A stretch of 47,768 nt of DNA from Sulfuriferula multivorans. Its GTDB lineage: Bacteria; Pseudomonadota; Gammaproteobacteria; Burkholderiales; Sulfuriferulaceae. The notes below the pieces were generated by a model. The model made no database searches. It saw only the letters and a list, made by a program, of their open reading frames with translations, and was not told where the DNA came from. Made by a program: the position numbers and the translations under genes. Location of the stretch: positions 70,099 to 117,866 of the forward strand of contig NZ_BGOW01000033.1 of NCBI RefSeq assembly GCF_003851125.1, in the 5' to 3' direction. Numbering within the stretch: the stretch's first letter is position 1; the number at the start of each line of letters is the position of its first letter. Below are positions 1 to 47,768 of this stretch, one piece after another.

Positions 1-1
1 A

Positions 2-886
2 GCCTTCGGTTGCGAACTGCCGCAAAACTACCTGACGGCAATGGCCGCGATGCAGCCCAAACCGGTCTGGGTCAACCTGGAATATCTCAGCGCCGAAGAT
101 TGGGTTGAGGGCTGTCATGGGCTGCCTTCGCCGCATCCCAGATTGCCGCTCACCCAACATTTCTATTTCCCGGGGTTTACTGCCCATACCGGTGGTCTGT
201 TACACGAAGCCGGGCTCACCGAGCGGCGCACGAGCTTTCAGCGCAACCCGGCGGCGCAGGCCGATTTGTGGGCGTCGCTGGGCGTTAAACCCGCGCCTGA
301 TGCGCTACGGGTGTCGCTGTTCGGCTATGAAAATCCGGCCGTGGCGGAATTGCTCGAGGCCTGGGCAGAAGGCGAGCAGCCGGTGCTGTGCCTGCTGCCT
401 GAAAGCAAGCTGCTGCCGCAGGTTGCCGCATTCTTCGGCGCAACCGGGTTGATTCCCGGCGATCAGCGCCAACGCGGCAAGCTGATCCTGCACGCGCTGC
501 CATTTTTGCCGCAAGCACGCTACGACGAATTGCTGTGGGCGTGCGATCTCAATTTCGTGCGCGGCGAAGATTCGCTGGTGCGCGCACTATGGGCGGCACG
601 GCCATTGGTCTGGCACATCTATCCGCAACAGGACGATGCGCACCGGACAAAACTGGATGCCTTTCTGGCACGCTATGGCGCAGGCTTGTCTCCCCAGGCC
701 GCCACGGCCTTGCAGGATTTTTGGCATGCCTGGAATGCAGGCAAGGGAGCGGGGCAGGCCTGGGTGGATTACCGGCGACATCAGGCCGAGTTCGATACCC
801 ACGCGCGCAACTGGGTTGATGGTCTGTTGAAAAACGGGGATTTGGCCGCACATCTGGTGCAGCTTTGTCAAAGTAAGTTAAAATGA
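2..886 (+). CDS. earP: EarP, protein-arginine rhamnosyltransferase for EF-P (5' truncated by window edge)
   Basis: EarP transfers rhamnose from dTDP-rhamnose to Arg32 of elongation factor P in the cytosol, activating it to relieve stalling at polyproline. The frame is open to base 2 and reads AFGCELPQNYLTAMA before the first ATG at 41, so that ATG is internal and the real start lies upstream. About 295 residues are present against roughly 370-380 for the family, so the N-terminal Rossmann half with the catalytic Asp residues is largely outside the window. Family hallmarks visible are NLEYLSAEDWVEGCHGLPS near the start and FVRGEDSLVRA in the C-terminal nucleotide-sugar lobe (about 550-580), where the conserved Arg and Glu sit. 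efp follows 46 bp downstream, the usual partner arrangement. Identification is secure. Confidence 0.95.
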   Translation, partial: AFGCELPQNYLTAMAAMQPKPVWVNLEYLSAEDWVEGCHGLPSPHPRLPLTQHFYFPGFTAHTGGLLHEAGLTERRTSFQRNPAAQADLWASLGVKPAPDALRVSLFGYENPAVAELLEAWAEGEQPVLCLLPESKLLPQVAAFFGATGLIPGDQRQRGKLILHALPFLPQARYDELLWACDLNFVRGEDSLVRALWAARPLVWHIYPQQDDAHRTKLDAFLARYGAGLSPQAATALQDFWHAWNAGKGAGQAWVDYRRHQAEFDTHARNWVDGLLKNGDLAAHLVQLCQSKLK

Positions 887-932
887 TCGGCTAGATTAGC
901 GCTCACCCCCAATTTATTCAGCAGGATACAGC

Positions 933-1493
933 ATGAAAACAGCACAGGAAGTCCGCGCAGGCAACGTGATTATGGTCGGTACCGACCCCATGGTCGTGCT
1001 CAAGGCCGAGTTCAGCAAATCCGGCCGCAACTCGTCCGTCGTCAAAATGAAGATGAAGAATCTGCTTACCGGTTCGGCCTCCGAGACCGTGTATAAAGCC
1101 GACGAAAAATTCGAACAGGTCGTGCTCGACCGCAAGGAGTGCACCTATTCCTACTTCGCCGATCCGCTTTACGTGTTCATGGACACCGAGTTCAACCAGT
1201 ATGAAGTCGAAGTCGAAAACATGGGCGACGCGCTCAACTACCTCGAAGACGGCATGAACCTGGAAGTGATTTTCTACAACGGCAAAGCCATTTCTGTCGA
1301 CATGCCCACCACGGTGGTGCGCGAAGTGACCTACACTGAGCCTGCCGTGCGTGGCGATACCTCGGGCAAGGTGTTGAAGCCTGCCAAGATCACCACCGGG
1401 TTTGAATTACCGGTGGCGGCGTTTGTTGAGATCGGCGACAAGATAGAGATTGATACGCGGACTGGAGAATTCAAGCGACGTATTGCTGCTTGA
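933..1493 (+). CDS. efp: Elongation factor P
   Basis: EF-P binds between the P and E sites of the ribosome and speeds peptide-bond formation at consecutive prolines. The 186 residues match the normal family length, with a KOW-like N domain (about 1-62), a central OB domain (66-128) and a C-terminal OB domain (130-185). The modified loop reads SKSGRNSS, placing Arg at position 32, the residue rhamnosylated by EarP; lysine-type EF-P has Lys there. An AGGA motif lies nine bases before the ATG. The gene directly follows earP on the same strand, and a strong terminator follows it. Nothing is odd about the gene. Confidence 0.98.
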
Positions 1494-1512
1494 GTTTGTA
1501 AATTTGGTTGAT

Positions 1513-1540
1513 AAAAAGGCAGCTTGGGCTGCCTTTTTTT
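1513..1540 (+). terminator. Intrinsic terminator after efp
   Basis: A GGCAGC / GCTGCC stem (1518-1523 with 1528-1533) with a four-base TTGG loop is flanked by five A and followed by seven T. It ends the earP-efp transcript. Confidence 0.92.
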
Positions 1541-1594
1541 GTGGCTGAATGTAGTCAAAAGATAAAATGAATTGGCAATTATATACTTGGCTGG

Positions 1595-1609
1595 ACAGTT
1601 ATTAACTGT
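1595..1609. promoter_or_regulatory. Perfect palindrome, possible operator
   Basis: ACAGTTATTAACTGT is a perfect 7-1-7 palindrome about 70 bp upstream of the promoter of the orphan gene at 1741. A second short palindrome, GCAATTGC, lies at 1611-1618. Because the downstream gene appears to carry a winged-helix region, this could be an autoregulatory site. That role is inference. Confidence 0.4.
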
Positions 1610-1639
1610 AGCAATTGCTCATTAAGTTTTCGTAACTTG

Positions 1640-1704
1640 CGTTACTCGAATCCGTTACGTTAATTCGTTACTTCTAAGTTGACACGTAAACTGTTATTCG
1701 TTAC
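1640..1704 (+). repeat. CGTTAC direct repeats with 13-bp spacing
   Basis: CGTTAC occurs at 1640, 1653, 1666 and 1699. The first three are exactly 13 bp apart and the fourth is 33 bp further on, overlapping the -10 hexamer of the promoter at 1679-1707. A CGTAAC inverted copy sits at 1631. The arrangement looks like a protein-binding array controlling the orphan gene. Confidence 0.5.
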
Positions 1705-1707
1705 TAT
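1679..1707 (+). promoter_or_regulatory. Sigma-70 type promoter of the orphan gene at 1741
   Basis: TTGACA (1679-1684), a 17-bp spacer and TACTAT (1702-1707) give a near-consensus promoter. Transcription would start near 1714, which makes the ATG at 1720 almost leaderless and favours the GTG start at 1741 with its GAGGT motif at 1729-1733. Confidence 0.65.
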
Positions 1708-1740
1708 TGCCAGTAATCAATGTTGCGTGAGGTAAGTATC

Positions 1741-2577
1741 GTGGTGGAAATTAAGACAGTAGCGGAGCAATCGCCTGACCCAAAGATTGGTAAGCCAAAA
1801 CCAAGATCAGGGGTGTCCTTCCCATATTACAACCTCCAACTTTCTATTGATGCAGCAAAAATTGTTCATGAAAAAGGTGGTGGCGCGTGTACGCGTGAGC
1901 AATTAGCCAGCTATCTGGGATACTCCGCCGTAAAAAATGGTGGATTTCTTTCCCGTGTATCTGCTGCCAGAATGTTCGGTTTAATTGAGCAAGAGGGAGA
2001 CACTATCCGCGTAACAGAGCGGGGTCAGAAAATTTTGTCGCCAGTAATTGAGAGCGAGCGCGAACAGGCTCTTATTGATTCGTTTATGAGCGTAGAACTC
2101 TTTAATAAATTCTATGAACAATTTAAAGGCAATACGCTACCTGCAGAAACTGGAATCAAAAATCTCTTTCTAACACAGTACAAAGTCGTACATGATCGTA
2201 TTGCTCCAACAATAAAGATTATGTTTGACTCCGCAGAAACTGCTGGCTATTTCAAAGTGCCGGGGAATCGTTCTAAGATGGTATCGCCGCCTATGTCAAA
2301 CGGTGGATCTCACGCGCAAACGCCGCCTCCCGCTCCTGCCGGAGAAATGCCTCAGACAAATCCACCTGGAAAGGTAAAACCGGTGGGTGATGACGGCGGC
2401 AACTACCATCCATTTATTCAAGGGCTTCTGAAGACTTTGCCGCAGCCAGAAACTGAATGGTCTATCGCTGGTAGGGTTAAATGGCTACAAGCGGCTTCAA
2501 ATATCTTTGGATTGATCTATACGACCAAAGATGGGGAAGATGTTGAATTTATTGAAATTGCGAAAAAGACGTTTTAA
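1741..2577 (+). CDS. Unrecognised protein with N-terminal winged-helix-like region
   Basis: I do not recognise a named family. From GTG 1741 the protein has 278 residues; an in-frame ATG at 1720 would add seven but has no SD and lies about six bases from the predicted transcription start, whereas GAGGT sits seven bases before 1741. Residues about 25-110 look like a helix-turn-helix or winged-helix unit (TREQLASYLGYS, RVSAARMFGLIEQEG, IRVTERGQKILSP). A helical middle part follows, then a Pro/Gly-rich linker (about 190-225), then a separate C-terminal piece (WSIAGRVKWLQAASNIFGLIYTT). There is no signal peptide or membrane segment. Base composition is AT-richer than the flanking housekeeping genes, and the gene stands alone with its own promoter and operator-like repeats, which suggests acquired cargo or a DNA-binding protein. 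Function unknown. Confidence 0.75.
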   Translation: MVEIKTVAEQSPDPKIGKPKPRSGVSFPYYNLQLSIDAAKIVHEKGGGACTREQLASYLGYSAVKNGGFLSRVSAARMFGLIEQEGDTIRVTERGQKILSPVIESEREQALIDSFMSVELFNKFYEQFKGNTLPAETGIKNLFLTQYKVVHDRIAPTIKIMFDSAETAGYFKVPGNRSKMVSPPMSNGGSHAQTPPPAPAGEMPQTNPPGKVKPVGDDGGNYHPFIQGLLKTLPQPETEWSIAGRVKWLQAASNIFGLIYTTKDGEDVEFIEIAKKTF

Positions 2578-2581
2578 AGGT

Positions 2582-2614
2582 GAAAGCCCCGCTACGGGAA
2601 ATAGCAGGGCTTTC
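2582..2614 (+). terminator. Long hairpin directly after the orphan gene
   Basis: GAAAGCCC (2582-2589) pairs with GGGCTTTC (2607-2614), and inside it GCTA (2591-2594) pairs with TAGC (2602-2605). It begins five bases after the stop codon. Only a weak CAATTTA tract follows, so it may be a terminator or a processing/stability element. Confidence 0.55.
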
Positions 2615-2629
2615 AATTTACTAACCCAC

Positions 2630-2849
2630 CCGCTTGGAGTGCGGAACAGAAGTAGCGATGGTGCTACTAAGGAGGGCTCGTATATGGCTAAAACCCATAT
2701 GACCATAATATTCGTATAGCTTTTAAACTTGGCAAAGGTGGTGAGGGGTTACCCTGCCACCTACAGCCAGTCTTGACTAGACTAGTCGTAGTTTACGCTA
2801 TGGCGTGGCTGTAGGCAATACAAAACGCCCCTCCCAAGCCTTTTGGAGG
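2630..2849 (+). other. Region of successive, partly competing hairpins (candidate structured RNA)
   Basis: Several inverted repeats follow one another: AGTAGC/GCTACT (2651-2656, 2663-2668), ATATGG/CCATAT (2682-2687, 2695-2700), AGGTGG/CCACCT (2736-2741, 2757-2762), a perfect ten-base arm pair CCTACAGCCA/TGGCTGTAGG (2760-2769, 2806-2815), and CCTCC/GGAGG (2830-2834, 2845-2849). The third and fourth share bases 2760-2762, so those two structures compete. The density of pairing suggests a leader or non-coding RNA. I recognise no known family. Confidence 0.35.
2684..2719 (+). CDS. Possible 11-codon leader peptide
   Basis: A consensus AAGGAGG (2669-2675) sits eight bases before an ATG that opens MAKTHMTIIFV and then a stop. 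The start codon lies within the ATATGG/CCATAT hairpin. It could be a translated leader controlling what follows, or chance. Evidence is limited to the ribosome site and position. Confidence 0.25.
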   Translation: MAKTHMTIIFV

Positions 2850-2853
2850 ACGT

Positions 2854-2976
2854 ATGTACTACACTCGCCTCAAGAGCGTCTTTGTACGGCAATACACTCG
2901 TTTCCGCTTTGGGAAAGAGGAAAACGTATGCCAGCATTGGCGCTCTCATCCGGGCCAGTTAAGCTTGTTTAGCTAA
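2854..2976 (+). CDS. Small 40-residue basic protein candidate
   Basis: An ATG at 2854, with GGAGG at 2845-2849 four bases upstream, opens a 40-codon frame that begins MYYTRLKSVFVRQYTRFRFG and ends HPGQLSLFS. It is rich in Arg, Lys and aromatic residues and has a single Cys. The SD can pair with CCTCC at 2830-2834, so translation may be gated by RNA structure. A G/C-rich hairpin follows at 2985-3018. I do not recognise it with certainty. A short, arginine-rich protein with its own ribosome site and terminator-like hairpin is plausible as a real gene, but homology would be needed to confirm. Confidence 0.4.
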   Translation: MYYTRLKSVFVRQYTRFRFGKEENVCQHWRSHPGQLSLFS

Positions 2977-2984
2977 TTGGCCTT

Positions 2985-3018
2985 AGCCGCGCCCTTCTTT
3001 TTTATGGGGGGTGCGGCT
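2985..3018 (+). terminator. GC-rich hairpin after the 40-codon ORF
   Basis: AGCCGCGCCC (2985-2994) pairs with GGGTGCGGCT (3009-3018), with one G-T wobble and a 14-base T-rich loop. Only TTCTT follows, so termination would be modest. Confidence 0.45.
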
Positions 3019-3073
3019 TCTTCCAAAAGATGGGGTCAAGCAAAAGATGAGCACAAATTCTGATCGGGTCTAG

Positions 3074-3369
3074 CTATGTAGCATTTCGCTAGCATGGACA
3101 GGCCGGGTATTGCCCGGCGGCAAGTCACTTTCTCTTGTTTGCCCAAGAGAACGTAACCAAAGAGAAGGGCACCCCACTGCACCGGTCCTTCGGACTGCCC
3201 TCGATTTGCCGCTAAAGCCGGGCGGCTGCGGAACTCGCGCTGCGCGCTCAGACAGTCCTCGCCGACTACTCCCGGCTTTAGCGACAAATCGAGGCGGTGC
3301 AGAAGGGGAAAGCGCGTCACGAGTATCGTCTGTGTCGAGAAACCGAAGCGCCGATACGAGTTTTCTCTG
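3074..3369. repeat. Structured ~295-bp dispersed repeat, copy A
   Basis: This 296-bp block recurs almost base for base at 4431-4725 in the same orientation. It carries a hairpin around the TTCTCTTG / CAAGAGAA arms at about 3125-3160. It also carries a large inverted repeat whose outer arms are CTGCACCG (3177-3184) and CGGTGCAG (3295-3302) and whose inner 23-base arms lie at 3200-3222 and 3271-3293. Open frames inside it are short and run on both strands, so it is probably non-coding and MITE- or REP-like. 3019-3073 and 3370-3563 show nothing else. Confidence 0.85.
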
Positions 3370-3563
3370 CAAAGTGTTGGGGTCGTCTAGAACGGAAACT
3401 CGCCTGATCCGTTTTTAGCCTGACACCAAGAGCTGCTGCAAAAGTGAATGGGGCTTGCGTGATGAATGCCATATTGAAGTCAGTCTGAGGCAGATTTGCT
3501 TAAACTCGCCTATCAATCATGCCGTTTGCCCTAGGCTACTTTTTGTCTTTGGTAGGCCGCGAA

Positions 3564-3592
3564 TTGGTTTCTTGGCAGCCACGGTGTATAAA
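3564..3592 (+). promoter_or_regulatory. Promoter of the exported/membrane gene pair
   Basis: TTGGTT (3564-3569), a 17-bp spacer and TATAAA (3587-3592) precede the ATG at 3636. AAGGAG at about 3622-3627 is its ribosome site. Confidence 0.55.
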
Positions 3593-3635
3593 GAAAACCA
3601 AGCTGGTTGTCGAGTTTATATAAGGAGTCTGGATC

Positions 3636-3986
3636 ATGCGTATTTCATCGGTATTGCCTGGCATCTTCGCTGCCCTGTTGTTCGTTCCGCTTGCCGCACC
3701 GGCAGCCTCGGACAAAGCGTATGTCAAGATCACCTCCCCGCGTCCTGGCGCCAAGCTGGATGCCATGGCCCAGACCAAGCTGGTTTACGAGGCCGTTCCC
3801 GGACCGCGCGGCGACCATGTCCATGTCTATGTGGATAACAAGGAAGTCGGGATACTGCGCCAGCTTAAGGGTAGCTACACACTTGAAACGCTCTCACCCG
3901 GAACCCGCAACATCTGCGTCAAGGTGGTGAACAAGGCCCACGTGCCCATCGGGGTGGAGCAATGCGTCAAGGTTACCGTGGAGTAG
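3636..3986 (+). CDS. Small exported protein, predicted periplasmic beta-sandwich
   Basis: 116 residues with a clear Sec signal peptide (MRISSVLPGIFAALLFVPLAAPAAS; cleavage expected near residues 22-24). The mature part is about 92 residues, with predicted beta strands, a HVHVYVD segment, the stretch LKGSYTLETLSPGTRNI and a Cys pair (NICVKV, EQCVKV) that could form a disulfide. The His-rich strand resembles DUF4399-like or cupredoxin-like periplasmic proteins, but I cannot assign it firmly. AAGGAG sits eight bases upstream of the ATG. The next gene starts four bases after the stop, so the two are cotranscribed and may work together at the inner membrane, perhaps in metal or redox handling (inference). 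Confidence 0.75.
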   Translation: MRISSVLPGIFAALLFVPLAAPAASDKAYVKITSPRPGAKLDAMAQTKLVYEAVPGPRGDHVHVYVDNKEVGILRQLKGSYTLETLSPGTRNICVKVVNKAHVPIGVEQCVKVTVE

Positions 3987-3989
3987 GAT

Positions 3990-4403
3990 GTGGATCTCCA
4001 GAACCTCGCCTATGCCCTGACCCAGGTCATCCACAATTTTGGCGCGGTTGCAGTGGTGGGTGGCGCGGCTACGGCTCTTTGGCTGACGCCACGGCAACCC
4101 GTGCTGGAACGCTCTCTGGCATGGCTGGTGGCGCTGGCGTGGGCAGCCCAGATCATCAGCGGCGTGAGCTTGGGCGCCATCAGCTATTACTATTACGGGC
4201 GCTTCCCAGATATCAGCGGAATTGCCACCGCCGCACTGGCGATCAAAATTACCAGCGCCGTCATCGGTTTCATTCTGGCCGCGCTTTACTTGTCGCGCGC
4301 GGTCCGCTGGCCTGACGCAACCTGCCGGCGGATATGGCAGGTGCTAACCGGGCTGGGCGTCATCGCCCTGACAGCGGCGGCGTTTTTGCGCTGGTTTTCG
4401 TAG
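3990..4403 (+). CDS. Four-helix integral membrane protein
   Basis: 137 residues starting at GTG 3990 (an ATG two bases earlier is out of frame). Hydrophobic segments at about 12-32, 42-64, 77-102 and 114-134 predict four membrane helices with short loops; Arg clusters (LSRAVRWPDATCRR) lie between helices 3 and 4. A His at position 15 in helix 1 is the only His, so a haem-binding CopD-like role is not obvious. It is coupled to the exported protein before it by a three-base gap. The pair is bracketed by the two ~295-bp repeats. Function unknown. Confidence 0.75.
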   Translation: MDLQNLAYALTQVIHNFGAVAVVGGAATALWLTPRQPVLERSLAWLVALAWAAQIISGVSLGAISYYYYGRFPDISGIATAALAIKITSAVIGFILAALYLSRAVRWPDATCRRIWQVLTGLGVIALTAAAFLRWFS

Positions 4404-4430
4404 CTAGCAAAAATTCGGGGTCGAGTTTGG

Positions 4431-4725
4431 CTATGCAGCATTTTGCCAGCATGGCCGGCCGGGGGTTGCCCGGCGGCAAGTTACTTTCTCTTGCTTGCCC
4501 AAGAGAACGTAACCAAAGAGAAGGGCACCCCACTGCACCGGTCCTTCGGACTGCCCTCGATTTGCCGCTAAAGCCGGGCGGCTGCGGAACTCGCGCTGCG
4601 CGCTCAGACAGTCCTCGCCGGCTACCCCCGGCTTTAGCGGCAAATCGAGGCGGTGCAGAAGGGGAAAGTGCGTCGCGAGTGTTGTCTGTGTCGAGAAATA
4701 GAAGCCCTGATACGGGTTTTCTCTG
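4431..4725. repeat. Structured ~295-bp dispersed repeat, copy B
   Basis: A direct copy of 3074-3369, differing at scattered positions, with the same internal inverted repeats. It starts about 30 bases after the membrane-protein stop. The end runs straight into a CACAGAG-type element arm at 4721-4748. The remaining gene-free sequence up to 4787 shows nothing further. Confidence 0.85.
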
Positions 4726-4748
4726 TGCCCTCTGTGTTCTCTGTGGCT
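4721..4748. repeat. Solo arm of the CACAGAG-type intergenic repeat
   Basis: CTCTGTGCCCTCTGTG followed by TTCTCTGTGGC matches the right arms of the complete inverted repeats at 6011-6132 and 39041-39110. The opposite arm is missing here. Confidence 0.6.
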
Positions 4749-4787
4749 AGAATTGTTTTTCTACATCAGGTCGTGATTGCTGACCAT

Positions 4788-5966
<1,179 letters not shown>

Positions 5967-6010
5967 GGTTGATTTCCTTTGGTTGCGTATTAATCGTGAA
6001 AAAATCTTTA

Positions 6011-6132
6011 GCCACAGGACACAGAGAACACAGAGGTAATGAAGGTCGCAGGGATGGGCAACTCTTCGTTGTTTAACATTCAAAAATTAGCTGAAACTCG
6101 TTTCATCTCTGTGCTTCTCTGTGTCCTGTGGC
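6011..6132. repeat. CACAGAG-type inverted repeat between the methyltransferase gene and metK
   Basis: The left arm at 6011-6035 (GCCACAGGACACAGAG then AACACAGAG) pairs with the right arm at 6107-6132 with a single-base insertion. About 70 bp lie between the arms. Related elements are at 10835-10906 and 39041-39110. Confidence 0.8.
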
Positions 6133-6160
6133 GAGCCTTCGGTTTTGTGAATCCCGGCGT

Positions 6161-7324
6161 TCAACGAACTGCGAGGCGCCAGAGCGATGTCAGCTCAGCT
6201 GCGCGCGCCGCATGCAGCGGGTCGGTTTCGTCGGTGCTGCGGGGATGGGTCGGTTTCACATCCGTGCGTCCCAAGACCTTCAAGCCGGCTGTATCGATCA
6301 TTGCCAGCAAGGCTTCCCGCGAACGCAATCCCAGATGTTCGGCCAGGTCCGACAGGATCAGCCAGCCTTCGCCTTCAGGCTCCAGATGCGCGGCCAGGCC
6401 ATCCAGAAAGCCCCGCAGCATGCGGCTGTCCGGGTCGTAAATCGCATGTTCGATCGGCGAGTTTGCGCGTGCGGGCAGCCATGGCGGGTTGCAGAGGATG
6501 AGCGGTGCGCGTCCTTCCGGAAAAAGATTTGCCTGAACAATGTCCACCTGTCCCTTCAGTCCGAGCCGGTCGATATTCTCGCGCGCGCAGGCCAACGCGC
6601 GCGGATCCTGATCCGTGGCGACGACGTGCTTGACGCCTCTGCGTGCCAGCAGCGCAGCCAGCACACCCGTTCCCGTACCAATGTCGAAAGCCAGTTCCAG
6701 TGACGGCAAGGCTGCCTTGGCTACCAGCTCGATGTATTCGCCCCGCACCGGGGAAAACACAGCGTAGTGGGGGTGAATGCGAGCGCCGAGCGCGGGGATT
6801 TCAACACCTTTTTTGCGCCACTCGTGGGCGCCGATCATGCCGAGCAACTCGCGCAGCGACACCACCGAGGGCACCTCGCCCGCACCATATGCTTCGGTGC
6901 AGGCTTGCCGCACATCGGGTGCGCGCCGCAAGTGAATGCCGTAATCAGCATCCAACGGCAGCAACAGCATACCCAGTGTGCGGGCACGATGGGACTGGAA
7001 CTGGCGATGGAAATTGAATGCCTCGGTTGGCGACGTAGCGGGCTTGCGCGGTTTACGGTCGATGCGGCGCGCCATGGCCTGCTGCAGCTGGCGCGCATTC
7101 TGGAAATCTCCGCGCCACAGCAGCGCGGTGCCCTCGCTGGCCAGGCGGTAGGCGACATCAGCGGACATCTGGTCATCGGCGACAATCACGCGCTTGGGTG
7201 GCGCTGTACCGCTCTCCGAACGCCAGCGGGCGGATTGCTGCACGTCTGCTTCTGTCCAGTTCACCACCGGATTGTCATTCACGCTGTTTTCGTTCATTGC
7301 CGTTTGCGGTCCCTGTTTGGTCAT
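6161..7324 (-). CDS. Class I SAM-dependent methyltransferase
   Basis: 387 residues from ATG 7324, four bases after the stop of the upstream transporter gene, which suggests translational coupling. A second ATG at 7297 with AGGGA upstream is an alternative. The frame extends further to 7480, but that overlaps the transporter's His-rich tail and is not credible. The C-terminal half is a Rossmann methyltransferase: LAFDIGTGTGVLAALLA (motif I), VVATDQDPRAL (motif II) and LILCNPPWLPA, an NPPW motif typical of enzymes that methylate amide or exocyclic nitrogen in the PrmC/RsmC/TrmN class. The N-terminal ~200 residues form a separate domain of unknown role. The substrate could be RNA or protein. Confidence 0.8.
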   Translation of the reverse strand: MTKQGPQTAMNENSVNDNPVVNWTEADVQQSARWRSESGTAPPKRVIVADDQMSADVAYRLASEGTALLWRGDFQNARQLQQAMARRIDRKPRKPATSPTEAFNFHRQFQSHRARTLGMLLLPLDADYGIHLRRAPDVRQACTEAYGAGEVPSVVSLRELLGMIGAHEWRKKGVEIPALGARIHPHYAVFSPVRGEYIELVAKAALPSLELAFDIGTGTGVLAALLARRGVKHVVATDQDPRALACARENIDRLGLKGQVDIVQANLFPEGRAPLILCNPPWLPARANSPIEHAIYDPDSRMLRGFLDGLAAHLEPEGEGWLILSDLAEHLGLRSREALLAMIDTAGLKVLGRTDVKPTHPRSTDETDPLHAARAAELTSLWRLAVR

Positions 7325-7328
7325 GTGC

Positions 7329-8375
7329 TTAATGGCGGTGACGGTGATGCATATCCGGAAAATGATGATGGCTATGCGTAATGGGTGCATGCACATGTTC
7401 GTGGGTATGTGCTTCGTGGCCGTCCCAGGGGAAATCGTGGGAATGCTGATGGTGTTCGTCGTGGATGTGGCGATGCGCATGCTTCATCGGTTCATGAGTA
7501 TGGCTATGTTCGTGGCGCTCGCTAAAATGTAGCCACACACCGATACCCATCAACACTGTGGCAGGCCAGAACAGCACGCCCGGCGTTTCGCCCAGCAAAG
7601 GCAGCGCCAAAGCTGCTCCGGCAAACGGTGCGATCGAAAAATAAGCCGCGGTGCGCGCGCTGCCCAGATTGCGCAAAGCCAATACGAACAACACCAGGCT
7701 GATGCCGTAGCCAAATAAACCCAGTACACCCGCGGCGGCGATGACGCCAGCTGTCGGTAATTGACCCCCGATAGCAATGCCCAGAGACAGATTGGTGATG
7801 CCGGCGACCAGTCCTTTGATCATGGCGATCTGGGAGGCATCGCTGGCCGAAATCTTGCGCGTAAGATTGTTGTCGATTGCCCAGAACAGGCAAGCACCGA
7901 TGATCGCCAGTACCCCCCACGCCACGCCGAATATGGGCACCTGCTGCCATGACAGGAGTGCGCCAGCCGTCACGATCAGCAGCATGCCGAGAGCAATGCG
8001 CCGGTCGAAGTTCTCGTGGAATACAAACCAGGCCAGCAACGCTGTGAGCACGCCTTCCAGATTCAACAGCAAAGAAGCGGTCGAGCCCTGGGTGAATTGC
8101 AATCCCCACATCAACAAGGCCGGCGCGAGGATGCCACCTGCCAGTACTGCGCCAGCCAGCCAGGGGAAGTCTTGCCGAAGCAGGGGAGTGGCGTCGGCCG
8201 GTTTGCCTGACAATCGGCGCAACCCGCGCCACGCCGCCAGACCCAGTCCGCTACCCAGATAGAGCAGGCCGGCCAGAATCAGCGGAGAAGTGGCGCCTGT
8301 CAGAGCTTTGGCCATGGGCGTGCTGATGCCGAATAAAATGGCGGCGGCCAATGCCTGGATGATGCCTTTATGCAT
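7329..8375 (-). CDS. EamA/DMT-family transporter with His-rich C-terminal tail
   Basis: 348 residues. The first ~280 form a drug/metabolite-type exporter of two EamA repeats with about ten predicted membrane helices (AAAILFGISTPMAKALTG at the start, ALALPLLGETPGVLFWPAT near the last helices). The final ~65 residues are extremely histidine-rich (about 25 His, with HEHSHTHEP, HHQHSH, HSHHHFPDMHHRHRH) and should be cytosolic or periplasmic metal-binding sequence. Such tails are common in zinc or nickel transporters but unusual on EamA proteins, so a metal-linked role is suggested. The tail-coding DNA is low in complexity. The methyltransferase starts four bases after the stop. Confidence 0.85.
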   Translation of the reverse strand: MHKGIIQALAAAILFGISTPMAKALTGATSPLILAGLLYLGSGLGLAAWRGLRRLSGKPADATPLLRQDFPWLAGAVLAGGILAPALLMWGLQFTQGSTASLLLNLEGVLTALLAWFVFHENFDRRIALGMLLIVTAGALLSWQQVPIFGVAWGVLAIIGACLFWAIDNNLTRKISASDASQIAMIKGLVAGITNLSLGIAIGGQLPTAGVIAAAGVLGLFGYGISLVLFVLALRNLGSARTAAYFSIAPFAGAALALPLLGETPGVLFWPATVLMGIGVWLHFSERHEHSHTHEPMKHAHRHIHDEHHQHSHDFPWDGHEAHTHEHVHAPITHSHHHFPDMHHRHRH

Positions 8376-8446
8376 GGTGATTCTCAGTGTGCGAAATTTG
8401 GCGATCGGTTAGCTGGATCTAGCGTACTACTGACCTGCCATGATTA

Positions 8447-9487
8447 CTAACGTTGCTCACCATCGGCTTTAAAAAACTCTTTCATTAAGAAATCTTCCAG
8501 CCCCGCCGTGTCTTTCTTGCGTGCCGACAGCACGACCACACGGTTGAGACGCTGCGATTCCCAATTGAAATCGCCTTGGTAATACTGGCGTATCAGTTCG
8601 ATCATCCTGCGGACGATGGCGCGTTCTATATCACCGTTGAGCCCGGCGTCGACATTAATGACCTGCTTTTGAAAATTGCTTGAGTCGGTGGTCCAGCCGC
8701 GGAAAGAAAACTGGGCAGTGCGCACGCCCATGCTGAGGATCTGGAATACGCCGTTGGCACCACCTGACGGTCGCAGATTGCGCTCGATATTGGCCGACCT
8801 GATTTCGTCCGGAGTGGGAGTGGGGCTGGTGCCGGATTCCGCATTGGCCTGCTCGGCGGCTTGACGGCGCGCCCGGACAGCATTGATATAACTTGCCATA
8901 TCGGTAGGCGGCGCAGTAGATGGCGCTGTGGTGTCCGGCACGGGGGGCACGGCATGGGTGTCCAGCGCTGATTTTGGTGCTGTCATGACAGGTGTAGGCA
9001 CGGTCTCATGGCGAGGGCTGACACGGGTGCGCGGTTTGGGTTGGCTGATGTGCTGCCGGGGCTGGGGCTTGGGCCGCACAATGGGCTTTTTAGTCGGGGG
9101 CACAGGCTCAGGATTTGAATGTTTCGGAACGACTTTGGTGCTCTCCCGGGGCGATAACTGCACTACCAGCGGCCCTTGCATGTTTTTATCGGAAGGCGAC
9201 TCGATCCGCACAGGCACCTGCTTTAATGTAAACAGCAGTATCGCGTGCAAGAGCAGGGATGCAATGACAGCAATGAGCGTGTTGCGGCTGATGTGGATTT
9301 CCCAATATCGCGCTTTGGGAGGTGGAATTTCCCATGCGAATACCAGCTCTCCAGCCTGATCTGAAGGCGAGGTTTTCTGGGGGTTTGCACTCACCCGTTT
9401 ACGGCTCAATTCCTGCCACCCATTGCACTGCGGAGTAAGAACTGCCGGTAAAGTAGCCTGGATGTATTGTCGTTGCGATGCATGCAC
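8447..9487 (-). CDS. TonB-like proline-rich membrane-anchored protein
   Basis: 346 residues, starting at GTG 9487 with no clear SD; a shorter start is possible. A cytosolic stretch of about 70 residues precedes one membrane helix (LIAVIASLLLHAILLFTL, about 72-90). A long Pro/Lys/Arg/Thr-rich region follows (about 110-240, PKPQPRQHISQPKPRTRV). A folded C-terminal domain of about 110 residues completes it (FQILSMGVRTAQFSFRGW to VVLSARKKDTAGLEDFLMKEFF). The layout is that of TonB or TolA, spanning the periplasm, but the C-terminal domain does not show the TonB YP motif. No ExbB/ExbD genes are nearby. Best called a TonB/TolA-like protein of unknown partner. Confidence 0.65.
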   Translation of the reverse strand: MHASQRQYIQATLPAVLTPQCNGWQELSRKRVSANPQKTSPSDQAGELVFAWEIPPPKARYWEIHISRNTLIAVIASLLLHAILLFTLKQVPVRIESPSDKNMQGPLVVQLSPRESTKVVPKHSNPEPVPPTKKPIVRPKPQPRQHISQPKPRTRVSPRHETVPTPVMTAPKSALDTHAVPPVPDTTAPSTAPPTDMASYINAVRARRQAAEQANAESGTSPTPTPDEIRSANIERNLRPSGGANGVFQILSMGVRTAQFSFRGWTTDSSNFQKQVINVDAGLNGDIERAIVRRMIELIRQYYQGDFNWESQRLNRVVVLSARKKDTAGLEDFLMKEFFKADGEQR

Positions 9488-9604
9488 GCGTGAGCGCTTT
9501 GGAGCGCATTCAAATTATTGTCGAGAGTTGACCGGCCGAACTGGTTCAGAGCCTTTTTCGCCGTCATGGTTCCATAGCAAGGAAAGCGATAGCCAAGCGT
9601 CCGG

Positions 9605-10819
9605 TTATGCATATTGCCCCGCCACCCAGCCAGACGACCATGCCCACTGGAAATTATAGCCGCCCAGCCAACCCGTTACATCGACCACCTCGCCGATGAA
9701 ATAGAGCCCCGATATGGTTTTGGTTTCCATGGTTTTGGATGACAGGGCATTGGTATCCACACCACCCAGCGTGACTTCGGCTTTGGCGTAACCGAGTGTA
9801 CCGGCAGGCATGAGTGTCCAGCTTTTCAGTGTTGAAATCATGCTATCAAGATCGCGCCTGGAATGCTCTGCCAACGGTTTGGTCCAGTTGTGCAGCGCAC
9901 ACCATTCCTGGGCAAAGCGTTTGGGTAAATGTTCGGCAAGCAGGCTGGCGAGCGTGATCTTGCTGTGGCGGTGTGGTGCGATCCAGTCGGCGGCATTTAC
10001 GCCGGGTAGAAGGTCGATGACGATGGGCCGTTTTTTTCCGCCGCCGTATTCCTGCATCTGCCAGTAGCTGGAAATTTGCAGGATCGCCGGTCCTGACAGA
10101 CCGCGATGGGTAATCAGCATTCCTTCACGGAATTCGCGCGGTTGATCTTCACAATGAGTGGCAACATCCAGCGATGCGCCGGCCAATGCCTCCAATGGCG
10201 CAAGCGTTTCCGTTGCCAATGCCAGTGGCACCAGTGCAGGTTTGGGTGCGATGACTGGCAGCTTGAATTGCTCTGCTACCTTGTAGCCGAACGGCGTGGC
10301 GCCCAGTTTTGGTATCGCCAGTCCGCCGCTGGCGATCACCAGCGACTGGCAGCGCAACGTGCCGTGATCTGTCATGAGTTCAAAACGCAGGCCGTTGTCG
10401 TCAATCTGTTCGATGCTGTGCACGCTGCACGGCTGCGCCCATTGCACACCACCGGCGTCGCATTCGGCGCGCAGCATATCGATAATCTGGCGCGCGGAAT
10501 CATCGCAAAACAGTTGCCCCGACGTTTTCTCGTGATAGGCGATGCGGTAGCGTTGCACCAGCTTGATGAAGTCGAACTGCGAATAGCGGGCGAGGGCAGA
10601 GCGCGCAAAATGCGGATTCTGCGACAGGAAGTTTTCTGCGCTGATGTTGCGATTGGTGAAATTGCAGCGCCCGCCGCCGGAAATGCGGATGCGCTCGCCG
10701 ATTTTGGCGGCATGATCGATCAGCAGCACGCGCCGGCCGCGCTGCCCGGCTTGGGCGGCGCACATCATGCCCGCCGCGCCGGCGCCGATGACGATGACGT
10801 CATAATCCGTGGGATTCAT
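9605..10819 (-). CDS. BaiN/RdsA-family NAD(P)/FAD-dependent oxidoreductase (HI0933-like)
   Basis: 404 residues from ATG 10819. An in-frame extension to 10876 lies inside the inverted repeat at 10835-10906 and is rejected. MNPTDYDVIVIGAGAAGMM is the FAD-binding Rossmann motif, followed by ISGGGRCNFTN, the signature of the HI0933 family, and ending with YFIGEVVDVTGWLGGYNFQWAWSSG, the second FAD-contact region. Members are cytosolic flavoproteins; some reduce bile-acid intermediates or act in ribosome- or thiol-related steps, but the substrate here cannot be told. prfC lies upstream on the same strand beyond the repeat. Confidence 0.9.
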   Translation of the reverse strand: MNPTDYDVIVIGAGAAGMMCAAQAGQRGRRVLLIDHAAKIGERIRISGGGRCNFTNRNISAENFLSQNPHFARSALARYSQFDFIKLVQRYRIAYHEKTSGQLFCDDSARQIIDMLRAECDAGGVQWAQPCSVHSIEQIDDNGLRFELMTDHGTLRCQSLVIASGGLAIPKLGATPFGYKVAEQFKLPVIAPKPALVPLALATETLAPLEALAGASLDVATHCEDQPREFREGMLITHRGLSGPAILQISSYWQMQEYGGGKKRPIVIDLLPGVNAADWIAPHRHSKITLASLLAEHLPKRFAQEWCALHNWTKPLAEHSRRDLDSMISTLKSWTLMPAGTLGYAKAEVTLGGVDTNALSSKTMETKTISGLYFIGEVVDVTGWLGGYNFQWAWSSGWVAGQYA

Positions 10820-10834
10820 CAGGGAAAATCTTTT

Positions 10835-10906
10835 GCCACGGAGAACATCGAGTTCACACAGGAAAACCGGACACACGCTCTCTGTGCCCGCTGTGTCCTC
10901 CGTGGC
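10835..10906. repeat. CACAGAG-type inverted repeat between prfC and the flavoprotein gene
   Basis: GCCACGGAGAACA... (from 10835) pairs imperfectly with CTGTGTCCTCCGTGGC ending at 10906; CTCTCTGTGCCC lies between. It is a more degenerate member of the family seen at 6011 and 39041. Confidence 0.7.
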
Positions 10907-10919
10907 TGGATGTTGAAGT

Positions 10920-12497
10920 TCAATAAATTTCCCGTGTTTCCAGGAATCTGACGTCCGGGAAGCGTTCCTGCGTCATGGTCAGGTTGACCCGGTTGGGCGC
11001 CAGGTAAACGTACTGATTTGCGCCGTCCAGGGCGACGTTGAAACCGTATTTATCCACCAGTTGCTTGAGGTCGGCTTCGGAGCCGCGCAGCCAGCGGGCG
11101 GTGGCGTATTCGCATCCTTCGAACAGCACGTCCACGCCGTATTCGAATTCCAGCCGATGCGCTACCACGTCGAATTGCAGGGTGCCGACCGCACCCAGAA
11201 TCAGGTCATTGGAGGAAATCGGCCGAAACAATTGCGTGGCGCCTTCTTCAGCCAGCTGCTGCAAGCCTTTCTGCAGCTGCTTCATTTTCAGCGGATTTTT
11301 GATGCGTGCCTTGCGGAAAAACTCCGGCGCGAACGAGGGTATCCCGGTGAACTTGAGGTTTTCGGTTTCGCTGAAAGTATCACCCAGGCGGATGGTGCCG
11401 TGGTTGGGAATACCGATGATGTCGCCGGCATACGCCTCATCTGCAGTATTGCGATCTTGCGCCATGAAGGTGATGGCATTGTTCACCGCCATGAACTTGC
11501 CGCTGGAGACCTGCTTGATTTTCATGCCGCGGTCGAAGCGTCCGGAACACACGCGCAGAAAGGCGATGCGGTCGCGGTGCTTGGGGTCCATATTGGCCTG
11601 GATCTTGAACACGAAGCCGGAAAACTTGGGTTCGCTGGGTTGTACCAGGCGGGTTTCAGTGGCGCGCGGTTGAGGCGGCGGCGACAAGTCTACGATCGCG
11701 TCCAGCATCATCTGCACGCCGAAATTGTTGACTGCAGAACCGAACAGCACCGGGGTCTGTTTGCCGGCGTGATAGGCGGTTGAGTCGAAGGTGTGCGATG
11801 CACCGCGTACCAGTTCCACTTCCATGCGCAGCTCTTCGGACTGGTCGCGACCGATGAACTCATCCAGGCGCGGGTTGTCCAGACCTTTGATGATCTCGCT
11901 GGTGCCCTTGTCGGCATGCGGATCGAATACCAGTACCGTGTCGTCGTAGAGGTGATAGACGCCGCGGAAACGTTTGCCCATGCTGATTGGCCAGGTCATC
12001 GGAGCGCATTGCATGCCCAGTACCGATTCGATTTCGTCGAGCAGCTCGATGGGTGGGCGGCCCTCGCGGTCGAGCTTGTTGATGAAGGTGATGATGGGCG
12101 TGTCGCGCATACGGCACACGTTGAGCAACTTGATGGTCTGCGCTTCGACACCGTTGACCGAGTCGATCACCATCACCGCCGAGTCCACGGCGGTGAGCGT
12201 GCGGTAGGTATCTTCGGAAAAATCCTCGTGGCCGGGCGTGTCCAGCAGATTGATGATGTGTTCCCGGTAGGGAAACTGCATGACCGAGGAGGTGACTGAA
12301 ATGCCGCGCTGTTTTTCCAGTTCCATCCAGTCCGAAGTGGCGTGGCGGCTGGCCTTGCGCGCGCGCACTTCGCCCGCGACCTGGATCGCGCCGCCGAACC
12401 ACAGCAGTTTTTCGGTCAGCGTGGTTTTACCTGCGTCCGGGTGGGAAATAATGGCAAAGGTGCGTCGACGCTGGATTTCGGAGTCAAAGATGGTCAT
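10920..12497 (-). CDS. prfC: Peptide chain release factor 3
   Basis: RF3 is the GTPase that removes RF1/RF2 from the ribosome after termination. 525 residues from ATG 12497; a TTG at 12509 would add four residues, and no clear SD distinguishes them. G-domain motifs are intact: SHPDAGKTT (P-loop), [17 protein letters not shown] (G3) and FINKLDREG (G4). The usual domain II and III follow ([32 protein letters not shown]). The flavoprotein gene lies downstream and the phosphatase gene is divergent upstream. Confidence 0.97.
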
Positions 12498-12613
12498 TTT
12501 CGGTAACAAAGGAGATGCCGGCTAACCCGGCATTATACAAGAGCGGCCTTGATGATTCCGTATATGGATTGCTGAAATGAGCGGACTGAATTTTTATTGA
12601 GAGGCGCAGTACA

Positions 12614-13153
12614 ATGCAACAATCAAACTACGTAACAAGAACCCGAAAATATATGAATGCGAGTAATCCAACATCGGTACTTTTTGTCTGTATGGGCAAT
12701 ATCTGTCGTTCACCCATGGCGGAAGGCGCTTTCGCTAAAACGGTACAAAACGCTGGACTGGGGACGCAAATTTTGATTGATTCAGCGGGTACCCACGATT
12801 ATCACGTGGGTGATGCGCCGGATCTTCGTGCCCAGCGCACTGCGCTAAGCCACGGCTATGATATCAGTGGGTTGCGTGGCAGGCAGGTGCAGGATAGCGA
12901 TTTCGAGCGTTTCGACTATATCCTGGCTATGGATAAACAGAATCTGAACAACCTCACGCGGCGTGCCAATGCCCGGCACCACCACAAAATTCGGTTGCTA
13001 TTGAGTTTCAGCCGGCGATTCCCCAATCTGGATGTGCCCGATCCCTACTATGGTAGCCAACAGGGGTTTGATCAGACGCTGGATATGGTCGAAGATGCCG
13101 CCCAAGGTTTGCTCAAAGCAATCATGGAGAAACAGGGTGCCCAGTCAGCCTGA
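12614..13153 (+). CDS. Low-molecular-weight protein-tyrosine phosphatase
   Basis: 179 residues from ATG 12614, which has AGAGG nine bases upstream; an internal ATG at 12653 just before the conserved fold has no SD. The active-site loop is VCMGNICRSPMAEG with Cys26 as nucleophile and Arg32 (CX5R). The acid Asp is in DVPDPYYG. The length matches the family once the 13-residue N-terminal extension is discounted. No exopolysaccharide kinase is next to it, so it may be a general LMW-PTP rather than a capsule regulator. It is convergent with rne, and they share the terminator at 13285-13327. Confidence 0.93.
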   Translation: MQQSNYVTRTRKYMNASNPTSVLFVCMGNICRSPMAEGAFAKTVQNAGLGTQILIDSAGTHDYHVGDAPDLRAQRTALSHGYDISGLRGRQVQDSDFERFDYILAMDKQNLNNLTRRANARHHHKIRLLLSFSRRFPNLDVPDPYYGSQQGFDQTLDMVEDAAQGLLKAIMEKQGAQSA

Positions 13154-13284
13154 CGTGGATTAGGCCTGAACTTTGGCAGGAACTGACAGACTCTTGCCGG
13201 AGTTGCTTTCGAGTGGATATGTAGTCTCAGGGTAACTGCCGACTCTCAGCGCTTTCTGCGTGACGTGAAAGCGGAGAGGAAGGG

Positions 13285-13327
13285 CCAAAAAAAACAGGAG
13301 ATGACCAAATCGGCCATCTCCTGTTTT
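13285..13327. terminator. Bidirectional terminator between the phosphatase gene and rne
   Basis: AAAACAGGAGATG (13291-13303) pairs perfectly with CATCTCCTGTTTT (13315-13327) across an 11-base loop. The A-rich run at 13287-13294 gives a strong U-tract for the minus-strand rne transcript. Confidence 0.9.
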
Positions 13328-13356
13328 AGTATTGACTACCTTACCGCTTATTTATT

Positions 13357-16104
13357 TTATTGCCGTGTTTCTATCTGTTGCAGAGGCGCTTCCTGAGCAG
13401 GCTGTTGTTGCATTGAGGCGCGTCTTGCCGGGCGCATCTTGGGAGCCGGATTGCCCGATTCATTGGCGCTTTCCGCAGGAGCCGTGACGGAATTCTTTGT
13501 TTCCACCTGCATCAGTTCCACCGGTATGTCAGCAACCATTGCCAGCGGCTCACGACGTCTGCGCGGCGCTTGTTGCGGCGCTTCGGCTACGCTTGCTTCC
13601 GCTGGTTTGGATTGCGTTTCAACCTGTTGCAGTTGGGCTGCAGCAGGCGAAGGAGCGAGCATTTCACTGAGCAGCTTTTCCACCGGCATGGTGGCTTTTA
13701 CTATCTCTGCTTTGGGTACTGCAGGAATAGTTGCGGGAGCCACGGCAACGGTGCCGGTTTCCATCAGTGCCGGGCTGGAAGGCTCGGCAGGCGCAGTGTT
13801 GTTCGTGGTCTGAGGCGGTGTTATGGTGGCAGGAACCGGCTCGCTGCGAGGCGTCACGGCCGGCTGCGCCATCATCGCTTCAGCACTTGTTGGTGCTTCT
13901 GCGCTATCGGTTTGGGTGCTAACCGTGCCGGCCGCTGGAGCAGCTTGATCCTGTTCCGGGCGACGCTCGCGTCGTCCGCCACGGCGACCGCGACGGCTGC
14001 GGGTTTCACCATTTCCGGTTTCAGGTATTGCAGTCCCTTGAGGCGGGGTAGCGGCTTCGGCAACGACATTTGCAACCGCTTCCTCACCGGCAGGTTTCGG
14101 CGTACGCGGCTGTTGCTGGCGAGGTTTGCGGGTTTGCTCGGGCTTTTGAGCGCCGTCTGCCGGTGTGGCAGGCCGTTCGGCTGCCTGACGTTCCGGGCGC
14201 GGTGTGCGCTCGGGACGTGGTGTGCGTTCAGTACGTTCGGCACGGGGAGCGCGTTCCTGTCCTTCGACTGCGGGGCGTTGCGGGCGCTCGGCGCGTTCAC
14301 TGCGCTGACGTCCACGTCCACGCGTTTCGCGTGGCTCGCGTACGGGTTCGGCAGGTTGTTGGGCTACGACGGGCTGAGCCGGCTTTTCTTCACCGATTCT
14401 TTGCAACCAGCCGAAGATGCGCCCAATCAGGCCAGATTTGGATTCGGCCTGAGCAGGAACCGGTGCTGGCAGTTTTTCTTCAACGATGGGGGCAGGCTGT
14501 GCCGGGGTGATACCGCGCACGGCGGGCACTTGTGGCGCAGGCTTGTTTTCCTTGCGCGTTTCGGCGGGCGAAGCGTCTTCAATGGCATCCGCCAGTTTAT
14601 AGCTGGGGATGGTGATGTCGTGCTGGTTGAGTTCGTCATGACGCAGACGCGTGATCTTGTAATGCGGCGTCACCAGATGAATATTGGGGATCAACAGCAC
14701 ATTGACCTTGAGCCGGGATTCAATGGCGAAGATGTCGGAGCGCTTCTCGTTGAGCAGGAAAGTTGCCACATCTACCGGAATCTGTGCATGAATTGCGCCG
14801 GTGTTTTCCTTCATTGCATCTTCCTGGATGATGCGCAGGATATGCAGGGCGGTGGATTCAATGCCGCGGATGAAGCCGGTGCCGCTGCAACGCGGGCAGG
14901 GCTGGTGGCTGGATTCGCCCAGCGACGGCTGCAGACGCTGGCGCGACAGTTCCATCAGGCCGAATTTGGAAATCTTGCCGAATTGCACGCGCGCACGATC
15001 GTAGTGCAGCGAGTCGCGCAGACGGTTTTCCACCTCGCGCTGGTTGCGCTGGCTTTCCATGTCGATGAAATCGATCACGATCAGACCGCCCAGATCGCGC
15101 AAGCGCAATTGACGGGCAACTTCTTCAGCGGCTTCCAGGTTGGTGTTGTAGGCGGTCTGTTCGATATCCGCGCCGCGTGTGGAGCGCGCCGAGTTGACGT
15201 CCACCGACACCAGCGCTTCGGTATGGTCGATCACGATGGCGCCGCCGGAAGGCAGGGTCACTTCGCGCGAGTAAGCGGACTCGATCTGGTGCTCGATCTG
15301 AAAGCGCGAGAACAGCGGCACGTCATCCTTGTATAGCTTGACCTTGTGCACGTTGCCTGGCATGACGTGGCTCATGAACTGCTGTGCCTGCTCGAATACT
15401 TCTTCAGTATCGATCAGGATTTCGCCAATGTCAGGCTGGAAATAGTCGCGGATGGCGCGAATTACCAGACTGCTTTCCTGGTAAATCAGGAAAGCGCCTT
15501 TCTGGCTGTTGGCAGCGGAATCGATGGCGTTCCAGAGCTGCAGCAGATAGTTCAAGTCCCACTGCAGTTCTTCCACGCCGCGCCCGATACCGGCAGTGCG
15601 GGCAATGATGCTCATGCCGGATGGGATTTCCAGTTGCGCCATCACATCGCGCAGTTCGTTGCGCTCTTCACCCTCAATGCGGCGCGATACGCCACCGCCA
15701 CGGGGATTATTGGGCATCAGTACCAGATAGCGTCCAGCCAGGCTGATGTAGGTCGTCAGCGCAGCGCCTTTATTGCCGCGTTCGTCCTTTTCTACCTGGA
15801 CGATGATTTCCTGGCCTTCGCGCAGCACATCCTGGATGCGTGCACGTGCCACATCGGCGACGTTGTTCACGAAGCAGGCGCGAGAAACTTCCTTGAATGG
15901 CAAAAAACCGTGACGATCAGCGCCATAATCGATAAAGGCAGCCTCGAGGCTGGGCTCGACGCGGGTGACGATACCCTTGTAGATGTTGCTTTTGCGTTGT
16001 TCCTTGCTGGCTGATTCAATATCGAGGTCTACGAGTTTTTGACCATCGACAATGGCGACACGGAGTTCCTCGGCCTGTGTCGCATTAAATAACATGCGTT
16101 TCAT
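13357..16104 (-). CDS. rne: Ribonuclease E
   Basis: RNase E is the membrane-associated endonuclease that starts mRNA decay and matures tRNA and rRNA, and scaffolds the degradosome. 915 residues from ATG 16104, preceded by GGGAG; ten extra upstream residues are possible but lack support. The order is S1 RNA-binding domain (about 35-120), 5'-sensor/RNase H-like region, and DNase I-like catalytic part with [13 protein letters not shown]-type (here [13 protein letters not shown]) and [11 protein letters not shown], carrying the metal-binding Asp residues. CPRCSGTG is the zinc-link that joins dimers. Beyond about residue 520 the protein is disordered and rich in Pro, Ala, Arg and Glu ([15 protein letters not shown]), the divergent scaffold part. 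A long leader follows upstream. Confidence 0.97.
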
Positions 16105-16529
16105 GATGTTTGTTCTCCCGCGCGCGATAGACACGGGACGACAAACCGCCGCGCGGTCTGCGCGGTGTGCGGCACGGGTGATTTAGTCTGGAATTTCAGT
16201 CATTTGGACAACCAGGTTAGTCGGGCGTGGCGGTTTATCGTTAGGCAGATGAATCGCTCATCTGCTGGAAATCAAGGGTGCGTTTCGCGCGCTTATGCTT
16301 TACCATCGCTACTTTTTAATGCGGCGTCCATGCGCCTCTTGGCGTCTCTGAACGGCTTCGGGTCTCTAAACATGGCGGTGCAAACTAAAGCAGGCGCGAT
16401 GTATCGGGACATGCATCCGGTGAGCGAAATTAACCGGCTAATTTTGCTTCTGGACGCAGAGTATTCCGTCATTTGCCAGATAAATCCAGCCTGGAAAACG
16501 TCACAGATTGCGACAGTAGTATATGCAAA
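16105..16529. promoter_or_regulatory. Divergent rne / rluC intergenic region
   Basis: About 425 bp between two divergent genes; no convincing gene inside. On the rne side a perfect hairpin GCAGATGA / TCATCTGC lies at 16245-16252 and 16258-16265, and there is a GC-rich dyad region at 16115-16175. RNase E genes in other proteobacteria have long leaders with stem-loops for autoregulation, so a similar leader is likely here, but that is inference. Confidence 0.5.
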
Positions 16530-17486
16530 ATGAATGATTTACGCAAAGAATCTGTCACATACCTCAAAGTTGACGAATCCGGAGCCGGGCAGCGTGTCGA
16601 CAACTTTCTGGCGCGCCACCTGAAGGGGGTTCCCAAAAGTCACCTGTACCGTATTTTGCGGAGCGGTGAGGTACGGGTAAACAAGGGGAGGGTGGATGCC
16701 GCGCGCAAACTGGAACTGGGGGATGAGATTCGTATTCCGCCCATCCGCGTAGCAGCGCCGCAAATTGTTCGGCCGACAGTTTTGCCTAAAGGCGGTATTC
16801 GTCTGGTCGAACGTATTCTTTACCATCACGAGGGCCTGCTGGTACTCGACAAGCCTGCGGGCATGGCAGTACATGGCGGCAGCGGCGTCAGTCTGGGGGT
16901 GATCGAGCAATTACGGCTGGAAATGCCGGAGCAGCGCTTTCTCGAACTTGCCCATCGCTTGGACCGGGAAACCTCGGGTGTGCTGATGCTGGCGACCAAA
17001 CGCAGTGCATTGGTGGCTCTGCACGACATGATGCGCGCCAATCAGATGGACAAACGTTATTTTGCCCTGGTTCTCGGACGCTGGAGCGATGCGCTGCGCC
17101 ATATCAAACAGCCGTTACACAAATATCTCAATGCCGAGGGCGAGCGGCGCGTACTGGCAAGCGCGGATGGGCAGTCTGCGCATACCGTGTTTCGTCTGCA
17201 GCGTAACTGGGCGGACTTCAGTCTGCTGGAAGCCGAACTGAAAACCGGGCGCACGCATCAGATCCGGGTGCATCTGGCCCACGCCGGCTTTCCGATTGCC
17301 GGAGATGATAAATACGGGGATTTCCCGCGCAACAAGGTGCTCGCCAAGACCGGGCTCAAGCGCATGTTTTTGCATGCGCACCGGGTCAGTATCAAACATC
17401 CCCTCAGCGGCGAGATGTTGGTCCTGGAAGCGCCACTACCCGCTGAACTGAGCAATTTTCTGGCACAACTAGACCGTGAAGCATGA
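16530..17486 (+). CDS. rluC: 23S rRNA pseudouridine synthase, RluC type
   Basis: RluC converts uridines 955, 2504 and 2580 of 23S rRNA to pseudouridine. 318 residues from ATG 16530; the frame extends to 16473 but the extra residues are not conserved in type. An S4 RNA-binding domain occupies about 15-75 (GQRVDNFLARHLKG, LRSGEVRVNKGRV). The catalytic domain has HRLDRETSGVLMLA with the active-site Asp, then KTGRTHQIRVHLAHAGFPIAGDDKYG. It is divergent from rne, as in many proteobacteria. The HAD phosphatase overlaps its stop by four bases. Confidence 0.95.
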   Translation: MNDLRKESVTYLKVDESGAGQRVDNFLARHLKGVPKSHLYRILRSGEVRVNKGRVDAARKLELGDEIRIPPIRVAAPQIVRPTVLPKGGIRLVERILYHHEGLLVLDKPAGMAVHGGSGVSLGVIEQLRLEMPEQRFLELAHRLDRETSGVLMLATKRSALVALHDMMRANQMDKRYFALVLGRWSDALRHIKQPLHKYLNAEGERRVLASADGQSAHTVFRLQRNWADFSLLEAELKTGRTHQIRVHLAHAGFPIAGDDKYGDFPRNKVLAKTGLKRMFLHAHRVSIKHPLSGEMLVLEAPLPAELSNFLAQLDREA

Positions 17487-18142
17487 ATACAAGACGTTTT
17501 GATTTGCTGATATTCGACTGGGATGGCACGCTGATGGATTCAACCGGAGCCATTGCCGAGTCGATCCAGCTAGCCTGTGCCGACTTGGGATTGCGTGTAC
17601 CGCAGACAGACGAGGCCCGGCAAATTATCGGCCTGGGGTTGGCTGAGGCGCTCCAAACCCTGCTGCCGGATCTGACACCTTCTGACTATCCGCGTCTGGT
17701 GGAGCGTTATCGGCACCATTTTCTCGGGCAGGATCACACCTTGCCGCTATTTGCAGGCGTGGCGGAAACCATTGCTTCGTTGCATGCGGCAGACTATTGG
17801 CTGGCGGTAGCGACCGGAAAAAGCCGTAAGGGGCTGGAGCGCGCTTTTGATCAAAGCGGTTTGCGCAAGTTTTTTCATGCTTCGCGCTGTGCGGATGAAG
17901 GCTATTCCAAACCGCACCCCGGCATGGTGCTGGAGTTGATGGATTGTTGCGGCGTCGACGCAGAGCGGACGTTGATGATTGGGGATACCAGCCATGATTT
18001 GCAAATGGCGATCAACGCCGGGGTGGCGAGCGTAGGGGTAGCATATGGTGCGCATTCGGTAGCATCCCTGCAAGCGTGTCAGCCGCTATATATTGCCGAA
18101 GATTTCAAAGGTTTGGTGGCATGGCTGGACAACAACGCCTGA
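17483..18142 (+). CDS. HAD-family phosphatase, phosphoglycolate phosphatase-like
   Basis: 219 residues, starting in an ATGA overlap with rluC, so translation is coupled. Motif I is FDWDGTLMDST (Asp12 nucleophile, Asp14). Motif II/III include the Thr in VATGKSRKG and Lys in EGYSKPHPGM. Motif IV is MIGDTSHDLQMA. The cap is the small helical subclass I type. It resembles Gph or the YjjG/PpaX group; the usual substrate is phosphoglycolate or a related phosphate ester. Position after rluC is common in betaproteobacteria. Confidence 0.9.
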   Translation: MNTRRFDLLIFDWDGTLMDSTGAIAESIQLACADLGLRVPQTDEARQIIGLGLAEALQTLLPDLTPSDYPRLVERYRHHFLGQDHTLPLFAGVAETIASLHAADYWLAVATGKSRKGLERAFDQSGLRKFFHASRCADEGYSKPHPGMVLELMDCCGVDAERTLMIGDTSHDLQMAINAGVASVGVAYGAHSVASLQACQPLYIAEDFKGLVAWLDNNA

Positions 18143-18480
18143 TTTGCGCCAGTTCAGCATTGACCGATGCCGGACAAGGTATCCGGTTTGAGCTGCAATA
18201 TCTGGGTCAGACAACCCCTGCTTTTGCGATCCGCTATCGAGGCGGGGTGTATGCATATCTCAATCGCTGTGCCCATATTCCTGTCGAGTTGGACTGGCAG
18301 GAGGGGGCGTTTTTTGATCTCTCCGGGTTATACTTGCTATGTTCTACACACGGTGCAATGTATTCGCCGGAAACTGGGCAATGCATGGGTGGACGTTGCG
18401 CCGGCAAAGGGCTGGTTGCGCTTGCTGTGCAGGAATATGACGGTCATGTCTATTTAATTGAGGAAACAAATCATGTCTGA
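18121..18480 (+). CDS. Rieske [2Fe-2S] protein
   Basis: 119 residues from ATG 18121, overlapping the HAD gene by 22 bases. The cluster ligands are visible as a CAH motif (NRCAHIPVE) and a CSTH motif (LLCSTHGAMY). The lead-in and fold fit a stand-alone Rieske domain of the ferredoxin-like type (as in NirD or dioxygenase ferredoxins). There is no signal peptide or helix, so it is cytosolic. The next gene starts inside its last codons. An electron-transfer partner is not apparent nearby. Confidence 0.88.
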   Translation: MAGQQRLICASSALTDAGQGIRFELQYLGQTTPAFAIRYRGGVYAYLNRCAHIPVELDWQEGAFFDLSGLYLLCSTHGAMYSPETGQCMGGRCAGKGLVALAVQEYDGHVYLIEETNHV

Positions 18481-19420
18481 ACCGGAAAAGACCGGGAACT
18501 GGGAGCGTGAAGTGCTGGAAAAATTGGCACTCGCTGCAGTCAAGGAACAGCGTACAGCTCGCCACTGGAGCATATTTTTCAAGCTGTTGGGGTTTTCCTT
18601 TTTATTCATCCTGCTGTTTCTGGGATTGGGCTGGATAGGTGATCGCGGTATCCCCATCCCCGGCAAGCATACTGCGGTGGTAGAACTGACGGGCACCATC
18701 GCTGCAGACCAGACCAGCGCCGACCAGATCACCAAGGGACTGGAAGCAGCCTTTGAGGACGTCAACACAAAGGGCGTCATTCTGCGCATTAACAGTCCGG
18801 GAGGGAGTCCTGTACAGGCGGGGCAGATTTATGACGATATCAAACGACTGCGCGCAAAATATCCCAATATTCCGCTGTACGCTGTGGTCGACGACATCTG
18901 CGCTTCCGGCGCCTATTATGTTGCAGCCGCTGCAGACAAAATCTATGTGGACAAGGCCAGTATTGTCGGGTCGATCGGTGTGCTGATGGATGGTTTCGGC
19001 TTTACCGGCACGATGCAGAAGCTGGGGGTGGAACGCCGCTTGCTGACTGCGGGTGTAAACAAAGGCTTTCTTGATCCGTTTTCCCCTGAAAACCCACAAC
19101 AAGTAGCTTATGCACAGACCATGCTGGAGGAAATTCACCAGCAATTTATCAAGGCTGTGCGTGATGGGCGGGGCAGCCGCCTGAAAGAAACGCCAGATAT
19201 GTTCAGTGGCCTGGTGTGGAGTGGCCAGAAAAGTATCGAGTTGGGCTTGACCGATGCGCTGGGCAGTACTGACTATGTTGCGCGCAACGTAATTAAGGCC
19301 AAGGATATCGTCGATTTTACACCGCAGGAAGGCTTTGCCAATCGTTTCGCCAAGCGCTTTGGCGTGGCCATGGGCAAGAGCATGAATCCCCTGGCATGGT
19401 CGGGTAGTGTATTGCGTTGA
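18473..19420 (+). CDS. sppA: Signal peptide peptidase SppA-like, family S49
   Basis: 315 residues from ATG 18473, with GAGGA seven bases before; overlaps the Rieske stop by eight bases. One N-terminal membrane anchor at about 40-58 (LLGFSFLFILLFLGLGWIG) leaves the catalytic part outside the cytosol. INSPGGSPVQAG and CASGAYYVAAAADKI hold the oxyanion loop and the catalytic Ser. The likely Lys general base is in TAGVNKGFLDPF. This is the short, single-domain form, about half the length of E. coli SppA. It would degrade signal peptides left in the inner membrane. Confidence 0.93.
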   Translation: MSEPEKTGNWEREVLEKLALAAVKEQRTARHWSIFFKLLGFSFLFILLFLGLGWIGDRGIPIPGKHTAVVELTGTIAADQTSADQITKGLEAAFEDVNTKGVILRINSPGGSPVQAGQIYDDIKRLRAKYPNIPLYAVVDDICASGAYYVAAAADKIYVDKASIVGSIGVLMDGFGFTGTMQKLGVERRLLTAGVNKGFLDPFSPENPQQVAYAQTMLEEIHQQFIKAVRDGRGSRLKETPDMFSGLVWSGQKSIELGLTDALGSTDYVARNVIKAKDIVDFTPQEGFANRFAKRFGVAMGKSMNPLAWSGSVLR

Positions 19421-19685
19421 TACCCCGCGATGTCTATCAGCCAATTGCATGTGTCCAGCACGAGCGGCTGGAATTTGCTGTACTGCGACGGATTCCTTTA
19501 TGGCTCCGCTACCTGGTGGAGGATGGCCGGGAGCACGAAGCATTGGTCATGCCGACGTGCAAACCCGGCAATCAGGTGAATGGTTAATGTTGCGTTACGC
19601 TGACGGCAGTAGCGGTGAATTGCGACTTGACCAGCTCCAGCATTTTGAGGAGCGCCCGCCTGCGGGGGTTCCGGATAACATCTGA
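19417..19685 (+). pseudogene. Rof-like (Rho-binding antiterminator) gene with a frameshift
   Basis: Two adjacent reading frames together resemble Rof/YaeO, a small protein that inhibits Rho. The first, from TTG 19417 (overlapping the sppA stop as TTGA), gives RDVYQPIACVQHERLEFAV and RYLVEDGREHEALVM and stops at 19587. The second continues in another frame as DVQTRQSGEWLMLRYADG and ELRLDQLQHFEE to the stop at 19685. Rof shows the same YQPI-C...LE start and ELRLDKI-F end. The offset is that of one missing base near 19550. It could be a real loss, an assembly error or, less likely, frameshifting. There is no obvious slippery heptamer. Confidence 0.6.
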
Positions 19686-19727
19686 TTCAATAATCTGACT
19701 GAAATCGTAAGGCAGCATACCCTTTCC

Positions 19728-20291
19728 GTGTCCACTCCCGAACAACTTTCCCATTTCCTCGCTGAAGTTGAACGCCGCGCCTATCGACATGCGGCCTATA
19801 CCGTTCGCGATGATCAGGCGGCGCTGGACATCGTGCAGGATGCCATGCTCAAACTGGCGGAAAAGTACCTTGACCGGCCTGCCGAAGAGTATCCGATGCT
19901 TTTTCAGCGTATTTTGCAAAACACCATACGGGATTATTTCCGTCGCCAGAAAGTGCGCAACTTCTGGACCACGGCGATGTCTTTTGTGATGCCTGGCCAA
20001 GACGATCATGCTGACGATGGAGATGCAATTGAACACCTGCAGCTGACTTCCGAGTCGGATGATCCAGCCAACCAGGCCGATACAACCCAGAGACTGGCGA
20101 TTATCCAGGAAGCGCTGGAAAAATTGCCGGCACGTCAACGTGAAGCCTTCCTGCTGCGTTACTGGGAAGAGATGGATACCGCAGAAACTGCGACGATCAT
20201 GGGTTGTTCCGAAGGTAGCGTGAAAACGCACTGTTCACGGGCCGTCCATGCGCTTTCCAAATACCTGGAAAGCAAGGAAATAACGCTATGA
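19728..20291 (+). CDS. ECF-type RNA polymerase sigma factor
   Basis: 187 residues from GTG 19728. Region 2 is visible at about 10-80 (AAYTVRDDQAALDIVQDAMLKLAEKY, FFRRQKV-type promoter-melting stretch). Region 4.2 lies at about 125-175 (LPARQREAFLLRYWEEMDTAETATIMGCSEGSVKTHCSRAVHAL), with the helix-turn-helix. The DUF3619 gene starts in an ATGA overlap with its stop. The order sigma - DUF3619 - DUF3106 recurs in betaproteobacteria, and the middle single-helix protein probably acts as the membrane-bound anti-sigma factor (inference). The signal it responds to is unknown. Confidence 0.92.
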   Translation: MSTPEQLSHFLAEVERRAYRHAAYTVRDDQAALDIVQDAMLKLAEKYLDRPAEEYPMLFQRILQNTIRDYFRRQKVRNFWTTAMSFVMPGQDDHADDGDAIEHLQLTSESDDPANQADTTQRLAIIQEALEKLPARQREAFLLRYWEEMDTAETATIMGCSEGSVKTHCSRAVHALSKYLESKEITL

Positions 20292-20671
20292 ATGAAGAAA
20301 ATTTCTCAAAAAAAGTGATCCACTGGGTGGATGCGGATATCGACAATATTCGCCCTGAGGTGACTCAACGCCTGCTTCATGCACGCGAGCTTGCTGTCGC
20401 TCGTGCGCAGCAGCGTCACGCTACCAGCTTTGGCCTCTCCGGTAACGCCCTGCATCGCGCATCATGGTTTTCTAACCACAGGACAGCCGTTGTCGGCGTG
20501 TTACTGGTGATAGTGTTGGCGGCGGTTACCGGAATATGGCAGATAGTTCCCAGACAGCAGGAAGATGATGTTTCCCAGATTGATGCAGCGTTGCTGACTG
20601 ACGATCTACCTGTGCATGCGTATCTTGATAATAGCTTCGTACAATGGATCAAAAACCCTTCCGAGCAGTAG
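20288..20671 (+). CDS. DUF3619 single-helix membrane protein, probable anti-sigma partner
   Basis: 127 residues, translationally coupled to the sigma gene. The N-terminal ~75 residues are cytosolic (NFSKKVIHWVDADIDNI, LHARELAVARAQQR). One helix follows (AVVGVLLVIVLAAVTGIWQI, about 60-80). The C-terminal part is a short acidic periplasmic tail (QEDDVSQIDAALLTDDLPVH). The architecture and position match DUF3619 proteins. An anti-sigma role is inferred from the layout, since the usual ZAS zinc motif is absent. Confidence 0.8.
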   Translation: MNEENFSKKVIHWVDADIDNIRPEVTQRLLHARELAVARAQQRHATSFGLSGNALHRASWFSNHRTAVVGVLLVIVLAAVTGIWQIVPRQQEDDVSQIDAALLTDDLPVHAYLDNSFVQWIKNPSEQ

Positions 20672-21096
20672 TTTTTTGCTTGCTATTGGCACTGTCGTCC
20701 GTCTGTTTTGCGGGAGGCAAGAACAATGCGACAGAATGGCGCGAACTCACTCCCACACAGCAGCAGATTCTTGCGCCTTTGGTATCTCAATGGGATGGTA
20801 TGACTGTGTTGCAACGCTCCCGGTTGATTGCGGTCGCTAAACAATATCCCAAAATGACACCCGAGGCGCGCTTGCGATTTCAAAAGCGTATCAAAGCCTG
20901 GGCTTTGCTTACTCGTGAACAGCGCGAAGAAGCGCGCGAAAACTATCGCAGGCTAAAGCGTTTGCCGAAAAAGCAACGCGAAGCCATTAAACAGCGTTGG
21001 GAAGCAAAACAGCAGACCCATCTGCCGACAGAGCCGACAACACCTGCAAAGCCTGATGTGATGCCGGCTCTGGCATCGCCCATTCAGCCTTCTTGA
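20644..21096 (+). CDS. DUF3106 exported protein
   Basis: 150 residues with a signal peptide (FRAVVFCLLLALSSVCFAGG), starting within the last 28 bases of the DUF3619 gene. The mature part has helical repeats of the type WRELTPTQQQILAPL, MTPEARLRFQKRIKAWALL, LTREQREEARENYRRLK and LPKKQREAIKQRW, ending in a Pro/Thr-rich tail. This is the DUF3106 pattern. The repeats resemble those of Spy/CpxP-like periplasmic helical proteins, so a periplasmic sensor or chaperone of the sigma system is plausible (inference). Confidence 0.8.
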   Translation: MDQKPFRAVVFCLLLALSSVCFAGGKNNATEWRELTPTQQQILAPLVSQWDGMTVLQRSRLIAVAKQYPKMTPEARLRFQKRIKAWALLTREQREEARENYRRLKRLPKKQREAIKQRWEAKQQTHLPTEPTTPAKPDVMPALASPIQPS

Positions 21097-21111
21097 TTGT
21101 CTCGCGCCAGG

Positions 21112-21714
21112 TTAGATGGGCGCCTGCCAGGTGAGCACATCCAGACCCTCCTGCGCCAGCATGCGTATCAGCGCAATCATCGGTAAACCGATCAGCGCAT
21201 TCGGGTCTTCGCCTTCAAGTTTTTCAATCACCGCAATGCCCAGGCTTTCGATGCGTGCGCTGCCAGCACAGTTGTAGGGCTGATCCTTGCGCAGATAGGC
21301 TTCAATTTGCGCATCGCTAAGTTCACGAAAATGGACCGTGGTCGGCACGGACGTTGTGTGCAAGTTGCCGCTGGCGCTGTTATAGAGGGAGAGCGCGGAA
21401 TGAAACACGACGCTTTTGCCGCACATCAGGCGTAATTGCGCGACTGCTTTTTCGTGAGTGCCGGGTTTGCCGATCTGCTGGCCATCCACCGTAGCAACCT
21501 GATCCGAGCCAATAATGAGCGCACGTGGATAGGCCGTCTGCACGGCCTTGGCTTTGAGTTGTGATAGGCGCAATGCAGTCGCCTCGGGCGTCTCATGAAG
21601 CAGTGGCGTTTCATCCACCTCGGGTGCAATCACTGCAAACGGTATTTGCAGACGCGACAACAACTCACGTCGATATGGTGATGTGGAGGCCAGCACCAGC
21701 GGTAATGAATTCAA
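21112..21714 (-). CDS. Maf-like nucleoside triphosphate pyrophosphatase (YceF type)
   Basis: 200 residues. Maf proteins hydrolyse non-canonical nucleotides; the YceF subgroup acts on m7GTP. LASTSPYRRELLSRLQIPF is the substrate-binding N-terminus, and IIGSDQVATVDGQQIGKPG has the catalytic Asp. ENALAL-type late motif is replaced by EDPNALIGLPM, as in YceF. In proteobacteria yceF usually sits beside yceD-rpmF; here it is separated from them by the pyruvate carboxylase genes. The 15-bp gap to the convergent DUF3106 gene has no visible terminator. Confidence 0.93.
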   Translation of the reverse strand: MNSLPLVLASTSPYRRELLSRLQIPFAVIAPEVDETPLLHETPEATALRLSQLKAKAVQTAYPRALIIGSDQVATVDGQQIGKPGTHEKAVAQLRLMCGKSVVFHSALSLYNSASGNLHTTSVPTTVHFRELSDAQIEAYLRKDQPYNCAGSARIESLGIAVIEKLEGEDPNALIGLPMIALIRMLAQEGLDVLTWQAPI

Positions 21715-21724
21715 GGCGAGTAAC

Positions 21725-23581
21725 TTATTCCGGCTGGATTTCCAGAAGCGCTTGATCAGGGGTGACAGTATCTCCCTTGGTCACGTACAGGGCTATTACG
21801 GTGCCTGAAATCGAAGCCTGAATTTCATTTTCCATTTTCATGGCCTCAATCACCAGTACCGGGTCGCCTGCCTTGACCTTCTGACCCGTGGAAACCATTA
21901 CATCCACGATGTTGCCGGGCATTGCAGTTGTGACATGGCCAACGTGGCTGGGACGCGGACGTCCCCCGCTCGATGCTTTTTTGTTGGTTCCTGAGTCGGA
22001 TTTGGGTGAGTGACTGCTGCCGCTGGAAGTGACTTCGATTTCGTTCAAGGCCTCAACCAGAACTTCCTCGGTCACGCCGTCTACAGATACATAATATGGG
22101 CGCTCTGCCTGCCCGGCGTGGCCGGTGCCAGTAAGCCGGATATGATAGGTTTCGCCGTGCAGAGTAATGCGGAATTCGTCTGCTGCAGAGCGCGTGGTGG
22201 ATGCGGCGTTTTTGGCCTCAACAGGAAGTAGTGCTTCAGCCGCCAGGGTACCCGCGTTGCGTTCCTGCAGGAACGTGCGCCCAAGATCGGGAAACATGGC
22301 ATAGGTGAGTGCGTCTTCTTCGGTTCTCGACAAATCCTCGATTTCGCCACGCAGTTTTTCCATTTCGTCCGGGATCAGGTCAGCAGGACGACAGGTAATG
22401 ACTTCCTGATTGCCGATGGCAAGACTGCGTACCTGCTCGTTGACTTTGCCTGGCGCCTGTCCATATCGACCTTGCAGGTAAGATTTTACTTCGTTGGTGA
22501 TGGTTTTGTAGCGTCCACCAGTGAGCACATTGATAACAGCCTGGCTGCCAACGATCTGGGAAGTCGGCGTAACCAACGGAGGGTACCCCAGATCTTCGCG
22601 TACACGCGGGATCTCCAGGAGTACCTCATCCATGCGATTCAGTGAGCCTTGTTCCTTGAGCTGGTTGGACAGGTTGGAAATCATTCCACCCGGCACCTGG
22701 CTGATCAGCACACGCGGATCTACGCCGGTAAAAGTACTTTCAAACTGCCAGTACAGTTTGCGAACTTCGCGGAAATAAGCAGCGATCTCTTCCAGCAAGG
22801 CGAGGTTGAGGCCTGTGTCGTATTCAGTGCCGGCCAGTGCCGCAACCATGCTTTCGGTGGTGGGGTGGCTGGCGCCCTCCGAGAAAGCGGAGATGCAGGT
22901 ATCAATGATGGTTGCGCCGGCTTCGACGGCTTTCAAATGCGCCATGCTGGCCAGGCCAGACGTGGCATGGCTGTGGGTATGAACCGGCAGGTGGGTCGCT
23001 TCACGCACGGCCTTGACCAGTTCGAAGGCGACGGTAGGTGTCAATAAACCCGCCATGTCCTTGATCGCAATCGTGTCACAGCCGAGTTCGGCAAGACCTC
23101 TGGCCAGTTCGACAAAGTGCGGGATATTGTGCACCGGACTGGTGGTGTAGGAAATTGCACCTTCGGCCTGTTTTCCCGCCTTTTTCACGGCCTCAACCGA
23201 AACGCGCATGTTGCGCAGGTCATTCATCGCATCGAATATGCGGAATACGTCCACCCCGTTGTCTGCAGACTTCTGCACAAAGGCGCGCACCACATCGTCG
23301 GCATAGTGCCGGTAACCGAGCAGATTCTGCCCGCGCAGCAGCATTTGTATGGGTGTATTGGGCAACGCCTTGCGCAGTTTTTTGAGCCGCTCCCAAGGGT
23401 CTTCTCTGAGGAAACGCACGCAGGTGTCAAAAGTGGCGCCGCCCCAGGCTTCCAGCGACCAGAAGCCCACGCTGTCGAGTTTGGCGCAAATGGGCAGCAT
23501 GTGCTCGGTGCGCATGCGGGTGGCAATGAGGGATTGGGGGCCGTCGCGCAGGACGAGATCGGAAATGAATACTTTTGGCAT
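21725..23581 (-). CDS. Pyruvate carboxylase subunit B / oxaloacetate decarboxylase alpha-like, biotinylated
   Basis: 618 residues. A carboxyltransferase TIM barrel (about 1-460) carries LRDGPQSLIATRMRTEHML and the metal-site HTHSHATSGLASM. A flexible stretch of Ser/Pro/Gly-rich residues follows, then a biotinyl domain with VLVIEAMKMENEIQ in the last 60 residues, Lys being biotinylated. With subunit A it carboxylates pyruvate to oxaloacetate. The membrane subunits of a sodium-pumping decarboxylase are absent, so a two-subunit pyruvate carboxylase fits best. The usual RDAHQS reads RDGPQS here. Cotranscribed with subunit A, 29 bp upstream. Confidence 0.9.
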   Translation of the reverse strand: MPKVFISDLVLRDGPQSLIATRMRTEHMLPICAKLDSVGFWSLEAWGGATFDTCVRFLREDPWERLKKLRKALPNTPIQMLLRGQNLLGYRHYADDVVRAFVQKSADNGVDVFRIFDAMNDLRNMRVSVEAVKKAGKQAEGAISYTTSPVHNIPHFVELARGLAELGCDTIAIKDMAGLLTPTVAFELVKAVREATHLPVHTHSHATSGLASMAHLKAVEAGATIIDTCISAFSEGASHPTTESMVAALAGTEYDTGLNLALLEEIAAYFREVRKLYWQFESTFTGVDPRVLISQVPGGMISNLSNQLKEQGSLNRMDEVLLEIPRVREDLGYPPLVTPTSQIVGSQAVINVLTGGRYKTITNEVKSYLQGRYGQAPGKVNEQVRSLAIGNQEVITCRPADLIPDEMEKLRGEIEDLSRTEEDALTYAMFPDLGRTFLQERNAGTLAAEALLPVEAKNAASTTRSAADEFRITLHGETYHIRLTGTGHAGQAERPYYVSVDGVTEEVLVEALNEIEVTSSGSSHSPKSDSGTNKKASSGGRPRPSHVGHVTTAMPGNIVDVMVSTGQKVKAGDPVLVIEAMKMENEIQASISGTVIALYVTKGDTVTPDQALLEIQPE

Positions 23582-23610
23582 TGTTCAGTGCAGTCTGTTG
23601 GTTGAACGAA

Positions 23611-25029
23611 TTACAATCCGTTATGGGCAGCGATGGCAGCCGAGATAGCTGCCGCGATCATCTCGGGTGGCTGACGTACCGCATAGTTTATCAGTTCAGG
23701 GTGTGTATCCACGAACGAGGTGTTAAAACGGCCGCTGCGGAAATCCGGATTTTTCAGGATTTCCAGATAATACGGAATGGTGGTTTTTACCCCGTATACC
23801 ACCATGTCAGTGAGGGCGCGGCGGCCTCGCTCCATTACGCTTTCCCAGTTCAAATTCCATACGGTGAGTTTAGCGCACATGGAATCATAGTATGGGGGAA
23901 TGACATAGCCGCTATACATGGCGGCGTCAGTACGCACCCCCGGGCCACCCGGTGCGTAATAACGGGTGATGCGGCCAAAGCTGGGCAGAAAAGCATTTTT
24001 AGGATCTTCCGCATTGATCCGGAACTCCATAGCAAAACCGCGGTAATGCACGTCTTCCTGCTTGTACTGGAGCGGGTGTCCGGCAGCGATGCGGATTTGT
24101 TCTTGTACGATATCCACACCAGTAATGGCCTCGGTAATCGTGTGTTCAACCTGCAGTCGGGTATTCATTTCCATGAAGTAGAACTGGTTGTCCGAATCCA
24201 GCAAAAACTCGACTGTGCCGGCATTGGTGTATCCCACAGCCCGGGCAGCCCGCACCGCGAGCTTGCCAATATATTGACGTTGCGCTTCGGTGAGTTGGGG
24301 TGAAGGCGCGATCTCGATGAGTTTCTGGTTGCGGCGCTGAATTGAGCAGTCGCGTTCGAACAGGTGAATGGTATTGCCGTGCGTATCTGCCATGATCTGG
24401 ACTTCAATGTGCTTGGGGTTCACCACGCATTTTTCCAGAAATATTTCGGGTTTCCCGAAAGCTTTGCCGGCTTCGGACACTACGCGATCATAATTTTTCA
24501 ACAACTCGGCTTCTGAATCGCAGCGGCGAATGCCTCGGCCGCCGCCGCCATTGGTTGCCTTGAGCATCACGGGGTAGCCAATGCTTTTGGCTAAGGTGCG
24601 GGCTTCCTCCACATTTTCCAGATTGTGATCGCTGCCGGGTATGACGGGGATGCCTGCCTTGATCATGGCTTTGCGCGCTTCTATCTTGTCGCCCATCATG
24701 CGAATAACTTCTGCCTTTGGGCCGATGAACTTGATCCCGCGGCGTGCGCAGATTTCGGCAATTATCGGATTTTCAGATAGGAAACCATAGCCAGGATGAA
24801 GCGCATCGCAACCACTCGCCACAGCAAGATTGACGATATTGTGCGCATTTAGATAACCCTGTACCGGGTCAGAACCGATGTTGTAGGCCTTGTCGGCTTT
24901 TTTGACATGGAGCGCATGGCGGTCTGCATCTGTATAGATAGCCACGGAAGTAATATTCAATTCCGAGCATGCTCGTACGATACGAACGGCGATTTCGCCT
25001 CGATTGGCTATGAGGATTTTCTTGATCAC
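23611..25029 (-). CDS. Pyruvate carboxylase subunit A (biotin carboxylase)
   Basis: 472 residues with an ATP-grasp fold. MIKKILIANRGEIAVRIVRA is the biotin carboxylase N-terminus, KATNGGGGRGIRR is the glycine-rich ATP lid, and FYFMEMNTRLQVEHTITEAITG has the catalytic Glu/Arg set. It carboxylates the biotin of subunit B using bicarbonate and ATP. The gene pair lies apart from accB, and subunit B follows, so it is not the acetyl-CoA carboxylase accC. Start at 25029 fits the family N-terminus. Confidence 0.9.
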   Translation of the reverse strand: MIKKILIANRGEIAVRIVRACSELNITSVAIYTDADRHALHVKKADKAYNIGSDPVQGYLNAHNIVNLAVASGCDALHPGYGFLSENPIIAEICARRGIKFIGPKAEVIRMMGDKIEARKAMIKAGIPVIPGSDHNLENVEEARTLAKSIGYPVMLKATNGGGGRGIRRCDSEAELLKNYDRVVSEAGKAFGKPEIFLEKCVVNPKHIEVQIMADTHGNTIHLFERDCSIQRRNQKLIEIAPSPQLTEAQRQYIGKLAVRAARAVGYTNAGTVEFLLDSDNQFYFMEMNTRLQVEHTITEAITGVDIVQEQIRIAAGHPLQYKQEDVHYRGFAMEFRINAEDPKNAFLPSFGRITRYYAPGGPGVRTDAAMYSGYVIPPYYDSMCAKLTVWNLNWESVMERGRRALTDMVVYGVKTTIPYYLEILKNPDFRSGRFNTSFVDTHPELINYAVRQPPEMIAAAISAAIAAHNGL

Positions 25030-25083
25030 GCGGCGAAGCCTTATTTTGACAACACAAGACGAAAATTATATCATGCGCGCCTT

Positions 25084-25596
25084 ATGTCGGAACAGACGCA
25101 CATTGACTGTCTTGCGTTTGCGCGGGGCTCTGGAGTGATGGAAGGCGTCGTTGCGGTGCGTGATTTTACACGTCTATGCGAATCTCTGGCGGACAGTACT
25201 GGCGAAATTCATTATCGAATCGAAACGGGTTTAATCGTGTCGGGACGGGCGTTCATGAGACTGGAAGCAAGCGGCAAGCTCCAGTTGCAATGCCAGCGTT
25301 GCATGCAGGGTTTTGGTTGGCATCTGGCAGCCAGTAGTCATGTATATATAGCGCGAAATGTGGCAGAACTGGATTTGTGGGATCGTCAGGCCGAAGGCTT
25401 GGAAGAGGCGGTGCTTGCAGATGGCCAATTTGACTGGTTTGCGTGGTTGGAGGACGAGATTTTATTGACGCTTCCGGCAGTTCCAGTGCATTCCACCGAA
25501 GCGTGCCCGACAGATCAAATCGTACCGCAGGCGTGTAAGCCTAACCCTTTTGCTATGCTGGCAACTTTGAAGCAGCATCAAAAATTGAAATCTTGA
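25084..25596 (+). CDS. yceD: YceD/DUF177 protein, upstream of rpmF
   Basis: 170 residues from ATG 25084; a longer frame to 24907 would overlap pyruvate carboxylase A on the other strand and is rejected. Characteristic points are a Cys pair ([10 protein letters not shown], about 70-80), a conserved acidic stretch ([16 protein letters not shown]) and a C-terminal LATLKQ. The family is linked to 23S rRNA or ribosome assembly. rpmF follows 13 bp later, the standard pairing. Confidence 0.88.
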
Positions 25597-25609
25597 TTGG
25601 AGTACTAAA

Positions 25610-25789
25610 ATGGCAGTTCAGCAGAATAAAAAATCCCCGTCCAAGCGCGGCATGCATCGCTCGCACGACTTCCTGACCAATCCGCCTCTGGCGATTGAAC
25701 CGACTACTGGCGAAGTCCATTTGCGTCATCACATCAGCCCTAACGGTTTTTATCGTGGGCGTAAAGTGGTGCGTAGCAAGGACGAATAA
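25610..25789 (+). CDS. rpmF: 50S ribosomal protein L32
   Basis: 59 residues, [20 protein letters not shown] at the N-terminus and [19 protein letters not shown] in the middle, the L32 signature. It belongs to the cysteine-free (non-zinc) form, like that of E. coli. TTGGAGT lies nine bases before the ATG. It follows yceD and leads into plsX 118 bp later. Confidence 0.97.
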
Positions 25790-25907
25790 GTCTTCGCAGA
25801 ATCCACTCTGTGCAATTTATTTGCGTCACGACGTGTGAGTTGGCTTTCCTGTTGATGTCAATATCAGCACATTCAATGTTGCAACGTTTGGACGCAATCC
25901 CCGAATC

Positions 25908-26927
25908 ATGAGAGATGTTACCGTGGCCATCGATGCCATGGGAGGTGACCATGGCCCGCATGTCACCATCCCCGCCGCATTGAAGTGCCTTGCGCGTGAT
26001 CCGGAACTGAATATTGTTCTGGTAGGCCTGCAGGATGTTGTCGAGGCCGAATTGCGTATGCGGCGCGGTAAAACAAGCTCACGGCTGCGTATCCACCCCG
26101 CCACTGAAGTCGTCGCCATGGACGAGTCACCGGCTCTCGCCATGCGCAACAAAAAAGACTCTTCCATGCGCGTCGCGATTGACCTGGTCAAGAGCGGCGA
26201 GGCGAACGCCTGCGTGTCAGCCGGAAATACCGGCGCCCTAATGGCCACCGCGCGCTTTGTTCTGAAAATGCTGCCCGGTATTGAACGTCCTGCAATAGCC
26301 GCCGAAATGCCCACTGTTAAAGGCCATACTTACGTGCTGGATATGGGAGCAAACGTGGATTGCAGTGCCGAACATTTGCTGCAGTTCGGCATTATGGGTG
26401 CCATGCTGGTGTCAGCGCTTGAGCAGAATGAAGCACCCAGTGTGGGGCTGCTCAATGTGGGCGAGGAAGAAATCAAGGGTAACGAAATCGTCAAGCAGGC
26501 GGCAGATTTATTGCGTAGTAGTGGTTTGAATTTTTACGGTAATGTGGAAGGAAACGATATTTTCAAAGGCACAACGGATGTCGTGGTCTGCGATGGATTT
26601 GTCGGAAATATCGCCCTTAAAAGCTCTGAGGGGCTGGCAAAAATGATCGCAACCATGTTGCGGGAAGAATTCAAGCGCAACATGTTTACGCGTATGGCCG
26701 GATTTATCGCCTTGCCGGTGCTGAATGCTTTTAAAAGGCGGGTTGATCCACGTCGCTACAATGGCGCTACCCTGCTTGGTTTGCGTGGCATCGTGATCAA
26801 AAGCCACGGTAGTGCAGACCGATTTGCTTTCGAGCATGCGATAGAACAGGCAGTACGCGAAGTGCGCAGCGGCGTGTTAAACCGTATCACTCAACAAATG
26901 GCCACGCTGCACAAGGAAGTCGCTTAA
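25908..26927 (+). CDS. plsX: Phosphate acyltransferase PlsX
   Basis: 339 residues. PlsX converts acyl-ACP to acyl-phosphate in the first step of membrane phospholipid synthesis. [22 protein letters not shown] is the family N-terminus. [13 protein letters not shown] and [19 protein letters not shown] are the conserved substrate loops. fabH starts at the base after the stop, so the two are coupled. Length is normal. Confidence 0.97.
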
Positions 26928-27890
26928 ATGTATTCCAGAATCTCCGGTACGGGGAGCTATCTGCCGGAGCGTATCCTCACCAATGCCGATCTGGAGAAAA
27001 TGGTTGATACTTCAGATCAATGGATTGTGGAACGCACCGGTATTCGCGAGCGCCATCTTGCCGCCGAGCATGAAACGACCAGTGATCTGGCTGTCGCGGC
27101 AGCGCGTCAGGCAATCATGGCAGCAGAGATTGATGTGGCGGAAATTGATCTGGTGATCGTCGCGACCACCACACCGGATCTGGTATTTCCAAGTACGGCC
27201 TGCCTGGTGCAAAACAAACTGGGTATGAGCAACGGAAGCGCGGCGTTTGATGTGCAAGCCGTTTGCAGCGGCTTCGTTTATGCCTTGTCCATCGCCGACA
27301 ATTTTATCCGTGCAGGTCAGGCGCGACGTGCCTTGGTCATTGGCGCCGAGACGCTGTCGCGGATCACTGACTGGAACGACCGCGGAAACTGCATATTGTG
27401 GGGGGATGGTGCAGGTGCAGTCATTCTTGAGGCCAGCGAGACTCCCGGCATTATCTCCAGCCACTTGCATGCCGATGGCCGTTACAAGGATCTGCTGCAC
27501 GTGAATGGTGGTGTCTCGGCAGGATATGCAGATGCCAAGCCCACTATGCAGATGCAAGGCAATGCGGTTTTCAAAATGGCGGTCAATACCCTTGACGCGA
27601 TTGTGGATGAAACATTGGCTGCCAATAATTTGCAAAAATCCGACATCAATTGGCTGGTGCCGCACCAGGCCAATATTCGTATTATCCAGGCCACTGCCAA
27701 AAAGCTCGGTATGAGTATGGACAATGTTGTGGTGACGGTGGATCGCCACGGTAATACTTCTGCGGCCTCCATCCCGCTGGCACTGGATACGGCGGTACGC
27801 GACGGACGCATCCAGGCGGGTGAAATTGTCCTGATGGAAGCTTTTGGTGGCGGTTTCACCTGGGGTTCTGTTCTTGTTAAATGGTCTTAG
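26928..27890 (+). CDS. fabH: 3-oxoacyl-ACP synthase III
   Basis: 320 residues. FabH condenses acetyl-CoA with malonyl-ACP to start fatty acid synthesis. The triad is visible: Cys in [14 protein letters not shown], His in [12 protein letters not shown] and Asn in [11 protein letters not shown]. It begins directly at the plsX stop. Nothing unusual. Confidence 0.97.
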
Positions 27891-27918
27891 CTAATCATTT
27901 CAGTTATTTGATTTATAG

Positions 27919-28851
27919 ATGAAATTATCATTTGTTTTTCCTGGTCAGGGATCCCAGTCGGTAGGTATGATGCAAGGCTTTGACAGCCTGCCTATCGTGC
28001 GCGAAACATTTGCAGAAGCTGCGGATATATTGGGTGTGGATATCTGGAAAATGGTCAACTCCGGTACCGCCGAGCAGTTGGGTATGACTGTGAATACCCA
28101 ACCGGTGATGCTTGCTGCCGGGGTAGCTACTTATCGTGCCTGGCTTGATCAAGGTGGGTTGTCGCCGGAAGTCATGGCCGGGCATAGCCTGGGCGAGTAT
28201 TCCGCATTGGTGGCGGCGGGCGCGTTGTCGTTCGCGGATGCTCTGTCGCTGGTGCGGTTACGAGCTGAAGCCATGCAGAGCGCGGTTGCAGAAGGCGTGG
28301 GGGCCATGGCAGCCATCCTCGGACTGGACGACGATGTAGTGCGAGACGTGTGCACGGAAGCGGCACAAGCTGAGGTGCTGGAACCGGTTAACTTCAATTC
28401 GCCTGGGCAAGTGGTCATTGCCGGCAATAAGGCCGCTGTTGAGCGAGGCATGGCTCTGGCGAAGGAAAAAGGCGCCAAGCGTGCCTTGTTGCTGCCGGTT
28501 TCGGTACCTTCGCACTGCGCGTTGATGCGCCCGGCTGCAGTGCAACTTGCTGCGTACCTTGAATCCGTGACTATCCACTCTCCACGCATATCTGTCCTGC
28601 ACAACGCAGATGTAATGGCTTATAGTGATCCGGCCCAGATTCGTAGCGCATTGGCTCGCCAGCTTTATAATCCGGTACGTTGGGTAGAAACCATATGCGC
28701 TATGGCCGCTCAGGGCGTAACTCATAGCGTTGAGTGCGGACCGGGAAAAGTACTGGCCGGTCTCAATAAACGCATTGACAATAGTATTCAGGTTTACGCG
28801 CTGACCAGCGTGGATGCGATCAACGAGATCAAATCCGTATTGGCTGGATAG
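27919..28851 (+). CDS. fabD: Malonyl-CoA:ACP transacylase
   Basis: 310 residues. FabD moves malonyl from CoA to ACP. FVFPGQGSQSVGMM opens the protein, GHSLGEYSALVAAGAL has the nucleophilic Ser, and PVSVPSHCALMRPA the catalytic His. The C-terminal SVECGPGKVLAGL loop is intact. It follows fabH by 28 bp and precedes fabG by eight. Confidence 0.97.
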   Translation: MKLSFVFPGQGSQSVGMMQGFDSLPIVRETFAEAADILGVDIWKMVNSGTAEQLGMTVNTQPVMLAAGVATYRAWLDQGGLSPEVMAGHSLGEYSALVAAGALSFADALSLVRLRAEAMQSAVAEGVGAMAAILGLDDDVVRDVCTEAAQAEVLEPVNFNSPGQVVIAGNKAAVERGMALAKEKGAKRALLLPVSVPSHCALMRPAAVQLAAYLESVTIHSPRISVLHNADVMAYSDPAQIRSALARQLYNPVRWVETICAMAAQGVTHSVECGPGKVLAGLNKRIDNSIQVYALTSVDAINEIKSVLAG

Positions 28852-28859
28852 GAGAAACC

Positions 28860-29600
28860 ATGGCTCAGGGAAAAATTGCATTAGTTACTGGCGCAAGCCG
28901 GGGTATAGGTAAAGCCATCGCACTGGAGTTGGGTAAACAAGGGACGATTGTTGTCGGCACAGCGACCAGCGAAACGGGAGCCCAGGCGATCAGCGATTAC
29001 TTGCAGCAGTCCGCACTGCAAGGTGCGGGGGTGGTGTTGCAAGTGACCGATGCCGAGAGCATCAATTCAGCGTTGGAACAGATTCAGCAACGCTTCGGTG
29101 AAATTGCCATTCTGGTCAATAATGCAGGCATCACCCGCGATAATCTGCTTATGCGGATGAAAGATGAGGAATGGGATGATGTGATTGCAACCAACCTCGG
29201 GTCGGTATTCAGGCTGTCGCGGGCGGTACTTCGTGCCATGATGAAAGCCCGTTATGGTCGTATCATCAATATTGCCTCGGTAGTTGGCGCCATGGGTAAT
29301 GCAGGACAAACCAACTATTCGGCAACCAAGGCAGGGTTGGTCGGATTTTCCAAATCCTTGGCGCGTGAAGTGGGTAGTCGTAACATCACGGTTAACTGCG
29401 TATCCCCCGGCTTTATCGATACGGATATGACGCGTGCCCTGCCGGAAGCACAGCGCGATGCGTTGCTGACGCATATTCCCCTCGGACGTTTGGGGCAGGT
29501 GGCGGATATTGCGCATGCAGTGGGTTTCTTGGCTTCCGGAGCGGCAGGATACATAACGGGTGCCAACCTGCATGTGAATGGCGGTATGTACATGGAGTGA
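28860..29600 (+). CDS. fabG: 3-oxoacyl-ACP reductase
   Basis: 246 residues, NADPH-dependent short-chain dehydrogenase. LVTGASRGIGKAIALELG is the cofactor-binding motif, ILVNNAGITRDNLL follows, and NYSATKAGLVGFSKSLA gives the Tyr and Lys of the active site. GGAGAA lies just before the ATG. A 110-bp gap with a promoter candidate separates it from acpP. Confidence 0.97.
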   Translation: MAQGKIALVTGASRGIGKAIALELGKQGTIVVGTATSETGAQAISDYLQQSALQGAGVVLQVTDAESINSALEQIQQRFGEIAILVNNAGITRDNLLMRMKDEEWDDVIATNLGSVFRLSRAVLRAMMKARYGRIINIASVVGAMGNAGQTNYSATKAGLVGFSKSLAREVGSRNITVNCVSPGFIDTDMTRALPEAQRDALLTHIPLGRLGQVADIAHAVGFLASGAAGYITGANLHVNGGMYME

Positions 29601-29645
29601 GCGGTTTCAGCAATGGCCCGATGGCCTGTGCGGTACCGTTCCAAT

Positions 29646-29674
29646 TTGGGTAATGCTGGCAAGTTTGTTAGAAT
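29646..29674 (+). promoter_or_regulatory. Promoter candidate for acpP
   Basis: TTGGGT (29646-29651), 17 bp, TAGAAT (29669-29674). The spacing is ideal and the gap is the largest inside the fab cluster; acpP is often given an extra promoter. A GCTGGC/GCCAGC dyad (29655-29660, 29675-29680) followed by CTTTTT overlaps it, so the same bases could instead form a weak terminator. Confidence 0.45.
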
Positions 29675-29710
29675 GCCAGCGCTTTTTGTTTAATACTTGG
29701 GAGTATCTAG

Positions 29711-29950
29711 ATGGACAATATCGAACAGCGTGTCAAGAAAATCGTCGCAGAACAACTGGGCGTAAATGAAGCGGATGTTAAAACCGAATCTTCCTTTGTC
29801 GATGATTTGGGTGCAGATTCGCTGGATACAGTTGAATTGGTCATGGCGCTTGAAGAAGAATTCGAGTGTGAAATTCCTGACGAAGAAGCTGAAAAAATCA
29901 CCACCGTCAAATTGGCCATTGATTACATCAATAGCCATCTCGCCAAATAA
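29711..29950 (+). CDS. acpP: Acyl carrier protein
   Basis: 79 residues, acidic. The phosphopantetheine site is [20 protein letters not shown] with the conserved Ser of the DSL motif. GGGAG lies nine bases upstream of the ATG. It carries the growing acyl chain for the enzymes encoded around it. Normal length and sequence. Confidence 0.98.
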
Positions 29951-29976
29951 TTTACCAGAGTCTCGCGGAGTCGTTA

Positions 29977-31215
29977 TTGTCCAAGCGTAGAGTAGTGATT
30001 ACCGGTCTGGGGATTGTGTCCCCGGTCGGCATAGGCCTCCAGGAATCCTGGGGTAATATCCTGGCGGGTAAATCAGGCATTACCCGTATCACCCGTTTCG
30101 ACCCCACGCTGTTTGCTTGCCAAATTGCCGGGGACGTCAAGAATTTCGATGTGGGGCAATATCTTAATCCCAAAGATGCTCGCCGCATGGATGTCTTCAT
30201 CCAATATGGCATGGTTGCTGCAATCGAAGCGGTCAAAGATGCCGGGTTGGAAGTTACAGCGGAAAACGCCGAGCGTATTGGCGTTAATATCGGTTCCGGG
30301 ATTGGCGGTTTGCCCCTGATCGAGGAAACGCACAATATCTATCTAGCAGGCGGCCCCCGCAAGATTTCACCGTTTTTTATACCGGCTTCGATTATCAATA
30401 TGATCGCAGGCAACCTGTCCATTCTGTATGGATTCAAGGGCCCGAATCTGGCAATGGTCACCGCCTGTAGCACGGCTACCCATTGTATCGGTGATTCCGC
30501 CCGCATGATCGAGTATGGCGATGCGGATGTGATGGTCGCGGGCGGGGCGGAATCGGCGATCAGCCCCCTGGGCATGGGAGGATTCGCAGCCGCGCGTGCC
30601 TTGTCCACGCGGAATGATGATCCGGCCACCTCAAGTCGCCCTTGGGACAAGGGGCGTGACGGCTTCGTCATGGGGGAGGGTGCAGGTATTCTGGTGCTGG
30701 AGGAATACGAACACGCCAAGGCGCGCGGCGCAAAAATCTATGCAGAAGTCGCCGGTTTCGGCATGAGTGGCGATGCCTACCATATGACTGCCCCGGTAGA
30801 AAATGGCGAGGGCGCAGCACGTTGCATGCGTAATGCACTGAAAAACGCAGGTCTGAATGCCGACCAAGTGGATTATATCAATGCTCACGGCACGTCCACG
30901 CCGCTGGGTGACTTGGCCGAAACCATGGCTGTAAAGCGCGCCCTGGGCGATCATGCTTACAAAGCAGCCATCAGTTCAACCAAATCCATGACCGGGCATT
31001 TGCTGGGTGCAGCGGGCGGCGTAGAGGCTGTATTTTCTGCGCTGAGCATACATGAACAGGTCGCACCACCTACGATCAATATTTTTGATCAGGACGAAGC
31101 CTGTGACCTGGACTATGTGCCGAATACAGCCCGGCAGATGAAAATTGACGTGGCGTTGTCGAACTCGTTTGGTTTTGGCGGTACCAACGGCACGCTGGTG
31201 TTTCGTAAAGTCTAA
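29977..31215 (+). CDS. fabF: 3-oxoacyl-ACP synthase II
   Basis: 412 residues. FabF elongates acyl-ACP chains. The start is TTG at 29977, supported by GGAG six bases upstream and by the family N-terminus [17 protein letters not shown]. The nucleophile Cys is in [15 protein letters not shown]. The two His residues are in [11 protein letters not shown] and [14 protein letters not shown]. It is 26 bp after acpP. Confidence 0.97.
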
Positions 31216-31245
31216 CCCAGGCGCTGGGCTGCAGCGCTTATCCTT

Positions 31246-32562
31246 GTGCCTGTTCTTTTACTTCCCGGCAGCGCCGATTTGTTAAGTCTTCATCAGGCCG
31301 ACCCACAGCGCTATCCGGTGCTGCTGGAAACGGCGTCTGGTGACGGCTGGGATATCCTGCTGGCTTTTCCGCAACAAACTCTGTTATTCAAGAACGGTGA
31401 AGCTCAACAGTGTCTGGGTCAACTGGATGCTGCATGGCAAGCTGCATGCTGTGTGTCGGATCCGGCCATTGGGCACTTGCCGTTCCGTGGCGGCTGGTTT
31501 CTCTATCTGGGTTATGAACTATTGGAGGGATTGGAGCCCACGGTACCTCCCCGCTCAGCCGATACCGATTTTCCTCTTGCTGCGATCATCCGGATGCCTG
31601 CCGCTGTGATGGTGAATCGCCGCAGCGGTGAAACCTGGCTGTTTGCCGAGGCTGATTATGCGAGATTTCTGGATACTTTGAAGGACGATCTGGCTGGGTT
31701 GCCACCTGTCAGCGACATTCCCGTCACGCTTCTCGATCTGCAGGAAGCTCCTGAACAGGATTTCCTTGAAGGGGTAAGGCATATCCAGCAGTACATCCGT
31801 GCCGGGGATGTGTTCCAGGTCAATTTGTCACGCCGCTGGCATGGCCGTGTACAAGGCAAAGCACCCGCGGTGTCCCTGTATCAGGCACTGCGTCGCAGCA
31901 ACCCGGCGCCATTTTCCGGACTGGCGCACCTTACTCCAGAACATACCATTGTCAGTTCCTCACCCGAACGTCTGGTACAGGTGCAAGCAGGCATGGCGCA
32001 CACCAGACCCATCGCAGGCACTCATCCGCGCCACAGTGACCACCAGCAGGACGCACAAACCCGCGCTGAGCTGGTCGCTCACCCCAAAGAGCGGGCTGAA
32101 CATGTAATGCTGGTAGATCTTGAGCGCAATGACCTGGGCCGAGTATGTGTGCCGGGCAGCGTGCAGGTAGCCGAACTGATGGCGGTGACCAGCTACACTT
32201 ATGTTCACCATATCGAATCGACGGTTGTAGGCAGGCTGCGCGCCGGGATCACGCCGGTACAGGTCATTCGTGCCCTGTTTCCGGGTGGCACTATCACCGG
32301 ATGTCCTAAAGTACGCACCATGCAAATCATCCGCGAACTCGAAGCCACGCCGCGCTATGCCTATACCGGCAGTATGGGTTATCTGAACCGGGATGGAGAC
32401 ATGGATTTGAATATCCTGATTCGTACCATCATGGTGACAGGTGAGCATATCGGCTTCTCGGCGGGTGCCGGTATCGTGGCGGATTCTGATCCGATAGCCG
32501 AACTCAACGAAACGCGCGCCAAGGCCAAGGGCTTGCTGCGGGCACTGGGATTAGCCGGATGA
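31246..32562 (+). CDS. pabB: Aminodeoxychorismate synthase component I
   Basis: 438 residues from GTG 31246. PabB aminates chorismate to 4-amino-4-deoxychorismate for folate synthesis. The chorismate-binding domain fills the C-terminal half: VFQVNLSRRWHG, LVDLERNDLGRV, FPGGTITGCPKVRTMQII and GSMGYLNRDGDMDLNILIRT. The TRPIAGTHPR motif has Ala where E. coli PabB has its catalytic Lys (PIKGT); Ala is also found in TrpE. Its link to pabC, which overlaps by four bases, makes PabB far likelier than anthranilate synthase. The glutaminase partner (PabA) is not in the window. Confidence 0.87.
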   Translation: MPVLLLPGSADLLSLHQADPQRYPVLLETASGDGWDILLAFPQQTLLFKNGEAQQCLGQLDAAWQAACCVSDPAIGHLPFRGGWFLYLGYELLEGLEPTVPPRSADTDFPLAAIIRMPAAVMVNRRSGETWLFAEADYARFLDTLKDDLAGLPPVSDIPVTLLDLQEAPEQDFLEGVRHIQQYIRAGDVFQVNLSRRWHGRVQGKAPAVSLYQALRRSNPAPFSGLAHLTPEHTIVSSSPERLVQVQAGMAHTRPIAGTHPRHSDHQQDAQTRAELVAHPKERAEHVMLVDLERNDLGRVCVPGSVQVAELMAVTSYTYVHHIESTVVGRLRAGITPVQVIRALFPGGTITGCPKVRTMQIIRELEATPRYAYTGSMGYLNRDGDMDLNILIRTIMVTGEHIGFSAGAGIVADSDPIAELNETRAKAKGLLRALGLAG

Positions 32563-33374
32563 TTCTGGTGAATGGCGTGGAAACCGGCATGCTGGATGCA
32601 CTGGATCGCGGGCTGGCTTATGGCGACGGCATATTCCGTACACTGCTGTTGCGCGATGGCAGGGCTGTGGCATGGGCGCGCCAATATGCGAAAATTGTTG
32701 CAGATTGTGGACGACTGGATTTGCCTGTGCCAGCGCTGGCAGCACTGGAAGCGGATTTGGCTTGTATCGCCGCGGATACGCGGGATTGCGTGGTCAAGAT
32801 TATTGTTACCCGAGGTAGCGGGGTGCGTGGTTACGCAGTTGCTGCCGATTTGATTGAGTCACGTACAATTGCGATCAGCAGCCCGATGCCAATTTATCCC
32901 CGCGACCATGTCGAACATGGGATTGTTGCCCGTGTCTGCGATTTGCGCCTTGCGCGGCAACCCGCGCTAGCTGGAATTAAGCATCTTAACCGGCTGGAAA
33001 ATGTGCTGGCACGCAGGGAATGGAATGACACCCAAATTGCCGAAGGTATTCTGCTGGATGCAGCGAATAAAGTAATCGGTGGCACGATGAGTAATTTGTT
33101 CATGGTGCGCGGCAATACATTGCTTACTCCGGACCTGTCAGCCTGCGGCATTTGTGGCGTGACTCGCGAGCGCATTCTTGCTGCGGGATCCAGGCTGGAC
33201 CTGAAAACCGAAATAGGTGAATTTGAACTTAAGGATTTGTACTCAGCAGACGCTGTGATGTTATGTAATAGCGTGATCGGCGTCTGGCAAATTCGTACAC
33301 TTGCGAATCGGCATTGGCAACCGCATTCCTATGTTCGGATGATACGTACTCTACTGGAACAAGACTTTGATTAA
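32559..33374 (+). CDS. pabC: Aminodeoxychorismate lyase
   Basis: 271 residues, fold type IV PLP enzyme. It removes pyruvate from aminodeoxychorismate to give p-aminobenzoate. DRGLAYGDGIFRTLLLRDG is the family N-terminus, and GIKHLNRLENVLARREW has the PLP-binding Lys. EGILLDAANKVIGGTMSNLF closes the substrate pocket. It starts in an ATGA overlap with pabB and its last codons overlap the mltG start. Confidence 0.95.
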   Translation: MILVNGVETGMLDALDRGLAYGDGIFRTLLLRDGRAVAWARQYAKIVADCGRLDLPVPALAALEADLACIAADTRDCVVKIIVTRGSGVRGYAVAADLIESRTIAISSPMPIYPRDHVEHGIVARVCDLRLARQPALAGIKHLNRLENVLARREWNDTQIAEGILLDAANKVIGGTMSNLFMVRGNTLLTPDLSACGICGVTRERILAAGSRLDLKTEIGEFELKDLYSADAVMLCNSVIGVWQIRTLANRHWQPHSYVRMIRTLLEQDFD

Positions 33375-34356
33375 ACGTTTGATGGTTTTATTGCTGGTCG
33401 CATTGCTGGGGATGGGTGGCTATCTGTTCTGGTATGCACGCACTCCTTTACCGCTGAAATCATTGCCAGTCGAATTTACGCTTAAGCCTGGTAGCAGCAT
33501 GACTGCAGTGGCGGAGCAGCTGCGTCAGCAGGGCGTGATTGACAGTGCCTGGCAATTCAGATTGCTGGCAAGAGTGCTAGGCGATGCTGCGCGAATCAAG
33601 GCTGGACATTACACACTCGGACGCGCCACCACGCCGGTAGAATTGCTCAGAAAACTCACCCAGGGCGAAGTCAGTTTGCGCGAAATTGTGTTTATCGAGG
33701 GTTGGACTTTCCAGCAAATGCGCGAAGCGCTGGATGCCCATCCGGCTCTGCGCCATGACACCACCAACATGAGCGAGGCACAGATACTCACTGCGTTGAA
33801 CATCCCCGAAACACACGCCGAGGGTCTGTTTTTTCCTGCCAAGTATTACATTGACCCCGGCAACAGTGACATTTCCATCCTGCGTCGTGCCTATGAAACC
33901 ATGCAGATGCATCTCGCCAAGGAATGGGCGACGCGCCAGCCTGGGTTGCCTTATGAAAATCCCTATCAGGCTCTGACAATGGCATCCATTATTGAGAAAG
34001 AAACCGGTATGGCCAGCGAGCGTCCCCTAATTGCTGCCGTGTTTATCAACCGCTTGCGCAACGGGATGCGCTTGCAAACCGACCCCAGTGTGATCTATGG
34101 CCTCGGCGACGCTTTTGATGGCAACTTGCACAAGCGCGACCTGCTGGCTGATACGCCTTATAACACCTATACCCGCGCAGGTTTGCCCCCTACGCCGATA
34201 GCCATGCCGGGTCTCGATTCGATCCATGCCGCACTGAATCCGGCCTCCAGCCAGGCTTTATATTTTGTTGCCAAGGGCAACGGCAGCCATGTTTTTTCAG
34301 ACAATCTCGAAGAGCACAATCGCGCTGTGATGCGCTATCAAAAAAGCGGAAACTGA
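33367..34356 (+). CDS. mltG: Endolytic murein transglycosylase MltG (YceG)
   Basis: 329 residues from TTG 33367, overlapping pabC by eight bases; an ATG at 33382 is a possible alternative. An N-terminal membrane anchor ([19 protein letters not shown]) places the rest in the periplasm. LysM-like and YceG domains follow. The catalytic Glu is in [16 protein letters not shown], with [22 protein letters not shown] after it and [21 protein letters not shown] near the end. It cuts nascent glycan strands and limits their length. Confidence 0.95.
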
Positions 34357-34358
34357 GT

Positions 34359-34958
34359 ATGCCATTCATCACGTTGGAAGGAATTGACGGCGCAGGCAAG
34401 ACCAGCCATCTGTCGTGGCTGGCGGACAAGCTGCGTGCACGGGGTGTTGAAGTGGTGGTTACGCGCGAGCCAGGCGGGACGCCGCTGGGTGAAAAGCTGC
34501 GCGAAATATTGCTGGCCGAGCCCATGCATGTCGAAACCGAAGCCTTATTGATGTTTGCAGCACGCCGGGAACATCTGGATCGAGTGATACTGCCTGCGTT
34601 GGCGCGGGGGGCTTATGTCGTCTCGGATCGATTTACCGATGCCAGCTTTGCCTATCAATGCGGTGGACGCGGCATAGCTGAATCCAGATTGCGAATTCTG
34701 GAGGACTGGGTGCAGGCAGGATTGCAGCCGGATTTGACGCTCCTGTTTGATGTGGAAGTCTCGGTAGCGGCCCAGCGACTGGCGGCAAATGCCAGTCTGG
34801 ATAGATTCGAGCAAGAGCAGCAGGATTTTTTTGAGCGCGTACGGGCCATGTATTTACATCGTGCAGAACAATATCCAGCGCGATTCCGGATAATCAGGAC
34901 TGACCGCAGTCTGGATGAAATTCGCGCTACGCTGGACCCTATCATTGCAGCTATTTAA
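34359..34958 (+). CDS. tmk: Thymidylate kinase
   Basis: 199 residues. Phosphorylates dTMP to d[22 protein letters not shown] is the P-loop, [13 protein letters not shown] and the [17 protein letters not shown] stretch (DRF motif) complete the nucleotide and acceptor sites. It follows mltG by two bases and precedes holB by three, in one transcript. Confidence 0.97.
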
Positions 34959-34961
34959 ATC

Positions 34962-35969
34962 ATGAGCGCGCACACATGGAATGATGCGGTCTGGCAACGC
35001 TTGTTGCTGTTGCGTAAACAGCTTCCGCATGCATTGCTGTTCCATGGGCGCGCAGGCATCGGAAAATTGGCGCTGGCAGAACAGCTAGTACAGCTTGTAT
35101 TGTGCGAGAACCCGCATGCAGATGGGCATGAAGCGTGCGGCGTCTGTCCATCCTGCCATTGGCTGCGCCAGAACAGTCACCCGGATTTTATGAAGCTGCA
35201 GCCTGCTGCGCTTGAGGAAAGCGAGCTGCATACAGAGCTGGCCGACCGTAAAGGCCCGGCTGCGGGGCAGCATATCAGCGTGGCGCAGGTGCGTGAATTG
35301 ACGCAATTTGCTCAATTGAGCTCGCATCGTGGCGGTTTGCGTGTCGCGCTGATCCATCCGGCAGAAGCCATGAATGCGGCGGCGGCCAATGCGCTGTTGA
35401 AGACACTGGAAGAGCCGCCGCCGAATATCCTGCTGATTCTGGTCAGCCATCAGTCAAGCCGGCTGTTGCCAACCATACTGAGTCGCTGCCACCAGATTCG
35501 TTTTGCTCTGCCTAATCCTGCTGCGGCGCAGTCCTGGTTGGCTCAGCAAGGCATACGTGAAGCCGATGTCTGCCTGGCGCAGGCCGGGGGAGCACCCTTA
35601 TTGGCCAGCGAACTGGCGGACGCGGATTATCAGGAACGAAGGTGCGGATTCCTGACCGGGCTGCTTAAAATGAATGCTGCAGATACCTTGCGTATTGCCG
35701 AGCATCACTCCAAACAACCGCTGCCAGATATGGTGCACTGGTTGCAGTTGTGGGTGCATGACCTGGCCAGCCTGCGTCTGGCAGGACGCTTGTATTATCA
35801 GCTCGATTATGAGCAGGAATTGCGAGGTATGGCGGGGCGTGCTAACTTATCCAGATTACTGGATTTTCAACGCCGCCTGCAAGCGGCGCGTGCCAGCGTC
35901 CAGCATCCACTGGCAGCGCAGATGGTGCTGGAGGATTTGCTGCTGGAATATGCGGGGCTATTTGAATGA
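34962..35969 (+). CDS. holB: DNA polymerase III delta' subunit
   Basis: 335 residues. Delta' is the fixed wrench of the clamp loader. ALLFHGRAGIGKLALAEQL is the degenerate Walker A. CGVCPSCHWL with an upstream Cys (ENPHADGHEAC context) forms the zinc site. NALLKTLEEPPPNILLILVSHQSSRLLPTILSRC gives the sensor and SRC motif. Follows tmk directly. Confidence 0.94.
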   Translation: MSAHTWNDAVWQRLLLLRKQLPHALLFHGRAGIGKLALAEQLVQLVLCENPHADGHEACGVCPSCHWLRQNSHPDFMKLQPAALEESELHTELADRKGPAAGQHISVAQVRELTQFAQLSSHRGGLRVALIHPAEAMNAAAANALLKTLEEPPPNILLILVSHQSSRLLPTILSRCHQIRFALPNPAAAQSWLAQQGIREADVCLAQAGGAPLLASELADADYQERRCGFLTGLLKMNAADTLRIAEHHSKQPLPDMVHWLQLWVHDLASLRLAGRLYYQLDYEQELRGMAGRANLSRLLDFQRRLQAARASVQHPLAAQMVLEDLLLEYAGLFE

Positions 35970-35982
35970 ATGGAGCAAAGCC

Positions 35983-36351
35983 ATGAGCAATGCAGCGGAT
36001 AAAACAGCTATCGCCCGTCCCGGGGTGCTGTCTCTGAGTATCAAGGAAAAAACCGCACTATTCGCTGCTTATATGCCTTTTCTCAAGGGAGGAGGAATAT
36101 TTATTCCAACCACCAAACAATACAAATTGGGCGATGAAGTATTCATGCTGCTGACGCTGATGGAAGACCCCAATAAAATCCCGGTCGCAGGAAAAGTGGT
36201 GTGGATTACGCCATCGGGTGCTCATGGCGGCAAGACGCAAGGAATTGGGGTGCAATTCGACAAGAATGAGAGTGGCGTCGCTGCGCGTAACAAAGTGGAA
36301 GGCTTGCTGGGCGGATCACTCAAATCGGCGCGCCAGACCCATACCATGTAA
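35983..36351 (+). CDS. pilZ: PilZ-domain protein of the type IV pilus PilZ type
   Basis: 122 residues from ATG 35983, with TGGAG seven bases before; the frame upstream of this overlaps holB and is rejected. LSLSIKEKTALFAAYMPFLKGGGIFIPT is split here as LSLSIKEKTALFAAYMPF and LKGGGIFIPTTKQYKLGDEV. GKVVWITPSG and GIGVQF follow. The RXXXR and D/NXSXXG motifs for c-di-GMP are absent, as in the pilus-type PilZ that works through protein contacts. The holB-pilZ-tatD order is common in beta- and gammaproteobacteria. Confidence 0.88.
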   Translation: MSNAADKTAIARPGVLSLSIKEKTALFAAYMPFLKGGGIFIPTTKQYKLGDEVFMLLTLMEDPNKIPVAGKVVWITPSGAHGGKTQGIGVQFDKNESGVAARNKVEGLLGGSLKSARQTHTM

Positions 36352-36375
36352 ATCTGTTTACCCACATATCCCATT

Positions 36376-36401
36376 AGGCTGCTGCGTGCAGCCTGCTTTT
36401 T
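36376..36401 (+). terminator. Intrinsic terminator between pilZ and tatD
   Basis: AGGCTGC (36376-36382) pairs with GCAGCCT (36388-36394), followed by GC and seven T. It sits only 14 bases before the tatD start. Confidence 0.75.
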
Positions 36402-36414
36402 TTGGACCCAGTTC

Positions 36415-37182
36415 ATGTTTGTTGACTCGCATTGCCATATTAATTTCCCCGGTTTGGCTGAACAGCAGACAGCCATACTTGCGCGCATGAAGGAGGCTGC
36501 AGTCACTCATGCGCTGTGTGTCAGCGTGAATCTGGAGGATTTTCCGCAGGTATTGGCGATGGCTGAAAGCCAGCCCAATGTGTACGCCTCAGTGGGCGTG
36601 CATCCTGATCATGAAGGTATCGAAGAGCCCAGTGTGGAAGGTCTGGTCGAGTTGGCGGCGCATCCAAGAATTGTCGCGATTGGAGAAACAGGACTGGATT
36701 ATTTTCGGCTTACTGGGGATCTGGAATGGCAGCGCGAACGTTTTCGCACCCATATTCGTGCAGCAAAGCAGGCTTGCAAGCCTCTGATTATTCACACTCG
36801 TGCGGCAGCGGAGGACACCTTGCGCATTATGGCGGAGGAGGGGGCAGCAGAAATCGGCGGGGTGATGCATTGCTTTACCGAGAGTCTGGAGGTTGCACAA
36901 CAGGCGATCGCGATGGGGTTTTACATTTCATTTTCCGGGATCGTTACATTCAAGAATGCGCTGGCATTAAAACAGGTGGCGCAGACCATTCCTCTGGAAC
37001 AGATGCTGATCGAAACGGATTCGCCCTATCTGGCGCCCGTGCCGCATCGAGGCGAGACCAATGAGCCCGCTTTTGTGCGCCATGTTGCCGAAGAAATTGC
37101 CCGGCTGCGGGAAATTTCGGTTGAAGAAGTGGGTGAAATGACCAGCCGCAATTTTTTCCGTTTGTTCAAGGCTGCGGCGTGA
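36415..37182 (+). CDS. tatD: TatD-family metal-dependent hydrolase
   Basis: 255 residues. TatD nucleases are cytosolic metal-dependent DNases (3'-5' exonuclease). The metal ligands are in FVDSHCHINF (HXH), IGETGLDYF (Glu), plus later His residues (LIIHTRAA, MHCF) and IETDSPYLAPVPHRGETNEP (Asp). Length normal. It overlaps the next gene by four bases (GTGA). A terminator precedes it. Confidence 0.95.
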   Translation: MFVDSHCHINFPGLAEQQTAILARMKEAAVTHALCVSVNLEDFPQVLAMAESQPNVYASVGVHPDHEGIEEPSVEGLVELAAHPRIVAIGETGLDYFRLTGDLEWQRERFRTHIRAAKQACKPLIIHTRAAAEDTLRIMAEEGAAEIGGVMHCFTESLEVAQQAIAMGFYISFSGIVTFKNALALKQVAQTIPLEQMLIETDSPYLAPVPHRGETNEPAFVRHVAEEIARLREISVEEVGEMTSRNFFRLFKAAA

Positions 37183-37889
37183 TCAGCGACCTCGCGCGAG
37201 CATTTATAGACGCGGCTCGCAGCCTGCTGCATCCAAAAATGCTGGCTATCGTTCTGTGGCCCATGGTGCTGTCATTGGTGCTGTGGGGGGTATTGGCGTG
37301 GTTTTTCTGGGATAACTGGATCAGCTTGCTTGGCCACTGGTTGCAGCCGGCGCAGGAGTTTCTCAGCCAACACGATTTTGTCTGGCTGGCCAATGGCATG
37401 ACGGTGGTACTGCTGGTGCTGCTGGTCATGCCCCTGGCCCTGACCACAGCGCTGTTTATTGCAGCCGTAATGGTCATGCCTATGATGGTGCGTCATGTTG
37501 CCAGTCGCGATTATCCTGAGTTGGAGCGGCGTCACGGAGGAACATTTGCCGGAAGCATATGGAATGCCCTGATTGCGATAGGCGTATTTTGCGGCTTGTG
37601 GCTGCTCTCCCTGCCATTCTGGTTGCTGGCAGGACTGGGCGCGCTGTTCTCTCTGCTCCTGACAGCCTATCTGAATCAGCGCCTGTTTCGCTACGATGCG
37701 CTGGCAGAGCATGCGAGTCATGAAGAGTTCCAGCTGATTCTGGAGCAATCCGCTGCGCAACTCTATCTGTTAGGCATGCTGCTGGCCTTGTTGCACTTCG
37801 TGCCGGTGATCAATCTGCTATCCCCGGTATATACCGGACTGGTCTATATCCACTATGGACTCGGTCAGCTCAAGCGGCTGCGCGCATAG
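37179..37889 (+). CDS. EI24-domain membrane protein (CysZ-like)
   Basis: 236 residues from GTG 37179, overlapping the tatD stop. Hydrophobic segments at about 20-48, 66-92, 126-160 and 190-222 predict four to six membrane helices. The pattern matches the EI24/CysZ family (PF07264), which includes the sulfate transporter CysZ. No cys genes are nearby, so the substrate is unassigned. Confidence 0.8.
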   Translation: MISDLARAFIDAARSLLHPKMLAIVLWPMVLSLVLWGVLAWFFWDNWISLLGHWLQPAQEFLSQHDFVWLANGMTVVLLVLLVMPLALTTALFIAAVMVMPMMVRHVASRDYPELERRHGGTFAGSIWNALIAIGVFCGLWLLSLPFWLLAGLGALFSLLLTAYLNQRLFRYDALAEHASHEEFQLILEQSAAQLYLLGMLLALLHFVPVINLLSPVYTGLVYIHYGLGQLKRLRA

Positions 37890-37912
37890 TTCGATCCAAA
37901 GCGCTGTGGTAA

Positions 37913-39031
37913 TCAGCCGAAAAACTCTTTGACTTTATCCATGAACGATTTGGCTTTGGGGTTGTGACGCGCACCGTCTTCCAGATTCAAGGCTTCCAGC
38001 TCGCGTAACAATTCTTTTTGTCGTTCGGTCAGGCTCACCGGAGTTTCGATCTGCACGTGGCAGAGCAAATCACCTGGTGCATGGGTGCGCACCCCCTGGA
38101 TACCTTTGCCGCGCAGACGGAATACCTTGCCGGTTTGAGTTTCCGCCGGAATTTTGATTTTGGCATGTCCATCCAGAGTGGGGATTTCGATCTCGCCACC
38201 CAGTGCTGCGGTGCTGAAACTGATTGGCATCTCGCAATGCAGATCGTTGTGATCACGCTGGAATACGGAATGTGGCTTGAGGTGGATAACGACATACAAA
38301 TCCCCGGTCGGCCCACCATTGACTCCGGCCTCACCTTCACCTGACAGACGGATGCGATCGCCTTCGTCTACGCCAGATGGGATACGTACCGAGAGCGTTT
38401 TGTGATGTTTGACGCGTCCCACGCCATGGCAGTCAACACAAGGAGTGGCAATGATTTTGCCGCTACCATGGCATTTCGGGCAGGTTTGCTGGATGGAAAA
38501 GAAGCCCTGCTGCATGCGTACCTGGCCATGACCGCCACAACTTGCGCAAGTCGTGGGTTGCGTACCCGGCTTGGCGCCCGTGCCGTGACAGGTTTCGCAT
38601 TCTTCCTGAGTGGGGATGCGAATTTTAGTCTCCGTACCGCGCGCCGCATCTTCAAGCGATATCTCAAGATTGTATTGCAAGTCTGCGCCACGATAGACAT
38701 TTGATCGGGCCCGACCACCACCGAAAATATCCCCGAAGATGTCGCCAAAGGCATCGGCAAAACCCGCTCCGGCGCCACCAAAGCCACCCCCCATCCCAGC
38801 GCCTTGCTCGACCCCGGCATGCCCATATTGATCGTAGGCAGTGCGTTTTTGCCCGTCGCTCAGAATTTCATAGGCTGCCTTTGCTTCCTTGAAATGCTCT
38901 TCAGCTTTGGGATTATCCGGATTGCGATCCGGATGGTGTTTCATTGCCAGCTTGCGGTAGGCTTTTTTAATTTCTTCTTCACTGGCGTCGCGATTGACAC
39001 CCAGCACTTCGTAATAATCGCGTTTTGACAT
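37913..39031 (-). CDS. dnaJ: Chaperone protein DnaJ
   Basis: 372 residues. The J domain has [10 protein letters not shown] (HPD motif, about 33-35). A Gly/Phe-rich stretch follows at about 75-110 ([19 protein letters not shown]). Four CXXCXGXG zinc repeats lie at about 145-205 ([32 protein letters not shown]). The C-terminal substrate domains complete it. It stimulates DnaK ATPase. It is last in grpE-dnaK-dnaJ. Confidence 0.97.
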
Positions 39032-39040
39032 ATGTTTTCA

Positions 39041-39110
39041 GCCACAGATACACACAAAGGGCACAGAGTGCTTCACAGATAAACTGTGATCTCTGTGCCC
39101 TCTGTGCCGG
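39041..39110. repeat. CACAGAG-type inverted repeat between dnaK and dnaJ
   Basis: GCCACAGATACACACAAAGG and GCACAGAG on the left pair with CTCTGTGCCCTCTGTG on the right (39091-39106). In the dnaK-dnaJ messenger this forms a hairpin that could reduce dnaJ expression or mark processing. Confidence 0.8.
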
Positions 39111-39119
39111 GGTTAAGAA

Positions 39120-41042
39120 TTATTTGTTGTCTTTGACTTCTTCAAACTCGGCATCCACCACGTCATCATCCGTCTTGGCGCTAGCAGCCTGTGGACCTGA
39201 AGCGGCGGCACCCGCCTCAGTTTGTTCCTTGGCATACATCTGTTCGGCCAGCTTATGGGAGACTTCACCCAGCGCCTTGGTTTTGCCTTCTATGGTTGCC
39301 TTGTCGTTGCCTTTGAGTGCTTCTTCGGCTTCGGCAATGGCAGCCTCAATTTTGGCCTTTTCGTCGGCGCTGACCTTATCGCCAAATTCACCCAGCGATT
39401 TTTTCACTGAATGAATCAGGTTGTCGCACTGATTGCGGGTGTCGATCAATTCGCGCGTCTTATGATCCTCTTCGGCATGAGCTTCGGCATCCTTCACCAT
39501 TTTCTGAATTTCAGCTTCGGACAAGCCGGAGCTGGCCTGGATCTTGATCTTGTTTTCCTTGCCGGTCGCCTTGTCCTTGGCCGAAACATGCAGGATACCG
39601 TTGGCGTCGATGTCAAAGGTGACCTCAATCTGCGGCATGCCACGCGGGGCAGGGGGGATATCCGACAGATTAAATTGCCCCAGGCTCTTGTTGCCGGAAG
39701 CGATTTCCCGCTCACCCTGCAGTACGTGGATGGTCACCGCATTCTGGTTGTCATCGGCGGTCGAAAACACCTGGCTGGCCTTGGTAGGTACGGTGGTGTT
39801 TTTCTGGATCAGCTTGGTCATGACGCCGCCCATGGTTTCAATGCCCAGCGACAGTGGGGTGACGTCGAGCAACAGCACGTCCTTCACTTCGCCTTGCAGT
39901 ACGCCGCCCTGAATGGCAGCGCCTACCGCCACGGCTTCGTCCGGGTTCACGTCGCGGCGTGGCTCCTTGCCGAAAAACTCTTTCACCATTTCCTGCACTT
40001 TCGGCATGCGGGTCATGCCGCCTACCAGGATTACGTCACCGATGTCGGATACGCTGACACCGGCATCCTTGATAGCCATTTTGCAGGGCGCCATGGTGCG
40101 CTGGATCAGCTCTTCCACCAGGCTCTCGAATTTGGCGCGGGTAATCTTTACCGCAAGGTGCTTGGGCCCGGATGCATCGGCGGTGATATAGGGCAGGTTT
40201 ACCTCGGTCTGCTGTGCGGAAGACAACTCGATTTTGGCTTTCTCGGCAGCTTCTTTCAGGCGTTGCAGCGCAAGCATGTCATTGCGCAAGTCAATGCCCT
40301 GTTCTTTTTTGAACTCGTCAGCCAGGTAGTCGATCACGCGCTGGTCGAAATCTTCGCCACCGAGGAAAGTATCGCCGTTGGTGGACATCACTTCGAACTG
40401 GTGCTCGCCATCGATCTCGGCGATATCGATGATGGAAATGTCGAAAGTACCGCCGCCCAGGTCATACACTGCGATTTTGCGGTCGCCTTCTTTTTTGTCC
40501 AAACCAAAGGCCAGTGCGGCGGCAGTGGGTTCATTGATGATGCGTTTCACATCCAGGCCGGCAATGCGGCCGGCATCCTTGGTCGCCTGGCGCTGGCTGT
40601 CGTTGAAGTAGGCCGGCACCGTAATGACCGCTTCGGTGACGGGCTCGCCGAGATAGTCTTCGGCGGTTTTTTTCATTTTCAGAAGAACTTGTGCGGAGAC
40701 TTCAGGCGCTGACATTTTCTTGCCGCGCACTTCCACCCAGGCGTCGCCGTTGTCGGCTTTGACGATGGAATAAGGCATCAGGTTGATGTCTTTTTGCACT
40801 TCTTTTTCTTCGAAGCGGCGTCCAATCAGGCGCTTGACCGCATACAGGGTGTTTTTCGGGTTGGTCACAGCCTGACGTTTGGCGGCAGCGCCTACCAGGA
40901 TTTCCCCATCTTCAGCGTAGGCTACGATAGACGGCGTGGTGCGTGCACCTTCGGCGTTTTCGATGACCTTGGGCGTGCCGTTTTCCATAACGGACACACA
41001 AGAGTTGGTGGTGCCCAAGTCAATGCCAATAATTTTTCCCAT
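39120..41042 (-). CDS. dnaK: Chaperone protein DnaK
   Basis: 640 residues, Hsp70. The ATPase domain opens with [19 protein letters not shown] and has [14 protein letters not shown] and [13 protein letters not shown]. The linker [19 protein letters not shown] leads into the substrate domain. The C-terminus ends [22 protein letters not shown] precedes the ATG, and a heat-shock type promoter lies at 41084-41109. grpE lies upstream and dnaJ downstream. Confidence 0.98.
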
Positions 41043-41083
41043 GATTCAATTCCTTCGTTAAGACGTTAATGTTGTTGTATTAA

Positions 41084-41109
41084 ATAGGGTGGCCAGCGCC
41101 AATTTCAAG
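41084..41109 (-). promoter_or_regulatory. Sigma-32 (heat-shock) type promoter of dnaK
   Basis: Read on the minus strand: CTTGAA (41109-41104), a 14-base spacer, CCCTAT (41089-41084), close to the CTTGAA...CCCCAT consensus for sigma-32. It lies between the grpE stop and the dnaK start, so dnaK-dnaJ can be induced separately from grpE. Confidence 0.7.
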
Positions 41110-41115
41110 CGCGAT

Positions 41116-41652
41116 TCAGCTATTTTTTGTTTTTGATACGGTAACCAGAGCCGGCCGCACGATACGATCATGCAACTGGTAGCCTTTTTGGAGCACGGTA
41201 ACGACGGTATTAGACTCGGAATCGGCTTCCACCATGCTGATGGCCTGATGTTTGTGCGGGTCAAATTTTTCGCCAAGCGGATGGATTTCGGTGAGGTTGT
41301 ATTTGTCGAATGCGGCATTCAGTTGCTTAAGCGTGAGTTCAACACCGCTTTTCAAATTTTCGATGCTCGGAGCATCGCTGGAGAGAGCGGCTTCCAGACT
41401 GTCTTTCACAGCCAGCAACTCGGTAGCAAAGCCATCAATGGCATATTTGTGTGCATTGGCAACATCGTGTTGAGCTCGTTTGCGAATATTGTCGGCTTCG
41501 GCTTTGGCACGCAACCAGGCGTCATGATGTTCTTGTGCCAGCAACTCGGATTGTTTGAGAAGTTCTTCCAGGCTGGGCATGGTTTCTGAAGCGCGTTCGC
41601 TTTTGGTTTCAGTGGGGTTTTGTTCTGACTGAGTCTGATTTTCCTGCTGCAT
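41116..41652 (-). CDS. grpE: GrpE nucleotide exchange factor
   Basis: 178 residues from ATG 41652, with GGAGC eight bases upstream; an extended start at 41709 lacks support. The N-terminal ~35 residues are Gln/Glu-rich and disordered. A long coiled coil follows ([20 protein letters not shown]). The C-terminal beta domain has [20 protein letters not shown] and [21 protein letters not shown], the GrpE signature. It releases ADP from DnaK. Confidence 0.96.
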
Positions 41653-41821
41653 GTTGTTCTGCTCCGTGTTTGACTCCAGCACAAATGCGGGTGAATTGGA
41701 AAAATTCAATAGCCGGTAAATATTTTTTTGTCGATTAAACCAGGACAGGGAGATAGATGGCTTTATGCCACTGCGGAAAGCCGCTAGACTTGCAGCAATT
41801 TATTGATAAAGAGTGTCTGAA

Positions 41822-42514
41822 ATGAACACGCTATCGGTGCAAGGAAATTCGCAGACAGCTCCAGTACACGCGGCGCTCTCCATGCTGGATCTGGACAAAT
41901 TCAATGCGACAGCGCTAGAGAAAACACCATTTGAATACCTGATCTTGCCGGGTTTTTTGCGCCAGGAAATGATCGCAGCTATTTCACGTGATTTCCCCAA
42001 CATTTCCAAGCCGGGCAGTTTTCCCTCAGACACATTGCAATTCGGAGGCGCATTCCGTGAGTTGTTGGCCGAACTGGAAGGTGATACTTTCCGCCGAGCA
42101 GTTGAACAAAAGTTTGGCCTGGATTTGACTGGCCGCCCGACCATCATCACCGTGCGGGGGCATACCGATGAAACGGATGGCCGCATCCACACTGACAGCC
42201 GCACCAAAATCATTACCATGCTGATTTATTTCAACGAGGACTGGCATGAATCAGGTGGGCGATTGCGTCTGTTGCGTTCAGGCACGGACCTTGAGGACTA
42301 TGTCGCCGAAGTAGATCCAAGTATTGGCACGTTGCTGGCTTTCCGGCGCAGTGATCATTCCTGGCATGGACACAAGCCTTTTGTGGGACCGCGTCGGGCA
42401 ATTCAATTGAATTGGGTGGTCAATGAGAAGGTCAAACGGCGTGAGCAAAAACGGCATGGCATTTCGGCATTCTTCAAAAACCTGTTTGGTGGCAAGGCTT
42501 CCGCCGGTTATTGA
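41822..42514 (+). CDS. Fe(II)/2-oxoglutarate-dependent oxygenase (prolyl hydroxylase-like)
   Basis: 230 residues from ATG 41822, with AAAGAG eight bases before; a GTG at 41813 is less likely. A double-stranded beta-helix is suggested by IHTDSRTKIITMLIYFNEDWHESGGRLRLL, split as IHTDSRTKIITMLIYFNED and WHESGGRLRLL. The iron ligands would be His and Asp of HTD and a distal His in HSWHGHKPF; the 2OG-binding Arg is in GPRRAIQLNW. The C-terminus is basic (KRREQKRHGISAFFKNLFGG). First gene of a four-gene operon. The substrate is unknown; peptide or glycan hydroxylation are both possible. Divergent from grpE. Confidence 0.85.
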   Translation: MNTLSVQGNSQTAPVHAALSMLDLDKFNATALEKTPFEYLILPGFLRQEMIAAISRDFPNISKPGSFPSDTLQFGGAFRELLAELEGDTFRRAVEQKFGLDLTGRPTIITVRGHTDETDGRIHTDSRTKIITMLIYFNEDWHESGGRLRLLRSGTDLEDYVAEVDPSIGTLLAFRRSDHSWHGHKPFVGPRRAIQLNWVVNEKVKRREQKRHGISAFFKNLFGGKASAGY

Positions 42515-42519
42515 TACGC

Positions 42520-43476
42520 ATGGCAAATAAAGTCTGCTGGGTGCTCTCCACCGGCATTATCGGGATGGACAACCAGTCATTCGGCCTCGCCCATGCGTTG
42601 GGGCTGGAAGTGATAAAAAAAACGGTGGTGCCGACCGCGCCGTGGAAGTATCTGCCGCCGCAACTATGGATTAGACCGCTGCAGTTTCTGGGCGCGGGCA
42701 GCGATCCCCTCGCGCCACCCTGGCCGGATGTGGTCGTAGGGACCGGCCGCCTGACGGTCGCGCTTTCCATCGCCATTAAACGCGCCAGTGCCGGGCGAAC
42801 CGTGAATATCCGCATCCAGAATCCCCAGGTTGCATTGCGCCATTTCGATTGGGTCGTCGCACCCTTGCACGATCGCTGCAACGGCGCCAATGTGATCGAA
42901 ACGCTGGGGGCAGTGAATAGCGTAACGGCGGAACGTTTGCACCGGGCAGCAGAACAATTTGCCACGCAATTGGCACATCTGCCAAGGCCATTGCTGGGCG
43001 TGCTGGTGGGAGGCACCAATCGCAGTGTGCGCATTGATACAACACTCGCCAATGCACTTGCGGACAAGCTCATACACGCTGCGACCGCCCATGGGGCCGG
43101 CATTGTGGTTACGCCATCCCGGCGTACCGCGCCGGAGGTGGTGGACGTACTGCGGCAACGCTTGTCGAATGTCGCTTCGGTGATATGGGATGGCACAGGC
43201 GATAATCCCTACCTGGGTTATCTGGCGCTGGCCGATTACCTTGTGGTAACAGCGGATTCGGTCAACATGGCGTCAGAAGCATGTTTTACCGGCAAGCCAG
43301 TATTTATCGAGGGATTGACTGGCGCCAATAACAAATTTGAACAATTTCATCGAGAATTGCAGGTGCGTGGCTACACGCGACCCTTTACCGGTGAGTTAGC
43401 CGACTGGCATTACCCGCCACTGGATGAAACCAGCCGGGTAGCCAGCTTAATCAAGCAAAGTATGGGGTTGAACTAG
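42520..43476 (+). CDS. ELM1-like protein (mitochondrial fission ELM1 family, GT-B-like)
   Basis: 318 residues from ATG 42520, five bases after the oxygenase stop. Two Rossmann-like halves are visible: ICWVLSTGIIGMDNQ-type start (KVCWVLSTGIIGMDNQSFGL) and GVLVGGTNRSVRIDTT in the middle. LVVTADSVNMASEACFTGKPVFIEGL resembles the nucleotide-sugar site of glycosyltransferases. The family (PF06258) is named after plant ELM1; bacterial members are found near lipopolysaccharide or lipid A genes. Its role is uncertain, but a sugar-linked function with the adjacent oxygenase is plausible. Confidence 0.82.
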   Translation: MANKVCWVLSTGIIGMDNQSFGLAHALGLEVIKKTVVPTAPWKYLPPQLWIRPLQFLGAGSDPLAPPWPDVVVGTGRLTVALSIAIKRASAGRTVNIRIQNPQVALRHFDWVVAPLHDRCNGANVIETLGAVNSVTAERLHRAAEQFATQLAHLPRPLLGVLVGGTNRSVRIDTTLANALADKLIHAATAHGAGIVVTPSRRTAPEVVDVLRQRLSNVASVIWDGTGDNPYLGYLALADYLVVTADSVNMASEACFTGKPVFIEGLTGANNKFEQFHRELQVRGYTRPFTGELADWHYPPLDETSRVASLIKQSMGLN

Positions 43477-45393
43477 ATGGCGTTAAAAATTGAAACCTTC
43501 AGCAATGCCAAAGGCGGCAACAGCTTTTTCAAGGCATTGGGCCACCCGCTTAGCGCACCGCTTGCGGCTGCTTTACTCGACAAGTTGCGGGTTATGGGCA
43601 GCGTTGCCGTGTATGACCCATTGGGGATGGCGGAGAGTTTCTGTGAATTTTATGCGCTGGCCGAGCTGGATATTCGGGCGGTGTTTGTGCAGCGCCTGGA
43701 GGACATCGGCAAAACCTTGCTGGGCATGCGCGTACAGCCCGTTACCGGGCTGCCGCAAAGCGACGCACGGGTGTTGCTGGTCACCGCATTCGACGCATCT
43801 CGTCTGGTGGACCATATCCGCCATCTGTTGCCCCCCGGCATGACGGTCATGAGCCTGGATGACATGCGCCTGCCCGATACCATGCTTACCAACCGTCGGC
43901 GCTATCTCGACCCGCTCAACTTTGCCACCAACTTCGGCTTTTTGCGCGACGCGGCAGGTCAGCACACACGCATTGTGACCTGTGATTACTGGTCCGGGCT
44001 GGGTGCTGCCAAGCCGCCCACTGTGTGGTTGCGCCTGTTCGACAGCAACGGCGGGGTGTTGGCCGAATGGCTGGAGGAAATCCCAGCGCCCGGCGCCAGC
44101 CTGATCGTGGACAGCCGGGAGGTGCGCCGCCGCTTCAATCTCGGCGAATTCACCGGATCGCTGTTCATGCACGTGTTGGGTGTGGCGCGCCACGATGTGG
44201 TCAAGTATGCACTGGATACCTTTGGTGACGATGAAACCGTGCTGTCCTGCACCCATGACGCCAATGCGTGGCCATCCGATTTGTTTGCCGGGCTACCCGC
44301 GCCGCGCGGCAATGAGCGCGTGGTCATGTGGATACAAAACAGTCACCCGGTGCCTATACCGGCGGGCGCAGTGGGGCTCAATCTGATGGGGTCTGACGAC
44401 ATTCGTTATGTGGATCAGATGATACCGGCGTTTGCCTGCTATGCACTCGATGTGGCTGCGCTATTTCCCGAAGCGCGCTGGCCGCAGCAACTGGAAGTAC
44501 AGGCAGGACGCCATTTCGTGCGGCCACGCTACGAGGTACACGTGAAAAACGGGCGCAGTCGCATCGCACACGTCAATGTCGAGCGCAACGATCTCGCCGT
44601 CGATCCTGGTATTCCCGCCATGGCGACGTATATGGGTAAAGGGTACATCCTGCCCGCTCCGATTTTGCCGACGGCGTTATGGCGTAGCGTTGTACAACCC
44701 ACACCGATGTCCACCGCGCAGCGTGATCTGCCGATCGCCGCAATTGTGTATGACGCTTCCGGGGTGGAAACCGCACGCCACGATTTCGGTTGTCTGCAGC
44801 GTAACGAGAGTGTGGAACTTGATATCAATGCATTGTTGATGGAGCAGGGCGCCAATCTGCCCAGCGGCTCCGGCCACATCGAACTGGTTTATGATTTCAG
44901 TCACGGCGGCAGCGCCGATGGCTGGCTGCACAGCCTGTTCCGCTACACCCATAACAGTAGCGGCCACATCGCCGAGTCCAGCTTCGGCGCGCATGTATTC
45001 AACACCGTGCTTACCTACAAGAACGAACCGCAATCCTACGCCAGCGCACCCCCGGGCCTGAGTACGCGGCTGTTCCTGCGGCTGGGCGATGCACCGCTGG
45101 ACACCATGTGTCATCTGATTTATCCGGCTTCCACACCCTGGCATGCGCATTCCGATACCACGCTTAGTTTGTTCAATGGACTGGGTGAGGAAATTGCCCA
45201 ACAAAAAATCGCCATCCCATGCAGCGGATCGCTGCACTGGCGCTATTCGGAAATGTTTGATGCGGATCATCGTCGGCAGGCCGGGCAAGGCGCCTACATC
45301 ATCATTCGCGACGTGACCTGCCGCCTGTTCGGATATCACGGCACATTGCACGGCGAGCAGGCGTTTTGTCTGGATCACATGTTCGGATTTTGA
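43477..45393 (+). CDS. Unrecognised 638-residue protein
   Basis: It starts at the base after the ELM1-like stop, so expression is coupled. I recognise no family. The first ~170 residues look alpha/beta (VMGSVAVYDPLGMAESFCEFY, ARVLLVTAFDASRLVDHI). The remainder appears beta-rich with repeated immunoglobulin- or jelly-roll-like strands, many His/Trp/aromatic residues, and segments such as VLSCTHDANAWPSDLFAG, HGGSADGWLHSLFRYTHN and YPASTPWHAHSDTTLSLF. No signal peptide or helix is visible, so it is probably cytosolic. The conserved-looking His/Asp clusters could bind metal. With an Fe/2OG oxygenase upstream and a hemerythrin fusion downstream, an oxygen- or iron-linked function is suspected but unproven. 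Confidence 0.75.
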   Translation: MALKIETFSNAKGGNSFFKALGHPLSAPLAAALLDKLRVMGSVAVYDPLGMAESFCEFYALAELDIRAVFVQRLEDIGKTLLGMRVQPVTGLPQSDARVLLVTAFDASRLVDHIRHLLPPGMTVMSLDDMRLPDTMLTNRRRYLDPLNFATNFGFLRDAAGQHTRIVTCDYWSGLGAAKPPTVWLRLFDSNGGVLAEWLEEIPAPGASLIVDSREVRRRFNLGEFTGSLFMHVLGVARHDVVKYALDTFGDDETVLSCTHDANAWPSDLFAGLPAPRGNERVVMWIQNSHPVPIPAGAVGLNLMGSDDIRYVDQMIPAFACYALDVAALFPEARWPQQLEVQAGRHFVRPRYEVHVKNGRSRIAHVNVERNDLAVDPGIPAMATYMGKGYILPAPILPTALWRSVVQPTPMSTAQRDLPIAAIVYDASGVETARHDFGCLQRNESVELDINALLMEQGANLPSGSGHIELVYDFSHGGSADGWLHSLFRYTHNSSGHIAESSFGAHVFNTVLTYKNEPQSYASAPPGLSTRLFLRLGDAPLDTMCHLIYPASTPWHAHSDTTLSLFNGLGEEIAQQKIAIPCSGSLHWRYSEMFDADHRRQAGQGAYIIIRDVTCRLFGYHGTLHGEQAFCLDHMFGF

Positions 45394-45398
45394 CTGCG

Positions 45399-46106
45399 AT
45401 GACAGCCGATAATCATTTCTGTGACTTGACCGGGCATGCATCCAGCCAGCTGCAAACTTCCGTATTTTATGAAATCAAGGATATGGCGCGCGGCGAGACC
45501 GTCACCTTCCTGTTTGCTGAAGATCCGGCCATTATCCTGCACAGCCTCAATTTGCAGTTGCGCAACAACCTGCGCTGGGAAGTGAGCGAAGAGCCAGGTC
45601 AGCATTGGCGTGCAGTGATTCATCGTGCCGAGGATGTGCCGCCAGTGGACGTGCTGGATATGCTCAAGCGTGACCACAAACGGCTGGATGCGATGTTCTC
45701 TCAGGTCATCCATCTCACCGATAACGGTCAACTGGAGATGGCACATGGGTTAATGCGCGCTTTTACCGAGGGTCTGCGCAAGCATCTGCGAGTGGAGCAT
45801 GATCTGCTGGCGCGGGCCATCCGCACGCCGCCCAATTCCCAGGGTTTTGATCCCAGCGCCGCGATGGTGCAGGAACACAACGAAATCCTGAATCAGTCGG
45901 TCATGATAGAAGCCGGCTTTGAAGAAACGGATGCGAGTAGTGCGAGTGTAGGGCCTTTGCTGGCCATTCTCGCAGGGTACTTGTCCAAGCATGAGCAACG
46001 CGAGGAAGCCACCTTGTTTCCAGTATGGACAGGGGCGTTGAACAAAGCACCAGAGCAGGCGCGCATGGATTTGTTCAATAAGGTAATGGAGATTTTACAG
46101 GACTAG
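45399..46106 (+). CDS. DUF2249-hemerythrin fusion protein
   Basis: 235 residues from ATG 45399, five bases after the previous stop; an upstream in-frame start at 45366 overlaps that gene. The first ~80 residues resemble DUF2249 (FYEIKDMARGETVTFLFAED, LRNNLRWEVSEEPGQHWRAV). The rest is a hemerythrin-like four-helix bundle with expected ligands: His in LKRDHKRLDAMF, His/Glu in KHLRVEHDLL, His in VQEHNEIL, and His/Glu in SKHEQREEATLFPV. Such proteins bind a diiron site and handle O2, NO or iron; DUF2249-hemerythrin pairings occur near NO-related genes. Last gene of the operon. A convergent AurF-like gene ends seven bases away. Confidence 0.88.
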   Translation: MTADNHFCDLTGHASSQLQTSVFYEIKDMARGETVTFLFAEDPAIILHSLNLQLRNNLRWEVSEEPGQHWRAVIHRAEDVPPVDVLDMLKRDHKRLDAMFSQVIHLTDNGQLEMAHGLMRAFTEGLRKHLRVEHDLLARAIRTPPNSQGFDPSAAMVQEHNEILNQSVMIEAGFEETDASSASVGPLLAILAGYLSKHEQREEATLFPVWTGALNKAPEQARMDLFNKVMEILQD

Positions 46107-46113
46107 CTGACGG

Positions 46114-46983
46114 TTAAAGGGCGGGATCCTTTACCGCAAATCCGTGCCCGCGTAGCAGGTTCAAACTTGGATTCAGGCAGGCTTGAATGAACTCGCGGCG
46201 CGCCGGATTGTGCCGGGCAATCTCACGCCACTGGCGGCCGGGATTAAGACCGGACAACTCATAAACATCGGTCTGCGGCAGATAAAAAGTTGTTACGAAC
46301 TGGCGTATCAATAAATTAACTACTGGGGTCAGCAATTTCTTGTGCCAGGCCGAGGTACGCGCCAAGCTTTGCTCAAGCGCATTACGCGCATGAGCAATGT
46401 GGCGAGCTTCATCAATTACATGCAAAGTGCACATCTGCCGAATCAATGGGTCTACGCTGTCATTACCGTGCGTACGGATGTAGCGGTTAAGTTTGTCTGG
46501 TACCTCTTCACCTATCGTTACGGCCAGCCAGAATAGCGTGGTATTGATCGGTGCATGGCGACCAAGAAAATCCGCAGTGCGTGGCCGGTTGCGCCATACT
46601 CCGGGAAGTCGCAGGCCGCCTTTTTCCATCAACTTGAGAAACATCAGGCTATGCCCGGATTCCTCGCGTATCTCATGCAGGTAGTAAGCGAGTTCCTGTG
46701 CAGACTGGGTATGTTTGAGATTGCGTGACAGGCGTTCCACGAAAATGGCTTCGAGCCACAAGCCAGCCTGTATAAAGCCGGTGAACTCGTATTGCGACAG
46801 ACGAATGCGGGTGGTTTCCGCTAACTCGTCATATTCGCGCGTTCCAAACAAAGAGATGGCTGTGGGCGGTAGCCAGTACGCTTTGGTGTCCAACGTCTCC
46901 CAATTTAGCCGTTGCAGCGGGTCATGGTAGGGTGAACTGTTGGTGGCGAGTTGTTCCAGAAGTGAGAGTTCGGCATACGCCAT
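46114..46983 (-). CDS. AurF-like diiron oxygenase
   Basis: 289 residues from ATG 46983, with AAGG nine bases before; a TTG at 47022 would add 13 residues. The helical ferritin-like core carries the metal motifs YLHEIREESGHSLMFLKLM (E...E..H), FWLAVTIGEEVPDKL and HVIDEARHIAHARNAL (DEARH), as in PF11583 p-aminobenzoate N-oxygenase AurF. Such enzymes oxygenate amines or other small molecules. Alone here, without a biosynthetic cluster. Convergent with the hemerythrin operon, so a shared iron/oxygen theme is possible. Confidence 0.85.
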   Translation of the reverse strand: MAYAELSLLEQLATNSSPYHDPLQRLNWETLDTKAYWLPPTAISLFGTREYDELAETTRIRLSQYEFTGFIQAGLWLEAIFVERLSRNLKHTQSAQELAYYLHEIREESGHSLMFLKLMEKGGLRLPGVWRNRPRTADFLGRHAPINTTLFWLAVTIGEEVPDKLNRYIRTHGNDSVDPLIRQMCTLHVIDEARHIAHARNALEQSLARTSAWHKKLLTPVVNLLIRQFVTTFYLPQTDVYELSGLNPGRQWREIARHNPARREFIQACLNPSLNLLRGHGFAVKDPAL

Positions 46984-47068
46984 GCAAAATGCCTTGTTCA
47001 GAGCAATATTAACAGTCGCCAATCATACCATTTTTCTTTTGAAGAGGCATTGCCAGACGATAAACACC

Positions 47069-47097
47069 TTGCTGTTAAACGCCATCTCCGGTATTCT
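47069..47097 (+). promoter_or_regulatory. Promoter of tRNA-Ser
   Basis: TTGCTG (47069-47074), a 17-bp spacer and TATTCT (47092-47097), then a GC-rich discriminator (TGCGCCC), typical of stable-RNA promoters. The tRNA begins about 52 bases after the predicted start site. Confidence 0.55.
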
Positions 47098-47155
47098 TGC
47101 GCCCTTTCTGGGGTTGCACGAAAAGCATTATTTTGCTTCCAGAAAATGATATTCC

Positions 47156-47246
47156 GGAGAGGTGGATGAGCGGTTTAAGTCGCACGCCTGGAAAGCGTGT
47201 TTAGGATAATATCCTAACGCGGGTTCGAATCCCGCCCTCTCCGCCA
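47156..47246 (+). tRNA. tRNA-Ser(GGA)
   Basis: The acceptor GGAGAGG (47156-47162) pairs with CCTCTCC (47236-47242), then G and an encoded CCA at 47244-47246. The anticodon stem CACGC/GCGTG encloses CTGGAAA, with anticodon GGA at 47190-47192. The long variable arm (TTAGGATAATATCCTAA) and GTTCGAAT T-loop confirm a class II serine tRNA reading UCC/UCU. Confidence 0.98.
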
Positions 47247-47248
47247 TT

Positions 47249-47283
47249 AAAATAGCATAACAATATGATAATTATGTTATTTT
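47249..47283 (+). terminator. AT-rich hairpin after tRNA-Ser
   Basis: AAAATAGCATAA (47249-47260) pairs, with one mismatch, with TTATGTTATTTT ending at 47283; T-rich sequence follows. Probable terminator of the tRNA. Confidence 0.6.
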
Positions 47284-47737
47284 AATTATTTAATTAAATA
47301 TTACCCATCTTCCTACCCGCATTTCTATTCTATTAACTACCCGATCCTACTTCGACCATGCCCCTTGGTGAGTAGCGCGAAGAAGATGGGGAGAATCGCC
47401 GTGCTGGTCACGACTATTCTATAGAAAGTAGCTTCGTGCGGTTGAAGCAATTTTCACTTTTCGGTAGGTCACGCTTCAACACAAATGCAGGTCAATTCTA
47501 CACGCAGTTCAATATAATCTGCAGGTTGTTGACGTGTACCCCATCAGTATCGGAATCAATAAGCGACTGGTCACCGACATAATGGATGGCGTGCGAGTAC
47601 ACCGACCATGTACCAGCACTCCCCCAACTTGCCGGTGACGATTTCTCGCGCGTTAGAAAGAATTCTGCTTTTTCACTAGACAGTGTCGTCACGTGATATG
47701 TTAAAATAGTTTTTTACATAAACTGCGGTGGACGCGA
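47284..47737. other. Gene-poor AT-rich region downstream of tRNA-Ser
   Basis: About 450 bp with no convincing gene. A 64-codon minus-strand frame (47498-47692) resembles nothing I know and lacks a clear ribosome site. The 3' side of tRNA genes is a common integration site, so this may be the edge of an island or a decayed element. Confidence 0.35.
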
Positions 47738-47768
47738 ATGGCTGATGCCTATCAACGACATGACATCT
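47738..47768 (+). CDS. Possible start of a gene running off the window
   Basis: An ATG at 47738 opens MADAYQRHDI and stays open to the window end (10 codons). A weak GGTGG lies upstream. Too short to identify. Confidence 0.2.
   Translation, partial: MADAYQRHDI

Follow-up and report, generated by a model that had tools for sequence, protein, structure and literature searches.

Identification of the ELM1-X638 unit

A gene for an ELM1-family protein and a gene for a 638-residue protein (here X638), often accompanied by a gene for a 2OG-Fe(II) oxygenase, form a conserved unit in the DNA stretch analysed here (the window, 47,768 nucleotides of Sulfuriferula multivorans). The operon probably carries out an oxygen-dependent step in the building of the lipopolysaccharide (LPS) inner core, in which the ELM1 protein would act in the manner of the sugar transferase KdoT, the oxygenase would hydroxylate, and X638 would work after or with the ELM1 protein.

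Four genes on the plus strand encode the oxygenase (positions 41822-42514, 230 aa, PF13640; the first gene of the operon), the ELM1-family protein (42520-43476, 318 aa, PF06258; a predicted GT-B glycosyltransferase), X638 (43477-45393, 638 aa, without a known family; a core member of the unit), and a DUF2249-hemerythrin protein (45399-46106, PF01814). The intergenic gaps are 5, 0, and 5 bases, which bears out the four-gene operon proposed by the first-pass annotation of this DNA. The X638 frame is not a chance one, because 90 of its 638 columns are invariant across 68 sequences. A gene on the minus strand for an AurF-like diiron protein (46114-46983, PF11583) is the convergent neighbour. The annotation had joined all five genes into one cluster, which was not upheld: the hemerythrin and AurF-like genes fall outside the conserved unit.

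ELM1 and X638 recur, in varying gene order, in beta-, alpha-, and gammaproteobacteria and in Omnitrophota MAGs. Forty-one of the 42 X638 genomes searched also hold ELM1, the exception being G451, in which ELM1 was not found. In a wider set of 80 loci, taken out of 107 X638 relatives, 67 have ELM1 at most 2 kb away from X638. The culturable species Nitrospirillum amazonense (L049) carries the genes for ELM1, X638, and the oxygenase. Among 397 sampled genomes, X638 was present in five, all of them within the 85 that carry ELM1. The co-occurrence across unrelated genera that the annotation had put forward for checking was thus found for ELM1 and X638 and, more loosely, for the oxygenase, and not for the hemerythrin and AurF-like proteins. 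X638 was rejected as a general Omnitrophota gene, since among 97 genomes of that phylum it occurs only in G462 itself, which makes transfer into a sub-lineage likelier. A locus assigned to Anaerolineae (L045) is a close tree neighbour of the alphaproteobacterial L038, with very short branches, and was taken as a misbinning.

The hemerythrin and AurF-like neighbours

The hemerythrin protein matches PF01814 (E 1.8e-12), with DUF2249 scoring 19.4 bits, short of its cut-off of 29.5, and the AurF-like protein matches PF11583 (E 1.4e-43). Within the genus, the hemerythrin gene follows X638 in all 15 genomes that have X638 (in G005 via split contigs), which favours the annotation's picture of a cluster responding to iron, oxygen, or NO with the hemerythrin and AurF-like proteins as its members. 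In the wider set, however, just 8 of the 80 loci have the window's hemerythrin beside X638 (tblastn, E <= 1e-4, a threshold that a strongly diverged homologue could escape), where X638 is 64-78% identical to that of the window, and the gene was therefore rejected as a unit member, accompanying X638 only in close beta relatives of the window. Of the 18 genomes of the genus, 17 match the AurF-like gene (one with a fragment), including the three that lack X638. The gene was seen to adjoin the operon only in G000 and G001, adjacency in the fragmented G002 and G005 being undecided at contig ends; it was likewise rejected. The iron/oxygen theme built on these two proteins is thus not borne out, and a response cluster of this kind, already largely refuted, is extremely improbable. 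The pattern that the annotation had named as speaking against a system, namely occurrence only in close relatives or routinely without the other genes, is largely that of these two genes and not that of the ELM1, X638, and oxygenase trio.

The ELM1-family protein

The Pfam family takes its name from plant ELM1, which has a eukaryotic cell-biology role in mitochondrial fission. The window protein matches this family strongly (PF06258, E 2.5e-103, 345.8 bits against a cut-off of 27). To our knowledge, no member of the broad ELM1 family has a proven donor apart from KdoT and those of its homologues that were tested.

KdoT of Acinetobacter baumannii is described as an ELM1-like enzyme whose CMP-Kdo transferase activity has been assayed and in which an SRRT motif is key (PMC12856342). 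The window protein shares this motif as S200-T203 (43117..43128, plus strand), which is conserved in the ELM1 alignment (S in 69, R in 67, R in 69, and T in 68 of 70 rows). Judged by the motif, its second arginine corresponds to R180 of KdoT as given in that published description. Because 32 of 33 other ELM1 proteins also carry SRRT, the motif is a general feature of the family and is not diagnostic of the donor. The comparison with KdoT rests on its description, and the donor and acceptor of the window protein are putative. The KdoT-GnaT pair and the present unit share the trait that one further dedicated protein apparently relies on what the ELM1 enzyme makes; they differ in that the ELM1 protein of the window is accompanied by X638 and a 2OG oxygenase where KdoT has a GT4 glycosyltransferase. 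In a quick 62-row tree, the ELM1 proteins linked to X638 group together (4 changes versus 20.9 in shuffles).

LPS genes near the unit

Direct LPS neighbours were found in a few loci. In two gammaproteobacterial MAGs, waaA lies directly before X638 (L027, phmmer) or directly before ELM1-X638 (L028, PF04413 and phmmer). In an alphaproteobacterial MAG (L067), a gene for the Kdo 3-hydroxylase KdoO (PF11004, E 1.6e-105) lies four bases before ELM1-X638, at the position of the oxygenase. GT4 and PF13524 transferases follow X638 at L020, L024, and L036, with GT9 also at L020 and L024 and an O-antigen ligase at L020. Behind waaA-lpxK, Omnitrophota also encode a second ELM1 protein as a fusion with a PF03279 lipid A acyltransferase. 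At the genome level, waaA is present in 39 of the 42 X638 genomes. What the data show directly is the conservation of the trio, its intact motifs, and, in some lineages, the linkage to waaA, KdoO, and lipid A genes.

Against the inner-core reading, these links stem from few lineages, and away from L027 and L028 waaA is mostly on another contig or distant. A search of the X638 flanks for eleven LPS proteins, up to 6 kb, found nothing in 74 of 80 loci, and many X638 neighbours are housekeeping genes (carB, greA, trxB, and dnaK, named by eye). The 74 loci without such neighbours, together with the breadth of the ELM1 family (85 of 397 genomes) and the outer-core and O-antigen type genes near L020 and L024, would fit a trio that makes or modifies some other surface glycan or glycolipid, outside the Kdo region, with the ELM1 protein using a different sugar donor. 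The informative direct neighbours are nevertheless waaA and KdoO, and the SRRT arginines are conserved; we therefore regard another glycan as unlikely. The glycan substrate that the annotation had read from the ELM1 protein is supported as a hint.

The 2OG-Fe(II) oxygenase

The only Pfam matches of the window oxygenase are PF13640 (E 1.1e-10) and PF13661. Its ligand set, HxD...H...R, is intact in an alignment of the window protein with 40 operon homologues (H123 in 40 of 41 rows; D125, H182, and R191 in all 41), and the four residues are invariant in a 31-row alignment (A2). H123-T-D125 (42188..42196, plus strand), proposed as the HxD motif from the sequence and its conservation, is presumably Fe(II)-binding, as in the 2OG superfamily. 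Oxygen-dependent LPS hydroxylation is also carried out by LpxO-type lipid A hydroxylases, which belong to a different family and act on an acyl chain.

The closer parallel is KdoO, an Fe(II)/2OG-dependent enzyme like that of the window, which acts between KdtA and WaaC (PMC8533242). The two nonetheless differ in family, KdoO being PF11004 and the window enzyme PF13640; PF11004 had no match in the window enzyme or elsewhere in its genome, G000. KdoO was present in 4 of 32 genomes searched and at the operon in one MAG, and was accordingly rejected as a general replacement of the oxygenase gene. The two need not be substitutes, because the L024 genome has both the operon oxygenase and a distant KdoO.

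An enzyme acting on a peptide or protein instead of a sugar is very unlikely. The YhhC maturase profile (NF041706) is matched at E 1.2e-4 and the PDB matches are a putative hydroxylase and a prolyl-4-hydroxylase-type protein, which would suit such a substrate, yet the YhhC score of 21.8 bits is far under the cut-off of 150, and the genes that recur with the oxygenase encode X638 and a member of a glycosyltransferase family. The ORF lists on which this is judged covered frames of 80 aa or more, and short precursor genes fall below that length.

Twelve of the 20 X638 genomes lacking an adjacent oxygenase gene also lack a strong copy elsewhere, and hydroxylation would therefore be optional. The oxygenase gene is a frequent, not an obligatory, member of the ELM1-X638 unit.

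The X638 family

X638 had been annotated as a protein of no recognisable family, and the searches agree: it has no Pfam match at E <= 1 and no significant match in Pfam, NCBIfam, PADLOC, or PDB. Across 64 members, the lowest Pfam E-values (0.013-0.24; nine families, each matched by one to six members) were taken as chance. An anti-phage system was rejected, PADLOC having no match in these 64 members. Relatives are about 44-93% identical to the window protein. By eye, the N-terminal 140 residues or so of X638 look Rossmann-like and the remainder beta-sandwich-like. Hydropathy indicated no membrane segment (highest 19-residue value 1.37). An internal duplication is not claimed, since hhalign between sub-alignments of the 64-row alignment A1 gave no more than 17% probability once overlapping columns were set aside. 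Among the listed literature matches on bacterial ELM1 and the broader topic, none treats X638 or the trio in its title or abstract opening.

A non-enzymatic X638, serving as a scaffold or chaperone that unites the ELM1 protein, the oxygenase, and WaaA, would account for its lack of a known catalytic family, its near-constant company with ELM1 (41 of 42 genomes), and the clustering of the linked ELM1 proteins in the tree. Its many invariant polar residues (K19, H23, D47, H239, K243, H260, D261, H485, H506, E517, D612, R616, H621, D633, and H634), however, resemble an active site more than a surface, and X638 is encoded apart from the ELM1-oxygenase pair in G484-G486. We consider such a role rather unlikely.

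Proposed role and implications

In the inner-core role that we favour, the proteins would work at the cytoplasmic face of the inner membrane. The ELM1 protein, as a KdoT-like GT-B enzyme, would take the Kdo-lipid A that WaaA produces as its acceptor and add a sugar acid to it, most likely Kdo, with CMP-Kdo as the donor. The oxygenase, where present, would hydroxylate a core sugar, as a counterpart of KdoO (which converts Kdo to Ko) and not as KdoO itself. X638 may work after or together with the ELM1 protein, on its product, analogously to GnaT of Acinetobacter, the enzyme that extends the product of KdoT; this placement is suggested because X638 is almost never found without ELM1, while ELM1 often occurs without X638. 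We infer the identity of the sugar, the order of the steps, and the reaction of X638.

A bolder and somewhat doubtful extension is that X638 founds a new class of inner-core enzymes acting only on a KdoT-type product and that hydroxylation of Kdo or another core sugar arose independently a second time in the PF13640 enzyme, the two proteins jointly marking an undescribed oxygen-dependent inner-core type in scattered proteobacteria and Omnitrophota.

X638 is a highly conserved family of about 640 residues, whose function a defined set of partners makes testable, and the LPS reading would supply its first function. If that reading is true, WaaA-independent Kdo transfer by ELM1-type enzymes, which is newly recognised, would extend to many environmental bacteria, and hydroxylation of inner-core sugars would seem to have evolved more than once. 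It would also bear on the role that ELM1 proteins had before plants came to use them in mitochondrial fission.

Gene layout and the search for relatives

The first-pass annotation described four plus-strand genes and a convergent fifth, and this layout is present as claimed. The four encode a PF13640 2OG-Fe(II) oxygenase (2OG; 41822–42514), an ELM1-like predicted glycosyltransferase (PF06258; 42520–43476), a 638-residue protein (X638; 43477–45393), and a DUF2249-hemerythrin (45399–46106, starting at the ATG at 45399). An AurF-like diiron protein is encoded on the minus strand (46114–46983). The window is part of contig C33 of genome G000. Frames reading by eye as dnaK and grpE adjoin the operon, with a tRNA-Ser nearby. 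At 41116–41821, the operon is divergent from the grpE-like frame (followed by dnaK), the two sharing a short intergenic region, and several related betaproteobacterial loci have the same arrangement.

X638 was searched against one genome per species (84,980 species) by a method suited to close relatives, and 107 relatives were confirmed. The best 80 of the 107, many of whose loci end at contig ends, were taken as the locus set and compared with the five window proteins by tblastn (E <= 1e-4). The nearest named relatives among these 80 belong to Sulfuriferula and other betaproteobacteria. No family was found for X638 in Pfam, NCBIfam, PADLOC, or PDB, and hydropathy indicated no membrane segment (highest 19-residue mean, 1.37). 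Across 68 sequences, 90 of the 638 columns are invariant, with His, Asp, Lys, Arg, and Trp frequent among them; the C-terminal tail is conserved, with D633, H634, and M635 invariant. The X638 of an 'Anaerolineae' MAG contig (L045) is almost identical to that of the alphaproteobacterial locus L038, and the contig is probably misbinned.

X638 occurs with ELM1

ELM1 was found in 69 of the best 80 X638 loci, on the same strand and within 2 kb in 67, and ELM1 and 2OG were both found in 38. X638 begins 2.5 kb or more into the locus in 68 cases; of these, ELM1 occurs in 61 and the 2OG gene in 35. Genome-wide, 41 of 42 X638 genomes (the window's own and 41 picked from the 80 loci) have a PF06258 match; the sole exception, G451, is the source of locus L027. 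Of the 18 genomes of the window's genus, 15 carry both X638 and ELM1; the remaining three, two of which are just 75–77% complete, lack both. A phylum sample of 397 genomes contained X638 in five and ELM1 in 85, including all five with X638, where the two genes lie on the same strand at most 2.9 kb apart by their listed coordinates. The chance of drawing five of five is about 4 in 10,000 by hand arithmetic that ignores kinship. ELM1 without X638 occurs in two other genomes of the window's order. In a quick ELM1 tree of 31 X638-linked and 31 unlinked rows, the latter mostly the best-scoring of the phylum sample rather than all 85, the linked ELM1s cluster (four changes versus a shuffled mean of 20.9). 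The dependence is one-way, X638 needing ELM1 but ELM1 not X638, which suggests that X638 acts on the product of ELM1.

The oxygenase is an optional member

The 2OG gene was found in 41 of the best 80 X638 loci by tblastn, always on the same strand and within 2 kb. Most betaproteobacterial rows and the Omnitrophota rows show the order 2OG-ELM1-X638. Many alphaproteobacteria have ELM1-2OG-X638, other rows have ELM1-X638, and L063 has 2OG-X638-ELM1. Mapping these configurations onto a quick 64-row tree of X638 requires at least 11 changes. In G484, G485, and G486, ELM1 adjoins the 2OG gene and the X638 flanks lack ELM1. That the genes are kept together despite the reshuffled order marks them as a unit under selection. 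Where the 2OG gene is not adjacent (20 X638 genomes), a strong copy (>250 bits) lies elsewhere in eight, two of these copies carrying one in-frame stop; 12 have no such copy, so the oxygenase is an optional member.

A second conserved set has three members: one is paralogous to the operon 2OG, another is a second, divergent 2OG-like protein, and the third carries a Ribonuc_L-PSP domain at its C terminus. It was seen in the window's own genome (L179, on G000:C49, 883–3640) and in G462 (L178, 5005–7748). Paired 2OG paralogues also occur in G464, G477, G478, G484, and G486.

The AurF-like and hemerythrin genes lie outside the unit

None of the best 80 X638 loci matched AurF (tblastn, E <= 1e-4). 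Of 61 relatives, 24 gave an AurF match, among them 17 of the 18 genus genomes (a fragment only in G015). By coordinates, G000 and G001 are the only genomes with the gene beside the operon, the contigs of G002 and G005 stopping too early to show. The gene is kept in G006 and G016, both without X638. AurF was therefore rejected as a member. A 69% identical relative of the AurF-like protein occurs in G045, from another family.

All 15 X638 genomes of the genus carry the hemerythrin gene beside X638, counting G010 (1.1 kb off) and G005 (split contigs). In the wider set it was found in only eight of the best 80 loci, the eight nearest the genus, and at the same threshold (E <= 1e-4) it was not found in the betaproteobacterial loci L020 and L024; it was likewise rejected. 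G006 and G015, without X638, retain a 50% identical homologue. The five-gene iron cluster proposed earlier is accordingly not upheld.

A probable role in the LPS inner core

KdoT of Acinetobacter baumannii, an ELM1-like protein, has been purified and assayed as a CMP-Kdo transferase; its SRRT motif is conserved, and the second arginine of the motif is important (PMC12856342). The window ELM1 also has SRRT (residues 200–203), retained in the operon homologues. The motif occurs in 32 of 33 further ELM1s, 31 of the 33 not beside X638; being general in the family, it backs the chemistry rather than a particular donor.

The neighbouring genes also point to lipopolysaccharide (LPS). The Kdo transferase gene waaA is directly upstream of ELM1 in L028 and of X638 in L027. 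GT4 and PF13524 transferases lie behind X638 in L020, L024, and L036; GT9 is also present at L020 and L024, and L020 has an O-antigen ligase as well. In L067, the gene for the Kdo 3-hydroxylase KdoO (PF11004) lies four bases before ELM1-X638. KdoO acts later than the Kdo transferase but ahead of the heptosyltransferase (PMC8533242), and a gene listing for Burkholderia puts kdoO between the gene of the Kdo transferase and waaC (PMC5462993). A frame reading by eye like an RpoH-type sigma factor is directly upstream of KdoO-ELM1-X638 (L067:631–1569). waaA is present in 39 of 42 X638 genomes, and in five of the 39 (G451, G452, G477, G478, and G482) it is on the same contig, about 15 kb or less from ELM1 or X638.

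In genomes titled Omnitrophota, a 655-residue protein joins a lipid A acyltransferase (N-terminal half) to a second ELM1 (C-terminal half). The fused gene sits behind waaA and lpxK and is followed by genes reading as GT4 and GT9. It was found at L120:7639–9606 (PF03279 and PF06258 by Pfam scan) and L119:6141–8108 (by reading), the two loci coming from the pair G462 and G471. In G463 and G465, search coordinates place a second ELM1 match in a similarly long frame at a similar distance from waaA. We count this fusion as a third support for the inner-core reading.

Three observations count against that reading: an eleven-protein LPS set had no match in the flanks of 74 of the 80 X638 loci, KdoO is at the operon in just one of 32 genomes, and the informative LPS gene links are drawn from few lineages. 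The trio's composition was not described among the listed literature matches on ELM1 in bacteria or those of a broader search; its kind, inner-core assembly, is already known. The smaller and better-supported unit is probably an LPS inner-core trio of ELM1, X638, and 2OG that includes one unnamed, highly conserved protein.
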